Source of the DNA: Aequorivita marisscotiae
GTDB taxonomy: Bacteria > Bacteroidota > Bacteroidia > Flavobacteriales > Flavobacteriaceae
DNA length: 64,000 nucleotides
Reading direction: 5' to 3'
NCBI RefSeq assembly: GCF_029814825.1
Contig: NZ_CP122379.1
Span: forward strand, 1,798,001-1,862,000
Part shown: piece after piece, positions 1 to 64,000 of the stretch
Numbering within the stretch: position 1 is the first letter of the stretch
How the letters are laid out: every line of letters starts with the position of its first letter
Notes under the pieces: model-generated
Told to the model about the DNA's origin: nothing
The model's input: the letters and a program-made list of their open reading frames with translations, nothing else
Databases searched by the model: none
Program-made: the position numbers and the translations under genes

Positions 1-213
1 TGGCACAGGCATATACAAAATGGCAGTGCCATCTTCAGTATTGTAGCACGATTTATCTGTTAAAACAGCACAATTGGAGGTGCAAATATCATACTCGGTA
101 CCGGCTGCGGATACGTTGGTTATTGCAAATTCTACCGTTTTTTCCTTGCAGCTAGTAGTTGCCAAAAGAAAAAATAGAGTTGTAAAACAGAGCGTAATTG
201 TCTTGATACCCAT
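1..213 (-). CDS. Lipoprotein, N-terminal part (cut by window edge)
   Basis: The frame starts with ATG at 213 and stays open to base 1, giving 71 residues. The first ~22 residues are a hydrophobic signal ending in the lipobox-like LLATTSC, followed by Lys-Glu-Lys. I therefore read it as a lipoprotein exported to the outer membrane. The visible mature part has several cysteines (DICTSNC, KSCY), which could form disulfides. I do not recognise a family. A palindromic element lies about 75 bases upstream. Confidence 0.7.
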   Translation of the reverse strand, partial: MGIKTITLCFTTLFFLLATTSCKEKTVEFAITNVSAAGTEYDICTSNCAVLTDKSCYNTEDGTAILYMPVP

Positions 214-255
214 AATTGTTTTTTTTTTTTTGAATTAGTAATGATTTATACTTCA

Positions 256-306
256 AAGATTCGCTAATCTTAGGGATAATAAAATCCTCTTTAGGGGGTA
301 TATTTG
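256..306. promoter_or_regulatory. Palindromic elements upstream of the edge lipoprotein gene
   Basis: Bases 256-271 form a short inverted repeat (AAGATT, CGCT, AATCTT). Bases 284-299 form an imperfect 7-2-7 palindrome, ATCCTCT-TT-AGGGGGT, next to a TATATTTG box at 299-306 on the plus strand. TAnnTTTG is the known -7 consensus of Bacteroidota. A related, better 7-2-7 palindrome lies at 1647-1662. The rest of the 214-456 gap shows nothing I can support. The regulatory role is inferred. Confidence 0.3.
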
Positions 307-456
307 CTTAAAAACTACAAAATGGTAAAGCACTAATTTAATTAGAAGAATTAAGACAGGCAACTATTTGTTTGATATTCAAGGAGTAAAATTGGACTGT
401 TCTTTCTAAATAAAATATTGAAATTTCTAAACTTATCAAGAGATTGGTTTTTAAAT

Positions 457-495
457 AAAAGAGGTCGAATAAATACATATTATACGACCTCTTTT
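457..495 (-). terminator. Hairpin terminator of the 520-1329 gene
   Basis: An 11-bp perfect stem (AAAAGAGGTCG at 457-467 with CGACCTCTTTT at 485-495) follows the stop codon of the minus-strand lipoprotein gene. Read on the minus strand, T-rich sequence follows the stem. Confidence 0.75.
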
Positions 496-519
496 GGTTC
501 AAACAAATTACAGAAACAC

Positions 520-1329
520 TTATAAAGTTAATTGCATACGGTAGCAGGAATCTTCGGTAACAGTTACGGAGCCATCCCAGGTGTAGCCTTGGCAACTTGC
601 CGAATAGTTGTACGTGCCAGGGGTAAGGTCGTTAAAATTTCCGCCAATGCCGTCTGGGGTACAATCTGGTGTGCCGGCGTAATAATATCCAGTTATATCA
701 CTGGTGCCTACGCCGCTTAAATTCACCGTAATTGGGCCACAGCCAAAATCGTCATTTATCCAAAACTTTACATCGCCTTTGTTGCTTCCGCCTCCAGAGC
801 CACCGCCCCCGCCAGAGCCACCGCCGCCACCTGCATCACTGCAGTCAACGCCATAGCCGTTAACAATTACATCTACCGAACCGTTGGCGTCTAAATTTGC
901 TTCCAAAACAAATTCTACTCCATTAATTGCAACGGTACATGTATTCGGGGGTATATCGCCCAAGTTATGTGCATATAAGGTTACATAATTAAAACCGTTG
1001 TAACCAAAATCGTAATCTACACTAATAGGACTGTCGGGTCCTCTTAATGTTTGTTCGTCTATAATAATATCGTCATTAGCAATAATTGAAACAATATCGC
1101 CATCAACGGTACCGTGATCCCAAACAGCAATGTTGGTAATTCGGCTGGTAATTTCAATACAGCCCAAATAGTTGTTTGGTCGCCCAAATGAAGAGGATGG
1201 AATGATGGAACTTTCGTTTACTTCAACCACTTCTTCCTCTTCTGGATCAGAATCTTCATCTTTTTCACAACTTATAAAGAAGAAGGAAAAAGCTAATAAA
1301 AATGGAAATAGGTATTTTAATTTTTTCAT
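520..1329 (-). CDS. Acidic surface lipoprotein with a Gly-Ser linker
   Basis: 269 residues. Residues 1-21 are a lipoprotein signal ending FFISC, followed by EKDEDSDPEEEEVVEV. Acidic residues directly after the lipid-bearing cysteine are the known flavobacterial signal for surface exposure. A central beta-type region (about 40-163) leads into a glycine/serine linker at about 166-181 (bases about 785-834). A C-terminal ~85-residue domain with paired cysteines (FGCGPITV, SASCQGYTWDG, ending MQLTL) follows. I recognise this last domain from other flavobacterial proteins but have no function for it. The gene stands alone between a terminator and a long upstream gap. Confidence 0.75.
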   Translation of the reverse strand: MKKLKYLFPFLLAFSFFFISCEKDEDSDPEEEEVVEVNESSIIPSSSFGRPNNYLGCIEITSRITNIAVWDHGTVDGDIVSIIANDDIIIDEQTLRGPDSPISVDYDFGYNGFNYVTLYAHNLGDIPPNTCTVAINGVEFVLEANLDANGSVDVIVNGYGVDCSDAGGGGGSGGGGGSGGGSNKGDVKFWINDDFGCGPITVNLSGVGTSDITGYYYAGTPDCTPDGIGGNFNDLTPGTYNYSASCQGYTWDGSVTVTEDSCYRMQLTL

Positions 1330-1752
1330 AATTTAATTTGGTTTTTAGTTAGTAAGTGTACAATTGGTATTGCTTTTAATATTTCATCTAGTTTATTTTT
1401 TCGAGGGAAATTTTAAGAAAAACCTGCAGTGCATTGCTTCAATTTTATTAACTTTTTACTCCCTCCCCAAAGAGCAAAATTTTAATAGAAAGCTGTATTA
1501 TTACAATGCACTTATAGGTTTTTTCTTCAGATTAAATAAATTGCTAATTCAAACTAGTTCAATTTATTCGTCTTAAAACTAATACATTGCTGTACGTGAT
1601 TACATTGTTATAAAGCAAATGTAGGGTAGGAGATTTCCAAATAAAATACCTATTAAGAGGTATTTTTGTAGAAATGTTGAATTAAAATAGTAGAGAGAGA
1701 ACCGTTTTTTTAAAGTGCGGCCACAATGGTAATATTACGCATTTGCTGCATG
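1330..1752. other. Non-coding gap with a 7-2-7 palindrome
   Basis: 423 AT-rich bases without a convincing gene. A 70-codon frame at 1364-1576 (plus) has no family features and I treat it as chance. The one clear element is the perfect-consensus palindrome at 1647-1662. This gap would hold the promoter of the lipoprotein gene starting at 1329. Confidence 0.5.
1647..1662. promoter_or_regulatory. NarL/FixJ-like 7-2-7 operator candidate
   Basis: The sequence TACCTAT-TA-AGAGGTA matches the NarL-type heptamer palindrome TACYYMT-N2-AKRRGTA at every defined position. Extended to 1643-1666 it forms a 9-bp stem. A TATTTTTG box (1661-1668, plus) overlaps its right edge. Three explanations remain: an operator for a LuxR/NarL-family regulator, a weak terminator, or chance. 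Confidence 0.35.
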
Positions 1753-1941
1753 TTAGCTTTTAAAATAGTTTTTTACCAAGATTAATAAGGTAACAAAAAC
1801 TATAAAACCTACCAGGACCCAGATACTGCCCTTATAATATTTTTTGTGAAGTCTTTTATCGCCTTTATAGCTAAATATCATGATTATTACAAAGACAATA
1901 AAAAATAATCCAGCGAAAACCAATTGGCCATTAGTAAACAT
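1753..1941 (-). CDS. Small two-helix membrane protein
   Basis: 62 residues. Two hydrophobic helices (about 8-24 and 41-56) are separated by a basic loop (YKGDKRLHKKYYKG). Both helices are long enough to cross the membrane, so it should sit in the inner membrane with two passes. The hydropathy pattern supports a real gene. I know of similar short flavobacterial proteins but no function. Confidence 0.6.
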   Translation of the reverse strand: MFTNGQLVFAGLFFIVFVIIMIFSYKGDKRLHKKYYKGSIWVLVGFIVFVTLLILVKNYFKS

Positions 1942-2012
1942 AAAGTTGTAGTTTTACAGGGGTTAAAAATACAATACTAATTTAAAAATCACCCTGCTAT
2001 TTGGGCATAAAA

Positions 2013-2399
2013 ATGAAGAATAAAATAAATGCAGTTTCTGAATTTCACGATGCATTTGGTCTAGGAATAAAAAACATTCCAACGGCTAATCTGGGAATGA
2101 AGAAAAACCTTTTGCGCTACGAATTAATGCGTGAGGAAAACGAAGAATACTTAAAAGCAGCAAACGAGGGCGATCTTGTAGAAGTAGCAGATGCCCTGGG
2201 CGATATGCTCTATATTTTATGCGGAACCATAATTGAACACGGTATGCAACATAAAATTGAAGAGGTTTTTAATGAAATTCAGCGCAGCAATATGAGCAAG
2301 CTTGGAGAAGACGGAAAGCCTATTTATCGCGAAGATGGAAAGGTGCTAAAAGGCCCCAACTATTTTAAACCGCGTATTCGCGAAATTTTGGAAAAATAA
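2013..2399 (+). CDS. MazG-like nucleotide pyrophosphohydrolase family protein
   Basis: 128 residues from ATG 2013. A TTG twelve bases upstream would add four residues, but the ATG start MKNKINAVSEF looks natural. The helix with ELMREENEEY followed by VEVADALGDMLYI carries the ExxE...D acidic pattern that binds magnesium in the all-alpha NTP pyrophosphohydrolase (MazG/PRA-PH) superfamily. Its likely role is hydrolysis of a non-canonical or excess nucleoside triphosphate to the monophosphate and diphosphate. The substrate cannot be read from the sequence. It is convergent with ilvE, and a shared hairpin lies between them. Confidence 0.75.
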   Translation: MKNKINAVSEFHDAFGLGIKNIPTANLGMKKNLLRYELMREENEEYLKAANEGDLVEVADALGDMLYILCGTIIEHGMQHKIEEVFNEIQRSNMSKLGEDGKPIYREDGKVLKGPNYFKPRIREILEK

Positions 2400-2408
2400 C
2401 AACTAAAA

Positions 2409-2437
2409 AAAGTCCGAACAGTATAGATTCGGACTTT
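2409..2437. terminator. Bidirectional terminator between MazG-like gene and ilvE
   Basis: A 10-bp stem, AAAGTCCGAA (2409-2418) with TTCGGACTTT (2428-2437), has a 9-base loop. Runs of A on the left and T on the right allow it to end transcription from both convergent genes. Confidence 0.85.
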
Positions 2438-2459
2438 ATAAAATATCGTTTTTTACTGC

Positions 2460-3530
2460 TTACGCAACTTCAAACCGCCAGCCAAACGGATCGTCACTAC
2501 GGTTGTATTGAATATCCATTAATTCTTTTTTAAATCTCTTGGCAAAACCATCTTCCTGTTTTTCAAGTTCGTAAACGGTTCCTTTATAGCTAAACGCGCT
2601 TACCGGACTAATAACGGCCGCGGTGCCAGCTCCAAAAATTTCTTTTAAACTTCCATTTCTTGCCGCTTCTACAATTTCCGAAACCAAAACCGGCCTTACC
2701 TCTATTGTTAGATTATCTCGTTCCGCAAGCGCTAAAACGCTTTTACGCGTAACCCCATCCAAGATTCTGTCGCTTACCGGAGCAGTAAGCAGGGTGTTGT
2801 TTACCCTAAAAAATACATTCATTGTTCCCGCTTCCTCCAACAATTTGTGTTCGTTGGCGTCGGTCCAGATTACTTGTTGAAATCCTTTTTCGCGTGCCAA
2901 ATTGGTTGGGAAAAATTGTGCGCCGTAATTTCCGGCAGCTTTTGCGGCACCTACGCCACCATTTGCCGAGCGGCTATAATGTTCTGCAATCTCTACTCTT
3001 ACATCGCCAGTATAATATGCTTGCGCTGGCGACATTAAAATCATAAACTTATATTCAGATGAAGGCGATGCCGAAACACCCACTTGGGTTGCAATTACAA
3101 ACGGACGGATATAAAGCGAATTCCCAAGCCCTGGTTGAATCCAGTCTTTGTCCATTTTCACGATAGTGGTTAGCGCCTCAAAGAAAATATCTTTTGGGAA
3201 CTCTGGAATGGCCATTCGCACCGACGATTTATTAATTCGTTTAAAATTTTCCTCAGGTCTAAAAAGCCAAACCCGGTTATCGTCGTCTTTAAAAGCTTTC
3301 ATTCCTTCAAAAACCGCTTGTCCGTAATGAAATACTTTCGCAGCAGGTGAGATTGTAAGCGGGCCATACGGCTTAATGGTAGGCTTTTGCCACACACCGT
3401 TTTTATAGTCGCATTCAAACATGTGGTCTGTAAAAGTATTTCCGAAGGTAAGATTGTTAAAATCTACTTCGCCAATTCTTGAAGTTGCAACTTTTTGGAT
3501 GTCTAGTTTTTCGGTGGAAGGTGAATTCAT
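2460..3530 (-). CDS. ilvE: Branched-chain amino acid aminotransferase
   Basis: 356 residues, the length of the larger BCAT subgroup (class IV PLP aminotransferases). It exchanges the amino group between glutamate and the 2-oxo acids of leucine, isoleucine and valine. The pyridoxal phosphate lysine should be Lys197 in GAAKAAGNYG. Other family blocks are FHYGQAVFEGMKAF (about 67-80), LYIRPFVIA (139-147), EAGTMNVFF and GVTRKSVL. It is divergent from the DUF4920 gene across about 110 bases, so both promoters must lie there. No other branched-chain pathway gene is in the window. Confidence 0.95.
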   Translation of the reverse strand: MNSPSTEKLDIQKVATSRIGEVDFNNLTFGNTFTDHMFECDYKNGVWQKPTIKPYGPLTISPAAKVFHYGQAVFEGMKAFKDDDNRVWLFRPEENFKRINKSSVRMAIPEFPKDIFFEALTTIVKMDKDWIQPGLGNSLYIRPFVIATQVGVSASPSSEYKFMILMSPAQAYYTGDVRVEIAEHYSRSANGGVGAAKAAGNYGAQFFPTNLAREKGFQQVIWTDANEHKLLEEAGTMNVFFRVNNTLLTAPVSDRILDGVTRKSVLALAERDNLTIEVRPVLVSEIVEAARNGSLKEIFGAGTAAVISPVSAFSYKGTVYELEKQEDGFAKRFKKELMDIQYNRSDDPFGWRFEVA

Positions 3531-3642
3531 GAAAAGAAATGTTTATTTGGTAAAAATAGGTAAAATTTAGACCATATAAAATTCAAAAAATCATTAAAAT
3601 TGCAAAGCATTACCAATCAATAATTTATTTAAATTCTTCAAA

Positions 3643-4158
3643 ATGAAAAAAATACTAATTCTGTTCTCACTTATAGCAGTTGCCATTGGCTGTAAAAACG
3701 AAAAAGTTGAAGACAAACCTGTGCTCGAAACTGAAACAATAGCCATGAACTACCAAACTTTTGGCGAAAAAATTACCGATGAAAACGTATTAAATACGCA
3801 AGCGGTAATTAAAAGATACAACGATTTAAAAATTGGCGATACAGTCAATGTAAAATTTGCCAGCCAAGTAAAGGAAGTTTGCCAAAAGAAGGGCTGCTGG
3901 ATGAAAGTAGATTTGGGTGAAGACGAGGCAATGGTTCGTTTTAAAGATTATGGTTTCTTTATGCCGAAAGATATTGCTGGCAAAGAAATTATTGCCGAAG
4001 GTAAAGCATATGTTGAAGAAATGAGTATTGAAGATCAACGTCATTACGCCGAAGATGGCGGAGCTACGGCCGAAGAAATTGCTGCGATTACCGAAGTAAA
4101 GCGCACCCTTGCCTTTGAAGCTCACGGAGTACTTATTCCGGAAGAGGAAAAGCACTAG
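3643..4158 (+). CDS. DUF4920 lipoprotein
   Basis: 171 residues. The signal peptide ends VAIGC at residue 17 followed by KNEK, a lipobox with acidic/basic residues behind it. The mature part is a small beta domain with the block KEVCQKKGCWMKV, which I recognise as the hallmark of DUF4920. The two cysteines around the lysines may bind a metal or form a disulfide. The function is unknown. It ends five bases before mnmD, so the two are probably cotranscribed. Confidence 0.8.
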   Translation: MKKILILFSLIAVAIGCKNEKVEDKPVLETETIAMNYQTFGEKITDENVLNTQAVIKRYNDLKIGDTVNVKFASQVKEVCQKKGCWMKVDLGEDEAMVRFKDYGFFMPKDIAGKEIIAEGKAYVEEMSIEDQRHYAEDGGATAEEIAAITEVKRTLAFEAHGVLIPEEEKH

Positions 4159-4163
4159 TTTTT

Positions 4164-4829
4164 TTGAAACGCACACTTTTTAAAACAGCCGACGGCTCTT
4201 ATTCCTTGCATATTAACGAATGGAACGAGCAATACCATTCTAAGCACGGGGCAATAGCCGAAGCTCTGCATGTTTTTATAAAGGAGGGGCTTCATTATTG
4301 GTTTTCTGAAAATAAAGAGCCAGGTGTTTCAATTCTTGAAATTGGGTTTGGAACCGGTCTCAACGCTTTTCTTACTTTTTTAGAAACCGAAAAAAATTCG
4401 TTTGCTGTAAATTATACGGGAATTGAAGCCTATCCGTTACAAATAGATGAAATACGGCAACTCAATTACGCTTCACTTCTAAATACTTCCGAAGAAAAAT
4501 TTATTCAATTTCACGATGCACCGTGGGAAGAGAAAACTAGGTTTTCAGAAAAATTTCACCTTGCCAAAATACAGCAGTTCTTTTCTGAAATATCGGTTGA
4601 AAACGCTTTTAATCTTATCTATTTTGATGCCTTCGGCATTCGGGTTCAACCAGAACTTTGGACTGAGAAAATCTTTAGTATAATGTACAGGTCTTTAAAG
4701 GCCAATGGCGTGTTGGTTACCTATGCGGCCAACGGTAATGCGAGGCGGGCAATGCAAGCGGTAGGCTTTACCGTTTACCGGCTACCCGGTCCGCCAGGAA
4801 AAAAGGAAATGTTACGGGCGGTAAAATAA
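4164..4829 (+). CDS. mnmD: tRNA U34 methyltransferase MnmD
   Basis: 221 residues from TTG 4164. No ATG fits, and KRTLFKTADGSYSLH is the usual start of the family. It is a Rossmann-fold methyltransferase that uses S-adenosylmethionine to finish the methylaminomethyl(-2-thio)uridine at the tRNA wobble position. In proteobacteria this is the N-terminal half of MnmC; here it stands without the oxidase half. Visible are NEQYHSKHGA, the SAM loop EIGFGTGLNAFLT (about 53-65), YFDAFGIRVQPELW and the C-terminal RLPGPPGKKEMLRA. It starts five bases after the DUF4920 gene. Confidence 0.9.
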   Translation: MKRTLFKTADGSYSLHINEWNEQYHSKHGAIAEALHVFIKEGLHYWFSENKEPGVSILEIGFGTGLNAFLTFLETEKNSFAVNYTGIEAYPLQIDEIRQLNYASLLNTSEEKFIQFHDAPWEEKTRFSEKFHLAKIQQFFSEISVENAFNLIYFDAFGIRVQPELWTEKIFSIMYRSLKANGVLVTYAANGNARRAMQAVGFTVYRLPGPPGKKEMLRAVK

Positions 4830-4962
4830 GTAATCATTAATTTTTTGGAGTGCTCAGTTCAATGTAGGTAAAGTTCAAAAAATTTATGTGCAATGGTGAG
4901 CAATTCATAATCTTCCGTTAATGAGCATTGCCATTTGTTTTTGAATCGATAATTTTAATATT

Positions 4963-5877
4963 ATGATAAAAAAGGTATTGATTACGGGGGCTACAGGACT
5001 TATCGGTTCGGAGTTGGTAAAGCAGTGCCATAGTGAAGGCATTGCTGTTAATTATCTCACAACCAGCAAAGAAAAAATTGAAAATACCGAAAACTACAAG
5101 GGTTTTTATTGGAATCCCCAAAATGGTGAAATTGATGTAAACGCATTTAATGGTGCAGAAGCCATAATTAATTTGGTTGGAGCCACTATTTCTGAACGTT
5201 GGACCAAAAAATACAAAAAAGTTATATTGGACAGCCGTATAGAAACTATGGACTTGTTGTACCAAACGCTAAAAAACATAAACCACAATGTTGTTCATTT
5301 TATTTCTGCGAGCGGCATTGGTATTTATCCAAATTCAGAAACTAGATTATACACCGAAGAAGATGATGAAATTGGCGATAATTTTTTGGCGCAGGTTGTA
5401 GTAAAGTGGGAAGCTGCAGCAGCCAGATTTAAAGGATTGGGAATGGGAATGGAGGTGAGCAAGGTGCGTACCGGAATGGTTTTGGCAAAAAATGATGGCG
5501 CATTACCGCAATTAATAAAACCAATTAAATACGGAGTGGGTGCGCCATTGGGAAATGGTGAGCAGTGGCAATCGTGGATTCACATTGAAGATATTGCCGG
5601 TATATATATGTTTTTATTAAAAAACCAATTGGAAGGCAAGTACAACGCCGTAGCGCCAAATCCGGTACAGAATAAGAAGATGACAAAGATGATTGCGGCT
5701 AAACTTAATAGCCCGCTTTGGCTACCTAATATTCCAGCCTTTGCTTTAAAATTAATTTTAGGCGAAATGGCCGTATTGGTGCTGGAGGGTCAATTGGTTA
5801 GCTCGCACAAAATAGAGGAGCTTGGCTACCATTTTAAATATTACAATTTAGAAACTGCACTGCAGGATTTACTATAA
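4963..5877 (+). CDS. TIGR01777 family NAD(P)-dependent epimerase
   Basis: 304 residues. The N-terminal Rossmann motif GATGLIGSELV (about 8-18) binds the dinucleotide. INLVGATISERWT, ISASGIGIYP and VRTGMVLA follow, which together mark the extended short-chain dehydrogenase subgroup TIGR01777 (YfcH/SDR39U1). In this subgroup the usual YxxxK is not obvious. The substrate is unknown. It stands alone and ends at a hairpin shared with the YceI gene. Confidence 0.85.
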   Translation: MIKKVLITGATGLIGSELVKQCHSEGIAVNYLTTSKEKIENTENYKGFYWNPQNGEIDVNAFNGAEAIINLVGATISERWTKKYKKVILDSRIETMDLLYQTLKNINHNVVHFISASGIGIYPNSETRLYTEEDDEIGDNFLAQVVVKWEAAAARFKGLGMGMEVSKVRTGMVLAKNDGALPQLIKPIKYGVGAPLGNGEQWQSWIHIEDIAGIYMFLLKNQLEGKYNAVAPNPVQNKKMTKMIAAKLNSPLWLPNIPAFALKLILGEMAVLVLEGQLVSSHKIEELGYHFKYYNLETALQDLL

Positions 5878-5882
5878 ACAAA

Positions 5883-5907
5883 ATAGAGCGGCAATTTGCC
5901 GCTCTAT
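5883..5907. terminator. Bidirectional terminator (12-bp palindrome)
   Basis: A perfect 12-base inverted repeat, ATAGAGCGGCAA and TTGCCGCTCTAT, around one central T lies between the convergent epimerase and YceI genes. It serves both directions. Confidence 0.85.
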
Positions 5908-5931
5908 CTTTAGCTTTAAGTGTCTTAAAAT

Positions 5932-6585
5932 TTATGCTTTTGTTGCAACCAAAAGCACATTTAATTTAATAGTGTCGTTTATAAACTTATCTCCCAAACT
6001 TGGAAATACAGATTTTGAACCGTAATTAACATCCCATTTCGTTCTGTCTATTTCAAAAGTTTCGCTTTTAAGGGTCATTTTATCACCTTCAATGCTTACC
6101 GTTGCAGGAAATTCAATGGGGTTTGTTTTATCTTTAATGGTCAGGTTTCCTTTAACCATATTATTCTCAATGCCGGTCATTTCAAACTTTGCGGTAGGAT
6201 ATTCGGTTGCATTAAAAAAGTCGCCTTCTTTTCCTTCAACAGTTCCTTTTAAGTGCGCTTCCAAGTTTGCTTTGTCTTCTCCAGTCAGGTCTTCTACATT
6301 AATACTATTCATATTAAAAGTAAAACTTCCAGCTTCAACCTTTCCTTCGTTTAAATGAATTGTTCCCGAAGCAAGATCAATAGTGCCGTGATGTTTGCCG
6401 GTAGGTTTTGCGCCTTCCCAGTTAATTTGAGATGCGGCAGCATCTACAGAATATTCGGTTGCCATTTCAGTGGCTTGAGCAGCTTCTTCGACCGTTGTTT
6501 CAGCTTCTTTCTCGGTATTTTTACACGAAAATGCGCCTATGGTAATAAAGGACATTAAAGTAATTTTTAAAAATGTAGATTTCAT
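5932..6585 (-). CDS. YceI family lipoprotein
   Basis: 217 residues. The lipobox GAFSC (about residue 21) is followed by KNTEKEAETT, acidic and threonine-rich. From about residue 45 on it is a YceI lipocalin-like beta barrel, with INWEGAKPTGKHHGTID, AHLKGTVEGKEGDFFNA, YPTAKFEM and the C-terminal FEIDRTKWDVNYGS block. Relatives bind isoprenoid or other hydrophobic molecules in the periplasm. Here it is membrane-anchored. A TATTTTTG box 26 bases upstream suggests its own promoter, divergent from grpE. Confidence 0.9.
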   Translation of the reverse strand: MKSTFLKITLMSFITIGAFSCKNTEKEAETTVEEAAQATEMATEYSVDAAASQINWEGAKPTGKHHGTIDLASGTIHLNEGKVEAGSFTFNMNSINVEDLTGEDKANLEAHLKGTVEGKEGDFFNATEYPTAKFEMTGIENNMVKGNLTIKDKTNPIEFPATVSIEGDKMTLKSETFEIDRTKWDVNYGSKSVFPSLGDKFINDTIKLNVLLVATKA

Positions 6586-6610
6586 ATTTATTGATTTTAG
6601 TTTATACGTG

Positions 6611-6618
6611 CAAAAATA
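6611..6618 (-). promoter_or_regulatory. -7 box of the yceI-type gene
   Basis: On the minus strand the bases read TATTTTTG, a full match to the Bacteroidota -7 consensus TAnnTTTG, 26 bases upstream of the ATG at 6585. I see no clear TTG -33 box at the right spacing. Confidence 0.45.
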
Positions 6619-6666
6619 GAGAATATACCGAGGTTTACTCTTAAAGAATTATTAAATAAAACCCTG

Positions 6667-6707
6667 TGACATTTTGACATTTTTCAACAAATGGCAGTAC
6701 TTTTGCT
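6667..6707 (+). promoter_or_regulatory. Sigma-54 (-24/-12) promoter upstream of grpE-dnaJ
   Basis: Bases 6692-6707 read TGGCAGTACTTTTGCT. The invariant GG (6693-6694) and GC (6705-6706) are exactly 10 bases apart, as required for RpoN promoters (consensus TGGCAC-N5-TTGCW). Start of transcription would be near 6718, about 20 bases before the grpE ATG. Just upstream is the tandem direct repeat TGACATTT-TGACATTT (6667-6682), a candidate regulator site. The same stretch also contains TACTTTTG (6698-6705), which fits the housekeeping -7 box, so sigma-54 use is likely but not certain. Confidence 0.6.
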
Positions 6708-6738
6708 CCCTTGAGAAAAAATTGAAAGAATAGCCATT

Positions 6739-7290
6739 ATGAGCAAAGAAGATAATTTAAAAGAAACCCAGCACGATGCTGAAATTGGTTTTGACGAACA
6801 GGAGTTGAATTCGCAGGAAATTGCCGAAGAAAAAGTAACCGATGCACTTACAGAATTGCAAGAGGAGTTTCAACGTGAAAAAGATCGTTACCTACGCCTT
6901 TTCGCAGAATTTGAAAATTTTAAAAAACGAACTGCCCGTGAGCGTATAGACATGTTTAAAACTGCGGGAGAAGATGTAATTAATTCACTCTTACCGGTCT
7001 TGGACGACTTTGAACGCGCATTAAAGGAAATTGAAAAAAGCGAAGACGACGGCCTGTATAAAGGCGTTGCCCTTATAAATAACAAATTGCGCGAAACCTT
7101 AAAGTCTAAGGGGCTAAGTTTAATGGAAGTAAAACAAGGCGATGTTTTTGATTCGGAATCGCACGAAGCTGTTACCCAAATACCGGCACCGGACAAGAAA
7201 TTAAAAGGAAAAGTGATTGATGTGGTTGAAAAGGGATACACCCTTGGCGATAAAATAATTCGATATCCAAAAGTGGTTATAGGACAATAA
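6739..7290 (+). CDS. grpE: Nucleotide exchange factor GrpE
   Basis: 183 residues. It releases ADP from DnaK so that the chaperone cycle can restart. An acidic N-terminal tail (1-35) leads into the long dimerising helix (about 37-75, with EFQREKDRYLRLFAEFENFKKRT). The four-helix stretch follows, then the beta-wing with ESHEAVTQIPAP, GKVIDVVEKGYTLGDKIIR and PKVVIG. It is one base apart from dnaJ and preceded by a -24/-12 promoter match. dnaK is not in the window. Confidence 0.95.
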   Translation: MSKEDNLKETQHDAEIGFDEQELNSQEIAEEKVTDALTELQEEFQREKDRYLRLFAEFENFKKRTARERIDMFKTAGEDVINSLLPVLDDFERALKEIEKSEDDGLYKGVALINNKLRETLKSKGLSLMEVKQGDVFDSESHEAVTQIPAPDKKLKGKVIDVVEKGYTLGDKIIRYPKVVIGQ

Positions 7291-7291
7291 T

Positions 7292-8401
7292 ATGAAGGAA
7301 GATTATTACGAAATTTTAGAAATCTCAAAGTCCGCCACGGCAGCGGAAATTAAAAAAGCGTACCGAAAGAAGGCAATTCAGTACCATCCCGATAAAAATC
7401 CGGGCGATGCTGAAGCCGAGGCAATGTTTAAAAAATCTGCGGAAGCGTACGAAATATTAAGCGACCCCAATAAACGTTCGCGCTACGATCAATTTGGCCA
7501 CCGAGCCTTTGATGGCAGTGGTGGTTTTGGCGGAGGTGGTATGAATATGGAAGACATATTCAGCCAGTTTGGCGATATTTTTGGCGGTGGTTTTGGTGGT
7601 GGCTTCGGCGGTTTTGGCGGTGGTGGTCGCAGAACCGTAAAAGGAAGCAATTTGCGAATACGCGTACAACTTACTTTGGAAGAAATAGCCAATGGCGTTG
7701 AAAAAAAGATAAAAGTAAAACGCAAAAAACTGGCCAAAGGCACAACCTATAAAACTTGTGCTACTTGTAATGGGCAAGGGCAGGTTACGCGAATTCAAAA
7801 CACAATTTTAGGGCGCATGCAAACTTCTGCTACGTGTAGTGCGTGTGGTGGTACAGGCCAAATAGTAGATTCTAAACCAGCAAACGCCGATGCTGACGGT
7901 ATGTTGGTAACCGAAGAAACTGTATCTATTAAAATTCCGGCCGGTGTTGTGGATGGAATGCAGTTAAAAGTATCTGGAAAAGGAAACGATGCTCCAGGCA
8001 ACGGAATTTCTGGCGATCTTTTGGTTGCAATTGAAGAAAAACCGCACGATACATTACAGCGTGAGGGCGATAATCTTCACTACGATTTATATATAAGTTT
8101 TTCTGAAGCAGCTTTGGGTACTTCAAAAGAGATAGAAACCGTTACCGGCAAAGTGCGTATTAAAATAGACAATGGAGCGCAGAGCGGAAAGATTTTAAGA
8201 CTTCGCAATAAAGGAATTCCAAGTATAAACGGATATGGAACTGGCGATTTGCTGGTACATGTGAATGTTTGGACCCCGAAATCGCTTTCGAAGGAACAAA
8301 AGGAGTTTTTTGAGAAAATGAGCAGTGACGAACATTTTCAGCCGAAGCCAGAGAAAGAAGACAAGTCGTTTTTTGAGAAAGTGAAAGATATGTTCTCTTA
8401 A
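7292..8401 (+). CDS. dnaJ: Chaperone DnaJ with only the inner zinc centre
   Basis: 369 residues. The J domain has HPD at 32-34, which stimulates DnaK ATPase. A Gly/Phe-rich linker (75-113) and the two C-terminal substrate-binding beta domains follow. The cysteine-rich region has only two CxxCxGxG motifs, CATCNGQG (156-163) and CSACGGTG (182-189). Their 18-residue spacing corresponds to motifs 2 and 3 of E. coli DnaJ, so zinc centre I (motifs 1 and 4) is absent. From memory this is the usual flavobacterial form. It is cotranscribed with grpE and ends before a strong terminator. Confidence 0.95.
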   Translation: MKEDYYEILEISKSATAAEIKKAYRKKAIQYHPDKNPGDAEAEAMFKKSAEAYEILSDPNKRSRYDQFGHRAFDGSGGFGGGGMNMEDIFSQFGDIFGGGFGGGFGGFGGGGRRTVKGSNLRIRVQLTLEEIANGVEKKIKVKRKKLAKGTTYKTCATCNGQGQVTRIQNTILGRMQTSATCSACGGTGQIVDSKPANADADGMLVTEETVSIKIPAGVVDGMQLKVSGKGNDAPGNGISGDLLVAIEEKPHDTLQREGDNLHYDLYISFSEAALGTSKEIETVTGKVRIKIDNGAQSGKILRLRNKGIPSINGYGTGDLLVHVNVWTPKSLSKEQKEFFEKMSSDEHFQPKPEKEDKSFFEKVKDMFS

Positions 8402-8489
8402 ACAAACGTTAAATAAATATTTTTCATATATTTGAAATGTCGCTTCGTCTTAGAAGTGATAATTTTTCTTTTTCATAGCAATTTTTTTT

Positions 8490-8528
8490 CCCACCCAAGA
8501 ATTCATTTTTTGGGTGGGTTTTGTTTTT
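8490..8528 (+). terminator. Terminator of grpE-dnaJ
   Basis: A 9-bp stem, CCCACCCAA (8490-8498) and TTGGGTGGG (8510-8518), is followed by a T-rich tract broken by one G. It lies about 90 bases after the dnaJ stop. Confidence 0.85.
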
Positions 8529-8751
8529 AAAAGCTAAGCCCAAAGCAACTCGACGGTTTTAAAATCGTCATTCTTTTAAAATAATTACCATTTGCACAAG
8601 CTGTGTTCATCTTCTTCACCTTTATAGTGCTGGTTTTTTTTAAGCGTATCTTTTCCCTTGGTTTATATGTCTAAAAAAAATCATAAATCTTTCTTCAATA
8701 AAGGTAGAGGTACTATCAATTCAATATATTTACATACTTCAAAAAAAATTT
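8529..8751. other. Gap before the ABC exporter genes
   Basis: Together with the terminator this is a 350-base gap. It is AT-rich and I see no gene or RNA structure in it. It must contain the promoter of the ABC genes, but no box matches the consensus well. Confidence 0.4.
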
Positions 8752-9678
8752 ATGGAAAAACTTTTAGTAGTCAACAATGTTTCCAAAATCTACGGAGATT
8801 ATAGGGCGCTCAACAATGTATCTATCGAGGTAGAAAAGGGAAGTATTTTTGGCCTGCTTGGACCAAATGGCGCTGGAAAAACTACGTTGATTCGCATTAT
8901 TAACCAAATTACCATGCCAGATGCAGGTACGGTAATTTTAGATGGTGAACCTCTTCAGCCAAACCACATTAAATATATTGGGTATTTGCCCGAAGAACGC
9001 GGGTTATACAAGTCTATGAAAGTGGGAGAACAAGCGCTGTACTTGGCACAGTTAAAAGGATTGACTAAACAGGAAGCAAAAGAACGACTTAAATATTGGT
9101 TTGATAGGTTGGAAATAGGTGATTGGTGGGACAAAAAAATCCAGGAATTATCTAAGGGAATGGCACAAAAAATACAATTTGTTGTTACCGTACTTCACAA
9201 CCCAAAACTGTTAATTTTTGATGAGCCATTTAGTGGTTTTGATCCTATTAACGCCAATCTTATTAAAGATGAAATATTAAAGCTACGCGACGATGGCGCC
9301 ACCGTAATTTTCTCTACCCACCGCATGGAATCTGTAGAAGAAATGTGCGATCATATTGCATTGATTCACAAATCCAATAAAATTTTGGACGGTAGGCTTA
9401 TCGATATAAAACGCCAGTATAAAAACAACACTTTTGAAATAGGTTTAATAACGCCAAACCACATGGCAGTTTCGACTGCTCTAAAAGATAAATTTGACAT
9501 TTTTCCGGCAACGTTTAAGAGTATTAATGACGAATTGCAGTACAAAGTAAAGATTCCTGATTCTGTGGCGCCAAATGACTTTGTTAGTTATTTAACTTCG
9601 TTAGGGCAGTTAACGCATTTTGTTGAAGTAGTACCCTCTGCAAACGATATTTTTATTGAAACCATTCAAAAAAACTAA
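8752..9678 (+). CDS. ABC exporter ATPase (NatA-like)
   Basis: 308 residues. Walker A is GPNGAGKTT (about 36-44), the signature is LSKGMAQKIQF (a degenerate LSGGQ), Walker B is LLIFDEPFSGFDP and the switch is STHR. The C-terminal ~80 residues after the ATPase are of the DUF4162 type seen in NatA/YhaQ-like ATPases. It powers the permease that starts six bases downstream. The family exports sodium, drugs or peptides; the substrate here is unknown. Confidence 0.9.
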   Translation: MEKLLVVNNVSKIYGDYRALNNVSIEVEKGSIFGLLGPNGAGKTTLIRIINQITMPDAGTVILDGEPLQPNHIKYIGYLPEERGLYKSMKVGEQALYLAQLKGLTKQEAKERLKYWFDRLEIGDWWDKKIQELSKGMAQKIQFVVTVLHNPKLLIFDEPFSGFDPINANLIKDEILKLRDDGATVIFSTHRMESVEEMCDHIALIHKSNKILDGRLIDIKRQYKNNTFEIGLITPNHMAVSTALKDKFDIFPATFKSINDELQYKVKIPDSVAPNDFVSYLTSLGQLTHFVEVVPSANDIFIETIQKN

Positions 9679-9684
9679 GCAACC

Positions 9685-10992
9685 ATGAATCATCTTCCGC
9701 TTATAATAAAGAGAGAATATCTTACCAAAGTGCGCAATAAATCTTTTATTGTAATGACGTTTTTGAGCCCACTGATTTTTGTGGGTATTTTCGCATTGGT
9801 AGCCTATTTGTCCAGTCTAAATAACGATACCGTTCGTAATATTTCAATACTGGATGAAAGTGGCATGTTTGCAGGCGAATTTAATTCTACCCCCCATTTA
9901 CAGTATAAAATGCTCAGCGGAGTACAATTGGCAGATGCCAAAAAAATAGCTGAAAATGGCGAAATTTATGGTTTGTTATATATTCCTAAAACCGAAAGCC
10001 TCGATGAACTTTCAGAGAAAATAACCTTTTATTCGGAAGACTCCCCCTCATTGTCTTTGATGAGTGACATTAATAACTTGTTGGAAGATAAAGTAAACAC
10101 TTTAAAACTAAAGGAGGCCGGAATTGATTCAGAAACCATTAAAAACCTTCACATTAACATAAGTGCCAATCAAGAAACATTTCAAGGAAAGGAAACCTCA
10201 AAGTTAGGTTCCGGCTTAAAATTAATTTTTGGTGGTGCCGCAGGTTATTTGCTTTTTATGTTTATTATTATTTATGGCAATATGATTATGCGCAGCGTAA
10301 TTGAAGAAAAAACAAGCCGTGTTATTGAAGTGATTATTTCTTCGGTAAAACCTCGAATTTTACTTTTGGGAAAAATCTTTGGAACTACACTCGCCGGGAT
10401 TACACAATTTGTAGTTTGGGTGGTGTTAATACTTGTATTAATGACTGTGGTAACGTCGGTATTCGGCATAGATCCTTCTGCAGGTTCCCCGTCGCAGCAA
10501 GTTATAGAAAACAGTGTAAATGGTGGTACCCAGCAAGTTTTGCAAGATGTAATGCTCGAGATTAATAACTTACCTATTGCTAATTTAATAGTAATGTTTA
10601 TCCTCTTTTTTGTAGGAGGATATTTACTCTATGCCTCATTATACGCCTCGGTGGGTGCAGCTGTAGATAGTGAAACGGATACCCAACAATTTATGATGCC
10701 TATTTTAATGCCACTTATTCTGGCGGTGTATGTCGGATTTTTCACCGTAATTGATAATCCACACGGAACTGTTTCCCAAGTTTTTTCGTACATACCTTTT
10801 ACTTCGCCGGTAGTAATGTTAATGCGTATTCCATTTGGTGTGCCGCTTTGGCAGCAAATTATTTCGGTAGTAATTTTATTCGCAACCTTTATTGCTATGG
10901 TTTGGTTTGCGGCAAAAATTTACCGAGTGGGAATATTAATGTATGGAAAAAAACCAACGTACAAAGAAATTTTTAAGTGGCTTAAGTATTAA
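9685..10992 (+). CDS. ABC-2 type permease (NatB-like)
   Basis: 435 residues. One N-terminal membrane helix (about 21-43) is followed by a ~140-residue extracytoplasmic part and five or six helices from about residue 180. EEKTSRVIEVIISSVKP, just after the second helix, is the coupling block of the ABC2_membrane_3 family. It forms the channel of the exporter with the ATPase encoded six bases upstream. Confidence 0.9.
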   Translation: MNHLPLIIKREYLTKVRNKSFIVMTFLSPLIFVGIFALVAYLSSLNNDTVRNISILDESGMFAGEFNSTPHLQYKMLSGVQLADAKKIAENGEIYGLLYIPKTESLDELSEKITFYSEDSPSLSLMSDINNLLEDKVNTLKLKEAGIDSETIKNLHINISANQETFQGKETSKLGSGLKLIFGGAAGYLLFMFIIIYGNMIMRSVIEEKTSRVIEVIISSVKPRILLLGKIFGTTLAGITQFVVWVVLILVLMTVVTSVFGIDPSAGSPSQQVIENSVNGGTQQVLQDVMLEINNLPIANLIVMFILFFVGGYLLYASLYASVGAAVDSETDTQQFMMPILMPLILAVYVGFFTVIDNPHGTVSQVFSYIPFTSPVVMLMRIPFGVPLWQQIISVVILFATFIAMVWFAAKIYRVGILMYGKKPTYKEIFKWLKY

Positions 10993-11046
10993 TAAAGAAT
11001 CCATTGAACGTTGCTATGAATTCGATGGAATTGAAAAAGAAAAATT

Positions 11047-11961
11047 ATGAAAAAGAACCTTTGCCTTACGGCCTGCCTAATGCTTTTTATTTTAGGTGCG
11101 TCTGCCCAAACAACAGACTTGGCGCGGATTGAATATTTAAATTTGCAGTTTGCCAAATCCGATAATTCTATAAACCGTTATCGGGCTTTGCTTCAGGCGC
11201 CAATTCCATTAAACAAGGAGAAGGAAAACCTTTTGGTGGTGGGGCTGGAATACAGATATGTTGATATTAATATTAATGACTCACAAGATGTTTTCGCTTT
11301 TGACGACCAACTGGTTTCGTCTGTGCAACAAATGAATGCTTATTTGGGATATGTATGGAAACAAAACGATTGGCGATTTGGTGTAAAAACCGGGGTGAAA
11401 ATTCAGAGCAATTTTGAAGGCAGTTTAGTAAACGACGACTTTATTTATGAAGTGGGAGCTTACGCCATAAAAGATAAAAAGAAAAATCCGGAAGAAGGTA
11501 AAAAACCATATCGCTTTATTATGGGGCTTGTTTATTCCACAACGCCGGGCAGATGGTACCCATTGCCCATTTTAAATTACTACAAAGAATTTCATCCCAA
11601 TTGGACGTACACCCTCGGGGTTCCAAAGACCAATGTGCGCCACTATCTAAATAACAGTCATAAAGATGCTATTCAGGCATTTGCTACATTAGATAATGTG
11701 TATTCTAACCTTCAACAAAATTTTGTACCACTTATAGACCAAGGTGAAGATGGTAAAGTGGCAGAAAGTGTGCAACTAACTATTGGTTTATTGGGCCTTG
11801 GTTACGAACACTTTTTTACGGAGCATTTATTGTTTTATGGGTATGCGGCGCATTCGGTTTACAACGATTTTAGGTTGGAAGACGGCGATGGAAAAAAAGT
11901 TTATAAAATAAATACCGAAAATTCTCCCTATTTTAGGGCAGGAATAAAATTTAAATATTAA
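11047..11961 (+). CDS. Outer-membrane beta-barrel protein (DUF6268-like)
   Basis: 304 residues. A signal peptide is cleaved around GASAQ (19-21). The rest is rich in aromatic, alternating strands and ends in an aromatic C terminus (AGIKFKY), as outer-membrane barrels do. The sequence style fits DUF6268 proteins, but I cannot confirm that assignment. Its stop shares one base with the start of the response regulator (TAATG at 11959-11963), so the two are translationally coupled. Confidence 0.7.
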   Translation: MKKNLCLTACLMLFILGASAQTTDLARIEYLNLQFAKSDNSINRYRALLQAPIPLNKEKENLLVVGLEYRYVDININDSQDVFAFDDQLVSSVQQMNAYLGYVWKQNDWRFGVKTGVKIQSNFEGSLVNDDFIYEVGAYAIKDKKKNPEEGKKPYRFIMGLVYSTTPGRWYPLPILNYYKEFHPNWTYTLGVPKTNVRHYLNNSHKDAIQAFATLDNVYSNLQQNFVPLIDQGEDGKVAESVQLTIGLLGLGYEHFFTEHLLFYGYAAHSVYNDFRLEDGDGKKVYKINTENSPYFRAGIKFKY

Positions 11962-13124
11962 TGGCAAGAATACTTATAATAGAAGATGAGGCAGCAATTA
12001 GAAGAGTTTTGGTGAAAATTCTTTCTGAAGAAAACCAAGGCTACGAGGTGTTTGAAGCAGAAGATGGCCTTGCCGGAATGGAACTGATAAAAAATGAAGA
12101 TTTCGATTTGGTACTTTGCGATATCAAAATGCCCAAAATGGACGGAGTTGAGGTTTTGGAAGCCGTAAAAAAAATTAAACCCGAAACACCTATGGTTATG
12201 ATTTCCGGACACGGCGATCTTGAAACTGCCGTAAATACAATGAAATTGGGCGCCTTCGATTATATTTCAAAACCACCGGATTTAAACCGTTTATTAAACA
12301 CTGTTCGTATAGCCTTAGACCGGAAAGAGTTGGTTGTTGAAAATACCCGCCTTAAAAAAAAGGTTTCAAAAAACTATGAAATGGTAGGCGAATCGCCAGA
12401 GATAGAACAGATTAAAAAAATGATTGAAAAAGTGGCCCCCACCGAAGCACGCGTTTTAATTACCGGTCCCAATGGTACCGGAAAAGAACTGGTGGCGCAT
12501 TGGCTACATCAAAAAAGCGATCGTAGCAACGGTCCGATGATAGAGGTTAACTGCGCTGCAATTCCTAGCGAATTAATTGAAAGCGAACTATTCGGGCACG
12601 TAAAAGGCGCTTTTACCTCAGCAAATAAAGACCGAGCTGGTAAATTTGAAGCTGCAAATGGCGGTACAATTTTTCTCGATGAAGTGGGCGATATGAGCCT
12701 CTCTGCGCAGGCAAAGGTGCTTAGAGCCTTACAGGAAAATAAAGTACAACGCGTTGGTAGCGACAAGGACATTAAGGTTGATGTTCGCGTAATTACTGCG
12801 ACCAATAAAAATTTAAAAAAGGAAATAGAAGCAGGTAATTTTCGCGAAGATCTCTATCATAGATTGGCAGTAATTCTTATAAAAGTTCCACCGTTAAATG
12901 ATAGAAGAGACGACATTCCATTATTGGTTGATTATTTTTCTGAAAAAATTTCAGTTGAACACGGTACGACTAAAAAGAAATTCGCTCCAAAAGCTATAAA
13001 ATTATTGCAAGAATACGATTGGACAGGAAATATTCGCGAACTCAGAAATGTTGTGGAGCGCTTAATTATTCTCGGAGAAAAGGAAATTAGCGTTGAGGAT
13101 GTTAAATTGTTCGCCAGTAAATAG
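11961..13124 (+). CDS. Sigma-54-type response regulator without DNA-binding helix
   Basis: 387 residues. The receiver domain (1-120) carries acidic D9/E10, the phospho-acceptor D54 in CDIKMP and K104. An AAA+ domain follows (about 142-370), with Walker A GPNGTGKE (169-176), GAFTSA in place of GAFTGA (216-221) and Walker B GTIFLDE. The usual C-terminal Fis-type helix-turn-helix is missing: the protein ends 17 residues after RELRNVVERLIIL. It probably activates RpoN from solution or with a partner. No histidine kinase lies nearby. It is coupled to the barrel gene and eight bases from ppk2. Confidence 0.9.
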   Translation: MARILIIEDEAAIRRVLVKILSEENQGYEVFEAEDGLAGMELIKNEDFDLVLCDIKMPKMDGVEVLEAVKKIKPETPMVMISGHGDLETAVNTMKLGAFDYISKPPDLNRLLNTVRIALDRKELVVENTRLKKKVSKNYEMVGESPEIEQIKKMIEKVAPTEARVLITGPNGTGKELVAHWLHQKSDRSNGPMIEVNCAAIPSELIESELFGHVKGAFTSANKDRAGKFEAANGGTIFLDEVGDMSLSAQAKVLRALQENKVQRVGSDKDIKVDVRVITATNKNLKKEIEAGNFREDLYHRLAVILIKVPPLNDRRDDIPLLVDYFSEKISVEHGTTKKKFAPKAIKLLQEYDWTGNIRELRNVVERLIILGEKEISVEDVKLFASK

Positions 13125-13132
13125 ATATATAG

Positions 13133-14011
13133 ATGAAAGAAGTACGCATTGAAGATTTTAAAGTTAGTGGGCCTATAAAATTAGATGGCTCCCGAAATGA
13201 TTTTGATTTGGAAGCCTCTGAGGATGAGTTGAAAAATCAATTAAGAAAAACGCGAAAAGAGTTAGGTAAACTTCAAGACACGCTATACGCCCATGGAAAA
13301 TATGCAGTTTTGGTCTGCCTTCAAGGAATGGATACGGCTGGGAAAGATAGCTTAATTCGCGAAGTTTTTAAAGATTTTAATGCCCGTGGAGTAGTGGTTC
13401 ACAGTTTTAAAACGCCCACTTCGCTCGAAAAAAAACACGATTATCTTTGGCGCCACTACATTGCACTTCCCGAACGCGGAAAGTTTGGCGTTTTCAATAG
13501 AACACATTATGAAAATGTTTTGGTTACCCGTGTACACCCCGAATATATTCTTGGTGAAAATTTGCCGGACGTAAACTCTTTAGATGATATTGATACAGAA
13601 TTCTGGGACAAACGATTTCAGCAAATCAATAATTTTGAAAAGACAGTACAAGAAAACGGAACTATTATTTTCAAATTCTTTTTAAACCTTTCAAAAGAAG
13701 AACAAAAAAATCGATTGCTTCGCAGGCTGGACAAGCCAAATAAAAATTGGAAATTTTCTCCAGGCGATTTAGACGAAAGGGAATTATGGCAAGAATACAG
13801 AAATTGTTATGAGGAAGCCATTAATCGCACCTCAAAACCCCACGCTCCTTGGTACATTATTCCTTCAGACGATAAGGATACTGCCCGATTAATTGTGGCA
13901 GAAATTATGCTTCGCGAACTAAAAAAATACGAGGACATCAAAGAACCTGAACTAGACGACGCTATAAAGGCAAAAATTTCAGAATACCGTGAACGTCTTA
14001 AAAATGATTAA
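13133..14011 (+). CDS. Polyphosphate kinase 2 family (PPK2) phosphotransferase
   Basis: 292 residues, one PPK2 domain. Walker A is GMDTAGKDSLI (65-75). The lid motif and Walker B region with FNRTHYENVLVTRVHPE (about 121-137) follow, then a basic helix LRRLDKPNKNWKFSPGDLDER. These enzymes move phosphate between polyphosphate and nucleotides, usually to recharge AMP or ADP. The length and the PGDLDER block fit the class III-like group. It starts eight bases after the response regulator. Confidence 0.9.
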   Translation: MKEVRIEDFKVSGPIKLDGSRNDFDLEASEDELKNQLRKTRKELGKLQDTLYAHGKYAVLVCLQGMDTAGKDSLIREVFKDFNARGVVVHSFKTPTSLEKKHDYLWRHYIALPERGKFGVFNRTHYENVLVTRVHPEYILGENLPDVNSLDDIDTEFWDKRFQQINNFEKTVQENGTIIFKFFLNLSKEEQKNRLLRRLDKPNKNWKFSPGDLDERELWQEYRNCYEEAINRTSKPHAPWYIIPSDDKDTARLIVAEIMLRELKKYEDIKEPELDDAIKAKISEYRERLKND

Positions 14012-14064
14012 TTTGTCGGCTCACTGAGTTAAAAAAGACACTGATTCTATAAAATTTTTTACAA

Positions 14065-15456
14065 ATGAAAACTCGATTAATCCCTGCTTTAATTTTCTTT
14101 CTATTTATTTCAACTGCAAGCATTTCACAAAATGCAGCGCAGGATTCTACTATGCTAAAAAAGCTTTATACCACGGCCTTATCAGATGGAAAAGCATACG
14201 ACTGGTTAGATTATCTTTCCAACCAAATTGGAGGACGTTTGTCTGGTTCTTTTGAGGCAGAACGCGCTGTAAAATACACCGAAGCCGAGCTAAAGGAACT
14301 GGGTTTAGACAAGGTTTGGCTACAACCGGTAATGGTGCCAAAATGGACACGTGGTTTTAAGGAATACGCCTATATTGAATCTCCCTCGGGCGAAAAAACC
14401 GTTACCAATATTTTAGCACTGGGAGGGTCTGTGCCAACACCTAATTTGGGAATAAAAGCCGAGGTAGTAGAAGTTCATAATTTTGAGGAACTCGCAAGTT
14501 TAGGTCGTCAAAAAATTGAAGGTAAAATAGTTTTTTTTAACAGACCAATGCAACCAGATTTAATACACACGGGCCATGCCTACGGAGGTGCGTCAAATCA
14601 ACGTTATTCCGGTGCGGCAGAAGCTACCAAGTATGGAGCAATTGGCGTATTGGTGCGTTCGCTGTCTTTAAAAAACGATTCTGCACCGCATACGGGGGCA
14701 ATGAGTTATGGCGATACCCCAGAATCAAAACGAATTCCTGCTGCCGCAATTAGCACAAAAGATGCAGATTATCTCAGTGGCTTACTGAAACTAGAACCAC
14801 AGTTACAATTTTACTTTAAACAAAACTGTAAAATTTGGGACGATGTACTTTCTTATAATGTAATTGGCGAAATAACTGGCACCACTTACCCTGATAAATA
14901 TATGGTAGTTGGTGGCCACTTAGACAGTTGGGATGTTGGTGATGGCGCTCACGACGATGGTGCGGGAGTTACACAAAGTATGGAAGTATTGCGACTTTTT
15001 AAAAAACTGAATTACAAGCCAAAACACAGCATTCGCGTAGTTTTATTTATGAATGAAGAAAATGGTTTGCGCGGCGGATTAAAATATGCCGAAGAAGCCA
15101 AACGAAAAAATGAAACCCACGTTTTTGCATTGGAGAGCGATAGTGGTGGATTTACACCTCGGGGTTTTTCGCTTGAAACCGATGCAGCTAACCTCGCGCA
15201 AATTCGTTCGTGGGTGCCACTTTTTGAGCCGTATTTAATTCATCTGTTTGATGAAGGGTATAGCGGCGCAGATATACGTCCAATGAAAGGAAATATTAAT
15301 GTGCTGGCTGGATTACAACCAGATTCTCAGCGTTATTTCGATATTCACCACTCTGCAAACGATACATTTGAACAAATTAACAAACGCGAACTGGAACTTG
15401 GCGCGGCAACTATGGCTAGTCTGATGTATTTAATGGATACTTACGGCGCTAAATAA
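14065..15456 (+). CDS. Exported M28 family zinc peptidase
   Basis: 463 residues. A signal peptide covers residues 1-22. A PA-type insert lies at about 130-235. The catalytic M28 domain shows the dinuclear zinc set GGHLDSWD (H285), HDDGAG (D297), NEEN (E331/E332), ESDS (D359) and HHSANDT (H428/H429). The layout resembles carboxypeptidase Q-like (PGCP) enzymes, which release terminal amino acids from peptides in the periplasm. It is 53 bases downstream of ppk2. A terminator lies just after it, inside the opposing gene. Confidence 0.9.
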   Translation: MKTRLIPALIFFLFISTASISQNAAQDSTMLKKLYTTALSDGKAYDWLDYLSNQIGGRLSGSFEAERAVKYTEAELKELGLDKVWLQPVMVPKWTRGFKEYAYIESPSGEKTVTNILALGGSVPTPNLGIKAEVVEVHNFEELASLGRQKIEGKIVFFNRPMQPDLIHTGHAYGGASNQRYSGAAEATKYGAIGVLVRSLSLKNDSAPHTGAMSYGDTPESKRIPAAAISTKDADYLSGLLKLEPQLQFYFKQNCKIWDDVLSYNVIGEITGTTYPDKYMVVGGHLDSWDVGDGAHDDGAGVTQSMEVLRLFKKLNYKPKHSIRVVLFMNEENGLRGGLKYAEEAKRKNETHVFALESDSGGFTPRGFSLETDAANLAQIRSWVPLFEPYLIHLFDEGYSGADIRPMKGNINVLAGLQPDSQRYFDIHHSANDTFEQINKRELELGAATMASLMYLMDTYGAK

Positions 15457-15462
15457 ATTTAA

Positions 15463-16347
15463 TTACCACCATACTACAAAAAAACGTTCCATTTTATGGG
15501 GCGTTTTTTTATAAATTAAAGGTGATTTGTTATTTTTAATCTGAAGTTCAACTTTCTCTTTTATTTCTGAAAACGAATGCCAGGCTGCAATAGCCCTTGG
15601 TGGTAAAAGCCATTCTTTTTTGGTGGGTATGGCGTATAGTGCTTCGCTTTCTTCCGCAACAAAATCGTTGTGTTTTATCCAATATCCTACGATGCAGTTG
15701 GTGTAATTTAAAGAGAAATCATTGCTTTTTATTTTCTTCGGAATGAATAAAAAAGCCTTTAAACACAATTGTTGCGAAGTTGGCAAAGTGATATTTAAAG
15801 AGTGTAGTTTTTCAATAGTTTCCGCTTTTTGAAGTAGTGGAAATTGTTTCAACTTTACTTTTTCCAATTTATCAAAAAGACTGTCTTTTCGGTTGGGGCC
15901 AATCCATTTTTCTTCTTCCGTAGCACCTAGATTTTCATCGTATAAATAAAATTTGCAAGCTAATTCAATATGAATTATTTCTTCACTTTGTATGTTTTTA
16001 GCTATGTAATCCAGTTCGCCTAAGGTTTCTTTCGCACCATTTATTTGAAGATTTGCCACGAGGAGTTTATAGTTTTTTGAACTTCTTAAAAATGCTTCAA
16101 AACAGGCTTCGGCTTGCATTCCGAGTACTAATTGTTCGGGAAAGTTGAATTCGCTTGTGGTTATCATTTCATTTAAAAAACTAAAATTTTCAAAAGGATA
16201 CTTCTCCGAAGTAATTTTTAATTCAGGTGCGTTTATAAAGCTATTTAAAATGTGGCTATTCAATAGGTTGCGGTAAATTTTGGTGTTAAGTTTTAAATGT
16301 CCAAGCAATAAATCGGCTTTGTTTGTTGCCTTGCTCCATTTCAACAA
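15463..16347 (-). CDS. DUF1853 family protein
   Basis: Up to 294 residues. Family blocks are LGELDYIAKN, HIELACKFYLYD, GPNRKDSLFDKLEKVKLKQFPLL and the C terminus FFVVWW. The fold resembles restriction-endonuclease-like nucleases, but the function is unknown. The start is uncertain: the longest frame begins at TTG 16347 and would overlap rlmF by 62 bases, and a later TTG near LLLGHLKL is possible. It is probably cotranscribed with rlmF. Its 3' end carries the terminator of the opposing peptidase gene. Confidence 0.8.
   Translation of the reverse strand: MLKWSKATNKADLLLGHLKLNTKIYRNLLNSHILNSFINAPELKITSEKYPFENFSFLNEMITTSEFNFPEQLVLGMQAEACFEAFLRSSKNYKLLVANLQINGAKETLGELDYIAKNIQSEEIIHIELACKFYLYDENLGATEEEKWIGPNRKDSLFDKLEKVKLKQFPLLQKAETIEKLHSLNITLPTSQQLCLKAFLFIPKKIKSNDFSLNYTNCIVGYWIKHNDFVAEESEALYAIPTKKEWLLPPRAIAAWHSFSEIKEKVELQIKNNKSPLIYKKTPHKMERFFVVWW
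15478..15510 (+). terminator. Terminator of the M28 gene inside the DUF1853 coding region
   Basis: The outer stem is AAAAAAACG (15478-15486) with CGTTTTTTT (15502-15510), and a short inner TCC/GGG pair may extend it. It ends in seven T on the plus strand. The whole hairpin lies in the last codons of the convergent DUF1853 gene. Confidence 0.65.
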
Positions 16348-17134
16348 TTTTTATATTCGTAGGCTTGGTTTTGTTAATTGCGCGTTTACAATTTTTTAGG
16401 TTTTCTTTTTGCGACACTATGACTGTAAACCAATGTACTTGTTCCTTAAACTGAATGCTTTCTTCGGTCATTTTTCTTATAAATGCTACTTCGCCGCCTT
16501 TATACCATAACTCGTTGCTGAGACCGCCGAAATTTTTCGAGTTTTGGCCCTTTAAATCTAAATTTTTAAACTTGCGTTGGTTGCTTTGTTCTGCCTCTGT
16601 TCGGTTTTTAAAAAACGGCGGATTGCAAACCACCACATCAAAATAATCTGTGGGATGGATAATGTTTTCTAAAATTTGCGTCTTGAATTGCTGGTGCCGT
16701 AATTCAATATTTGTAAGTATTTTATTTTTAGAAATTATTTTTTGGGCATTGCGCAGCGAATCTGTATTCACCTCGCTAGCTGTGCAGCGCCAATTAAAAT
16801 GACAACGTGCAAGTATGGGGTAGATGAGGTTCGGGCCCGTGCCAATATCCAGCAAATGGATGTCTGTTTTGTTTAACAAGTCTGCAACGTGTAACAAATA
16901 ATCTAACCTCCCCGGAATAGGCGGGCAGAGGTTGTCTTCGGGGATTTTCCAGTAATTTAATTCGTAATGAGTTTTTAATAATGCTGTGTTTAGAGCTATT
17001 ACCGCTTCATTATTGGCAAATTTTATAGTGGTGTTGCCATAATTATTCTTAAAGACAAAATGATTTAATGGAGGGTGGTTTGCTATAAGTGTACTAAAGT
17101 TATAATCTTTGGCAAAGGGATTTTTTGGATGCAC
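16286..17134 (-). CDS. rlmF: 23S rRNA (adenine-1618-N6)-methyltransferase
   Basis: 282 residues. It methylates A1618 of 23S rRNA using S-adenosylmethionine. The family start MHPKNPFAKDYNF is present, with CPPIPGRLDYLLHVADLL (about 70-87), the SAM motif HLLDIGTGPNLIYPILA (about 94-110) and the catalytic NPPF in DVVVCNPPFF. The C-terminal EMEQGNKQSRFIAWTF is also typical. It overlaps the following DUF1853 frame and lies 60 bases from the AAA ATPase gene, so the three probably form one unit. Confidence 0.93.
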   Translation of the reverse strand: MHPKNPFAKDYNFSTLIANHPPLNHFVFKNNYGNTTIKFANNEAVIALNTALLKTHYELNYWKIPEDNLCPPIPGRLDYLLHVADLLNKTDIHLLDIGTGPNLIYPILARCHFNWRCTASEVNTDSLRNAQKIISKNKILTNIELRHQQFKTQILENIIHPTDYFDVVVCNPPFFKNRTEAEQSNQRKFKNLDLKGQNSKNFGGLSNELWYKGGEVAFIRKMTEESIQFKEQVHWFTVIVSQKENLKNCKRAINKTKPTNIKIVEMEQGNKQSRFIAWTFKT

Positions 17135-17193
17135 AGCTTGTATTTTAAGAAAGTAAAGGTACTACAACGGGCGTAAACCAATTTTGAAATAAT

Positions 17194-17934
17194 TTATAGC
17201 ACAGGCTTTTGCTTTAGGTCGCGCGCCACTTTGGCTTCTTCATTTTTAATTATAGCATTTTTTACGGCGCTAAAAGTAATGTCTTTTGCTTCGGCATACG
17301 ATATATTATAAACGCGGTTTAGTACACTGAACTCTTCGGGAAATTGTTCTAAAAGCGAATTATAATACACGTCTAATTGGTCTTGGTCAGGCAATTCGAA
17401 TTTAAGTTTTAGTTGAAATCTTCGCAACAAAGCAGTATCAATCACACTGGGATGATTGGTAGCGGCAATTAATAAAACGTTATTTGGCAATTCATCAATT
17501 AATTGAATAACTGTATTTACCAATCGTTTCATTTCGGCAGAATCTTTATCGTCGTGATCGCGAAGTTTCCCGATGGAATCAAATTCGTCTAACAGCAAAA
17601 CAGCGTTTTCACGAGCAGCTTTTTTAAAGACTTCGGTAATATTTTTAGCGGTTTCGCCCAATCGGGAAGAAACGATATTTCCCAAGTTTAAAATAATTAT
17701 TTTTTTATCTAAAGATTGTGCAATGACTTTTGCGGTGGTAGTTTTTCCGCATCCCGTATGGCCAAAGAGAAAAATTTTATTGGCTACCGGAAGCTTGTAT
17801 TTGTTTAAAATTTCAAAATGTTTAAACTCCTTTAACAACTGTTTTAAGGCATTTTTATTGGCCTTACTTAAATGTAATTGGTTTAAGCCAAGGGTTGCTT
17901 CTTTTGAAATAATTATAAAATCTGATAGTGCCAT
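17194..17934 (-). CDS. AAA-family ATPase (single domain)
   Basis: 246 residues. A short N-terminal helical part is followed by one AAA domain: Walker A GHTGCGKTT (about 58-66), Walker B AVLLLDEFDSI, sensor 1 IAATNHP and arginine fingers ALLRRF. It looks like the chaperone/protease-type AAA modules (FtsH/spastin-like) without a partner domain. The target is unknown. It lies just upstream of rlmF on the same strand. Confidence 0.8.
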   Translation of the reverse strand: MALSDFIIISKEATLGLNQLHLSKANKNALKQLLKEFKHFEILNKYKLPVANKIFLFGHTGCGKTTTAKVIAQSLDKKIIILNLGNIVSSRLGETAKNITEVFKKAARENAVLLLDEFDSIGKLRDHDDKDSAEMKRLVNTVIQLIDELPNNVLLIAATNHPSVIDTALLRRFQLKLKFELPDQDQLDVYYNSLLEQFPEEFSVLNRVYNISYAEAKDITFSAVKNAIIKNEEAKVARDLKQKPVL

Positions 17935-17981
17935 TTTAACCTATTTTAAATCTGCAAAAATACATTGAATTGTAATAGTTA

Positions 17982-18437
17982 TTACCTTTTCAGCACACTT
18001 TCGTATTTTGCAATCCACTGTGCAACTGTAATTTTAGTCGCGAGCTCTCCCAGTAATTCAAATGGTATATTTTTTAGGTTCTTAAAACGAACACAGCTTT
18101 TTCCCATGTCTAGTTTTCCCTTTGCATACTTGGGATATTCTGCTACAAACCAAGCCATTATTTCAGGATCTGTGTAAATACCGGAATGATAAAAACCAAT
18201 GTGATTTTTTTGTGAAGCAATGCTCATAAATGGTAGGGCATCCGTAGGTTTGCAGTGGTACCCATCGGGATAAATGCTGTGCGGCACCACATAACTAATC
18301 ATTCCGTATTGCATAGTTTCTTCAAAACCATCCGGAAGGTTTTTCTTTACTGTATCTCGAAGTTTTTGCATCACTACCTTTCGATCTTCTGGTAGTTCAT
18401 CAATATATTGATCCGGAGTCTTGGCGGTTGATTGCAT
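17982..18437 (-). CDS. DUF1801 domain protein
   Basis: 151 residues. The block TPDQYIDELPEDRKVVMQKLRDTV at the start and GFEETMQYGMISY fit the DUF1801 (YdhG-like, alpha/beta) family, some members of which have been described as iron chaperones. The C-terminal CVRFKNLKNIPFELLGEL block is also typical. It has no signal peptide and is therefore cytoplasmic. I infer nothing further about its role. Confidence 0.8.
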   Translation of the reverse strand: MQSTAKTPDQYIDELPEDRKVVMQKLRDTVKKNLPDGFEETMQYGMISYVVPHSIYPDGYHCKPTDALPFMSIASQKNHIGFYHSGIYTDPEIMAWFVAEYPKYAKGKLDMGKSCVRFKNLKNIPFELLGELATKITVAQWIAKYESVLKR

Positions 18438-18527
18438 TATTTTACTGGCTTTAAAAAATTCATTAAAAAACCCAAATTTAAAGCTTTTGTTTGGTATTGT
18501 GCAGAGGAATGTCTGGTGTATTAATTA

Positions 18528-18821
18528 TTAAAGCGCAGCATCATCCCTTTCCAAGTTATTTTTACTTTCCCCGCCTTGGCTATGCAATTGGTTTTCTTCG
18601 TCTCGAAGTCCGTTGGGATTGTTTTGTTTTTTTGCCTTACTCCGGCCGGGGATGTCCAAGTCTTTTCCTTCAAAATCTACTTTATTCTTTCTATCCTTAA
18701 GTTGTTGATCATCGCCGCCATCGCCGTGAATATTTTTCTGGTTTAAAATATCTTTATCGTGGTCGGTAACTTCAGGATTGTACGGCAGGTTTTCATTTGT
18801 AGTGTTTTCTTTCTTTTTCAT
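18528..18821 (-). CDS. Small hydrophilic, probably disordered protein
   Basis: 97 residues from ATG 18821; a frame extension to 18866 gives an unlikely leader. Composition is dominated by Asn, Asp, Lys, Glu and Gly with almost no hydrophobic core (for example DKDILNQKNIHGDGGDDQQ). It should be unfolded and soluble. I recall similar conserved proteins in flavobacteria, with no known role. It may be stress-related. Confidence 0.6.
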   Translation of the reverse strand: MKKKENTTNENLPYNPEVTDHDKDILNQKNIHGDGGDDQQLKDRKNKVDFEGKDLDIPGRSKAKKQNNPNGLRDEENQLHSQGGESKNNLERDDAAL

Positions 18822-19039
18822 AATTAATATTTTTAGTTTCCTAAAAGTAATTAATGAAGAAGGCAATTAAAAGCAGTTTAACGGGACGTAGGCAATATTA
18901 TAACAAAATATTATAAGGTTTTCGACTAAATTGATTTGAGGCCTGAATCTTTAAAATTGTTGAAATAAATTCTAAAGGTTACTGTTTTGTTTCTTGAACG
19001 TATATTTAAACCGGGTCAGAGATTTCAACTTTAATTTTT

Positions 19040-20878
19040 TTACTGATATCCCGCCGCCTGCAACTTAAACAGTTCTGAGTATAGTTTGGGATGAGCCATT
19101 AATTCGTCGTGGGTGCCTAGCTCCAGAACTTGGCCGTTTTGCAAAACCAATATACGATCTGCCATCCGTACGGTACTAAATCGGTGGCTGATAATAATGC
19201 TGGTTTTACCTTTTGTGAGGGCGATAAACCGTTCAAAAACATCATACTCTGCTTGCGCGTCCAGTGCACTGGTGGGTTCATCCAGTACCATCACATCGGC
19301 ATCTTTCATATAAGCACGTGCTAACGCTACTTTTTGCCATTGTCCGCCACTTAGTTCGGTACCTTTATAAAAACGTCTGCCTAAACGCTGCTCCAGACCA
19401 TCGGTCATTTCGTTAACTACTTGTTCGGCGAGACTTTTACTGGCGGCGTAATTTATAATTTCGTCGTTTTGTACTTGTGCAATATTGCCTACGGCTATGT
19501 TTTCGCGCAGGGTAAATTCATATTTAAAAAAGTCTTGAAAAATTACTCCAAACCGCTTTCGGTATTCGTCAACATCAAACTTATTAATGTTGGTGCCATC
19601 TAAGAGAATTTCGCCCTTTGTGGGTTCATAAAAGCGAAGAAAGAGCTTAATTAGCGTAGTTTTTCCGGCGCCATTTTGACCTACGAAGGCCATTTTTTCA
19701 CCTGCTTTCATTTTAAAAGTTACGCCTTTTAGAACTTCGGTATTACTTCCCGGATAGGCAAAATGTAGGTTGTTAATTTGAAAACCTTCTTGTATGTTTT
19801 CGGGCATTGGAGTTCGTTTTTCGGAAGTTTGCTCAATTTTTAAATCTATAAAATCGAAGTAATCCTGCAGGTACAGCGCACTTTCTGAAATTCGAGTAAA
19901 TCGAGAAAAGAAACCCTGCAAATTGTTGCGCAGTCTGTTAAAGGAGCCTGAAAGAAAGGTTAGTTCTCCAATACTGATAGCACCTGCCAAAACCCGCATA
20001 ATTATATACACATAGGCGCCGTAATAGCTTAGAACGCCCAAAACATTAAATAATGAACCGTACAAACTTTGTTTGAGCGAGAGCTTTTTATTGATGAGGT
20101 AATAGTCGTTCGACAAATTTTTAAAACGTTCTGCTATAAAATCGGTGAGGCCAAAAAGCTTTATCTCCTTAGCGGTTTGGTTGTTGGCACCTATAAAACG
20201 AAGGTAATCCAGTTCGCGGCGTTCTGCGGTCCAACTGCGCGCTAAAGAATAGCGCGTGCTGCTGAATTTCGCTTCATTTATAAAAGAAGGAATAATGCTT
20301 AGGATAAGTATCAATATTAAAATTGGTTCAAAATAAATTAGTCCTGCAATAAGGGAAACCATAGAAATTAAGCTTTCGGCTTGCCCCAGTGCATTGGTCA
20401 TTAAACCCACGCGACTATTGGTTTGGGTGCGGGCGCGTTCCAGCTTATCGTAAAACTCGGGATCTTCCAATTGGGCAATGGTAAGCTCGGAAGTTTTACG
20501 AATAATTTTTTCGGAAGACATATTGGAGTATAGATCGCCCAACAGGCCGTCTGTAAGGTTTATTAATCTTCCCAATAAATCTGAAAGCACTGCGACGCAG
20601 AATTCAATGATGACTAAATTCCACAACAAGGTGAAATCTTTGTCTTCGAGGGAAACTTGGAGAATTATTTCATCAATAATCATTTTTCCCACCCAGAGGA
20701 TTACTACGGGAGTGAAAGCATTTAGCAATCTACTAATTGTATTTGCGAAAAATAACTTCGGACTACTGCGATAAATTTCCCTGAAAAAACGAGGAATTGT
20801 TTTTAAAGCTTTAAAGGAATCCTTGAGACTGGTTTTCTCTTCTTCTTCGGTGATGGATTTTAAAATTCGTCTTGCCAT
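19040..20878 (-). CDS. ABC exporter, fused permease and ATPase
   Basis: 612 residues. An N-terminal six-helix membrane domain (about 40-330) is fused to an ATPase domain with Walker A GQNGAGKTT (about 396-404), Q-loop GVIFQDFF, signature LSGGQWQKVALARA, Walker B VMVLDEPTSALD and H-switch SHR. It is a homodimer-type exporter of the MsbA/ABCB class. The substrate is unknown. It stands alone on the minus strand, divergent from the MATE pump. Confidence 0.9.
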   Translation of the reverse strand: MARRILKSITEEEEKTSLKDSFKALKTIPRFFREIYRSSPKLFFANTISRLLNAFTPVVILWVGKMIIDEIILQVSLEDKDFTLLWNLVIIEFCVAVLSDLLGRLINLTDGLLGDLYSNMSSEKIIRKTSELTIAQLEDPEFYDKLERARTQTNSRVGLMTNALGQAESLISMVSLIAGLIYFEPILILILILSIIPSFINEAKFSSTRYSLARSWTAERRELDYLRFIGANNQTAKEIKLFGLTDFIAERFKNLSNDYYLINKKLSLKQSLYGSLFNVLGVLSYYGAYVYIIMRVLAGAISIGELTFLSGSFNRLRNNLQGFFSRFTRISESALYLQDYFDFIDLKIEQTSEKRTPMPENIQEGFQINNLHFAYPGSNTEVLKGVTFKMKAGEKMAFVGQNGAGKTTLIKLFLRFYEPTKGEILLDGTNINKFDVDEYRKRFGVIFQDFFKYEFTLRENIAVGNIAQVQNDEIINYAASKSLAEQVVNEMTDGLEQRLGRRFYKGTELSGGQWQKVALARAYMKDADVMVLDEPTSALDAQAEYDVFERFIALTKGKTSIIISHRFSTVRMADRILVLQNGQVLELGTHDELMAHPKLYSELFKLQAAGYQ

Positions 20879-20951
20879 TTTTTTAATCTAAATTCTGAAA
20901 TCAAAATTCAGAATTTTTGAATTACAAAGCTATTCTAAAAAACACAACAAC

Positions 20952-20959
20952 TATCTTTG
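20952..20959 (+). promoter_or_regulatory. -7 box upstream of the MATE gene
   Basis: TATCTTTG fits the TAnnTTTG consensus and lies 18 bases before the TTG start at 20978, leaving a very short leader. No convincing TTG -33 box is seen at about 20 bases upstream. Confidence 0.4.
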
Positions 20960-20977
20960 CGCAAAATTTTTTAAGAA

Positions 20978-22357
20978 TTGGCACTTTCAGATTATACCAA
21001 AGAATTTAAATACAACACCAAGCTCGCCACGCCTGTAATTTTGGGAATGTTGGGGCACCAAGTGGTGGCTTTGGTAGATAATATTATGGTAGGCCAACTT
21101 GGTAGTGCCGAGCTTGCGGCAGTTTCGCTGGGTAATAGTTTTATGTTTGTGGCAATGAGCCTTGGGGTAGGTTTTTCTACGGCAATAACCCCATTGGTAG
21201 CCGAGGCCGATGGCGAAGGCAATCGCGAAAAAGGAAAATCTTCATTTAAGCACGGCTTATTTTTGTGTATTGTTTTGGGCTTGGTACTTTTTGCAACCGT
21301 AATGTTTGCAAAACCATTAATGTATGTTATGAGCCAACCGCCAGAAGTGGTAGATCTGGCAATGCCTTACTTAACACTGGTAGCGGCCTCCTTAGTGCCG
21401 TTGATAATTTTTCAAGGATTTAAGCAATTTAGCGATGGCATGTCTATGACTCGCTTTCCAATGTACGCTACGATTGCCGCCAATTTGGTAAATGTATTGT
21501 TAAACTACATGTTTATTTTCGGAAAATTTGGAGCACCCGAAATGGGGGTGGTTGGGGCCGCCATTGGCACCTTGGTTTCGCGAGTTGTTATGGTGGGGTA
21601 TTTATGGTATTTGTTGAGTAGAGAAAGTAGATCGCGATTTTTTGTTACCGAAATTAAAATCTTCACGCTGAGTAAAAAAATGTTGAAAAAACTATTAAGT
21701 CTTGGTTTTCCCTCGGCTATGCAGATGTTTTTTGAAGTAGGTATTTTCACATCGGCAGTTTGGCTTTCTGGAATTCTTGGAAAGAATGCACAAGCGGCAA
21801 ACCAAATTGCTTTAAACTTGGCGTCCATGACTTTTATGGTGGCAATGGGGTTTAGTGTAGCAGCAATGATTAGAGTTGGAAATCAGAAGGGATTAAAGAA
21901 TTTTAGGGAATTACGTCGTGTTGCAATTTCTATCTTTTTGCTCACTGCGCTTTTATCCTTAGTTTTTGTTATCGGCTTTATACTTTTTAATGGCTCGTTG
22001 CCAAAAATATTTTTGGATTATGACAATCTTGCGCAATTTGCCGATAACAACGAAGTAGTAATTCTAGCCTCACAATTATTGATTATTGCAGCTATTTTTC
22101 AATTTACTGATGCCTTGCAAGTCGTGGCACTGGGAGCGCTTAGAGGGATGCAGGACGTAAAAATACCAACTGTACTTACCTTTATTGCGTATTGGATAAT
22201 TGGTTTTCCGATTTCGTACTATTTAAGTATGCATACTTCCTTGGAAAGTATGGGTATTTGGATTGGCCTATTTGCAGGACTAACGGCTAGTGGCATTATG
22301 TTATTCATCAGATTTAATTATCTTTCAAAAAAATTAATTAGACTGGGCGATGCATAA
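20978..22357 (+). CDS. MATE family efflux transporter (NorM-like)
   Basis: 459 residues with twelve predicted membrane helices. The start codon is TTG (20978-20980), since no ATG lies upstream in frame and ALSDYTKEFKYNTKLA is a natural N terminus. GHQVVALVDNIMVGQLG (about 26-42) is the N-terminal MATE signature, and the pseudo-repeat begins around residue 240. It exports cationic drugs or toxins in exchange for sodium or protons. Confidence 0.92.
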   Translation: MALSDYTKEFKYNTKLATPVILGMLGHQVVALVDNIMVGQLGSAELAAVSLGNSFMFVAMSLGVGFSTAITPLVAEADGEGNREKGKSSFKHGLFLCIVLGLVLFATVMFAKPLMYVMSQPPEVVDLAMPYLTLVAASLVPLIIFQGFKQFSDGMSMTRFPMYATIAANLVNVLLNYMFIFGKFGAPEMGVVGAAIGTLVSRVVMVGYLWYLLSRESRSRFFVTEIKIFTLSKKMLKKLLSLGFPSAMQMFFEVGIFTSAVWLSGILGKNAQAANQIALNLASMTFMVAMGFSVAAMIRVGNQKGLKNFRELRRVAISIFLLTALLSLVFVIGFILFNGSLPKIFLDYDNLAQFADNNEVVILASQLLIIAAIFQFTDALQVVALGALRGMQDVKIPTVLTFIAYWIIGFPISYYLSMHTSLESMGIWIGLFAGLTASGIMLFIRFNYLSKKLIRLGDA

Positions 22358-22419
22358 ATTTTATTCGCGATAGCCAATTTTTAAAGTTCAATTTCCTATT
22401 AACTAAAAATTTTTAAATA

Positions 22420-22650
22420 ATGGATTTCCCAAAATATCTTCTAGGCGACAACAGCGATTATCCCACAGCTATATTTGTTATACACACAGAGTTTCCGCGG
22501 TATATCATTAATCTTGAAAACGATGAAGTTGAATGGTTGGAGGATTTTGATAAGGAAGACCAAAAGGAATTGGAGGCCGAAGCTGAAAATTTAATTCAGG
22601 GTGCAAACGATTTTTACGATCGTGAAATTGCACGCTATGACGAAGAATAA
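22420..22650 (+). CDS. Small acidic conserved hypothetical protein
   Basis: 76 residues, strongly acidic. A short beta part (AIFVIHTEFPRYIINLE) precedes an acidic helix (WLEDFDKEDQKELEAEAENL). It is soluble, with no signal peptide. I recognise the type from other flavobacteria but know no function. It starts 62 bases after the MATE gene and ends nine bases before the phosphatase, so the three may be cotranscribed. Confidence 0.7.
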   Translation: MDFPKYLLGDNSDYPTAIFVIHTEFPRYIINLENDEVEWLEDFDKEDQKELEAEAENLIQGANDFYDREIARYDEE

Positions 22651-22659
22651 TACCTATTT

Positions 22660-23247
22660 ATGCTCGAACAACTTTTAAATTACGATACCGAATTTTTCCT
22701 GTTTTTAAATAATCTGGGCAATACTTCTTGGGACGGATTTTGGAGGTTTGTAACCGAAAAATGGTCCTCTATCCCCTTATACGCAATTCTGCTGTATTTA
22801 ATCTATAAACATTATGGACTAAAAGGTACTTTGGTTGTTGTGGTTTGTGTTGCCTTAATGATTACTGCAACAGACCAGATTGCCAACCTTTTTAAATACG
22901 GAATTAAACGCCCGCGACCGTGCAAGGTTGAAGAGCTGCAACCATTAATGCGCTACGTTGCCGATGGCTGTGGTAGATTTGGCTATTTTTCTGCCCACGC
23001 TGCAAGTTCAATGGCAGCGGCTGTATTTCTTGGATTGAGCCTTCAAAAGTGGTATAAATATTTGCCTTTTATTTTATTGGTTTGGGCGGTAGCAACTGGA
23101 TATAGCCGCATTTATTTAGGTGTGCATTATCCGCTTGACGTTATTAGCGGAATGGCCTTCGGCGGATTGATAGGCTGGTTGTTTTATCTTTTGCAGAAAT
23201 GGGGGCAGCGGAAATTTAATGTCAGGTCGAACGCAGTGGAGATCTAA
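22660..23247 (+). CDS. PAP2 family membrane phosphatase
   Basis: 195 residues with about five membrane helices. All three acid-phosphatase motifs are present: KYGIKRPRP (K-x6-RP), FSAHA (SxH) and SRIYLGVHYPLD (SR-x5-H-x3-D). Members dephosphorylate phosphatidate, undecaprenyl diphosphate or lipid A at the outer face of the inner membrane. It is convergent with the GT39 gene. A role in lipid A or carrier recycling next to the glycan cluster is an inference. Confidence 0.88.
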   Translation: MLEQLLNYDTEFFLFLNNLGNTSWDGFWRFVTEKWSSIPLYAILLYLIYKHYGLKGTLVVVVCVALMITATDQIANLFKYGIKRPRPCKVEELQPLMRYVADGCGRFGYFSAHAASSMAAAVFLGLSLQKWYKYLPFILLVWAVATGYSRIYLGVHYPLDVISGMAFGGLIGWLFYLLQKWGQRKFNVRSNAVEI

Positions 23248-23308
23248 TTTTCAACCAAAAATTTAAAGTAGAAGTAACCCTTCGATTGCGCTCAGGGTGA
23301 AATGGCGA

Positions 23309-24934
23309 TTATTTTTTAGTAACGATAAACAATTCGCGGTATAGCCTTGTTTTGTGCGTTTTGCTGTCCGGTCCCTTCGGATTCATATCGTAACGGGTAA
23401 TGTGTTCTCTTTTGAAGTTAGGATACACTTCTTCAAAATGTTTTAAACTTTCTTCAGAAACCAAAACGCCAAAACGATTTTCGGCAGGGGTACTAAATTC
23501 GCCATCTTTATTAAGCATTTCCATCTTTTTGCCGTAATCCCAAATAAGTTCGGGCGTCATTCCAGAGAATTCGTAAATTTTTAGATTTTCCCTTTCTTCA
23601 AAATCGTGCAATTCAGAAAATGGTTTATAATCGGGGTTTATGGTAATAGCTTTGCTTAACGGAAGACCGAACCAAATTACCGCTGCAATAAAAGCAATGG
23701 TTAAATAAAAAACGGTTGTAATTTTTTTGCGGAAAAGATTTCGAAAAATAAAAACAGCAACTGTAAATAGTGCAAACGAAAGCAGCGCAAACCAAAGCCA
23801 GTTTCCTGCGAGGCCATCTTTCAGAAAAATATAACCTCCAATGGGGAAGACAATTCCTATAAAGCCAATTAAGCCAAAATTAAAATATACAGGAATTGTT
23901 TCGCGTTTATCTTTTAATTCTCTAAATCTTCGGAAAAGATATTCAATATAAAACCCTGTATTCAGTGCCATTGGAATTAAAACAGGCAGCAAATAACGCG
24001 ATTTTTTTTCCGGTATTAGTGAAAGTAAAATTACCGAAAGCACTGTCCAGAGAAAGGTAAAACGATATGCTTTTTTGTTAAAAACACGGTTCTTTAAATA
24101 AGGGTACACCAACCCGATAAACGCCGGAATGGTCCAAACTCCGCTTTGGGTAAAAAAGCTCCAATAATAATAAAACGGTTTTATTTCGTAGCTTATCCAG
24201 TTGGTTGTTTCTTTTTTGGTGATTGCTACTGCCGCCGGATCAAAGTTAAGCGTGTACCAATGCCACCAACCCGAAACTATTGTTGCAACAACCAAAAAAG
24301 CCAAGAGCGGCAACCAGCGTGTTTTAAAGTTTTTGTATTTGTAAACAATTCCGAAGGCAATTAAAAAGGGCAGGAGCAAAGCATAAAACGAAACGGGACC
24401 CTTGCTTAAAAACGAACAGCCAAAGAAAAAACCTGCCAATAGTGCATTTTGGTATTTGTGGGTTTTTTTTGTAAAAAATAAATAGAGTAGATAAATACAC
24501 AAAAACATAAAACTGTGCGTATATATGTCCCATTGTCCGTCGCGCGCCGAGGCCACAATGTAAAAGGAAGTTGCCATTATTAACGAACTGATAAAAGCGT
24601 ATAATTTTTCAGAAGTTAGTTTTTGCGAGAATTTATAGGAGCATAATACTAAAATTAGCGTCATAATTGCCGCTGGAAGCCTTAAAGCCCAAATTGATTT
24701 TATTCCGAAAATCGCCGCGGAAAAAGCCGTGAGCCAGGTGGGCAGTGGTGGTTTTTGATAACGTGGTTCGCCATTTATAGTTGTAAGTAGCCAGTTGCCA
24801 TCGGTTAGCATTTCGCGGGCCGTGATAAAATTTCGCGCTTCCATAATATTTACGGGAAGCGAGTTTAAGTTCACAAAAAAAATAGCGGCACAGGTTATTA
24901 CCAATAGTAATAAATAGTTTTTCTCAACTTTCAT
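23309..24934 (-). CDS. GT39/ArnT-like membrane glycosyltransferase
   Basis: 541 residues from ATG 24934, which overlaps the upstream gene by 11 bases (ATGAAAGTTGA). A longer frame to 24973 adds an unlikely leader. There are about eleven membrane helices. The first periplasmic loop has NIMEARNFITAREM and PRYQKPPLPTWL, the acidic site and PP-motif of family 39 (PMT/ArnT). A C-terminal soluble domain covers about 440-541. It should move a sugar from a polyprenyl-phosphate carrier to lipid A or another acceptor in the periplasm. Confidence 0.88.
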   Translation of the reverse strand: MKVEKNYLLLLVITCAAIFFVNLNSLPVNIMEARNFITAREMLTDGNWLLTTINGEPRYQKPPLPTWLTAFSAAIFGIKSIWALRLPAAIMTLILVLCSYKFSQKLTSEKLYAFISSLIMATSFYIVASARDGQWDIYTHSFMFLCIYLLYLFFTKKTHKYQNALLAGFFFGCSFLSKGPVSFYALLLPFLIAFGIVYKYKNFKTRWLPLLAFLVVATIVSGWWHWYTLNFDPAAVAITKKETTNWISYEIKPFYYYWSFFTQSGVWTIPAFIGLVYPYLKNRVFNKKAYRFTFLWTVLSVILLSLIPEKKSRYLLPVLIPMALNTGFYIEYLFRRFRELKDKRETIPVYFNFGLIGFIGIVFPIGGYIFLKDGLAGNWLWFALLSFALFTVAVFIFRNLFRKKITTVFYLTIAFIAAVIWFGLPLSKAITINPDYKPFSELHDFEERENLKIYEFSGMTPELIWDYGKKMEMLNKDGEFSTPAENRFGVLVSEESLKHFEEVYPNFKREHITRYDMNPKGPDSKTHKTRLYRELFIVTKK

Positions 24935-25556
24935 AGCGCAACTGTTTTTTCCAAATAAAAATATTTCGAACATAAATTATCAATCCGGCAATATGTCCTA
25001 CAAACAGCACAGGGTCCTTTCTAAAAATTGCGTAGGTTAAAATTAAGGATGCACCCAAAACGCTCATGCGCCAAAAGCCTACGGGCAATTGCGAGTTTTT
25101 GGTTCTTTCAGAAACCATCCATTGATACACAAAGCGAAGCGTAAATAGTATTTGTGAAATTACGCCCAGCAGCAAAAGCCACAGCGGAATATTATCGTTA
25201 TTAAAAAGCTTTTCAATATCGTACTCACCATTGTTGTAAGCGTAAAGCACTACGAATATTGGAAAAATAAAAAGAAAGATCTGCAAAAGTTTTGGCGATT
25301 TCTGCCATTCGCCCTGTAACTGTAAATTACGGATGTAAATGTAATACGTTAAGGCTTGCCCGAGCATGATGGCAAAATCGTCACGTAAATGGCCATACAC
25401 AAAAAGTAAAAACGAGGCGATTAAACTCAATTTCCAAAATAAGGCTGGAGTAATAATGCGTTTGCTTTTTTCAGAAAGAATCCATTGCAAAATGAGCCGC
25501 GCACTAAAAAGAATTTGCGCTAAAAAACCAATGCTGTACACGATCCAATTGCTCAT
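24924..25556 (-). CDS. Tandem LAB_N-domain membrane protein
   Basis: 210 residues containing two copies of the small lipid-A-biosynthesis N-terminal (LAB_N) unit. QILFSARLILQWILSEKSK near the start and QILFTLRFVYQWMVSERTK around residue 130 are the same motif repeated. There are about six helices. LAB_N units also occur fused to LpxB. Its gene overlaps the GT2 gene by four bases and the GT39 gene by eleven. I infer that it may help move or present the lipid-linked sugar, as small ArnE/F-type proteins do. Confidence 0.85.
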   Translation of the reverse strand: MSNWIVYSIGFLAQILFSARLILQWILSEKSKRIITPALFWKLSLIASFLLFVYGHLRDDFAIMLGQALTYYIYIRNLQLQGEWQKSPKLLQIFLFIFPIFVVLYAYNNGEYDIEKLFNNDNIPLWLLLLGVISQILFTLRFVYQWMVSERTKNSQLPVGFWRMSVLGASLILTYAIFRKDPVLFVGHIAGLIIYVRNIFIWKKQLRYES

Positions 25557-26263
25557 CCTTTGCTTTTAATCTCGTAATTGATGTATTTTTTCTTCATCCA
25601 AAGATACGCGAAACAGTCCATCAAAGGGCCAATTAAACGGTTCCAAAGGCCAAATTTTGCCGTGCCCGCCATACGCGGAAAATGTTGAACGGGGATTTGA
25701 ATTATTTTGCCGTTTTGCAATAAAATCATAGCCGGTAAAAAACGGTGAAGCCCTTTAAACATTGGAATGCGTTTGGCATAATCTGTTTTTATTACTTTTA
25801 ATGGGCAACCCGTATCGTCCATGCCATCGTGCGTAAAAGCGCGGCGAATACCATTTGCAATCGTAGACGACATATTTTTTACAAACTTATCTTTTCTATC
25901 TGCGCGTACGCCCGTTACTAAATCATATTCACCAATATGTTGAAGCAATAAATTAAAATCTTCCGGAGCGGTTTGCAAATCGCTGTCAATGTAGCCAAGC
26001 AAAGGGCTTTCAACATGGTCAAACCCAGCTTTTATGGCAGCACTTAATCCGCGATTTTCTTTAAATGAAATATATTGAAATGCTTCGTTCCGGCTACAAA
26101 TTTCTTCAATTAGGGTTTGACTATTATCTTTAGAACCATCATTTACAAAAAGAATTGCGGTTTTTTTTAAAGCAATCTTAGTGTATGCCAGTAATTCTTT
26201 TTCAACCCGTTGCAGGTTTTCTTCTTCGTTGTAAACGGGTACAATAATGGTAAATTCGAACAT
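25553..26263 (-). CDS. GT2 glycosyltransferase (polyprenyl-phosphate sugar type)
   Basis: 236 residues from ATG 26263; a frame extension to 26359 is probably not translated. It is a GT-A fold with FTIIVPVYNEEENL at the start, FVNDGSKDNS, the DxD-like GYIDSDLQTAPED and a C-terminal part without multiple membrane helices. It resembles DPM1/ArnC-type enzymes that load a sugar onto polyprenyl phosphate at the cytoplasmic face. Its stop overlaps the LAB_N start by four bases (ATGA). Confidence 0.88.
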   Translation of the reverse strand: MFEFTIIVPVYNEEENLQRVEKELLAYTKIALKKTAILFVNDGSKDNSQTLIEEICSRNEAFQYISFKENRGLSAAIKAGFDHVESPLLGYIDSDLQTAPEDFNLLLQHIGEYDLVTGVRADRKDKFVKNMSSTIANGIRRAFTHDGMDDTGCPLKVIKTDYAKRIPMFKGLHRFLPAMILLQNGKIIQIPVQHFPRMAGTAKFGLWNRLIGPLMDCFAYLWMKKKYINYEIKSKG

Positions 26264-26402
26264 TGTAGATTTTGAAAAGCTTTCTGCAAAAGTATTTCTT
26301 TTTTGTAGAATACAGCAGAACGCTAAAAAAGATGTTATTTTGCAAGTAAATTGAAACAAATGTTAGCCAATGGCAAGGAGTCTTGTTTCAAAAAAATATA
26401 AA

Positions 26403-27344
26403 ATGAAAATACTTGTTACGGGAGCTGCCGGTTTTATTGGTTCGCATACTTCAGAAAGGTTACAGGAGCTGGGCCACGAGGTTATTGGCATAGATAATTT
26501 TTCATCGTATTACGATATTTCGCTTAAAAAATTAAATGAAAAGTCGTTATTGGCCAAAGACATCACCGTACAATCATTGGATCTGCGAACTGCTAACTTA
26601 GCCGAAGTATTGCCGAAGGACATAAGTTATATCATGCATTTTGCAGCTCATCCCGGCATTTCAAACACTTCAACTTTTGAGGATTATTTCAGCAATAATA
26701 TTTTGGCAACCCAACGTTTGCTCGAGTTTGCTGAAAAGCTTCCGAAGCCACCCTTTTTTGTGAACATTGCTACGTCTTCCATTTATGGGTTGGAAGCTAC
26801 TTTTCCCGAAACTGTGGCGCCAAAACCAGCTTCGTGGTACGGTGTAACTAAACTGGCAGCAGAGCAATTAGTTTTAGCAAAGAGCAGAGAAGGAAAGTTA
26901 AAAGGAACTTCGTTACGGTTGTTTTCGGTTTATGGACCGCGGGAACGGCCAGACAAGTTATACACACGCTTAATTGATTGCGGATTGAATAGTAAAAAAT
27001 TTCCGCTTTTTGAAGGTAGCGAAAAACACTTGCGCAGTTTTACTTATGTACAGGATATTGTGGACGGAATTGTAAGTGTAATTGGAAAGGAAACGATTTG
27101 CGATGGCGAAATTTTTAATTTAGGAACCGAGACCGAAACTACTACCGCGCATGGCATTGCGATTATGGAAGATATTCTTCAGAAAAAAATAGATACTGAA
27201 CAAAAACCGCCACGTGCTGGCGACCAATCGCGAACCAAAGCAAATATTGATAAAGCTCGAAAATTATTAAATTACAATCCGCAGACTACCTTAAAAGAAG
27301 GTTTGGAAGCGCAGACAGCCTGGTTTAAAGATAATTTGCTTTAA
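26403..27344 (+). CDS. NAD-dependent nucleotide-sugar epimerase
   Basis: 313 residues from ATG 26403. It is an extended SDR: GAAGFIGSH (about 8-16) binds NAD, and SSIYG with YGVTKLAAE (catalytic Tyr and Lys) is the active site. IDNFSSYYD resembles UDP-glucuronate 4-epimerases, so UDP-glucuronate to UDP-galacturonate is the best guess, but UDP-glucose 4-epimerase or dehydratase activity is possible. It is divergent from the GT2 gene and overlaps meaB by four bases at the 3' end. Confidence 0.85.
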   Translation: MKILVTGAAGFIGSHTSERLQELGHEVIGIDNFSSYYDISLKKLNEKSLLAKDITVQSLDLRTANLAEVLPKDISYIMHFAAHPGISNTSTFEDYFSNNILATQRLLEFAEKLPKPPFFVNIATSSIYGLEATFPETVAPKPASWYGVTKLAAEQLVLAKSREGKLKGTSLRLFSVYGPRERPDKLYTRLIDCGLNSKKFPLFEGSEKHLRSFTYVQDIVDGIVSVIGKETICDGEIFNLGTETETTTAHGIAIMEDILQKKIDTEQKPPRAGDQSRTKANIDKARKLLNYNPQTTLKEGLEAQTAWFKDNLL

Positions 27345-28426
27345 GATTTTTTTAAATTTAGAAGAATTTCTGCAGCTTCAAACGGGGTTGTTTTATTTTC
27401 ATCTATTGCTTTCAGCTGTTTTTCGAGTTCTAATTTTACAGAGGGATTCGCGTAAAATTCACTCTTTAATCTGCTTTCAATTGTTTGCATGAGCCAGAAT
27501 TTGTTTTGTTCTTTTCTTTTATGCTGAAAATAGCCGTTGTTTTTTACGGTTTCAAAATAATCTGAAACGAGTTGCCAAATTTCGGAAATGCCTTCGTTGT
27601 TTAAAGCGCTGCACAAAAGTGTTTTCGGTGCCCAGCCGCTTTCTTTTGCGGGATAGAGATGCAGGGCGCGGTTAAATTCGTTTTTTGCCATTTTTGCCGC
27701 CTTCAGATTATCGCCGTCTGCTTTGTTAATTACAATGGAATCTGCCATTTCCATAATCCCGCGTTTAATGCCTTGCAGTTCGTCGCCGGCTCCGGCAAGT
27801 TTTAACAATAAAAAGAAATCGGTCATTGAGTGCACAGCGGTTTCGCTTTGGCCCACCCCCACGGTTTCAATTAATATTACGTCAAAACCAGCAGCTTCGC
27901 ACAGAATAATAGTTTCACGGGTTTTACGGGCTACGCCACCCAAAGTATCGCCACTGGCCGAGGGACGAATAAAAGCGTGAGGCTCTTTAACTAGTTTTTC
28001 CATTCGGGTTTTATCGCCCAAAATACTCCCTTTACTAATGCTACTACTGGGATCTACGGTTAATACTGCTACTTTTTTACCTTCAGAAACCAATTGGCTG
28101 CCAAAACTTTCAATAAATGTGCTTTTGCCCACACCCGGAACGCCGGTAATGCCAATACGGATAGACTTATTGGCATGGGGCAAACACTGTTCAATTATTT
28201 CTTTTGCTTGGTTTTGGTGTTTTTGCGCGGTACTTTCAATAAGGGTTATGGCTTGGCTAAGGGCGGTTTGGTTTTGATTTAAGATTTCGGAAACCAATTG
28301 CGATACACTTGGGCTTTTCTTTTTTAAAATAGAATGCCGTTCTGCTACCTTTTTATTTAATGTTTTGGGCTGCGGAACGCCTCTCTTTTCGTTTAGGGCG
28401 CTAATATTTTTAGGTGTTTCTGCCAC
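27341..28426 (-). CDS. meaB: GTPase MeaB, methylmalonyl-CoA mutase chaperone
   Basis: 361 residues, GTG start (GTG-GCA-GAA). It is a G3E-type GTPase with P-loop GVPGVGKSTFIE (about 96-107), DPSSSISKGSILGDKTRM, ETVGVGQSE and the base motif NKAD. It gates cofactor loading and protects the B12-dependent methylmalonyl-CoA mutase from inactivation. The N-terminal ~35 residues are basic and variable. The mutase genes are not in the window, but an adenosyltransferase is (48123-48695). Confidence 0.92.
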   Translation of the reverse strand: MAETPKNISALNEKRGVPQPKTLNKKVAERHSILKKKSPSVSQLVSEILNQNQTALSQAITLIESTAQKHQNQAKEIIEQCLPHANKSIRIGITGVPGVGKSTFIESFGSQLVSEGKKVAVLTVDPSSSISKGSILGDKTRMEKLVKEPHAFIRPSASGDTLGGVARKTRETIILCEAAGFDVILIETVGVGQSETAVHSMTDFFLLLKLAGAGDELQGIKRGIMEMADSIVINKADGDNLKAAKMAKNEFNRALHLYPAKESGWAPKTLLCSALNNEGISEIWQLVSDYFETVKNNGYFQHKRKEQNKFWLMQTIESRLKSEFYANPSVKLELEKQLKAIDENKTTPFEAAEILLNLKKS

Positions 28427-28520
28427 AGTGTGAATTTAGGACAAATTTATGAATTTGTTTTTTTAAAGACGAGTTTTAGATAGTATATTGAAAATTAATA
28501 ATTTTAAAATTCTTATAAAA

Positions 28521-28949
28521 ATGAAAAAGCTATATGAGGCTTCATCTACAGCCGTAGGCGGAAGAAAGGGTCACGTAACCACAGACGATAAAAAAATAGA
28601 TTTAGAGCTATCTACTCCTAAGGGTTTAGGGGGTAAAGGCGGCAAGGGAACAAATCCTGAGCAATTATTTGGCAGTGCTTATGCAGCATGTTTTGGCGGA
28701 GCACTACAATTGGTAGCCGATAAGGAAAATGTAAAGCTCGATGGTGATGTAAGCGTAACCGCAACTATTGAAATAGGAATGACCAAAGAAGATAACCTAC
28801 AGTTAAAAGCAACCTTAGATTGTTATTTGCCAGGAGTAGATGTTAAAACTGGTGAAGACCTAGTGAATAAAGCACACCAGGTATGCCCATATTCTCGTGC
28901 TACGCGCGATAATATTACTGTTACCTTAAATTTATTGTTGGATGAATAA
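28521..28949 (+). CDS. ohr: Organic hydroperoxide resistance protein Ohr
   Basis: 142 residues from ATG 28521; an in-frame ATG at 28488 would add 11 residues without family match. It is an OsmC/Ohr fold. The reactive cysteine is Cys57 in AYAACFGGAL and the resolving one Cys122 in HQVCPYSRAT. Arg15 (GGRKGH) and Glu47 (NPEQLF) complete the active site. It reduces organic peroxides using lipoylated proteins. It stands alone; I see no adjacent OhrR-type regulator. Confidence 0.95.
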   Translation: MKKLYEASSTAVGGRKGHVTTDDKKIDLELSTPKGLGGKGGKGTNPEQLFGSAYAACFGGALQLVADKENVKLDGDVSVTATIEIGMTKEDNLQLKATLDCYLPGVDVKTGEDLVNKAHQVCPYSRATRDNITVTLNLLLDE

Positions 28950-28965
28950 TTAATTGATTATCAAC

Positions 28966-28993
28966 AAAAAAGCCCCGAATCCGGGGCTTTTTT
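28966..28993. terminator. Bidirectional terminator after ohr
   Basis: A 12-bp stem, AAAAAAGCCCCG with CGGGGCTTTTTT, closes on an AATC loop. It lies between ohr and the convergent four-helix gene, with A and T tracts on the two sides. Confidence 0.92.
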
Positions 28994-28995
28994 AT

Positions 28996-29532
28996 TTACA
29001 TTGCTTTTAAGTTAATTACCTTCCCACCCTCGTTTACTTTGGGTGGTTCTTCTTTTTTTTTCTCTTGAGATTTAGGTTCAATAAACGGACTATTTTTTAG
29101 TTGTTGTGCGGCTTGCTTAATATACCATTCTAACTGATACTTTTGTTTTTCCAATAACTCGAGTATAATCTCTGGCAGCTCTTTGCGCTCTAGCAGTTCG
29201 TCGTACCTTTTTAAATTATTTTTATCGCGACTTATACACGAATTTAAAATTGCTTCCGGATTAATGTGTTCTAGAGCCTCTTTAATTTCTTGCCAAGTAC
29301 GATCGATGTTTCCTTTTTCTGAATCTTGTTTTAGCGGTTCAATATCTCGCGAGTGAAGTTCGTTAGAAATATCGTGACTCATCCGGTTTCGCTCAACAGC
29401 CATGTAATTTAAAAAACGTTTTAAATCTGTAGTTTGTACGTCCTGCGCGGCGTTGTAATAAAGTTTTTCTGCTTCAAAACACGCTACTAACAAGCGATTG
29501 AGTTTATTAAAATCTGCGTAATTCTTTTTCAT
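28996..29532 (-). CDS. PA2169/DUF2383-like four-helix-bundle protein
   Basis: 178 residues. It is helical throughout residues 1-145 (LNRLLVACFEAEKLYYNAAQD, RFLNYMAVERNRMSHDI, then a HINPEAILNSCISRD block), with a charged disordered tail (SQEKKKEEPPKVNE). The layout fits the ferritin-like PA2169/DUF2383 family, which is often induced under stress. I see no complete diiron ligand set, so metal binding is uncertain. Confidence 0.75.
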   Translation of the reverse strand: MKKNYADFNKLNRLLVACFEAEKLYYNAAQDVQTTDLKRFLNYMAVERNRMSHDISNELHSRDIEPLKQDSEKGNIDRTWQEIKEALEHINPEAILNSCISRDKNNLKRYDELLERKELPEIILELLEKQKYQLEWYIKQAAQQLKNSPFIEPKSQEKKKEEPPKVNEGGKVINLKAM

Positions 29533-29679
29533 AGTTGTTCAATTTCACCAAAGTTAATGTAAATAATGATCAATTTAAAACGGTAAATCTCAAATATTTC
29601 ATAAAAAATTAATTCAATTTTGCAACATCCCACAATTTTTGTCGTCTTTTAAATAACAGCAACCAAAAAACCGTCGAGT

Positions 29680-30225
29680 TTGTCAGATTTACTATTAATT
29701 GAACAATGTAAAAACTGCGATCGCAAAGCGCAAATGGCGCTATATGGTAAATACTGTAACGGCATGTTTATTATTGCCAACAGATATTTAAAAGACACTG
29801 CGGCTGCGGAAGATGCCATGCAAGATGCATTTATTAAAGCATTTCAAAAATTGAGCCAATTTACTGGCGACGTAACCTTTGGCGCTTGGTTAAAGCGCAT
29901 TGTAATAAATACCTGCCTTGACAGCATTAAACGCAATAAGATGGAATTACAATCTTTAAACGAAGAAGTTTTTACAATGGTCCACGAAGATTCGGATTGG
30001 ACAATTGCCGATGAAGCCACAATTTCAGAGGTGCTGGCTGCCATTGAATCTTTGCCGGAAAATTACAAACTTACGGTTAAGCTATTTTTATTGGAAGGCT
30101 ACGATCATCAGGAAATTTCAGAAATACTGCAGATTTCTGAAAATGCTTCTCGAACCTATTTGCACCGCGGAAAATCAAAATTAAAAGAAAAATTAAAACA
30201 CTTGCGTTATGGCACAGGATATTAA
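29680..30225 (+). CDS. ECF-type RNA polymerase sigma factor
   Basis: 181 residues from TTG 29680. The region-2 helix NRYLKDTAAAEDAMQDAFIKAF binds core polymerase and the -10 region, and the region-4 helix-turn-helix has LPENYKLTVKLFLLEGYDHQEIS. It steers transcription of a small set of genes in response to an envelope signal. Its end overlaps the anti-sigma-like gene by 17 bases, so regulator and antagonist are translated together. Confidence 0.92.
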   Translation: MSDLLLIEQCKNCDRKAQMALYGKYCNGMFIIANRYLKDTAAAEDAMQDAFIKAFQKLSQFTGDVTFGAWLKRIVINTCLDSIKRNKMELQSLNEEVFTMVHEDSDWTIADEATISEVLAAIESLPENYKLTVKLFLLEGYDHQEISEILQISENASRTYLHRGKSKLKEKLKHLRYGTGY

Positions 30226-30829
30226 AAAATTACTCGAAAATTACACGCCGGAGCCCGGCAAGCTTCCGAAGGGGCACGAAGCGCGTTTTGAGGCGAAACT
30301 ACATAAAGTATTTTCAGAAAAATCATCTAAAGCAGATACTGGTATAATACTTTATTTAAAAATTGCCGCGATAGTTGTTGTGTTTATTGCCGTAAGCTTT
30401 TTTGGATACCAACAACTGTCTAATATCTCGTCGGTAATTTCTGAAAATCCAAATAGTCAGGTTGTTGAAAATTCCTCTCAAAAGCCAGAGGATAAGATGG
30501 CTCCAAAACTTACATTGGCAGATATTTCACCAGATCTTAAAAAAGTAGAGGAGTATTACATGGCCGGTATTAACGTGCAACTGGCCTCTCTAAAAATAAC
30601 CGAGGAAAACAGAGATGTGGTAGATGGTTATATGCAACGGCTCGCCGAACTGGATAAAGAATACAATTTGCTCAATGCCGAATTGAGCACCTTGGGCCCC
30701 ACCGAAGCTACTGTAACTGCCCTAATCGATAATTTAAAGCTGCGTTTGGATTTGCTGTTCAAACTAAAAAACAAATTAAAAGAACTTAAAACTCAAAATA
30801 ATGAAGAATTTAAAGCTATACAATCCTAA
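30209..30829 (+). CDS. Probable anti-sigma factor, single membrane helix
   Basis: 206 residues. A cytoplasmic part (1-45) contains KGHEARFEAKL, a block I know from flavobacterial anti-sigma factors; the His/Cys zinc motif of classical anti-sigma domains is absent. One membrane helix (about 50-70) and a mostly helical periplasmic part follow. It should hold the upstream sigma factor at the membrane. It overlaps the sigma gene by 17 and the next gene by 29 bases. Confidence 0.75.
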   Translation: MAQDIKKLLENYTPEPGKLPKGHEARFEAKLHKVFSEKSSKADTGIILYLKIAAIVVVFIAVSFFGYQQLSNISSVISENPNSQVVENSSQKPEDKMAPKLTLADISPDLKKVEEYYMAGINVQLASLKITEENRDVVDGYMQRLAELDKEYNLLNAELSTLGPTEATVTALIDNLKLRLDLLFKLKNKLKELKTQNNEEFKAIQS

Positions 30830-32204
30830 CATCCTCATCGCTTTGCTGCTGGTTTGTACCTTGGGCTATTCGCAACAAAAATATGTTGAAAGCTTCAATG
30901 TAATCGATAATGTTGAAGTTTCTGTAAACACCTCTTTTACCAACGTTATTTTTGAAACTTGGAACAAAAATAAAGTGGAAGTTGAAGCTTTTATTGAAGA
31001 CGATAACCTTTCTAAAAGTGAAAGGGAGCAACAAATGAAAAACTGGAAGTTAGACGTATTGGGAAATAGTAAAAGAATAACTATTAATTCAAACGTCGCC
31101 AACCAAAGTTTTGCAATGGCCGATATGCCTTCTATGGATTTTATTGGGCCTTTGATGGAAGACATGGTTTTACCGATGATCCAAAACGTAAAAGTACCTC
31201 CGTTACCAGAGGAATTACTTGAAAATATTGGTAATATACAATTTGATTATGAAGCTTTTAAAAAAGATGAAGAGGGGTATATGAAGAAATTTGAAGCCCA
31301 AATGGATAAAAAATTCGGGAAAGATTTTGAAAAGCGAATGGAAGAGTGGGGTAAAAGCTTTGAAGCCATGTGGGACGAAAAAAGAGCCGATAGTATTGGG
31401 GAAGCCTATGGGAAAAAGATGGAAGCTTGGGGCGAAAATTTTGGGCAGCGCATGGAAGCTTGGGGCGAAGAATACGGACAAAAAATGGAGGCTTGGGCCA
31501 GTGAATTGGAAAGGAATATAGAAAAGAATGGTGGAGATTATTCAAAAACCGTAACCAAATCGCCGAGCGGTACAGCTATTGTTATAAAAGGAAGCAGCAG
31601 TAACAAGACTAATAGAACGATAATTATAAGGTTGCCGAAAAACACCAAAACAGAAATAAACATTCGTCATGGCATTTTAAAAATGGCCGACGCCAGCAAT
31701 GTAAATGCCAATTTAAATTATACGCCCTTTACCGCAAACAGTATTGATGGTGACCGTACATCAATTAATGCTGCATATGCACCGGTTACTGTTAACCTGT
31801 GGAAACAAGGTGTTTTGAATATAAAATTTGTTGACAAATGCAATATAGAAAATTTGCAAAATATTAGTCTCCAAGCCAATTCCAGCGATGTGCGAATAGG
31901 AACAATTACTAACCAAGCTTTTCTATCGGGCTCCTTTGGCAATTTACGTATTGATAAGGTTGCCGATGGTTTTGAAACATTAGATATACGTTTGGAAAAT
32001 ACAGACGCACGGGTAAAAGTGCCTACGGGTGCGTTTTCATTTTATTTTACAGGGAATAAATCTACGCTCAAATACCCAAAAAGACTTCAATTAAAAGAAT
32101 CTAAAAATGCAGGCCGTGTTTTAGTGAAAGGGTTTAATCAAAATAGCGCGACTACTAAAACCATTACTATAAATTCTAATTATAGTAATGTTTCGCTTCA
32201 ATAA
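30801..32204 (+). CDS. Exported protein with hendecad repeats and beta-helix-like C terminus
   Basis: 467 residues. The signal peptide ends at about LGYSQQ (25). A long helical middle (about 140-245) carries an 11-residue repeat with invariant Trp (MEAWGENFGQR-type units). The C-terminal ~200 residues are repeats of short strands resembling DUF4097-type adhesin-like beta helices. As third gene of the sigma/anti-sigma operon it may be a target or sensor. It overlaps the anti-sigma gene by 29 bases. Confidence 0.75.
   Translation: MKNLKLYNPNILIALLLVCTLGYSQQKYVESFNVIDNVEVSVNTSFTNVIFETWNKNKVEVEAFIEDDNLSKSEREQQMKNWKLDVLGNSKRITINSNVANQSFAMADMPSMDFIGPLMEDMVLPMIQNVKVPPLPEELLENIGNIQFDYEAFKKDEEGYMKKFEAQMDKKFGKDFEKRMEEWGKSFEAMWDEKRADSIGEAYGKKMEAWGENFGQRMEAWGEEYGQKMEAWASELERNIEKNGGDYSKTVTKSPSGTAIVIKGSSSNKTNRTIIIRLPKNTKTEINIRHGILKMADASNVNANLNYTPFTANSIDGDRTSINAAYAPVTVNLWKQGVLNIKFVDKCNIENLQNISLQANSSDVRIGTITNQAFLSGSFGNLRIDKVADGFETLDIRLENTDARVKVPTGAFSFYFTGNKSTLKYPKRLQLKESKNAGRVLVKGFNQNSATTKTITINSNYSNVSLQ
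31419..31499 (+). repeat. 33-base tandem repeat encoding an 11-residue unit
   Basis: Units start at 31419, 31452 and 31485. The first 18 bases (ATGGAAGCTTGGGGCGAA) are identical in units 1 and 2; unit 3 diverges after ATGGAGGCTTGGGC. Weaker 11-residue units precede it (ADSIGEAYGKK, KSFEAMWDEKR). An 11-residue period fits a right-handed coiled coil. Confidence 0.75.
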
Positions 32205-32240
32205 AAGTAAATATGAATTGAAGCGAACATTTAACTTATA

Positions 32241-32276
32241 AAAAAAGCCCGCTCCAAATAGGGATGCGGGCTTATT
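32241..32276. terminator. Bidirectional terminator
   Basis: An 8-bp stem, AAGCCCGC with GCGGGCTT, has an inner TCC/GGA pairing and an A-rich left side. It separates the sigma-factor operon from the convergent T9SS gene. Confidence 0.8.
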
Positions 32277-32299
32277 ATATAGAATTAGGGAGGTTTTTA

Positions 32300-33598
32300 C
32301 TATTGTTTTATCACCTTAAAGTTTTCAACACTACCATTGCTCGCAACTTTTACAAGATATACACCACTTGTAAGATTTGAAAGATTGATATCCGTAAGGT
32401 TATCATTAAAAGTAACATTAGACACTAATTGACCTGTAATTGTATAAACTGCTACCGAATCAATTGCCTCTTTTGAATTTAAATGAAGTATATTTTCAAC
32501 AGGGTTTGGATAAAACGAAACTGAATTTTGTGATACGTGGTTTGTACCCAAGATAAGATCGTCAAGATACACCATCCAACCTTCAGCAAATGGAGGAGGA
32601 CCATTTAACCAACCAGTAACATATTTTCCGTTCGGGGAAACGGCGATTGCGGTACCTAAAAGTCCGTCTGCCGTATTTACGGTAATGCCATTATCTGCCA
32701 ATACATCTTTTAAATAAAGTGGTTGGTCGCCCAATGAAGGGTGATAAATAATTGCATCTCTTGTTTGAAAGTCTACATCTGCAAAACCCACGGCTACACC
32801 ATTTTCTGAAATACTTGCAAAAGCAGCGGAGTCTGCACCAGCTGGATTATCAAAACTTGTAAATGTATTGCTCGCACGATCATAAATAAATGGTCTTAAA
32901 TCAAAATCGCCCACCATTACATCCGAGCTATTAATATCGTTAATGGTATTAATACCGGTAAGTGTTGGCAATTGACCTTCAGGGATTAAGTGATATTCCC
33001 CATCTAAGGTTCTATACGCTGGTACGCGAAGGGTTCCTCCACTATCCGGTCTATCTACCCATCCTACCATGATACCATTATCATTAACGGCGTACGCGGC
33101 ACTTGCTTCTCCTTGGGGATCTAAAGAAATTATAAGCTCTTCGGTTTGTGTATTGTACAAAAATCCGCCGTAGTCATTTCCAATGTTAGATTGGCCTGTT
33201 ACATATTGGCTGTTTGGAGATATTCCGTATGGTGTGTTTTCATCATAATCGTATGGATCTTGCTCTGCAGTAAAACCTATTGGGTTCCAAACACCATTAA
33301 ATCTGTAGGCTGCTTGTAGAATGAATTCTGGTTCATCAAAAAACATATATCCGGCAACATTACCATCGTTATTATTTGCCTGTACCATAAATGCGTCAGA
33401 CTCGATTGGTGTAAAAGTATTCGTCTCAAAGTCGTAATAATCAAAAACTGTAACTCCGAAGCCATTGTCGTTTACGTCGTTAAAACGGGTAGACATTTCG
33501 GTTTGTACTTTAAGTTCAATTTGCGCTTGTGCTGCGAATGCCGCCATTAAAAAACACGCTAAAATTGTGCTTTTCGTTAAAAAAGTAATTTTCTTCAT
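32300..33598 (-). CDS. T9SS-secreted HAF-like repeat protein, module copy A
   Basis: 432 residues. The signal peptide is cleaved near AAQAQ (about 25). The middle consists of repeats of the type AVNDNGIMVGW, SISENGVAVGFAD and AVSPNGKYVTGW, which look like the HAF extracellular repeat. The last ~75 residues are the type A sorting domain (FYPNPVENILHLNS, GVYLVKV), so it crosses the outer membrane by the type IX system and is cell-surface bound or released. It is the last gene of module A, 184 bases after the TPR partner gene. Confidence 0.85.
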   Translation of the reverse strand: MKKITFLTKSTILACFLMAAFAAQAQIELKVQTEMSTRFNDVNDNGFGVTVFDYYDFETNTFTPIESDAFMVQANNNDGNVAGYMFFDEPEFILQAAYRFNGVWNPIGFTAEQDPYDYDENTPYGISPNSQYVTGQSNIGNDYGGFLYNTQTEELIISLDPQGEASAAYAVNDNGIMVGWVDRPDSGGTLRVPAYRTLDGEYHLIPEGQLPTLTGINTINDINSSDVMVGDFDLRPFIYDRASNTFTSFDNPAGADSAAFASISENGVAVGFADVDFQTRDAIIYHPSLGDQPLYLKDVLADNGITVNTADGLLGTAIAVSPNGKYVTGWLNGPPPFAEGWMVYLDDLILGTNHVSQNSVSFYPNPVENILHLNSKEAIDSVAVYTITGQLVSNVTFNDNLTDINLSNLTSGVYLVKVASNGSVENFKVIKQ

Positions 33599-33678
33599 TT
33601 TCGTTTATAAATAGAATTAGTAAAATTTGATGCCGCAAAGTAAAGCGAATCCAGCAATTTTAAAAGTAACGCCCTTTC

Positions 33679-33693
33679 AGAATTCAGAATTCT
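33679..33693. promoter_or_regulatory. Inverted repeat upstream of T9SS gene A
   Basis: AGAATTC-A-GAATTCT is a perfect 7-1-7 palindrome 81 bases before the start at 33598. A TTTAGGGGTATTT stretch at 33746-33758 resembles the right half of the elements at 284-306 and 1647-1662. Either may be an operator. This is inferred from position only. Confidence 0.3.
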
Positions 33694-33782
33694 AATACCG
33701 TTTAATTGTTAAAATGCTAAAAATTAGGCGGTTAACGTGGGGTGGTTTAGGGGTATTTCGTTAGGTTATCAGCAGTAAAAAA

Positions 33783-34910
33783 TTAAAATTCCAATTTTTT
33801 CTTAAGTGATTTTAGACTCTTTTCCGAATAAATTACCGAACGAATTAATAAAATAACACCGAGTAGAATTAAAGAAATAAATAATATTTGAAGAATTCTC
33901 GTGGTTTTTTTAACGGATGCAAGTTTTTTAGAATTCGTGATAATTAAATCGTTGATAGATGTATCTATCGTTTGCCTTTCTGTTTTTGTAAGTTCTTTGT
34001 GGATTTCTAAATTTTTACTTTTAAATACCGCATAACCTTTTAAATTGCCTGTGGCCAAATAATTTGTCGCTAAGGCATTATACAAGGCTCGATTTAAAAC
34101 TTTGTCGCCAACATCCTGCGAATTTTGTAGCGCTTCTTCAATAAGCGCTATAGCTTTTTGATATTCGCCTTGTGATGTGTAAACTTCGGCAAGTCCTTTT
34201 TGGGCAAAGGCTACCAAGCTTTTTGCGTCTATTGTTTTGGCATATTTTACCCCTTGCAAAAAGCTGTTTTCTGCTTCCTTGAGTCTTCCTAAAGTAATTA
34301 AACAATTGCCCCTATTGTAATAAGAAGTACTAATATTGGCTTTTACCGCGGGATGATCCAGAATATTTTTATAATCTTCTATGGCTTTTTCGAAATAATT
34401 AAGTGCAATATCGCAACTCATCTGTTCGCGATATACAAAACCACGTACTAAATTATTGTAACCCAAGCTTCTAATGGTTACTTCATTTTGAGGCAATTGC
34501 TCAATTAACAATTTGGCTTGGTCTAAATACGTAATGGCTTTGTCGTATATTTTTAGCTCTTGATATTGCCCGCCAATTCTATTTAAAAGTTTAATCTTTA
34601 AATAAGCGTCGGTTAATTTGGGTAATAATTCTAGGGCTTTAAGGGTGTATTCCAAAGATTTTTCATAATCTCTTTTAGATGAATAGGCTGTAGATATAAT
34701 TAAATACACCCGTACTTTGGCATCTGCCGAAAGATTAGTTTTGGTGAGTATCTCGGTTGCCAGTTTAATTGAGGTATCGGGATTTTCGTAAATCTGCTGC
34801 GTGGCTACCGAAAGAATGCTATCTGTCTTGGATTGCGACAACGCAGTTAGTGGCAACAATATAATTGCTGCCATCCATAAATACCTTTTATATAAACAAT
34901 TAGTTGTCAA
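33783..34910 (-). CDS. TPR protein with C-terminal membrane anchor, copy A
   Basis: 375 residues. A signal peptide or N-terminal anchor (about 10-25) is followed by about seven TPR-like helix pairs (for example ISTAYSSKRDYEKSLEY, GNCLITLGRLKEAENSF) up to about residue 310. One membrane helix (about 338-357) and a short basic tail ending KSLKKKLEF follow. The TPR part should be periplasmic. Its start overlaps the regulator stop by four bases (ATGA), so the two are made in step. It is a clear paralogue of 39583-40713 (same blocks STAYSSKRDYEK and NYLATGN). Confidence 0.85.
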   Translation of the reverse strand: MTTNCLYKRYLWMAAIILLPLTALSQSKTDSILSVATQQIYENPDTSIKLATEILTKTNLSADAKVRVYLIISTAYSSKRDYEKSLEYTLKALELLPKLTDAYLKIKLLNRIGGQYQELKIYDKAITYLDQAKLLIEQLPQNEVTIRSLGYNNLVRGFVYREQMSCDIALNYFEKAIEDYKNILDHPAVKANISTSYYNRGNCLITLGRLKEAENSFLQGVKYAKTIDAKSLVAFAQKGLAEVYTSQGEYQKAIALIEEALQNSQDVGDKVLNRALYNALATNYLATGNLKGYAVFKSKNLEIHKELTKTERQTIDTSINDLIITNSKKLASVKKTTRILQILFISLILLGVILLIRSVIYSEKSLKSLKKKLEF

Positions 34911-36463
34911 TTTTTAGATTGCTTTGTGCCAATTCGTTCTTTTTTATCTTTTAAAATAGTAATAAAAGCTGTGGGTGGAATGCCTGTTACCGATTTAAAT
35001 ACCGTAGCGAATAAACTATGCGATGTAAACCCGCTATCCTGAGCCAAATAACTTATTTTGTATTGTAAATAGGCCGGGTCTTTTTTTAGTTTTTCAATTA
35101 TATAATTTATGCGCAGTTCGTTTATATAAGCGTTGAAATTCTTTTGTTTATGGAAATTTACAACCTCCGAAAGATATTTTGTATTTGTTTCAAATTGAAG
35201 TGCCAATAATGAAAGCGACATATCTTGCTTTGTGAATTCGATAGAATTTTCAAAGGTGTTTAACTTTTCTAAAATCTTTTCTTCGGTTTCTTTCGGAACT
35301 GTAGAGTGTTTTACAACTTCTTCCTTTGGTGGAGTAATGGCTGCTGGTTTTTGCTTTTTTTCAAAATACTCAATATAGTTTTCGTATTGCTTTGCTTTTA
35401 TTCGATAACGAAAAGCCAAATAGCCCCACAATAGTAACACCATAATTAAAAGAGCACTAAAAAATAAAACATTCCAACGTAAAGACTTTTGGGCTGTTGC
35501 CAACTTTTCTGCCTCATTGGTGCTGCTGAAATTAAAAGCTATATTAACTGCGTCATTTTCCACATCGGTCTGTGCGCTGTTTAGCAATTGTGTTTTGGCA
35601 TTTTGATTTTTAAAGTTTTCTAAATCGTTTAGAGCTAAATAATTATCTGCGATTGCTTCTGATATAGAAATTTGCTCCTGAAGATGTGTGAATTTTTCGG
35701 CAATGCGCAGTGCAACTTGCAAAGAATCGATTGCGGCGGTATGCTGTTTTTGAAGAAAGAGATAATTGCCAAAAAGTTGCAAACTCTTCATTTCCAGATA
35801 ATTTTCGGGATTGTATTTTTTGCTTTCAGTGTATGCCTCATCAAGGTAGTACGAAACAGAATCTAACTGAAATTCGCGAAGCTGTAGGGCTGCAATGTCT
35901 AAATTAATATTTCCAATTTGTGATGTCTGGAAAGGCCCAGTAAATTTAGTGAGGTAGGCCTTTGATTTATAGAGTCTTTGAAAAGTTTTTTGTGTTGCTT
36001 CAGCAGAATCTGATACGGTGTTGTATTGTAAAATCTTTCCCTGCAACCACTCTTGTATGGCGCTATCTGTCAGGGAATTGGATGCCTTAATTGCAGCAGT
36101 TGTGTATCTTGTAGCGAGCTTATTTAACTCTAACTCCTTCAATATTTTTATTAGTAACGCATATAGTTTTACATTGTTTATAGATAACTCCTGAGTGTTG
36201 TCATGGAGTGCTTTTAAACCAACCTCCAACGCCTTATCCAGCGTGCCTTGTATATAGTAACTGGTTGTTAAAAGATACGAAGCGTGAAGGCGTTGTGCAG
36301 GATTATCTGTTTTAGTGTTTATATATTCAACAATGCGAATAGCTTCCTGCGGGTTAGCGTAAATTGTATTTTCGGCTTGCGTTAATAACTGATTTATATT
36401 GTCCTCTTGCGAGATAGACAATTGAAAGTTAAACAAAATCAGTACTAAACAAAAGAAGCGCAT
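34907..36463 (-). CDS. Trans-envelope TPR-TM-AraC regulator, copy A
   Basis: 518 residues. The signal peptide ends at about SISQ (19). Periplasmic TPR helices (about 20-300), a membrane helix (about 330-351), a charged linker and a cytoplasmic AraC-type DNA-binding domain (about 410-503, with NTKYLSEVV, NAYINELRINYIIEKL and GFTSHSLFATVFKSVTG) follow. It senses something with the TPR part and binds DNA directly, a one-component system that spans the membrane. It is a paralogue of 40697-42253 with the same length. Confidence 0.9.
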   Translation of the reverse strand: MRFFCLVLILFNFQLSISQEDNINQLLTQAENTIYANPQEAIRIVEYINTKTDNPAQRLHASYLLTTSYYIQGTLDKALEVGLKALHDNTQELSINNVKLYALLIKILKELELNKLATRYTTAAIKASNSLTDSAIQEWLQGKILQYNTVSDSAEATQKTFQRLYKSKAYLTKFTGPFQTSQIGNINLDIAALQLREFQLDSVSYYLDEAYTESKKYNPENYLEMKSLQLFGNYLFLQKQHTAAIDSLQVALRIAEKFTHLQEQISISEAIADNYLALNDLENFKNQNAKTQLLNSAQTDVENDAVNIAFNFSSTNEAEKLATAQKSLRWNVLFFSALLIMVLLLWGYLAFRYRIKAKQYENYIEYFEKKQKPAAITPPKEEVVKHSTVPKETEEKILEKLNTFENSIEFTKQDMSLSLLALQFETNTKYLSEVVNFHKQKNFNAYINELRINYIIEKLKKDPAYLQYKISYLAQDSGFTSHSLFATVFKSVTGIPPTAFITILKDKKERIGTKQSKN

Positions 36464-36651
36464 GACTGCAGGATATTTTGCAGTAAAAATAGCTACTACG
36501 GTATTAAATTAAGAATGAAATTTTATAAAATATGATTTTATTTTCAATTACTACAAACTACTGATAATCAACACTTTTATTTATTTAGTGCTATTAGGTG
36601 GTTTTATTGTTAAAACGGTGCCAGCACTTTAGTTTTCAATTACTCAATAAA

Positions 36652-36683
36652 AAAACCGCCCCCAAATAAATGAGGACGGTTTT
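36652..36683 (-). terminator. Terminator of the 884-residue T9SS gene
   Basis: AAAACCG (36652-36658) pairs with CGGTTTT (36677-36683), and an inner CC/GG pairing is possible. The T tract is on the minus-strand side. It closes module B before module A begins. Confidence 0.75.
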
Positions 36684-36731
36684 CTCAAAAAAAAAATCTA
36701 ACTATGAATAAAAATTACTATTAACTAATTT

Positions 36732-39386
36732 TTAATTTTTTACAATTTTATACGTGCCAATAGCATTGTTGGTTATTACTTTCGCGAAATATATTCCTGT
36801 AGCCAAGGAGTTTAAATTAATTTCGCCCTGCATTGCATTTAAGTTTTTAAACATTAAACGCTGACCATTCACGCTGTAAACCTCAACTGATTTAATTTCT
36901 TTATTACCAGAAATTTGTAAAACATCTTTAACTGGATTTGGGTATAAAGCCACGCCCGTAAGTTGGTTGTCGCTTACACCAAGAGCTTCACAAGTTAACT
37001 GTAATTGGAAATTTCCAGCCTTGGTATCGTCATAACCTTCTATCATTATAATGTAGGTTGACGTACCGTCAGATTCAAATTCTAGTTCTGGTTGGTTAAC
37101 ACATGAACTGTCATTAAAAGCTATTTGCGTAGTTAAATTACAATCGCTGTAAACGCGAACAGTAGTAGGAAAAGTTGTGTCGGGGCCACAGGCATTAAGA
37201 GTAATGGTTTCTGCGGTACCGTTTCCTGTGTACGAGTAAAACACATCTGGAGAAGCGTTCCCGCCAGAATCAGTTCCAAATATTGTTGAATTAGTAACCA
37301 AGTCGCCACACGCTAGCGCAATTGCTTCAACACAATCGTCGTTCGTAGGGACGGTAGGCATTTGTACTCTATATGTAAACAATTCTCCCCAAGGACCAAT
37401 TGTAGCGTCGTATCCCCAGCCGGTAATATATTCTCCATTTGAAGAAATAGCATTTGGTACATAAATAGGGCTCGCAGTCATTGTATATCCTAAAGTTTCG
37501 GTTATAAAAGTGTTGAATTCTTGTATTCCACCACTTGGAGTCCAAATAAAGGGAATATTTGGGTCAAAAGGTCCTACTTGAAAGAAACCTATTACAACAG
37601 AACCGTCGTGATTTATTCCAGTTACGCTGCCTGCACTACCTGGAGATAGCGTTCCCAATGATATATATCCCGTAGCTTCACTCCAAATCCATGGTTCGTT
37701 ATTGTTAGCATAATCCCCGTCGCCGCCTATCCAATTACCATCTGCAGAAATGGCACTACACTCGCCTAATTGGTTAAATTCGTCATTTGGGTCGCCATTT
37801 GGATCTAATAATAGATATTCGTTTGGCAACCAATTTCCGTTAGCGTCTTTACGCCATACTGCCGATTTCCAAGGCCCGTTAAAATCTTGCCATCCCACAA
37901 TTACACTTCCATCACCACTTACGGCATTGGCTCTTGTGCTTCGGTTTATATTTTGATACAAGCTTCCTAAATCTACTAAACCATCTACTTCTGTCCAAGC
38001 TGTTGCGTGAACCGCCAAGCCAGGCTCTCCGGGAGTAGGAGTAACATAGGCGCTACCAACTACTGTACTACCATCTTCAGAAATGTTATACCCCGAACTT
38101 AGTCCGATGTCAGACGAAACGCCGAAACTCCCCAAAATAGTCCATTCGGCATCGGCTACATTGTACATTGATTGAATTGAGAATGTATTGGTTTCGACTT
38201 CTTTTCTAAACATAACCCCCTGCGAACCGAAAACAAATCCGCGGCCATTTGGCGTGTAAACTACTTCGTAAAGAGCCTCGTTGTATGTAGAAGTGCCCAT
38301 ATTGTTTACTGGAAAAGTTTCTCCACCATCTTCTGAGCTAAAAATCATTTCCGGTGTTCCTATTAAAGTAACATGGTCTGCATCTAGCCACGCTACATCG
38401 CGCCAGATTGGACCAGGGCTGTTTGCAACCGTTATAGTTTGCCAAGTGGCGCCTCCATCCGTAGTTTTTAGTACTATATCGTCACCTACGGCGAAACCTG
38501 TATTCATATCATAGAATTCAATACCAGCTAAAATTTGCGAACCAGAATGAACCGTAGTCCAAGTTGCCCCGTTATCTGTAGATTTTTGAATTGTCCCCCC
38601 GTTTGAAGCCATAAAGTACGTGTCTCCCCCAACATATGTAAGTTGGTCTGGAATTGCGGCTACTCCAGTAGCAGCGGTCCAGGTGTTACCACCATCAGAC
38701 GTATAGTATATAGTGCCAGGCGCACTATTGGGGAAAGCTCCAATAATTCCGTTCTGTGTATCCTTAAAAACCACATCGGTATAAAACCAAATATCTGTAC
38801 CTGGTGTCATCGGTGTCCAAGTATTTCCAGCATCGGAGGTTTTACCGGCGTAAGCGCTCCACCCTACAACATAACCTGTATAAGAATCTGGAAAACTGAT
38901 ACCTTCAATACCTTGATCGGTTCCGGTCCAAATTTGTTCCCAGCTATCGCCGGCATCGTAGGTTCGTAAAACTATGCCATCGCCGTTGTAGGTAACAGAT
39001 TGTCCTGCGGCAAATCCAAGTGAGTTTTGATTATCTGGAAATTCAATACCGGTAAAAATATAATTATAACCCGTATTTAACTTTTCCCATTCTGTTGGGG
39101 TTGTAATTTCTGTATACGAAGTACCCGACAACAGGTTACCATCGCCAGAAAATCTAACTGCGCCGCCTACACCTTGACCGGGTGCGGCACCGCCAATTAT
39201 TTCGAACGTATTAGTATCCGGATTCCAAAGTGAATACGGTCCGGCTTGGGCTTCATACCCAGAAATTACACCTTCATTAGAAACGCCTTGTGTTTCGAAA
39301 AAAGTTGGCTTTACCACAAATTGGGCAAAAATGCTACCTGAACTAATAGCAAAGACAGTTAGAAATAGTAATAGTGTTTTTTTCAT
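36732..39386 (-). CDS. T9SS-secreted YCF48/HAF repeat protein, module copy B
   Basis: 884 residues. The signal peptide ends at about SIFAQ (22). The first half has BNR/YCF48-like propeller repeats (SDAGNTWTPM, TSDGGNTWTAAT, STDNGATWTTV, TTDGGATWQTI). The second half has HAF-like repeats (NAVSGDGSVIVGW, LGTLSPGSAGSVTGI, AISSNGEYITGW), then a Cys-containing beta domain (about 690-800) and a type A sorting domain (VALYPNPVKDVLQ, GIYFAKVITN). It shares the HAF part with 32300-33598. It lies between the regulator pairs and belongs to the upstream pair by order. Confidence 0.87.
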   Translation of the reverse strand: MKKTLLLFLTVFAISSGSIFAQFVVKPTFFETQGVSNEGVISGYEAQAGPYSLWNPDTNTFEIIGGAAPGQGVGGAVRFSGDGNLLSGTSYTEITTPTEWEKLNTGYNYIFTGIEFPDNQNSLGFAAGQSVTYNGDGIVLRTYDAGDSWEQIWTGTDQGIEGISFPDSYTGYVVGWSAYAGKTSDAGNTWTPMTPGTDIWFYTDVVFKDTQNGIIGAFPNSAPGTIYYTSDGGNTWTAATGVAAIPDQLTYVGGDTYFMASNGGTIQKSTDNGATWTTVHSGSQILAGIEFYDMNTGFAVGDDIVLKTTDGGATWQTITVANSPGPIWRDVAWLDADHVTLIGTPEMIFSSEDGGETFPVNNMGTSTYNEALYEVVYTPNGRGFVFGSQGVMFRKEVETNTFSIQSMYNVADAEWTILGSFGVSSDIGLSSGYNISEDGSTVVGSAYVTPTPGEPGLAVHATAWTEVDGLVDLGSLYQNINRSTRANAVSGDGSVIVGWQDFNGPWKSAVWRKDANGNWLPNEYLLLDPNGDPNDEFNQLGECSAISADGNWIGGDGDYANNNEPWIWSEATGYISLGTLSPGSAGSVTGINHDGSVVIGFFQVGPFDPNIPFIWTPSGGIQEFNTFITETLGYTMTASPIYVPNAISSNGEYITGWGYDATIGPWGELFTYRVQMPTVPTNDDCVEAIALACGDLVTNSTIFGTDSGGNASPDVFYSYTGNGTAETITLNACGPDTTFPTTVRVYSDCNLTTQIAFNDSSCVNQPELEFESDGTSTYIIMIEGYDDTKAGNFQLQLTCEALGVSDNQLTGVALYPNPVKDVLQISGNKEIKSVEVYSVNGQRLMFKNLNAMQGEINLNSLATGIYFAKVITNNAIGTYKIVKN

Positions 39387-39510
39387 TTTAAAAGTTTTTG
39401 TTGATTAAATTGAAGTCCTTTAACTGAAAGCTAAAGTAGAGGGTGTATTACTATTATAAAAGGAAGTATCTTTTAAAATTCACGAATTTAAAAAGCACAA
39501 ATTACGTGTA

Positions 39511-39531
39511 AAATATTGATAGTCAATATTT
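39511..39531. promoter_or_regulatory. Inverted repeat upstream of T9SS gene B
   Basis: AAATATTGA-TAG-TCAATATTT is a perfect 9-3-9 inverted repeat, 125 bases before the T9SS start at 39386 and just after the TPR partner gene. It could be an operator of the module or a weak terminator of the partner gene. It lacks a GC-rich stem. Confidence 0.35.
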
Positions 39532-39582
39532 TAAATTGATGTAAAAATATATTGGGATATTGGTAGAGTAAGTGTGAAAAAA

Positions 39583-40713
39583 CTAACTTTTTAACTCATT
39601 TTCTAGCTTTTTCAACTCCTTTTCCCAACGAATTATGGTACGGATAAGAAGGAAAAGTGCTACTGCAATTACAATTATGAAGATAATTTGAATGGGTAAA
39701 AAATCCTTTCGGAGGTTCTCAATTTCTTTCGCTTTTGCACGGGTTAAATTTAGAAGAGATTGATTGATGGTTTTTCTTTCCGAAATTTTATTGGCTTTTT
39801 TTATCGCCACATATTTATTTTGATAAAGCGTATATTTTTCCCAATTGCCAGTGGCGAGATAATTATTTGCCAATCCTTCATAAATTTCTCGGTTTAGAAC
39901 AAGATCACCCACATTGCCGGAAATAGCCAAAGCATCGTTTAGTAGCGCCAAAGCTTCATTGTGATTTCCGTTTAAAGCTTCCGTTTCGGCCAATCCTTTT
40001 TTGCCAAATGCAATCAAACTTTTGGCATCATCAATTTGGGCATGTTCAATAGATTTTAGAAAACTTATCTTCGCCTGTGTAAGATCATTAATTTCCAATA
40101 AACAATTGCCCTTGTTGTAAAAACAAATACTCAAGTTGGCATGCATAATTGGTTTACGTCCAACAGTAGTGGTATAAGCTGCTATGGCTTCGTCAAAATA
40201 TTTTAGAGCGATGTTGCAATTAGTCTGTTTGCGATAAATAAACCCCCGTAATATTGAGTTATACCCCAAAAAGGTTTGGACGGAATCTTGAACAGGATAT
40301 TTTTCGATTAAGATCAGCGATTCATCAAGATATTCCAAAGCTTTGTCATAAATCTGAAGCTCTTGATAATGAGCGCCAATTCTATTTAGAATATTCATTT
40401 TTTGAAAATCGTTGGTAACTTGCGGGATTAGTTTGTTTATTGCCGCGATATATTCCGAAGCTTTTTCATAATCGCGCTTAGAAGAATACGCAGTAGAAAT
40501 TACCAATAGTGCGTTAATCTTATTCCGAACGGTAATCTGTGGGTTATCCAGGGCTTTTGTAACAATTAAAATGGCTTCTTCCGGATTTTCATAAATTTGT
40601 TTATTTGCACTCTTTAAAATGCTATCCACATCTTTTTGCGAATGCATTATTTGAGCAAAAAGGAATATTCCTGCAAAAAATAGGATGGCACTATATTTAT
40701 TCCACTTCCTCAT
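39583..40713 (-). CDS. TPR protein with C-terminal membrane anchor, copy B
   Basis: 376 residues, a paralogue of 33783-34910. It has an N-terminal signal (LFAQIMHSQ, about 26), TPR-like pairs (STAYSSKRDYEKASEY, NRIGAHYQELQIYDKALEYLD), NNYLATGNWEKY, one membrane helix (about 342-358) and a charged tail ending ENELKS. It should present its TPR array in the periplasm. The start overlaps the regulator stop by 17 bases. Confidence 0.85.
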   Translation of the reverse strand: MRKWNKYSAILFFAGIFLFAQIMHSQKDVDSILKSANKQIYENPEEAILIVTKALDNPQITVRNKINALLVISTAYSSKRDYEKASEYIAAINKLIPQVTNDFQKMNILNRIGAHYQELQIYDKALEYLDESLILIEKYPVQDSVQTFLGYNSILRGFIYRKQTNCNIALKYFDEAIAAYTTTVGRKPIMHANLSICFYNKGNCLLEINDLTQAKISFLKSIEHAQIDDAKSLIAFGKKGLAETEALNGNHNEALALLNDALAISGNVGDLVLNREIYEGLANNYLATGNWEKYTLYQNKYVAIKKANKISERKTINQSLLNLTRAKAKEIENLRKDFLPIQIIFIIVIAVALFLLIRTIIRWEKELKKLENELKS

Positions 40714-42253
40714 AAACAGGTTTTGAAGATTTTTTTGAAGATTTTAATAAATCGATAAAAACAGTTGGCGATATGCCGGTAACTGCTTTAAAAACGGTAG
40801 CAAAACTACTGTGGGAAGAAAAACCGCTCTCCTCTGCCAAATAACTAATTTTATACTGAAGATACGTTCTATTGCTTTTTAACTTGTCTATAATATAATT
40901 AATACGAAGCTCATTAATGTAACTGTTGAAATTTTTTCCCTTATGCGAATTTATTACCTCCGAAAGATATTTAGTGTTTGTATCTAGGTTTGCTGCCAAT
41001 AGCGCCAACGACATGTCCTGTTTGGTAAATTGTTTCGATTTTTCAAACTGGGCCAATTTGTTAACCAACGCATTTTCGGTTTCCTGCGGAATGTTGAGTC
41101 CTTTTGAAACTTCTTTTATCGGAACAATCTCTACTGGATTTTTTCTATTTTCAAAAAAGGTTAAAAACCGATTGTACTGTTTTGCTCGTCTTCGATATCG
41201 AAAACGCAGTAGGAGCCAGATAAGTATAATCAATGCCAAAAATGCCGATGATATTAGCATGTTTTTGGTAAACTTCAACTTTAAAATGTCTCTTTTGGCT
41301 GTATTGTTTTTATTTACATAATTGTAAATGGCGTTTACTGCTTGCTCTTCCGCTGTTTCAACTTCATCATCTAATTGTTGTACATTTTTTTTATAGGAAT
41401 AGAATTGTGATGTGTTTTTTAATGCCAAATAAACAGATGAAAGATTTTCCGAAATCTGCGATTGGTAAGTAATATTTTCGAACAATTTGGCAATTTGCAA
41501 TGCAGTTTGGTACGATTCAATAGCTTTTGCATACTCTTGCCTTAAAAAAAACAATTCCCCCATTTTGTTTAGAACTACCATTTTTAAATAGTTGTTGGGC
41601 TGTTGCCCGCCGGTAGTTTCAAGAATTGTGTTAAGGTGGGCCTGCGCGGTATCTACGCTGTAGAGCTTTGGATATATTTCAGCAATTGAAACAATAGTTT
41701 CGTTAACCAAAACTGGATCGGGAATATTTTTAAAAAATGAGTTTGCCTGCTCAAAATACGTAAAAGCTTCCTGCCACTTGTCTTTTTCCGATGCTTGGTA
41801 GGCTTGCACCAGTGCGTTGCCACCTTTAAGATAGAGTGAATCTACTTGAGTAAGTGTCGTTGCCAAAACTTTGGTGTTTTTATAGTATTGCTGGGCCACG
41901 ATATCTAAACCGAGATGGTTCAATATAGGAATTGAAGCCATGGTAGCCTGTAGTTGCATAGATACATTTGTAGATGCTTCTGCAAGTATTTTTGCTTCAA
42001 CACCCGCTTTTACTGCATCTTCAAACGCGCCTTTTAAGTAATAGGCAGTGGTGTTGAGTAGGTAAGCTTTTAAAAGTTGATTGGAGTTTTCTGAATTTTG
42101 TAAAACGTGGTTTGCTATTTTAATCGATTCATCGGGTTGGGTGTACAGAATGGTTTCGGCATTTAGTAACATTTCTGCGTAATCACCATCGTTTTGCCCT
42201 ATAGCATTCAATGTGAAAAAAAGCAAGAAAAACAAGTGTAAAAAAGCCCGCAT
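40697..42253 (-). CDS. Trans-envelope TPR-TM-AraC regulator, copy B
   Basis: 518 residues, as in copy A. The signal peptide ends around NAIGQ (20). Periplasmic TPR helices run to about residue 310, the membrane helix has MLISSAFLALIILIWLLLRF, and the cytoplasmic AraC-type domain (about 405-503) has NTKYLSEVINSHKGKNFN, YINELRINYIIDKL and GFSSHSSFATVFKAVTG. The DNA-binding part is much closer to copy A than the sensing part, so the two may read similar sites but different signals. It is the first gene of module B. Confidence 0.9.
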   Translation of the reverse strand: MRAFLHLFFLLFFTLNAIGQNDGDYAEMLLNAETILYTQPDESIKIANHVLQNSENSNQLLKAYLLNTTAYYLKGAFEDAVKAGVEAKILAEASTNVSMQLQATMASIPILNHLGLDIVAQQYYKNTKVLATTLTQVDSLYLKGGNALVQAYQASEKDKWQEAFTYFEQANSFFKNIPDPVLVNETIVSIAEIYPKLYSVDTAQAHLNTILETTGGQQPNNYLKMVVLNKMGELFFLRQEYAKAIESYQTALQIAKLFENITYQSQISENLSSVYLALKNTSQFYSYKKNVQQLDDEVETAEEQAVNAIYNYVNKNNTAKRDILKLKFTKNMLISSAFLALIILIWLLLRFRYRRRAKQYNRFLTFFENRKNPVEIVPIKEVSKGLNIPQETENALVNKLAQFEKSKQFTKQDMSLALLAANLDTNTKYLSEVINSHKGKNFNSYINELRINYIIDKLKSNRTYLQYKISYLAEESGFSSHSSFATVFKAVTGISPTVFIDLLKSSKKSSKPVYEEVE

Positions 42254-42331
42254 TATTCAATCATATCAATGCCACAAGATACATAAAGTAAAATTTTCAA
42301 CAGAATTAATAAATTTAATTTTGAAACAGTA

Positions 42332-42536
42332 TTGTCCGATTAAAAATCATGTTTTTCCCCTACGGGACATTTGTTTAGGTGCGATCTCTTGATTACCAAT
42401 ATTTTGCCCAGCTGGAGCAGTATGCCGTTAGGCATTAAATATGGGTAAAAAAATAGAGCCCCGTCAATTCCTAGTCCCGTAGGGACTACATATAATATGG
42501 GGTTTTCCAGAGTTAGTCATTACTTTTATCGGACAA
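42332..42536. repeat. Short element with terminal inverted repeats and hairpins
   Basis: The ends are TTGTCCGATTAAAA (42332-42345) and, inverted, TTGTCCGATAAAA (42536-42524). Inside are compact hairpins: ATGCC-GTTA-GGCAT (42422-42435) and TAGTCCC-GTA-GGGACTA (42472-42488), plus CCCCTACGGGAC (42357-42368). I recall CCGTAGGGAC and GCCGTTAGGC blocks as dispersed repeats in Bacteroidota genomes. No coding sequence lies inside. It is probably a non-autonomous mobile or REP-like element. No target duplication is clear. It fills most of the 42254-42612 gap. Confidence 0.6.
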
Positions 42537-42553
42537 CAATGATTTTGAATAAA

Positions 42554-42585
42554 AAAAACCTGTTTTTAGGAAAAACAAGGTTTTT
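42554..42585 (-). terminator. Terminator of the DUF1579 gene
   Basis: The stem AAAAACCTGTTTTT with AAAAACAAGGTTTTT (one extra base on one side) has the loop AGG. It lies 28 bases downstream of the minus-strand stop at 42613. Confidence 0.75.
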
Positions 42586-42612
42586 AATATGCTACCAACG
42601 TATTTTGTTGTA

Positions 42613-43266
42613 CTACGCTTTCGTCATCATAATTTCCATATTTTTAAATTCGTTGCCACTTGGGCCAATTTCAAACATTTCTAATTTCCGGGTGTTTTCA
42701 TCTATATAGGTATATACTTGTTTCATCTGCTTTTCCTTGCCCGTCATCGGATCCATCATCGTACCCGTAAAAGTTGTGGTTTTACTGGGAGCATCGTATT
42801 TTCCGCGCATTACCGAAATTCCGGTACCCATATTATCAATCCAAGTAGAGATGTATTCATTGCTGGCATTATCATAAGCTATGGTTGAGCGGCCTACAAA
42901 TGGCATTCCCATCATTTCGCCAGTAATAGTACCCTCTTGATAGCGACCGCCCATGATCATTTTAATTTCTTCGGTTGCAGTTGCTTTTTCGGGCGGCGCA
43001 TCGGGGCCCATCCAAAAGGTGAGTTCATCATTCCACGTACCTACATCGGCCGCCATTCTTTCGTGTTGTTCCCCAGGCGTCATATAAGCTTCCCAAGCTT
43101 TTTGCATTGCCACGGAATCCATTGTAATTTCTGGCATTTCGGGTTCTTCTGTTACAACGCTGTCTATTTCAACTGAGTTATCAGCTTCCATCGAATCCTT
43201 CGTTTCATTTTTGCAAGAAGCAAAACATAATACAAATACAGATACTATTAAAAATAGATTTTTCAT
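42613..43266 (-). CDS. DUF1579 lipoprotein
   Basis: 217 residues. The lipobox CFASC (about residue 18) is followed by KNETKDSMEADNSVEID, acidic as expected for surface lipoproteins. The mature domain has GEQHERMAADVGTWNDELTFW, MIMGGRYQEGTITGEMMGMPF and TWIDNMGTG, the DUF1579 pattern. The function is unknown. The gene stands alone. Confidence 0.85.
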   Translation of the reverse strand: MKNLFLIVSVFVLCFASCKNETKDSMEADNSVEIDSVVTEEPEMPEITMDSVAMQKAWEAYMTPGEQHERMAADVGTWNDELTFWMGPDAPPEKATATEEIKMIMGGRYQEGTITGEMMGMPFVGRSTIAYDNASNEYISTWIDNMGTGISVMRGKYDAPSKTTTFTGTMMDPMTGKEKQMKQVYTYIDENTRKLEMFEIGPSGNEFKNMEIMMTKA

Positions 43267-43425
43267 AATGTTAAAATTTAAGTTGTTGATTTAAAAGCTA
43301 AGTTATGAAAAAAGCAGGAAAAATGACGCTTATTAATTTGATTATTAGTGGATTGTGTAGAAGTTTAAAATGAGTTATTGTGAAGAATTTTTAACGAGAT
43401 AAAAATTTCCGAAGAAAAATTTTAT

Positions 43426-43902
43426 TTATTTCTTTCGCACAAAGATGGCAACCACCGCAGCCGTAACAATCCCAAAGCCCAACGCCCCTATAGCAGATTG
43501 CCACATATAGCTGTTTATGTTAAAATAATCATTAGCCTTGGTTCGGGTCATTAAATCATTGGTCACCGAATATTCAATTACGTTATTAAAATATTCGGGC
43601 GTAATATAATTATGGGTTATATATTGCGCCACGGGCGAAAGTAGCGCCACGAAAACACTTAGAATAATCCCCGATATAAAACCTTGTAGCCATGTTAATT
43701 TTCCGTTATAAACCCGTCTTCTTTTTTCGCGCATTTCTAAGAGATAAAGCAAAATAGCGAAAGGAGCAAATAGCATAGTAAGCCACCAATGGTCTGCAAT
43801 CTGCTCTTCGTGCCATCCAAGCGTTTTTTCGAGCAGCATCCAACAGAGCATTGCAATTGTAAAGATAAATGCCCATTTAAATTCAATATATATTTTGCGC
43901 AT
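43426..43902 (-). CDS. DUF4199 membrane protein
   Basis: 158 residues with four predicted membrane helices (about 8-25, 38-58, 70-92 and 130-155). The layout, with a long loop TPEYFNNVIEYSVTNDLMTRTKANDYF before the last helix, matches DUF4199. It is an inner-membrane protein of unknown function, flanked by gaps and independent. Confidence 0.8.
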   Translation of the reverse strand: MRKIYIEFKWAFIFTIAMLCWMLLEKTLGWHEEQIADHWWLTMLFAPFAILLYLLEMREKRRRVYNGKLTWLQGFISGIILSVFVALLSPVAQYITHNYITPEYFNNVIEYSVTNDLMTRTKANDYFNINSYMWQSAIGALGFGIVTAAVVAIFVRKK

Positions 43903-43960
43903 ATGTAATTTAGTTTGCGGTGAATTTTATACCCATTAAAGATACCTTTTTAAATCTAAA

Positions 43961-43988
43961 AAATCCCGAAGCATTTGCTTCGGGATTT
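43961..43988 (-). terminator. Terminator of secA
   Basis: A perfect 12-bp stem, AAATCCCGAAGC with GCTTCGGGATTT, has an ATTT loop and lies 57 bases past the secA stop. Confidence 0.88.
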
Positions 43989-44044
43989 ATAAATTTTGTT
44001 AAAACTACAAAACTGTGTTAACTAAAAAATCTTAGGTCCTAAGG

Positions 44045-47000
44045 TTATTCATCAACCAAAACCCAATCTCCTTTGTCTAATAGCGGAATTGCTTGTTTAA
44101 ATTTCATCGTTTTGTTTTCGCCGCTCATAACGTGCTTAATGGTAACCTTATCATTACGATTAATTTTTGGACGTTCGCGTACAATGGTTTCCGTTACCTG
44201 TTGGTGTTGTGATTGTGTATTGCCAGCGGCACGAGATTGGGCTGCACGCTCATCCATGTTTGGTATTTCGTCCTTTTGCTCGCTTAAGTTTTCTTTTCGT
44301 TTTACCTCTCTTGCTTCCTGTATTTGCTGCTGGTTTTCCTGTGGAAGCTCACCTTTGAAAAGGAAAGAAATAACGTCTTTATTTACCTTTTCAATCATCG
44401 CCTTAAAAAGCTCAAAAGCTTCAAATTTATAAATAAGCAAGGGGTCTTTCTGCTCGTGAACCGCAAGTTGAACGGATTGTTTTAACTCGTCCATCTTGCG
44501 AAGGTGGGTTTTCCAAGCATCGTCAATAATGGCTAAAGTGATATTTTTTTCAAAATCATTTACCAGTTGTTTTCCTTCGGTTTCGTACGCTTTTTCCAGG
44601 TCGGTGGCAACATTTAACGTTTTTACACCATCTGTAAACGGAACTAGGATTCTTTTGTATTTATCTTTTTGGGTTTCATAAACATTCTTAATTACCGGAT
44701 AAGCCATTTCAGCATTGCGCGCCATCTTGTTCTGATAGTGAACATAAGCGGCTTTATAAACCTTTCCGGCTATTTCACGGGCATCCATTTTTTCAAATTC
44801 TTTTTCGGAAATAGGGGAGCTCATGGAGAAGAACCTAATCAACTCAAATTCAAAGTTTTTATAATCCTGCGCCATTTTATTGCTCTCGGCAACAACTTCG
44901 GCAGTATCAAAAATCATATTCGCGATATCTACACGAAGACGGTCTCCAAATAGGGCGTGGAAACGGCGTTTGTAAACCACCTCGCGCTGCGCATTCATTA
45001 CATCATCATATTCCAATAATCGCTTACGGATCCCAAAGTTATTTTCCTCTACCTTTTTCTGCGCACGTTCAATAGATTTTGAAATCATGCTGTGCTGGAT
45101 AACTTCGCCTTCCTTAAGACCCATACGGTCCATCATTTTGGCAATTCGCTCACTTCCGAAAAGACGCATCAAGTTGTCTTCCAATGAAACGTAAAATTGT
45201 GAACTTCCCGGATCGCCCTGACGACCACTACGACCGCGCAACTGCCTGTCTACACGGCGGCTATCGTGGCGCTCGGTACCCACAATGGCAAGTCCGCCTG
45301 CATCTTTAACTTCTTTGCTCAGTTTAATATCCGTACCACGACCCGCCATGTTTGTGGCTATGGTTACGATTCCACTTTTTCCTGCTTCGGCTACAATATC
45401 TGCCTCGCGTTTGTGGAGTTTTGCGTTCAAAACATTGTGCGGAATATTTCGCAAACTCAACATTCTGCTGAGTAATTCTGAAATTTCTACGGAAGTGGTA
45501 CCAATTAAAACAGGTCTTCCCGCTTTTGAAAGTGCTACCACCTCTTCGCCAACGGCGTTATATTTTTCTCTTTTTGTTTTGTAGATTTTATCTTCTCGGT
45601 CAAATCGCGCAATGGGGCGGTTAGTAGGAATTTCAACTACATCTAGTTTGTAGATTTCCCAAAGCTCGCCAGCCTCTGTTACTGCAGTACCCGTCATTCC
45701 TGAGAGTTTGCGGTACATTCTAAAGTAATTTTGAAGTGTAATTGTAGCGAAGGTCTGTGTCATGGCTTCAATTTTCACATCCTCTTTTGCTTCAATTGCT
45801 TGATGAAGACCGTCACTGTAGCGGCGGCCATCCATAATACGACCCGTTTGCTCATCCACGATCATTACCTTGTTCTCCATCACCACATATTGATCGTCTT
45901 TTTCAAAAAGCGTATAGGCTTTTAAAAGTTGGTTCATTGTGTGGATACGCTCACTTTTCACAGAAAAATCGCGAAAAAGTTCTTCTTTTTCTGCAACTTC
46001 CTCTTCTGTTGAAAGTTCCTTGCTTTCAATTTTTGCAATTTCACTTCCAATTTCTGGCATAATAAAGAAATCTGGATCGCCTTCGCCTGAGAGATAGTCA
46101 ATTCCTTTATCGGTAAGATCTATTTGGTTGTTTTTTTCGTCTATTACAAAATAAAGTTCGGCGTCAACTTTTGGCATTTCGCGGTTGTTGTCGCTCATGT
46201 AATGATTTTCGGTTTTTTGAAGAATTTGCTTTACACCTTCTTCCGAAAGGTATTTTATAAGAGCCTTATTTTTCGGCAAACCGCGGAAAACACGAAGCAA
46301 TTGAAAACCACCTTCTTTATGATCGCCTTCTTTAATTAGTTTTTTGGCTTCGGCTAAAACGCCGGTTAGATATTTTTTTTGAACCTCAACAATAGCGTTT
46401 ATTTTAGGCTTCAATTCGTTAAACTCGTGGCGATCGCCTTCAGGCACGGGGCCCGAAATAATTAACGGTGTACGTGCGTCATCAATTAAAACCGAATCTA
46501 CCTCATCTACAATAGCGTAGTGGTGTGGTCGCTGAACAAGATCGTCTGGCGAATGGGCCATATTATCGCGCAGATAATCAAAACCAAATTCGTTATTGGT
46601 TCCATAAGTAATGTCGGAAAGGTATGCTTTTCTTCGCGCTGCCGAATTGGGGCGGTGATTGTCTATACAATCTACTGTCATTCCGTGAAACTCAAATAAA
46701 GGTGCCATCCAAGCACTATCACGTTTTGCAAGATAATCGTTTACCGTTACCAGGTGTACCCCGTTTCCGGCAAGGGCATTTAGGTACATTGGCAGGGTAG
46801 CTACCAAGGTTTTACCTTCACCCGTTTGCATCTCGGCTACTTTTCCTTCGTGAAGAGCAACCCCTCCAATTAGCTGAACGTCGTAATGTACCATATCCCA
46901 GGTAATGGGCTTTCCTGCGGCATCCCAAGAGTTTTTCCAAATGGCTTTATCGTCTTCTAGGGTTACATAGTCTTTATCTGCAGAAATTTCACGGTCAAAT

Positions 47001-47404
47001 GGGCTGGCCGTTACTGTAATTGTTTCGTTGTTTTTAAAGCGTTTGGCAGTTTCTTTCATTACTGCAAAAGCTTCGGGAAGTATTTTGTTAAGGGTTACTT
47101 TTTCAATTTCGTAGCGATCGTCCTTAAGTTTGTCTATTTGATTGTAGAATTCTTCTTTTTTATTGATATCCTGCTCGGTTTCAGATTGTTTTTCCAGGGT
47201 ATCAATTTGGTCTTGAATTTCTTTTTGAGCGTCTTTTATTTCTTTTCTGAAGTAATCTGATTTGGCTCGCAGTTCATCGTGGGAAAGTTTTTCAATTGTA
47301 GATTCAAACTTTTTTACTTCGTTCACCAGCGGCTGTATTTGGCCAATATCTTTTTTTGATTTATCGCCAACAAAAACTTTTAATACATTATCTAATATTC
47401 CCAT
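44045..47404 (-). CDS. secA: Protein translocase ATPase SecA
   Basis: 1119 residues, much longer than the ~900 of E. coli. Walker A is MQTGEGKT (about 192-199), DEVDSVLIDDARTPLI lies around 300, and the second helicase half shows TNMAGRGTDI and GRSGRQGDPG. Extra length lies in a coiled-coil insert near the N terminus (about 55-100) and in the region about 335-500. The C-terminal CxCx8C(H/C) zinc motif is absent; the end is KFKQAIPLLDKGDWVLVDE. It drives unfolded preproteins through SecYEG. It stands alone with its own terminator. Confidence 0.97.
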   Translation of the reverse strand: MGILDNVLKVFVGDKSKKDIGQIQPLVNEVKKFESTIEKLSHDELRAKSDYFRKEIKDAQKEIQDQIDTLEKQSETEQDINKKEEFYNQIDKLKDDRYEIEKVTLNKILPEAFAVMKETAKRFKNNETITVTASPFDREISADKDYVTLEDDKAIWKNSWDAAGKPITWDMVHYDVQLIGGVALHEGKVAEMQTGEGKTLVATLPMYLNALAGNGVHLVTVNDYLAKRDSAWMAPLFEFHGMTVDCIDNHRPNSAARRKAYLSDITYGTNNEFGFDYLRDNMAHSPDDLVQRPHHYAIVDEVDSVLIDDARTPLIISGPVPEGDRHEFNELKPKINAIVEVQKKYLTGVLAEAKKLIKEGDHKEGGFQLLRVFRGLPKNKALIKYLSEEGVKQILQKTENHYMSDNNREMPKVDAELYFVIDEKNNQIDLTDKGIDYLSGEGDPDFFIMPEIGSEIAKIESKELSTEEEVAEKEELFRDFSVKSERIHTMNQLLKAYTLFEKDDQYVVMENKVMIVDEQTGRIMDGRRYSDGLHQAIEAKEDVKIEAMTQTFATITLQNYFRMYRKLSGMTGTAVTEAGELWEIYKLDVVEIPTNRPIARFDREDKIYKTKREKYNAVGEEVVALSKAGRPVLIGTTSVEISELLSRMLSLRNIPHNVLNAKLHKREADIVAEAGKSGIVTIATNMAGRGTDIKLSKEVKDAGGLAIVGTERHDSRRVDRQLRGRSGRQGDPGSSQFYVSLEDNLMRLFGSERIAKMMDRMGLKEGEVIQHSMISKSIERAQKKVEENNFGIRKRLLEYDDVMNAQREVVYKRRFHALFGDRLRVDIANMIFDTAEVVAESNKMAQDYKNFEFELIRFFSMSSPISEKEFEKMDAREIAGKVYKAAYVHYQNKMARNAEMAYPVIKNVYETQKDKYKRILVPFTDGVKTLNVATDLEKAYETEGKQLVNDFEKNITLAIIDDAWKTHLRKMDELKQSVQLAVHEQKDPLLIYKFEAFELFKAMIEKVNKDVISFLFKGELPQENQQQIQEAREVKRKENLSEQKDEIPNMDERAAQSRAAGNTQSQHQQVTETIVRERPKINRNDKVTIKHVMSGENKTMKFKQAIPLLDKGDWVLVDE

Positions 47405-47695
47405 GATGTGTTTTATTTTGATGTGTTGCAGCGCAGCACCAATTTGTCAATTCTATTTATTTTTACCACGAATACACGAATGTTAATAGCCAATTTTTCG
47501 TAAATTCTTGGTTTTTTTTGAATTTTTCAATTTTTTTGAAAAACTCACTTTATAATTTATTTCCGTGAATACATTTGTGATTAACCGTTTAATTGGTGTA
47601 TTCGCCGTTTAATTTTTCAATACATTTTAAATAAAAAAAAGCCTCATAAAAGAGACTTTTTGTATTATTTTTAAATGTTTCCCAAAACCTTGGGA
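47405..47695. other. Gap upstream of secA with a CACGAAT repeat
   Basis: This 291-base AT-rich gap holds the secA promoter region and, near 47466-47481, CCACGAATACACGAAT. The same CCACGAATA core recurs in the long hairpin at 63073-63121. A weak hairpin near its end (47636-47661) is listed separately. No gene is seen. Confidence 0.45.
47636..47661 (-). terminator. Terminator of the DUF2795 gene
   Basis: AAAAAG-C-CTC pairs with GAG-A-CTTTTT (one mismatch) around an ATAAAA loop, 35 bases past the stop at 47696. Confidence 0.6.
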
Positions 47696-47917
47696 TTAAT
47701 ATTCATCCTCGTTCCAAAGATAATCGTCGTCTGTGGGGTAGTCTGCCCAGATCTCTTCAATAGAGTCATAAGAGTCGCCCTCGTCTTCAATTGCCTGAAG
47801 GTTTTCCACTACTTCTAGTGGAGCACCGGTCCTGATCGCGTAATCAATCAATTCGTCTTTGGTTGCGGGCCAGGGTGCATCGCTTAAATAGGATGCTAAT
47901 TCTAATGTCCAGTACAT
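47696..47917 (-). CDS. DUF2795 domain small protein
   Basis: 73 residues, strongly acidic. LASYLSDAPWPATKDELIDYAIRTGAP fits the small helical DUF2795 fold, and NLQAIEDEGDSYDSIEEIWADYP follows as an acidic tail. Similar proteins are conserved in flavobacteria. No function is known. It has no signal peptide. Confidence 0.8.
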   Translation of the reverse strand: MYWTLELASYLSDAPWPATKDELIDYAIRTGAPLEVVENLQAIEDEGDSYDSIEEIWADYPTDDDYLWNEDEY

Positions 47918-48122
47918 AGCACTTTAGGTTTTAATTTTCTGCAAAAGTAATTTTTTAGATCAAAAAGTCAAGTAAAATCTCAATTATTTCTGCTATATTT
48001 TAAAGAACGTTTTTTGTTAGCTGATAGTCAGTTAGTTGCAAAACAGCTTGTTTATAAGTTATTTTTTAAAAACTCGTGTTTTACTTAAATCTAACTAATA
48101 TTAGTAACAGATAATTAATAAC

Positions 48123-48695
48123 TTACAATTTCTTTGGAATCCATTGCGTTTCTTCTGCGTTTGTGTCTTTAGACAACTTTCGTGCCAGCACAAATAGGTA
48201 GTCAGATAGTCTGTTTAAATATTTTATAACTAGTTCGTTTACTGGTTCCTTTTCATTTAAAAGGGTAATCCGGCGTTCGGCACGACGACATACGGTACGG
48301 GCAATGTGACAAGATGACACGACCGGATTTCCTCCGGGAAGCACAAAATGGGTTATCTCTGGCAAGGCCTCGTTCATAGCATCCATTTCTGTTTCCAGAA
48401 GTAAAATATCTTCCTCCTCAACTTTTGGAATATTGAGGCGTTCCTTTCCACTTTTTAGAATGGCCTTGTTGGGGTCTGTTGCCAAGGTAGAACCTATGGT
48501 AAAAAGTATATTCTGAATTTGTATTACTATTTTTTTACTATGATCGTCTATGGCGTGGCTGCGTATCATCCCGAGGTTGGCATTAAGTTCGTCAACAGTG
48601 CCGTAACTTTCAATACGGATGTTGTGCTTAGGAACCCGTGTGCCGCCGAAAAGGGCAGTAGTGCCTGCATCGCCGGTTTTGGTGTATATTTTCAT
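48123..48695 (-). CDS. ATP:cob(I)alamin adenosyltransferase (PduO type)
   Basis: 190 residues. TKTGDAGTTALFGGTRVPK at the start binds ATP, and ARTVCRRAERR carries the conserved arginines. It attaches the 5'-deoxyadenosyl group to cobalamin, yielding the coenzyme used by methylmalonyl-CoA mutase. It complements meaB at 27341-28426, though the two are 20 kb apart. No cobalamin synthesis gene is present here. Confidence 0.93.
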   Translation of the reverse strand: MKIYTKTGDAGTTALFGGTRVPKHNIRIESYGTVDELNANLGMIRSHAIDDHSKKIVIQIQNILFTIGSTLATDPNKAILKSGKERLNIPKVEEEDILLLETEMDAMNEALPEITHFVLPGGNPVVSSCHIARTVCRRAERRITLLNEKEPVNELVIKYLNRLSDYLFVLARKLSKDTNAEETQWIPKKL

Positions 48696-48801
48696 TTTAG
48701 GTATGAGGTTTTAGACAAATTTACAAATAACACAATTAATGGATGGACTAAAAAATTATTTATTAATCGGGTTAAAGTGAAGAAAATTATTTCTTAAATT
48801 G

Positions 48802-48912
48802 TTACATATTTTCAAGTACTTCGGATAGGCTAAGGTGTAGGACTTTTACAATTATGCCAATAGGAACAACGAGTATCAATACGCCTGTGTAGTGCAATTG
48901 CCTACCGCCCAC
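48802..48912 (-). CDS. Possible 36-residue membrane microprotein
   Basis: From GTG 48912 the frame gives 36 residues, with the hydrophobic run YTGVLILVVPIGIIVKVL spanning a membrane. The start lies inside the last codons of the 58-residue gene with an 11-base overlap (GTGGGCGGTAG), the same overlap length as between the LAB_N and GT39 genes. A longer same-frame reading to 49041 would overlap that gene entirely and looks like chance upstream of the helix. Support is hydropathy and position only. Confidence 0.35.
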   Translation of the reverse strand: MGGRQLHYTGVLILVVPIGIIVKVLHLSLSEVLENM

Positions 48913-49078
48913 TTTCTTTTTCCCGTTCCTTTTTCCGCTCGTAGTAACTGCTTTTGAAATTTCTGTTGCGACGCGCCTTTTGGTTTGAAGCGTTGCGTTT
49001 GTTCCAAAAATAGAGAATGGCAAGTAGCAGGATTCCGCCAATGATTAAAACGATGGGGTTTGAAAGATCAAAATTCAT
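48902..49078 (-). CDS. Small membrane protein with basic tail
   Basis: 58 residues from ATG 49078. One membrane helix (about 8-24: PIVLIIGGILLLAILYFW) is followed by a strongly basic cytoplasmic tail (NKRNASNQKARRNRNFK, then YYERKKEREKE). The composition and the clean start favour this frame over the competing frame on the same strand. I recall similar short flavobacterial proteins. The function is unknown. Confidence 0.65.
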   Translation of the reverse strand: MNFDLSNPIVLIIGGILLLAILYFWNKRNASNQKARRNRNFKSSYYERKKEREKESGR

Positions 49079-49134
49079 ACTTCAAAGATAAAGTTTGAAA
49101 TGGGAAGGACGAAATTAAAAGAATATTTTTCAAC

Positions 49135-49839
49135 TCAGGACTTACCAATTAATACTTCCTTTTTCGTGTCGCTCTCTACCATTCCGTCGCGAAGCCTAAT
49201 TATTCTGTGGGCATTCTCGGCAATTTCTTCTTCGTGGGTTACAAGAATTACCGTATTGCCCGCTTGGTGAATTTCATTAAATAGATTCATTATTTCATCC
49301 GAAGTTTTTGAATCTAAATTGCCTGTTGGCTCATCGGCCAAAATAATAGATGGTTTATTTACTAAGGCTCTGCCAACAGCCACACGTTGCCGTTGTCCGC
49401 CGGAAAGTTGGTTTGGCTTGTGGTCCATCCTATCTGCCAGTCCCACATCTGTTAATACTTGTTTGGCACGTGCGGTGCGTTCGCTTTTTGAGGCGCCTGC
49501 ATAGATCATTGGCAAAGCCACATTTTCGAGCGCTGTGGTTCGGGGCAGTAAATTAAACGTTTGAAAAACGAAGCCTATTTCCTTATTTCTTATTTCAGCC
49601 AATTCGTCATCGGTCATATTGCTCACATCCTTGCCATTTAGCTCGTAGCTGCCAGAAGTAGGCGTGTCTAAACAACCCAAAAGATTCATTAATGTAGATT
49701 TTCCCGAGCCAGATGGCCCCATTAATGCTACGTATTCGCCGCGATTAATATCGAGGTCTATCCCTTTTAAAACTTTTACCACTTCATTTCCTAGTGGAAA
49801 ATCACGGGTTATTTTTCTAATTTTAATCAATAAACTCAT
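49135..49839 (-). CDS. ABC transporter ATPase (LolD/MacB-like), orphan
   Basis: 234 residues. Walker A is GPSGSGKST (about 40-48), the signature is [15 protein letters not shown], Walker B is [12 protein letters not shown] and the switch is VTHE. The sequence type is that of LolD/MacB ATPases, which power lipoprotein release or mechanotransmission rather than channel transport. No permease lies next to it, so its partner is elsewhere in the genome. Confidence 0.9.
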
Positions 49840-49970
49840 AGTCCTCTAAATTTCCAAAAAAGAAATTTTTTAAATTAATAGTGCTTGTAAGACGCAAAGA
49901 TACATGGGTTGTTACAAATTAAATTTAAAGCCTTTGTTTTAAAGTGAAAGAATTGTTTTGCCTATAAATA

Positions 49971-50747
49971 CTACTTAATGCGAATTATAAAATGTTGTTT
50001 AGGCTGTTCCTTCCTAAAAAATACCAAACCCCATTGAAAGGTATCGATACTTACTGTAACTTTTGTATTTGCAATAATTTGTTGCCATGCAGCCGTCATC
50101 TCTTTGCTCCAATAAATATCGTCAAAAATTATAAGAGAGTCGTTGTGAACATTGTTTAAAAGCGAATTGAAATACTGCAAAGTACGCTCTCCGTTATGGT
50201 CGCCGTCAATAAATACTAAATCGTATTTAACCATTTTATTTTCAAAAAGAAAATCTTTAAACAACATCTCGTTAATCTGAATATTGTGCAGATTAAATTT
50301 TTCAAAATATTGCTGCGCTTTCCCAAGGGTATTTGGGCAACCGTCCACCGTATTAATTGCGGCAAATTCATTGGCGAGCGAAAGCGCAACCGTACCAAGG
50401 CCCAAGGAGGTTCCAAGTTCTAAAATATTTTCACTTTTAAGATATTTCGCCAAGCGGAAAAGTAATTTTTGCCGCTTTTTTTTCATACCAGCATTTTTAA
50501 CTACTGCCGAAACCTTTCGGGCATTGCCTTTAAACACGCGCGAACCTTGGCCAAAATCCTTCATTTCTACCTTCGTGGTATCTTGCCTGAGGGCTTGGCG
50601 GTGTTTTTTTAAAATTTCGTATTCAGGGTATTTCGCTTTATCGTTAAAACACTGCGTCACCAAATCGAATACAAACGGCGAATGTACGCCATGCTTATTC
50701 TTGGAGAGCCGAATAAATTTTATATAACTTTTTGATTGATGTATCAT
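49971..50747 (-). CDS. SAM-dependent methyltransferase, O-methyltransferase-like
   Basis: 258 residues from ATG 50747 (MIHQSKSYIKF); the frame runs to 50822 but that stretch is not protein-like. SAM motif I is ILELGTSLGLGTVAL, followed by TVDG and the acidic DLVFIDGDHNGE. This is the class I fold close to catechol-O-methyltransferase-type enzymes. The N-terminal ~85 residues (KNKHGVHSPFVFDLVTQCF) are characteristic of this flavobacterial group. The substrate is unknown. It lies 26 bases downstream of the ABC-F gene. Confidence 0.85.
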   Translation of the reverse strand: MIHQSKSYIKFIRLSKNKHGVHSPFVFDLVTQCFNDKAKYPEYEILKKHRQALRQDTTKVEMKDFGQGSRVFKGNARKVSAVVKNAGMKKKRQKLLFRLAKYLKSENILELGTSLGLGTVALSLANEFAAINTVDGCPNTLGKAQQYFEKFNLHNIQINEMLFKDFLFENKMVKYDLVFIDGDHNGERTLQYFNSLLNNVHNDSLIIFDDIYWSKEMTAAWQQIIANTKVTVSIDTFQWGLVFFRKEQPKQHFIIRIK

Positions 50748-50772
50748 AATTTTGAATTTTTTTAATTCAGAA

Positions 50773-52641
50773 TTATTCCATCTTTGCCGAAAGCTCAAAC
50801 CAACGCTCTTCCTTTGCTTCAATGGTATCTATAATTTCCTGAAGTTTTATAGATTGCTTGTCAATTTCGGGGCCGTCCCAGTTTTCGGTTGCGAACTTGT
50901 TTTGCAGTTCTTCGCGATTTTTTTCAAGATTTGCTATTTCCTTTTCCAGTTTATTGTATTCCTTTTGTTCGTTATAGGTTAGCTTTACCGGACTGGCGTC
51001 TTGTTTCCAATCTTTTTTAACTTTAGGTGCACTTTCGCTCGCCTCGCGTTTTTCTTGAATATTACTGTCTTCATACGCCCTAAAATCTGAATAGTTTCCG
51101 GGAAAATCTTCTATTTCTGCATTGCCTCTAAATACAAACAAATGATCTACAATTTTATCCATAAAATAGCGGTCGTGGCTCACTACTAATAGACAGCCGG
51201 GAAAGTCTAACAGGAAACTTTCCAACACATTTAACGTTACAATATCTAAATCGTTTGTGGGCTCATCGAGAATTAAAAAGTTAGGGTTTTTAATTAAAAC
51301 CGTACATAAATAAAGTCGTTTTCGTTCTCCGCCGCTAAGCTTTTCTACAAAGTCGTATTGCTTTTTGGGGTCGAAAAGAAAACGTTCCAACAGTTGCGAT
51401 GCCGATATTATCCTTCCTTTTTTTAGCGGAATATATTCGCCGTATTCCTTTATAACATCTATAACTTTTTGGCCATCCTTAATATTTAGTCCTGCTTGGG
51501 TGTAGTAACCAAATTTTACGGTTTCGCCAATAATTACTTTCCCAGAATCTGGTTTTAAAGCACCAGTTAAAATATTTAAAAATGTAGATTTTCCTGTTCC
51601 GTTTTTCCCGATAATTCCTACGCGTTCGCCACGGTTAAAATTATATTCAAACTTATCGAGCATCTGTTTGTCGCCAAATGATTTCGAAATTTTATGCAAC
51701 TCCACCACTTTGGTGCCCATTCGCTCCATATTTAGTTCCAATTGTACTTGGTGGTCGTTTCGGCGTTTGTTGGCGCGTTCTTTTATTTCGTGAAAATCGT
51801 CTATTCGGCTTTTGCTTTTTGTGGTTCTAGCTTTGGGTTGGCGGCGCATCCAGTCCAATTCTTTTTTAAAAAGTTGCTTTGCCTTGCCGGTTTCGGTCGC
51901 TTCGTTTTCAATGCGGGCCTCACGCTTTTCCAGGTAGTAACTGTAATTTCCCTTGTAACTGTAAAGCGTTCCCTCGTCTAATTCTACAATTTCGTTGCAG
52001 ACGCGTTCCAAAAAGTAACGGTCGTGTGTAACCATAAACAAGGTGAAATTTTCTTTCGCAAAAAGATTTTCCAGCCATTCAATCATTTCTAAATCTAAAT
52101 GGTTGGTAGGCTCATCCATTATTAACAAATCTGGCGTAGTTAATAGGGCATTTGCCAAAGCCAACCGTTTTTTTTGTCCGCCGCTAAGTGTTGAAACTTT
52201 CGCGTGCAAGTCTTCCATTTTAAGTTTGAAAAGAATCTGTTTGTACCGCGTTTCAAAATCCCAAGCGTGATGCGCTTCCATGGCGTCAAAGGCTTTTTGG
52301 TATGCTTCGGAATCCTCCGGATTTTCAATGGCCCGCTCGTAATTCTCAATAATTTTAAGAATGGGGTTGTCTGAAGAAAAGATAGTTTGTTCTACCGTTT
52401 GTGCGGGGTCTAAATCGGGTTCCTGCGGTAAATAAGCAATTTTTAAGCCTTTTCGGCTCACAACATTGCCGGAGTCGGCGGTGTCGTTTCCCGCAATTAT
52501 ATTGAGTAAGGATGTTTTTCCCGTACCGTTTTTGGCTACAAAACCTATTTTTTGTCCTTCATTTATTCCGAAGGAAATATTTTGAAACAAAGGTTTCATC
52601 CCGAAGGATTTAGATATGTTTTCTACTGAAAGGTAATTCAC
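50773..52641 (-). CDS. ABC-F ATPase, Uup-like
   Basis: 622 residues from GTG 52641 (NYLSVENISKSFG is the typical start); a TTG at 52659 would add six. Two ATPase domains are present: KNGTGKTSLL with LSGGQKKRLALANALL, and GKNGTGKSTFL with LSGGERKRLYLCTVL, plus two DEPTNHLD/DEPTNDLD boxes. Between them is the ABC-F linker (LDWMRRQPKARTTKSKSR). A C-terminal coiled coil (about 545-622) marks the Uup group. ABC-F proteins act on ribosomes or on DNA intermediates rather than in transport. Confidence 0.92.
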   Translation of the reverse strand: MNYLSVENISKSFGMKPLFQNISFGINEGQKIGFVAKNGTGKTSLLNIIAGNDTADSGNVVSRKGLKIAYLPQEPDLDPAQTVEQTIFSSDNPILKIIENYERAIENPEDSEAYQKAFDAMEAHHAWDFETRYKQILFKLKMEDLHAKVSTLSGGQKKRLALANALLTTPDLLIMDEPTNHLDLEMIEWLENLFAKENFTLFMVTHDRYFLERVCNEIVELDEGTLYSYKGNYSYYLEKREARIENEATETGKAKQLFKKELDWMRRQPKARTTKSKSRIDDFHEIKERANKRRNDHQVQLELNMERMGTKVVELHKISKSFGDKQMLDKFEYNFNRGERVGIIGKNGTGKSTFLNILTGALKPDSGKVIIGETVKFGYYTQAGLNIKDGQKVIDVIKEYGEYIPLKKGRIISASQLLERFLFDPKKQYDFVEKLSGGERKRLYLCTVLIKNPNFLILDEPTNDLDIVTLNVLESFLLDFPGCLLVVSHDRYFMDKIVDHLFVFRGNAEIEDFPGNYSDFRAYEDSNIQEKREASESAPKVKKDWKQDASPVKLTYNEQKEYNKLEKEIANLEKNREELQNKFATENWDGPEIDKQSIKLQEIIDTIEAKEERWFELSAKME

Positions 52642-52784
52642 AATTTGTATTTTCCGCAAATGTAGTGAATATGTTAGAGCATTTGTACATTTAGAAACCT
52701 CGGAAGAGTGCCAAACAACTATGTGGTGTGCAAAACCACTTCAATTTAATGAATTTCTGTATTTTCACGCCTATTATACCAAAA

Positions 52785-52815
52785 TTGTACTTTCCAGTAA
52801 TAGGGTTTACCTTCG
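52785..52815 (+). promoter_or_regulatory. Promoter of the UDG-like gene
   Basis: TTG (52785-52787) and TACCTTCG (52808-52815) are 20 bases apart. This agrees with the Bacteroidota promoter TTG-N19/20-TAnnTTTG except for one base in the -7 box. Transcription would start near 52822, leaving a leader of about 36 bases. Confidence 0.55.
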
Positions 52816-52857
52816 TAGATTTAATTCTGAAAGCGATAAATATAAAAAGAGATCCGC

Positions 52858-53517
52858 TTGTTTCATCACATTCATCCATACCCGCCGTATATTCCAAAGA
52901 CAGCCACCAAATTAATTGTGGGTACCTTGCCGCCCCCTCGTTTTACCACAGGTAATTTAAAAGAAGGCGATGTAGATTTTTGCTACGGAAGTAGAGACGG
53001 ACAATTATGGACAATTCTCGATAAAATTTTCAATTTAAATCTGAAATTTGAAACTACTGCCGAAGCCATTGCGCAACGGGAGCATTTTCTTATTAAAAGA
53101 GGCATAGGCATTTGCGATATGGTAGCTTCGGCAAAACGTGAAAAAGTAGATGCTTCAGACATAGGAATGTTGGATGTAGAGCTACGTGATTTGGTTGCCG
53201 TTCTTCAGCAAAACCCTAAAATTGATACGCTTCTTTTTACAGGAGGCAACAGTAAAAATGGTCCGGAATATTTCTTCCGAAGAAGTTTGAAGGCGTATAA
53301 TATTTCTTTAAAAGTGGTTTCAAACAAAGTACCGAGAATTCACCAATTTCAACTTCCTAAAGACGGTAGAATTATAAAAACCGTTTCGTTAATTGCGCCT
53401 TCGGGCGCTGCAAATAGGGCGGTGGGTAGTTTGGATTCGTATAAAAAAATGAAGGCTGAATTTCCTGAGAAAACAACAATTGATTTTCGGGTAGAGCAGT
53501 ATCGGCCTTTTTTTTAA
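52858..53517 (+). CDS. Uracil-DNA-glycosylase-fold protein
   Basis: 219 residues from TTG 52858 (FHHIHPYPPYIPKTATK). KLIVGTLPPPRFTTG (about 18-32) resembles the motif-1 loop of the UDG superfamily, and DTLLFTGGNSKNG plus LIAPSGAANRAVG resemble the later motifs. It may remove damaged bases or be a non-catalytic relative. The catalytic Asp/Asn is not certain to me. It is nearly convergent with the FG-GAP lipoprotein gene. Confidence 0.7.
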   Translation: MFHHIHPYPPYIPKTATKLIVGTLPPPRFTTGNLKEGDVDFCYGSRDGQLWTILDKIFNLNLKFETTAEAIAQREHFLIKRGIGICDMVASAKREKVDASDIGMLDVELRDLVAVLQQNPKIDTLLFTGGNSKNGPEYFFRRSLKAYNISLKVVSNKVPRIHQFQLPKDGRIIKTVSLIAPSGAANRAVGSLDSYKKMKAEFPEKTTIDFRVEQYRPFF

Positions 53518-53523
53518 AACGAT

Positions 53524-56500
53524 TTACGGAGCTGTGAAATTAAAAATTTGCAGGGGTGCGTTATTGCTGACCACTACATACATTTCGTTTCCGTTGATGT
53601 TTATGGCTTTCATATTTTTTGAATCGCTGTCTATAAAAGGCGCGTATTCTTTTGAATAGGTAAAACCGCCTTTTCCATCGCCCAATAAAACATAGCCGTA
53701 ATTGCTGTCGTAACGGATGGTTTCCACTTCGGCGTCATAAATAGCGCCAACGCCCATTATATCTAGGTTGCCATCGTTATTAAAATCGCGCGAAATAAAG
53801 GAAAGCGTTGGGCCTAGCTGGGCTTCGTTTGGCAGTTTTTTTACTTGAAATTTTCCGCCGCCAAGATTTTCTGCGTACATGCTTTCAAAATTGTGGCTGG
53901 TTAATTTAAAAGCTTCTTTAAGCTGTTCTTTGCCGTAAATACCTTCCATATCTAGCGTAGAAAATTCCTTGAAGCTTTTTATTTTATCGAGCAGAAATGG
54001 ATTTTGCTGGCTGCTGCATTCTTTTCCGCGAACAGGTACTATTCTTCCGTCGTTAATTTTACTCATAGCGACGTCAAAACTACCGTTGTTATCAAAGTCT
54101 TTTGCGTAAATAAACAGGGGTTTTTCTGCGGAAGGGTGAAATTTATTATTACCGCCAATATTGCCAAAAACATAATCTTCATCGCCGTCGCCGTCAAAAT
54201 CTGCGGCAGTTACGGTAAACCACCATCCTTCGGTATTTTCAAAGCCTGCAATGTTTTCATTTTTGGTGAAATTTCCATTATTGTTAGTGAAAATGGTTGG
54301 CGCCATCCACTCGCCAGTGATCAACAAGTCTAAGTCATTATCGTTGTCATAATCGGTAAAAATTGCTTCAGAAATCATCCCTATTTCTTTAAGTGAAGGG
54401 TTTTCTTCGGTGGCATCTTTAAAACTTCCATTTTCGTTTTTAAGAAGATAGGAGCGTGGGGAAAGCGGATATTTTCTGGGAACAACATTTCCACCAACAA
54501 ACAAATCCAGGTCGCCATCGCCATCGTAATCTGCAGCAACAACACTTTTGCTGGACACTAACATTGCGGGCAAAGCTTCTTTTTTATAAGTGAAATTTCC
54601 GTTGCCGTCATTTATAAAAAGTCTGTCCTGTAAAAGCGGACTGTTTTCATCGAGCTCGTAGCCAGCGCTTGCAAGGTAGAGGTCTAAGTCGCCATCGGCA
54701 TCGGCATCAAAAAAGAGGGCGTTTGCATCTTCAAATTTTGCGTTGTTTTTCCATAGCGCTTCGTTCGTTTTTGTGAAGCTGCCGTCGGGTTTTTGAATGT
54801 ACATGGCGGCTTCGGCTCCCGCGGCATTTCCTACAAAGAAATCGTCTAAACCATCATTATTAACGTCGGCCACGGCAAGGCCACTACCTTTGGTTGATTG
54901 CTTTTGCGGGATGAGGAGTTGAAGCGAAAAATCGTCAAAATCATTCTCTTTCTGCTCGTAATTAATCCCGATACTTGTAGGGTCTAAGCTAATTTTTTTT
55001 GACACCGGACTTTTATACGTCACCGTGCCTACAATTGCCGTGTTATAATCTATATTGAGCATTTGGTTGCTGGATATATTGTTCAGTTTTGATATTTTTC
55101 CATCGGGCCATTGTACTATCACTTCATCAATTTGTTCGTTTTTTCCGAGCCCAAAATGTAGCACATCCGAAACTGACGATTGATACCCACGGGTAAGATA
55201 TAATTGCTGTAATTGAATGGTGTCGCCTTTTTTTACATAAACTTTTGTTCCAATTCCTAATGAATTCTTGCTTGGGCCTTTGAGTTTTACTTGTAAGTAA
55301 TTAGTGTTGGCATTGTTTCGGTATATGCCCACTTCGTCATCTATGTTGTTTACAATAAGGTCTAAATCGCCATCGTTGTCAAGGTCGGCATAAACGGCAC
55401 CGTTGGAGAAAGTTGGGTCTTCCAGCCCCCATTCTTTAATTGTTTTAGTAAAAGTGAGGTCGCCATTATTTTTAAAAATATAATTGTCTAGCTTTTGGTA
55501 GGGCAACATATTCGTAACGGCTTCGATAGTCATGGCCTCTCCATTGGCATTTTTTTCTTTTAAAGCACTCCTGAAATCTTGGTTGGCGTAATCTTTATAA
55601 ACTCCATTGGAGACAAAAATATCTTTCAGCCCATCGTTATCAAAATCTGCAATAAGTGGAGCCCAGCTCCAATCTGTTTTTACAATGCCGCTAAACTGTG
55701 CAGTTTCTTGAAACTTACCATTGCCGTTATTGTAATGCAATAGGTTTGCCATATAGGCATGGTGATACCCCACTTCTACCATTTTTAAAAAATTGGAAGT
55801 GCTCATAGAAGCCATGTTTTGTTTGCCTCTGGCATAATTTTCTGCCAACATATCTAAGGTTATTAAATCTGGGTAGAGGTCATTATTGAGGTCGGCATAA
55901 TCAGAGCCCATACTATTAAAAGATATGTGGTTAATGCGACTATTAATTTCGTTTTTAAAGGTGCCATCTTTTTGATTGATGTACATAGCATCTGGTTCAA
56001 GAAAATCATTTGAAACATAAATATCGTCCCACCCATCATTATTAAAATCTCCAATAGCGCTAGCAAGCCCCCAGGTTTTGTTGTATAATCCTGCTTCTCC
56101 AGTTACTTTGGTAAAAATTGTGCCGTCATTTCGATAGAGTTGATCGCTGGTAATTTCTTCGATATTTCGTTGAATTTCGCCACTTATTTTGATGTTGTTT
56201 TTAAAGTCGTATCGATAGTTTACAACGTATATATCTAGGTCTCCATCTTTGTCATAGTCTAACTGGTAAATTTGAGTTGTATAGCCGGGGTCGTCTAAGC
56301 CCCATTTTTTTGCTTCTTCCTTGAAAGTGCCGTTTTGTAGGTTTACGAATAAAAGGTTTCGTCTGGCGGCGTCGTCTTTTAATGAACCAGCTTTTGAAAC
56401 GTATATATCCAGCCATCCATCATTATTTATATCTAACATGGTAACGCCCGTTGAAAACCCTTTGTAATCTTCGGTTTTTGAAGAAGTTGTTATATCTTCA

Positions 56501-56817
56501 AAATTAAGGCTGCCCTTATTCTTATAGAGTTTATTGGGGCCAAAATTAGAAACCAGATAGATGTCTTGAAGTCCATCATTATCAATATCGCCAACGGCAA
56601 CTCCAGCTCCAGCATATATATAAGGGTAATTTAAAAAGTTAAAATCTAAATCTTGCTTTATTACATTTTTAAATTTTAATTGGGAACTTTTAGAAGAAAC
56701 TTTTGAGTATAGAGTACTAGCATTGTCGGTATATTTTGCGTTTTCTGTCTTTTTTTGATGTTGGGAACAGGAAAATAAAACAGTAGCTAAAAAAAGAATA
56801 GCAAAAAGTGTTTTCAT
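53524..56817 (-). CDS. FG-GAP/VCBS repeat lipoprotein with ASPIC domain
   Basis: 1097 residues from ATG 56817. The lipobox TVLFSC (about residue 17) is followed by SQHQKKTENAK. Many repeats of the calcium-binding type DxDxDG-x-LDI/D follow (DIDNDGLQDIYLV, DINNDGWLDIYV, DYDKDGDLDIYV and others), consistent with an FG-GAP propeller. Around 545-600 lies an ASPIC/UnbV-type part (VQWPDGKISKLNNISSNQM), then more repeats. It should sit on the cell surface and bind polysaccharide or protein. Unlike many relatives it has no SusC/SusD neighbour. Confidence 0.88.
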   Translation of the reverse strand: MKTLFAILFLATVLFSCSQHQKKTENAKYTDNASTLYSKVSSKSSQLKFKNVIKQDLDFNFLNYPYIYAGAGVAVGDIDNDGLQDIYLVSNFGPNKLYKNKGSLNFEDITTSSKTEDYKGFSTGVTMLDINNDGWLDIYVSKAGSLKDDAARRNLLFVNLQNGTFKEEAKKWGLDDPGYTTQIYQLDYDKDGDLDIYVVNYRYDFKNNIKISGEIQRNIEEITSDQLYRNDGTIFTKVTGEAGLYNKTWGLASAIGDFNNDGWDDIYVSNDFLEPDAMYINQKDGTFKNEINSRINHISFNSMGSDYADLNNDLYPDLITLDMLAENYARGKQNMASMSTSNFLKMVEVGYHHAYMANLLHYNNGNGKFQETAQFSGIVKTDWSWAPLIADFDNDGLKDIFVSNGVYKDYANQDFRSALKEKNANGEAMTIEAVTNMLPYQKLDNYIFKNNGDLTFTKTIKEWGLEDPTFSNGAVYADLDNDGDLDLIVNNIDDEVGIYRNNANTNYLQVKLKGPSKNSLGIGTKVYVKKGDTIQLQQLYLTRGYQSSVSDVLHFGLGKNEQIDEVIVQWPDGKISKLNNISSNQMLNIDYNTAIVGTVTYKSPVSKKISLDPTSIGINYEQKENDFDDFSLQLLIPQKQSTKGSGLAVADVNNDGLDDFFVGNAAGAEAAMYIQKPDGSFTKTNEALWKNNAKFEDANALFFDADADGDLDLYLASAGYELDENSPLLQDRLFINDGNGNFTYKKEALPAMLVSSKSVVAADYDGDGDLDLFVGGNVVPRKYPLSPRSYLLKNENGSFKDATEENPSLKEIGMISEAIFTDYDNDNDLDLLITGEWMAPTIFTNNNGNFTKNENIAGFENTEGWWFTVTAADFDGDGDEDYVFGNIGGNNKFHPSAEKPLFIYAKDFDNNGSFDVAMSKINDGRIVPVRGKECSSQQNPFLLDKIKSFKEFSTLDMEGIYGKEQLKEAFKLTSHNFESMYAENLGGGKFQVKKLPNEAQLGPTLSFISRDFNNDGNLDIMGVGAIYDAEVETIRYDSNYGYVLLGDGKGGFTYSKEYAPFIDSDSKNMKAININGNEMYVVVSNNAPLQIFNFTAP

Positions 56818-57015
56818 AATAAAATAAATTAACTCGCTTATAGACAATTGCTTAAGGAGTGCATAAAAAAATTGTTTCTTGGTTTGTAAAATGAATCTTT
56901 AAATATAGTGAATTTTAGTTTTGGGAATAATTTGTCTTCTATCATAAATAATGCTATTTTTAACGACTTATTAACTAAATAGTATGAATATTTATTAATT
57001 TAAAACAATCAATTT

Positions 57016-60000
57016 ATGAAGAAAATTACCCTCACGCTCTTACTGTTATTTTTTACGGTTGGGAGTGTATTTAGTCAATGTATTGGTACTTCGCAGTATC
57101 TTACTAAAACGGCCAATAACGATGGAAGCGTCCAGAGTATTACCACCTGTAATTTCGGGGGGGAATACACTCGAGTAAACGGACTTATTATTGGTAGTAA
57201 TTATGAATTTACTTCCACTAACGGGTATTTAACCATTACCGATTTAACCAACAATGTACTTGGTTTCGGAGTATCTCCTGTAGTGGTTAATGCAATGTCG
57301 GTTACCTCTATTAGAATCCACTTGCATTCTAGCCCGGCACCAAGTTGTGGTACGGCTTCAACCTGCCTCAACGCTACTTTACAAAACCTAACACCTCCAC
57401 CGCCACCGGCAAATGATCTTTGCTCAGGTGCATTCGAAATAACGGGCGATGGAACTGTGGCGGGAACAACGCTTCTTGCTACTGTAGATTCTCCTGGAAC
57501 TTGTAATAGTGTATCTGTTACAGCTCCTGGCGTATGGTATTACTTTGACGATGTTAGTGGTTCTGGTTCAGCTGTTACCATTAACACGTGTTCTGCTGTA
57601 GGTTATGATACCAGACTTTCTGTATATTCTGGCACTTGTGGCACTTTAATTTGTGAAACTGCTAATGACGATATGACTCCAGCTTGCCCAAGTGGTTCTT
57701 TCCGTAGTGAAGTAACATTTAATACCGATGGTTCATCTAGGTATTATGTATTGGTGCACGGTTTTAGTTCTAATGCAGGTGATTTTGAATTAAATATCTC
57801 TGGTTTTCCAGTATTATCTACAGGCAATCCACCAACCATAGTGTGTCCTGCAAACATTACGGCTAACAATGACCCTGGAACCTGTGGCGCTGTAGTAAAC
57901 TTTGCGGGTGTTGCATTTGACGATGAAGATGGCAACATCTCTGGCGATATTGTTGCTACACCTGCAAGCGGAAGTGTTTTTCCAGTAGGTGATACTATGG
58001 TTACACTTTCGGTTACCGATAGCGATGGCAATACTGAAACGTGCGATTTTATGGTTACTGTAGTTGACGATGAAGATCCTGTGGCAGTTTGCCAGGATAT
58101 TACAATAGACCTTGACCCAACAACCGGTATGGCAACAATCACTCCTGCCGATCTAGATAACGGATCTACCGATAACTGCGCCATAACAGCTATGACATTA
58201 GACGTATCTTCGTTTGACTGTTCAATGGTTGGCGCAAATACCGTAACGATGACCGTTACCGATGCAGCTGGCAATACCGCTACATGTACCTCAACCGTTA
58301 CCGTTCAAGATGTAACTGCACCAGAGGTATTCTGTGTTGGCGGATTTGGAATTTTTTCAGAATCTGAAGACTTTGAAGGCGCTACCATCCCAACAGGATG
58401 GACTACCGTAATTGAGTCCGGAGGCCAAGATTGGACATTCGGAAGCGGTGCTATGCCAGGAGGGGCAGATTTCCCAACAAACGCCGCTATTTTTGATGAC
58501 GATGCAGCAGGTAGTGGCCCGGCAAACCTTGCGCGACTTCTTTCTCCCGCATACGATCTTACCGGGGCAAGCAACGTGCAACTATCTTTTGATTATTCAT
58601 TACAGGATTTTGCAGGTTCAGGAACATTTGAAGCTGAAGTATGGGATGGAGCTGCTTGGCAACAGATATTATTTGTAGATGTAGATACCGATCCTGTTAA
58701 CACGGGCGATATAGATGTTTCTGCGTTTGTAAATGCAGCCTTCCAAGTGCGATATACTTATGATGATGAAGACGATTGGGCTTGGGGAGCTGGTGTAGAC
58801 AACTTCCTATTGACCTATGAAGCTGCCGCTGGCGGTGGATTGGATGTTTTCCTTGATGTAAACGGTGTGGCTTCAATTAGCCCTAACGATCTTGTTACCG
58901 GAGTAAACGAAGCTTGTGGATACACAATTACCGCTGGTGGTACCGGCGGTGGAAGCAGCGAAAGCCTTACTACAACCTTTGCAGGTGGTAACGGACTTGA
59001 CGGTGCTATGTTTGATGTTATGGCTATAAACGACCTTACCATCGACTCTTTTGATGTAAACCTTGATACCGGAATAACCGATGATATTGAAGTATATTTC
59101 AAAACAGGTACTTGGGTAGGTTCGCATACCAATCCTGGCGATTGGACATTGTTAGACACAGCCGCAGGTATTACTTCTGCAGGTGATGGTTTACCAACCC
59201 CGTTAAACCTTGATTTAGGGGTTACAGTAGCTGCTGGTGAACGAGTAGCTTTCTACGTAACCACATTAAATGGTGGTATGAACTACACCAATGGTACAAC
59301 AACAGGAAACCTGTTTGCTTCTGACGCCAACCTTGAGTTTTACGAAGGTCGCGGAATGGGCTATCCATTTACCGGAGGTTTTGAACCAAGAGTATTCAAC
59401 GGAAATATACTTTATACTACCGGCGGAGGCTCTGGCCTAGACTTTACGTGCGCAGATCTTGGTGAGAACATCATTGAAGTAACCGTAACCGATGCCAGTG
59501 GAAACGCTTCTACCTGTATGGCGGTAGTAAATGTTATAGATAACATAGCGCCAGTTATTACTTGCGGGGTTGCAAACATTACTTCAGAATTAACAGATTT
59601 TGAAGATGCTACCATACCAACGGGTTGGACTACTGTGGTAACCAGCGGTTCTGCAGACTGGGCCTTCGGGTCGGGCGATATGCCAATAGGAGGCGATTTC
59701 CCTACAAACGCAGCGATCTTTGATGATGATGCGGCAGGTAGTGGTGAAGTAAACCTCGTAACACTTGTTTCTCCAGTTTATGATATCTCTGCAGCTGTAA
59801 CGGCATCTATCTCTTTTGATTATGCCTTGCAGGAATTTGCAGGTGATGGTACTTTAACTGTAGAAGTATACGATGGCGCAGCTTGGCAACAAATACTATT
59901 TGTAGATGTAGATACCGATCCGACCAATTCAGGAGCCTTAGATATGGCCGCTTATATGAACGCTGACTTCCAAGTTCGTTTTACTTACGACGATGAAGGC

Positions 60001-60810
60001 GGCTGGGCCTGGGGTGCCGGTGTAGATAACTTCCAAATAGATTACGAAGGTGTTAGCACGGGTAACGTTGTAGAAATTGAACTAGGACCAGATGGTACGA
60101 CCACTATCGATCCTTATAGTTTGCTTTCTGACATAAACGAAGCTTGTGGCATTGCTACTATTGCAGTAGATGTGCCAACCGTAACTTGCGCAGATATAGG
60201 AACCCCAGTTATGGTAACTGTATTTGTAAGCGATACAAGCGGTAACCTTGCCTCTTGTGTGGCCGAAGTTCACGTGGTTGACAAATTGGCTCCGGTGCTT
60301 ACTTGCCCTGCAGACCAAACAGTAGATCCAGGACCAGGCAACATTTTCTATATTGTACCGGATTACTTTGCAACTGGCGAAGCGATCGCTGACGATAACT
60401 GTACTGATCCCGTAACGGATACTACACAAGATCCTGCTCCAGGAACGGCATTGCCAGACGGTGTTTACACTGTTAGCTTTACCGCTACCGATGAGTACGG
60501 AAACACCTCCAGCTGTGACTTTGAGCTTACAGTTGAATCTGTTCTTGGTGTAAATCAAAACACTTTAGAAGCTGGCGTGGCATTATATCCAAACCCAGCG
60601 AGCCATGTTGTAAACCTTGTAAACAAGACCAACATTTCACTAGAGAAAATGATGATCTACGATGTAAACGGAAAATTAGTAAACCAGATAGACCTTCGCA
60701 CTATGCAGGGTGAAAAAGCGGTAGATGTTTCATCGCTCGCGGCTGGCGTTTATATGGTACAGATTATTGGTGAAAAAGCAAGCACTGTTAAGCGCTTGAT
60801 TAAAGAATAA
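57016..60810 (+). CDS. T9SS-secreted multidomain HYR/anchor-J protein
   Basis: 1264 residues. The signal peptide ends at about SVFSQ (21). A Cys-bearing beta domain (about 130-265) and HYR-type repeats (ICPANITANNDPGTC-like, CPADQTVDPGPG) follow. Two homologous units of about 150 residues start at about 452 and 861 (DF-E-TIPTGWTTV, WTFGSG or WAFGSG, AWGAGVDNF); they are related to choice-of-anchor J/MAM-type domains. Unit 1 is followed by an extra ~160-residue domain. A type A sorting domain (VALYPNPASHVVNL, GVYMVQIIGEK) ends the protein. It is a surface adhesin or binding protein by inference. Confidence 0.88.
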   Translation: MKKITLTLLLLFFTVGSVFSQCIGTSQYLTKTANNDGSVQSITTCNFGGEYTRVNGLIIGSNYEFTSTNGYLTITDLTNNVLGFGVSPVVVNAMSVTSIRIHLHSSPAPSCGTASTCLNATLQNLTPPPPPANDLCSGAFEITGDGTVAGTTLLATVDSPGTCNSVSVTAPGVWYYFDDVSGSGSAVTINTCSAVGYDTRLSVYSGTCGTLICETANDDMTPACPSGSFRSEVTFNTDGSSRYYVLVHGFSSNAGDFELNISGFPVLSTGNPPTIVCPANITANNDPGTCGAVVNFAGVAFDDEDGNISGDIVATPASGSVFPVGDTMVTLSVTDSDGNTETCDFMVTVVDDEDPVAVCQDITIDLDPTTGMATITPADLDNGSTDNCAITAMTLDVSSFDCSMVGANTVTMTVTDAAGNTATCTSTVTVQDVTAPEVFCVGGFGIFSESEDFEGATIPTGWTTVIESGGQDWTFGSGAMPGGADFPTNAAIFDDDAAGSGPANLARLLSPAYDLTGASNVQLSFDYSLQDFAGSGTFEAEVWDGAAWQQILFVDVDTDPVNTGDIDVSAFVNAAFQVRYTYDDEDDWAWGAGVDNFLLTYEAAAGGGLDVFLDVNGVASISPNDLVTGVNEACGYTITAGGTGGGSSESLTTTFAGGNGLDGAMFDVMAINDLTIDSFDVNLDTGITDDIEVYFKTGTWVGSHTNPGDWTLLDTAAGITSAGDGLPTPLNLDLGVTVAAGERVAFYVTTLNGGMNYTNGTTTGNLFASDANLEFYEGRGMGYPFTGGFEPRVFNGNILYTTGGGSGLDFTCADLGENIIEVTVTDASGNASTCMAVVNVIDNIAPVITCGVANITSELTDFEDATIPTGWTTVVTSGSADWAFGSGDMPIGGDFPTNAAIFDDDAAGSGEVNLVTLVSPVYDISAAVTASISFDYALQEFAGDGTLTVEVYDGAAWQQILFVDVDTDPTNSGALDMAAYMNADFQVRFTYDDEGGWAWGAGVDNFQIDYEGVSTGNVVEIELGPDGTTTIDPYSLLSDINEACGIATIAVDVPTVTCADIGTPVMVTVFVSDTSGNLASCVAEVHVVDKLAPVLTCPADQTVDPGPGNIFYIVPDYFATGEAIADDNCTDPVTDTTQDPAPGTALPDGVYTVSFTATDEYGNTSSCDFELTVESVLGVNQNTLEAGVALYPNPASHVVNLVNKTNISLEKMMIYDVNGKLVNQIDLRTMQGEKAVDVSSLAAGVYMVQIIGEKASTVKRLIKE
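58372..60045 (+). repeat. Tandem duplicated domain-coding segment in the T9SS gene
   Basis: The first copy begins near 58372 and the second near 59599, offset by 1227 bases (409 codons). Codons such as ATPTGW-coding and WGAGVDNF-coding stretches remain recognisable at both the DNA and the protein level. Between the copies lies additional sequence not present after copy 2. Confidence 0.75.
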
Positions 60811-60839
60811 TCGCCAAATAACCAACCAAAACAAGAAAG

Positions 60840-60869
60840 ACCCCTTCAGCATATGCTGGAGGGGTTTTT
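60840..60869 (+). terminator. Terminator of the 1264-residue T9SS gene
   Basis: ACCCCTTCAGCA pairs with TGCTGGAGGGGT (one G-T pair) around a TA turn, and five T follow. It lies 30 bases after the stop. Confidence 0.9.
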
Positions 60870-60940
60870 CATTATGTAACATTCAAAATAGAAAGTGTAC
60901 TAATTATGTATCTTTACGTTTCTAAAAAAATAATCAACAA

Positions 60941-63061
60941 ATGAAAAAAGCAATTCCCTTTTTGGCAATCGTCCTATTAATTGCAGCTTGCAATGATTCA
61001 AAAAAAAAATCAACTGAAAGTAATGACGAAATGAACAATACCGAAAATCCGCTACTTACTGAAAGCACCTTGCCCTATGAAGCTCCCGATTTTACGAAAA
61101 TTAAAGACGAACACTTTAAACCTGCGATGCTTGAAGGCATAGAACAACAAAAACAAATTGTACTAGAAATAGCAAATAACGAAGAAGAACCCACTTTTGA
61201 AAACACCGTGGTGGCCCTGGAAAAAAGCAGCGAACTTTTAGACCGTTCTTCCCAAATTTTCTATGCGCTTGCTGGCGCCAATACAAACGAAACACTTCAA
61301 GCAGTGGAATCGGAAATGGCGCCGAAATTTGCCGCTCAAAAGGACATGATATATTTGAACGAAAAATTGTTCAACAGGTTTAAAACCCTCTATGATAAAA
61401 AGGAAAGCTTAAACCTAGATGCCGAATCTTTAAAATTACTTGAAAATTATTACGAAGATTTTGAAATTGCGGGGGCAAATCTTTCTGTAGAAGATAAGGA
61501 AAAATTAAAGGTTTATAATGAAAAAATTGCAACCCTAACCACCAAATTTAGTAAAACACTTTTAGACGCAAACAATGCGGGCGCAGTAACGTTTACCAAC
61601 AAAGAAGACCTTTCGGGCGTAGCTCCAGATTTCTTAAAATCTAAAGAAATTGAAGGAGGCAAAGGTTGGTCTATTCCGTTGCAAAATACTACACAACAAC
61701 CATTGTTGCAATCTATGAACAATAGAGCAAGTAGAGAAAAACTGTTTAAAGCAGCGTGGCACAGAGCAGACCAAGGTGAGAACGATACTAGAGAAATAAT
61801 TAAGGAATTAGTAAAAGTGCGTGCCCAAAAAGCAAAACTTTTAGGCTTTAATAATTATGCCGAATGGAGCCTTCAAAAAACAATGGCAAAAACACCCGAA
61901 AATGTAAATAAATTTTTTAGCGGGCTTATTCCTGCTGCAACGGCAAAAGCACAAACTGAATCTGATGAAATTCAGAAAATGATAAATTCTGATGGAAAGG
62001 ATTTTACATTAGAACCGTGGGATTGGAACTATTATGCCGAAATGGTGCGAAAAGAAAAATACGACTTAGATGAAAACCAAATAAAGCCTTATTTTGAATT
62101 ACAAAATGTACTAGAAAAAGGGGTGTTCTATGCTGCGGAAAAACTGTATGGAATAACCTATAAGTCCAGAACCGATATTCCTACCTATCACGAAGATGTA
62201 CGGGTTTATGAGTTGTTTGAAGAAAATGGCGAACCACTGGGACTTTTTTATGCCGATTACTTTGCTAGACCGAGCAAACGTGGCGGCGCTTGGATGAGTA
62301 ATTTTGTTACACAATCAAAATTGTACAATAAAAAACCGGTAATTTATAATGTTTGTAACTATCCAAAACCAGCTGATGGCGAACCTGCGTTACTTACTTA
62401 TGATGAAGTTGAAACCATGTTTCACGAGTTTGGGCACGCCCTTCACGGGTTTTTTGCAGCGCAGCAATACCCATCATTATCTGGAACGGCCGTAGCGCGC
62501 GATTTTGTAGAATTTCCTTCGCAGTTTAATGAAAACTGGGCCCTGTATCCGGAAATTCTAAAAAACTACGCCCTTCACTATAAAACAGGCGAAGAAATTC
62601 CGGAACAATTGATTGACAAAATAAAAGATGCGGGCACATTTAATCAAGGGTATAGTCTAACCGAAAACCTGGCGGCATCTAACCTGGATATGCAATGGCA
62701 CACCATTTCTGCTGATAAGCAAATTGATGATGTAAATGCTTTTGAAGATGCTGCTTTAAATAAAACTAAACTTGATGTTGTTCATGCCGTACCGCCAAGA
62801 TACCGCTCAACTTATTTCTCACATATTTTTGCGGGTGGTTATGCCGCAGGCTATTATTCGTATTCGTGGACAGAAATGTTGCATCACGATGCCTATAACT
62901 GGTTTACAACCCACGGAGGTTTAACACGCGAAAATGGCCAGCGTTTTAGAGACATGGTTCTTTCTAGAGGAAATACATTAAATCTTGAAAAAATGTATAA
63001 AGATTGGCGTGGTAGTGACCCAAAAATTGAGCCTATGTTACAGGCTCGCGGGTTGAAATAA
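60941..63061 (+). CDS. M3 family metallopeptidase, lipoprotein
   Basis: 706 residues. The signal peptide ends LLIAAC at about residue 17, followed by NDSKKKS. The catalytic zinc motif HEFGH (in TMFHEFGHALHGFF, about 492-505) is followed by the family's downstream Glu region (DFVEFPSQFNENW). It matches peptidyl-dipeptidase Dcp / oligopeptidase A. Most M3 enzymes are cytosolic or periplasmic; here the lipobox puts it on a membrane. It would cleave dipeptides from peptides, complementing the M28 and S46 peptidases in this window. Confidence 0.93.
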   Translation: MKKAIPFLAIVLLIAACNDSKKKSTESNDEMNNTENPLLTESTLPYEAPDFTKIKDEHFKPAMLEGIEQQKQIVLEIANNEEEPTFENTVVALEKSSELLDRSSQIFYALAGANTNETLQAVESEMAPKFAAQKDMIYLNEKLFNRFKTLYDKKESLNLDAESLKLLENYYEDFEIAGANLSVEDKEKLKVYNEKIATLTTKFSKTLLDANNAGAVTFTNKEDLSGVAPDFLKSKEIEGGKGWSIPLQNTTQQPLLQSMNNRASREKLFKAAWHRADQGENDTREIIKELVKVRAQKAKLLGFNNYAEWSLQKTMAKTPENVNKFFSGLIPAATAKAQTESDEIQKMINSDGKDFTLEPWDWNYYAEMVRKEKYDLDENQIKPYFELQNVLEKGVFYAAEKLYGITYKSRTDIPTYHEDVRVYELFEENGEPLGLFYADYFARPSKRGGAWMSNFVTQSKLYNKKPVIYNVCNYPKPADGEPALLTYDEVETMFHEFGHALHGFFAAQQYPSLSGTAVARDFVEFPSQFNENWALYPEILKNYALHYKTGEEIPEQLIDKIKDAGTFNQGYSLTENLAASNLDMQWHTISADKQIDDVNAFEDAALNKTKLDVVHAVPPRYRSTYFSHIFAGGYAAGYYSYSWTEMLHHDAYNWFTTHGGLTRENGQRFRDMVLSRGNTLNLEKMYKDWRGSDPKIEPMLQARGLK

Positions 63062-63072
63062 CAAAAAAAGAA

Positions 63073-63121
63073 AACCACTAATCCACGAATAGTCTTTACA
63101 ATTATTCGTGGATTAGTGGTT
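63073..63121. terminator. Long bidirectional hairpin (19 bp) between M3 and S46 genes
   Basis: A perfect 19-base inverted repeat (63073-63091 and 63103-63121) with an 11-base loop separates the convergent peptidase genes. The core CCACGAATA/TATTCGTGG also occurs near 47466. It is longer than the other terminators here and not GC-rich, so it may be a dispersed repeat reused as terminator. Confidence 0.75.
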
Positions 63122-63128
63122 AATACTG

Positions 63129-64000
63129 TTACTTCTTCTTTTTAGAATTTTTCTTATCCTTCTTTGGGTGTACCAATTTCATCTCTTCAATTAAATTGGT
63201 GGCGCCTGCGTATTTATCTACTATAAAAAGTACGTATCGAATATCTACCATAATGTTGCGCGATAGGGCAGGGTCATAATAAAAATCGCTCATTGTACCT
63301 TCCCAAACGCGGTCAAAATTTAGACCTATTAAATTTCCGTGTGCATCAATAGCTGGGCTACCGCTATTGCCACCCGTTGTATGATTGGTTCCAATAAAGT
63401 TAACGGCCATCTTGCCGTTTTCGCCATACTGGCCGTAGTCTTTCGCTTCAAAAAGATCGATAAGCTTTTGCGGCACATCAAATTCATAATCGCCAGGTAC
63501 GTATTTTTGAATTACTCCTTCCAAATGCGTTACAGGCTCGTAATACACGGCATCTGCGGGAGAGTAACCCGCCACTTTTCCATAGGTTACTCGCAAGGTA
63601 CTGTTGGCATTGGGAAAGATGCGTGCGTCCTTTGGACTTAGTTCAAGCAAGGCTTTCATATAATCACGCTGCAACCCTGAAATTTTTAAATCTAATTCTT
63701 CGTATTTCGGGGCAACTTTTTCAAAATAAGCATCTGCCATTTCTGCTACTATTTTAAAACCTGGGTCATTATTCAACTTTGCTAAAACTGTTTCAGCATC
63801 GCCTGCTAACAGCTCTTTAACCGAGGTGTAATCTACCAAAGCAGAGTTGGTATAAACGTTATTTGTTAGTTGTTGTGCGTTTAAATTTTTAAATGAAGCT
63901 GGTAAAAAGTGATCTGCAACCCCTTCAGCGTAGAGCGCAATTAATGCTTCAAACACTTCTTTGTCTACTTGCTGGTTGTAATCTTTGTAATGACTTTCAA
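63129..64000 (-). CDS. S46 family peptidase (DPP7/DPP11-like), C-terminal part
   Basis: 290 residues, open to the right edge of the window, so the N terminus is missing. GTNHTTGGNSGSPAIDAHG contains the nucleophile serine (NSGS) of clan PA family S46, and GLNFDRVWEGTMSDFYYDP and NIMVDIRYVLFIVDKYAG are characteristic of it. These periplasmic dipeptidyl peptidases remove dipeptides from peptide N termini, often after acidic or hydrophobic residues. The tail ends in lysines (KKDKKNSKKKK). Confidence 0.9.
   Translation of the reverse strand, partial: ESHYKDYNQQVDKEVFEALIALYAEGVADHFLPASFKNLNAQQLTNNVYTNSALVDYTSVKELLAGDAETVLAKLNNDPGFKIVAEMADAYFEKVAPKYEELDLKISGLQRDYMKALLELSPKDARIFPNANSTLRVTYGKVAGYSPADAVYYEPVTHLEGVIQKYVPGDYEFDVPQKLIDLFEAKDYGQYGENGKMAVNFIGTNHTTGGNSGSPAIDAHGNLIGLNFDRVWEGTMSDFYYDPALSRNIMVDIRYVLFIVDKYAGATNLIEEMKLVHPKKDKKNSKKKK

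What the first reader, a model, noticed from the sequence alone, without database searches (positions are those of the whole stretch)
32300..42253. Twice-repeated module: TPR-TM-AraC regulator, TPR-TM partner, T9SS HAF-repeat protein
Seen: six minus-strand genes form two copies of the same order, with regulators of 518 and 518 residues, partners of 375 and 376 residues, overlapping regulator-partner joints (4 and 17 bases), then a T9SS-secreted protein with HAF-like repeats. The partners share STAYSSKRDYEK and NYLATGN, and the regulators share NTKYLSEV and INELRINYII. Known: TPR-TM-AraC proteins act as membrane-spanning one-component regulators; type A sorting domains target proteins to the cell surface. 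Inference: the partner co-senses with or restrains the regulator in the periplasm, and the pair controls the secreted protein, which may feed back as ligand. I do not know this three-part unit as a described system.
Basis: partly seen in the sequence, partly recalled or inferred. Interest (0 to 1): 0.78.

Follow-up and report, generated by a model that had tools for sequence, protein, structure and literature searches.

The report
Paired membrane regulators for secreted proteins
Two membrane proteins encoded side by side, one of which looks able to bind DNA, are inherited together with a protein sent to the cell surface, and a conserved DNA site in front of that surface gene suggests that the pair controls it; such units occur in a number of flavobacteria.

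Summary
In detail: two tandem three-gene units (regulator, partner, type IX secreted cargo). The unit is not coincidence. Among 84 non-redundant partner genes, a homologous regulator lies directly upstream in 82 and a type IX cargo directly downstream in 79. The cargo may carry a type A or B sorting signal and need not be HAF-like. The pair does not match the genes preceding SprB-like adhesins. The key new evidence is a 26-bp near-palindrome before most cargo genes, usually 31 nt upstream of a -7-like box. A matrix from type A sites puts its best site upstream of a cargo in 35 of 35 type B loci (about 4% expected). The site goes with the cargo in divergent, tandem and unlinked arrangements; it was not found upstream of 83 regulators in the usual arrangement. 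The partner resembles the regulator's receptor half without the DNA-binding domain. Best reading: a co-component system in which a two-chain periplasmic TPR receptor controls one surface protein, or sometimes two. The window's copies have different operators and look insulated. Binding, activation, complex formation and signal are inferred.

The parts
40697..42253 (-). Regulator, copy 2 (518 aa): N-terminal hydrophobic stretch (probable signal peptide), TPR solenoid, one internal TM helix, C-terminal AraC-type HTH_18
39583..40713 (-). Partner, copy 2 (376 aa): N-terminal hydrophobic stretch, TPR solenoid, one internal TM helix, short tail; overlaps the regulator gene by 17 bases
39470..39495 (-). 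Operator-like site, copy 2: CTTTTTAAATTCGTGAATTTTAAAAG; the only place in the own genome that fits the palindrome pattern without mismatch
39431..39438 (-). Probable -7 box TACTTTAG of the copy 2 cargo promoter, 31 nt after the site
36732..39386 (-). Cargo, copy 2 (884 aa): Ycf48/BNR propeller match, weak HAF-like match, type A sorting domain
34907..36463 (-). Regulator, copy 1 (518 aa): HTH_18 and one internal TM; its N-terminal signal peptide is read by eye, as it did not reach the hydropathy threshold used
33783..34910 (-). Partner, copy 1 (375 aa, TTG start as called): TPRs and one internal TM; signal peptide read by eye; overlaps the regulator gene by 4 bases
33674..33692 (-). Operator-like site, copy 1 (diverged form): GAATTCTGAATTCTGAAAG; the only exact match of its pattern in the own genome
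33635..33642 (-). Probable -7 box TACTTTGC of the copy 1 cargo promoter, 31 nt after the site
32300..33598 (-). Cargo, copy 1 (432 aa): weak HAF-like match, type A sorting domain

Best explanation
Each unit is a cargo-dedicated co-component signalling system. The regulator and its partner are homologous TPR receptors in the inner membrane, with the TPR part in the periplasm and the regulator's AraC-type HTH in the cytoplasm. Their overlapping or abutting genes suggest co-translation, and they probably form a mixed receptor. On an unknown cue, regulator HTH domains bind as a two-fold pair to a 26-bp near-palindrome that ends 31 nt before the -7 box and activate the gene of a type IX-secreted surface protein. 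In the window the unit was duplicated and the two copies drifted to different operators, so each should drive its own cargo. Shown by sequence: gene triad, HTH, internal TM, likeness of the two receptors, the site, its spacing, and its association with the cargo in several arrangements. Inferred: topology in detail, binding, activation rather than repression, heteromer formation, signal.
For: Regulator directly upstream in 82 of 84 and type IX cargo directly downstream in 79 of 84 non-redundant partner loci; 52 of 82 regulator-partner joints overlap and the widest gap is 33 bp. In a second family of the order, 7 of 7 regulator-partner pairs fetched adjoin a gene with a sorting-signal match, 3 of them divergently. 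Motif: 66 of 82 intergenic regions score above the best of 1640 shuffled ones. Train on A, test on B: 35 of 35 loci; train on B, test on A: 35 of 46; chance level about 4% per locus (34 loci measured). At offsets 31, 32, 35 and 36 after the site the bases T, A, T, T are kept at 90-94% in 69 loci. Sites not used to build the matrix: L138 29.1 bits and L140 24.8 bits between regulator and divergent cargo, L149 26.4 bits on one strand and 16.9 on the other. An exact site lies 171 bp before a 993 aa type A cargo about 185 kb from the pair in G107. Copy-1-type sites precede all three tandem cargos of L045, two exact and one with 2 mismatches. The site (one mismatch or less) occurs in 12 of 25 genomes with a partner-profile hit against 10 of 274 others, p = 2.6e-9. 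Partner-regulator profile match over 368 columns, probability 99.9%, E 1.5e-36.
Against: No binding, expression or interaction data. Two pairs have no adjacent cargo (L033, L150) and L041 has the order partner-cargo-regulator. 16 of 82 regions do not exceed the best shuffle, among them the copy 1 clade and most of the 1279-1299 aa cargo clade. No site of 14 bits or more was seen at L139 or L141-L144. In divergent units the site lies before the regulator as well, so autoregulation is open there. Training sites were placed with a joint matrix, so the cross-test is not fully independent. One of the 12 partner genomes with a site (G173) has it on another contig, before a gene that carries no sorting-signal match in the part read. 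13 of 299 genomes match the backward control pattern. Clade and cargo type are confounded with species history; the regulator/partner distance correlation of 0.93 was not corrected for it. Activation rather than repression rests on position and on the habit of AraC-type regulators (recalled). TPR profiles resemble each other in general, which may inflate the partner-regulator match.
Confidence: 0.72

Rival explanations
1. The regulator acts alone as a one-component membrane regulator of the cargo; the partner does something else, such as helping the cargo in the periplasm.
For: Lower-scoring homologous regulators without a partner exist, some followed by a large protein (L136 by a 2089 aa type B protein with a 76 aa ORF between, L137 by a 2063 aa protein without a recognised signal). 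TPR proteins often act as chaperones (recalled).
Against: The partner matches the receptor half including the membrane helix, overlaps or lies within 33 bp of the regulator gene in the 82 pairs scored, and stays with the regulator, not the cargo, in divergent units and where no adjacent cargo is seen (L138-L140, L033, L150). L041, with partner and cargo adjacent and the regulator last, goes the other way.
Confidence: 0.2
2. The palindrome is a site for an unrelated factor, or an RNA element such as a terminator of the regulator-partner operon; the link to the regulator is operon history.
For: In most loci the site lies just after the partner gene; no binding was tested.
Against: It also sits between divergent regulator and cargo genes (L138, L140), before tandem and unlinked cargos, and at fixed distance from a -7-like box. 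It fits without mismatch only once in the own genome and is enriched in genomes with the pair (12 of 25 against 10 of 274; backward control 13 of 299). Diverged forms go with particular regulator clades.
Confidence: 0.06
3. The two window copies are redundant and cross-regulate both cargos.
For: The HTH regions are much alike.
Against: The two operators differ in form and each fits its own pattern without mismatch only once in the genome. The copy 1 clade has clade-specific HTH changes (S484 to V or L in 6 of 6 against 0 of 33 type A regulators with a standard site), and the five members with a scorable region all score low with the standard matrix. A. capsosiphonis shows the copy 1 form without copy 2 in the stretch read, so coexistence is not the only cause.
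Confidence: 0.2

Closest known systems
Co-component systems VtrA/VtrC, ToxR/ToxS, PsaE/PsaF, MarT/FidL (PMC9214523, passages read)
   Same: Membrane-tethered transcription factor plus a membrane-anchored periplasmic co-sensor from neighbouring, often overlapping genes; PsaE/PsaF and MarT/FidL control an adhesin or autotransporter gene
   Different: There a CadC-like N-terminal HTH and a lipocalin-like co-sensor; here a C-terminal AraC-type HTH and two TPR receptors, in Bacteroidota, with a type IX cargo. The Pfam scan shows no such domains here
TPR-TM-AraC regulators of Bacteroidota without a partner
   Same: Same domain order; they appear as lower-scoring hits of the regulator profile
   Different: No partner gene, and no site of 14 bits or more in the stretches fetched
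PorXY-SigP with PorA, Porphyromonas gingivalis (PMC7712824, abstract and outline read)
   Same: Links a protein with a type IX sorting domain to transcription
   Different: Two-component system plus sigma factor controlling secretion-machine genes, not a dedicated regulator of one cargo
RRNPP TPR receptors (Rap, NprR)
   Same: Foldseek lists Rap and NprR structures among the matches of the partner model (TM up to 0.56)
   Different: Designed TPR proteins and LGN rank higher, identity to Rap/NprR is 11-16%, and the fold is generic; those receptors are cytoplasmic (recalled)
SprC/SprD of the sprCDBF gliding operon (gene order from PMC9723704, passages)
   Same: Two genes before a giant type IX adhesin gene and a PorP/SprF gene, as in the type B units here
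   Different: In four SprB-like loci (L156-L159) a type B CTD protein and a PorP-like protein precede the giant; none of their ORFs matches the regulator or partner profile

Membership tests
AraC/XylS-type regulators | Two-HTH domain (HTH_18) | tested here: met
   49.3 and 37.1 bits against a cut-off of 33.6; the model matches the AraT C-terminal domain 6swi, TMt 0.76
Type IX secretion cargo | C-terminal type A or B sorting domain | tested here: met
   Por_Secre_tail in 23 and CHU_C in 4 of 27 cargos that I chose, both window cargos among them
Co-component signal transduction system | Membrane-tethered transcription factor with a periplasmic sensor | tested here: met
   Exactly one internal TM by hydropathy in 88 of 89 regulators, more K/R after than before it in 76 of 88; an N-terminal hydrophobic stretch passes the threshold in only 63 of 89. 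Topology is predicted, not measured
Co-component signal transduction system | Adjacent co-sensor gene with its own membrane anchor | tested here: met
   82 of 84 loci; one internal TM in 89 of 89 partners, N-terminal hydrophobic stretch in 65 of 89
Co-component signal transduction system | Heterodimer of the two periplasmic parts | not testable with these tools
   Only single-chain models were available
VtrA/VtrC superfamily | CadC-like HTH at the N terminus and lipocalin-like co-sensor | tested here: not met
   HTH_18 at the C terminus; both receptors TPR
HAF repeat proteins (TIGR02913) | Score above the curated cut-off | tested here: not met
   14.2 and 14.4 bits against 22.65
SprC/SprD | Homology to the genes before sprB | tested here: not met
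   No regulator or partner profile match in five SprB-like regions; names there rest on gene order, and F. johnsoniae itself was not examined
Hybrid two-component systems (HTCS) | Histidine kinase and receiver domains | tested here: not met
   None among the Pfam matches at E <= 0.1

The most novel reading that the evidence does not exclude
The TPR pair reads the passage of its own cargo through the periplasm, so that transcription of one surface protein is tuned to its own secretion, and duplication plus operator drift builds parallel insulated circuits, one per surface protein.
Probability: 0.15. Interest if true: 0.87.

Novelty: new variant of a known kind. Interest (0 to 1): 0.7.

Why it matters
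Type IX secretion serves many cargos, and to my knowledge little is known of how single cargos are controlled. Here is a family of regulator pairs with one or two obvious targets each and a readable operator-like site, in culturable flavobacteria. If right, it extends the co-component idea from enteric bacteria to Bacteroidota with unrelated parts, suggesting convergent use of split membrane receptors to control surface proteins. The duplicated unit in the window is a natural test of how paralogous regulators become insulated.

Tried and rejected
The idea that regulator and partner are SprC and SprD was tested and dropped. In four of five SprB-like regions fetched (L156-L159) the giant is preceded by a type B CTD protein and a PorP-like protein (in L157 with a further 167 aa ORF between). 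In the fifth (L155) the ORF upstream of the giant is another, opposite-strand gene. No regulator or partner match was seen in any of the five, and the own SprB-like gene has neither as neighbour.

That the sorting domain itself is the common ligand is disfavoured: 23 sites in 22 loci precede a second, type A cargo not directly after a partner, most of them in loci whose pair also has a type B cargo.

Autoregulation through the site was looked for: the best score upstream of 83 regulators is 9.7 bits. It cannot be excluded for divergent units, where the site lies between both genes.

A rule that operators diverge only where both copies coexist does not hold: A. capsosiphonis (L045) shows copy 1 without copy 2 in the stretch read, with the diverged form.

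Solved-structure searches gave TPR matches and AraC-type HTH matches, nothing more specific. The sigma-70 scan was at chance level: 39 sites against a mean of 37.9 in shuffles.

Eight paper searches in a library of openly licensed papers listed no paper whose title or abstract start describes this unit; the listings are capped and most subscription papers are not held.

Rows dropped before counts: identical partners (98 rows to 85), L107 (weak fused hit), and L042, a partner-profile hit that is a regulator without partner.
Full report
OBSERVATION. Regulators are 38% and partners 44% identical between copies, so the duplication looks old. The cargos share the sorting domain and little else. HAF identity is below the curated cut-off.

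CONSERVATION OF THE UNIT. A partner profile matched 25 of 299 family genomes, own genome included; one of these hits (G030, L042) proved to be a regulator without partner. A named-genome scan returned 65 loci. Its best partner identity is 78%, in Aequorivita vitellina (L053, against copy 1), so the window is probably Aequorivita. The neighbourhood script gave 98 partner rows, 85 after removing identical ones. L107, a weak fused 952 aa hit, was dropped, leaving 84, both window copies included. Regulator directly upstream: 82 of 84, one of them only a 95 aa piece at a contig end (L022); the two others are L041, where the order is partner-cargo-regulator, and L065, at a contig end. Cargo with a recognised sorting signal directly downstream: 79 of 84 (47 type A, 32 type B). 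Of the other five, four are cut by the end of the contig or stretch held (L030, L048, L090, L097) and one (L033) has no adjacent cargo. The script skipped small ORFs under 110 aa between partner and cargo, and start sites are longest-ORF calls. Type B cargos are usually followed by a PorP/SprF gene.

WIDER SPREAD. In a phylum-wide draw 9 of 395 genomes have a partner-profile match, but in three of them (G220, G572, G577) the stretches fetched show no regulator-partner pair, leaving six, own genome included. Three of these six belong to another family of the order. Of their eight matches one (L145) is a regulator without partner; the other seven are pairs, and all seven adjoin a gene with a sorting-signal match, four downstream and three divergent. 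Of two further pairs from one same-family genome, L149 has a type B cargo and L150 has none adjacent. The regulator profile splits cleanly: 26 places at 487 bits or more, at partner loci; then four between 245 and 340 bits; then weaker ones, among them two at partner loci (G194, a truncated piece, and G089). Only the best few candidates per genome were scored, so weak relatives are undercounted.

THE SITE. Aligning partner-cargo intergenic regions showed a near-palindrome. A 26-bp matrix (23 bits) scored a median of 27.3 bits in 82 regions against -4.5 in shuffles; 66 of 82 exceed the best of 1640 shuffles. The matrix was trained on these same regions, so other tests matter. Trained on 35 type A sites it put the best site of the whole locus within about 420 bp upstream of a cargo in 35 of 35 type B loci; such windows cover about 4% of a locus (34 loci measured). 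The reverse, trained on 33 type B sites, gave 35 of 46. The misses were six of the 1279-1299 aa cargo clade, four copies of the second family and L090, whose best site precedes a cargo cut by the stretch end. The training sites had been placed with the joint matrix, so the test is not fully independent. In 1.46 Mb of loci, duplicates left out, 103 sites score 15 bits or more: 94 lie upstream of a cargo by the script's rule; four more (L069, L077, L090, L104) are, by my reading, cargo promoters missed through ORF calling or truncation; one follows the partner of L033, which lacks a cargo; one precedes a 97 aa ORF (L092); three are inside genes. Of the cargo sites, 23 in 22 loci precede a cargo not directly after a partner, mostly a roughly 1000 aa type A cargo upstream of the regulator, so one pair may serve two cargos. 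Upstream of 83 regulators the best score is 9.7 bits. A -7-like box lies 31 nt after the site: in 69 loci the columns T, A, T, T there are kept at 90-94%, and 57 of 69 have a TANNTTTG box with at most one mismatch (36% of shuffles), 43 of these at offset 31. This places the site just upstream of the -33 region, as for an activator (inference).

THE SITE GOES WITH THE CARGO. It lies between divergent regulator and cargo in L138 (29.1 bits) and L140 (24.8); L139 shows none at 14 bits, nor do L141-L144. It precedes all three tandem cargos of A. capsosiphonis, the third with two mismatches. In G107 an exact site about 185 kb from the pair lies 171 bp before a 993 aa protein with a type A signal, 47% identical over its length to the corresponding cargo of L085. 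Across 299 genomes the site is found at one mismatch or less in 12 of 25 with a partner-profile hit and 10 of 274 without (Fisher p = 2.6e-9). Counting G030 with the others gives 12 of 24 against 10 of 275, p = 1.4e-9; leaving out G173, whose site is not at the triad, 11 of 24, p = 1.6e-8. The backward control pattern hits 13 genomes, so the 10 look like background: of their 11 sites, 9 are inside genes.

TWO COPIES, TWO OPERATORS. In the own genome the standard palindrome pattern fits without mismatch only before cargo 2; six other places have three mismatches, and the backward control matches twice per strand. The form before cargo 1, GAATTCTGAATTCTGAAAG, fits its pattern without mismatch only there; five other places have two mismatches. 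Both lie 31 nt from a TACTTT box. The copy 1 regulators form a supported clade of six; the five with a scorable region score 4.5-12 bits with the standard matrix. The clade has its own HTH substitutions, S484 to V or L among them. Regulators with type A and type B cargos differ at HTH residues 438, 440 and 448 (copy 2 numbering), and their sites differ too; phylogeny could explain this.

ANATOMY. AlphaFold models have mean pLDDT 86.1 (regulator) and 87.5 (partner). Each is a helical TPR solenoid followed by one long helix that contains the TM segment; only the regulator continues into the HTH. Profile comparison aligns the partner with the regulator's receptor half over 368 columns; TPR profiles resemble each other in general, but this match runs on through the membrane helix. 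All 37 partners of alignment A7 have two cysteines, C166 and C204, a possible disulfide; L033, not in that set, lacks the first. Of 369 relatives, 120 are listed; protein names where given are 'tetratricopeptide repeat protein' or 'hypothetical protein'.

CARGO. Cargo bodies fall into clusters of 46, 24 and 13 plus two singletons, of 85. Among 27 chosen cargos Pfam finds fn3 in 9, a galactose-binding domain in 7, GEVED in 5, cleaved-adhesin in 4 and Ycf48/BNR in 2. I saw no catalytic domain among the 20 families listed, so surface attachment or matrix roles seem likelier than enzymes; this is inference.

MECHANISM AND STATUS. I commit to a co-component activator model (0.72). Literature: PMC9214523, passages; PMC7712824, abstract and outline; PMC9870892, PMC12635249, PMC9723704, PMC5879114 and PMC10202324, passages on SprC/SprD. 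The original sprCDBF paper is not held. No description of the unit was found in the searches listed under Tried and rejected.

Noticed in passing
window 42470-42486 (-): REP-like inverted element GTCCCTACGGGACTAGG upstream of regulator 2; eight places in the own genome, seven exact and one with one mismatch
   Followed up: partly
window 29680-32204 (+): By eye only: an ECF-sigma-like gene, a probable anti-sigma gene and a 467 aa surface-like protein; similar-looking sigma/anti-sigma pairs lie near the unit in L016-L019, L021, L022 and L045. secA lies within the stretch in many loci
   Followed up: no
L045:9001-15297: Aequorivita capsosiphonis has three tandem 430-432 aa cargos after one regulator pair, each with a copy-1-type site
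   Followed up: partly
L025, L075, L085, L090 and similar: Regulator pair between a roughly 1000 aa type A cargo and a further, often type B, cargo, both with the site; L090 has two tandem pairs
   Followed up: partly
L033:10593: Operator-like site (17.8 bits) 107 bp after a partner without adjacent cargo; this partner also lacks the otherwise conserved Cys166
   Followed up: no
L173 (G173:C17): One-mismatch site 76 bp before a gene that looks like a TonB-type receptor by eye, on another contig than the pair: background or a second target
   Followed up: no
own genome C1:1948003 onward: SprB-like giant ORF (6621 aa open frame) preceded by a 165 aa ORF and, on the other strand, a gene that looks like a release factor by eye
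   Followed up: no
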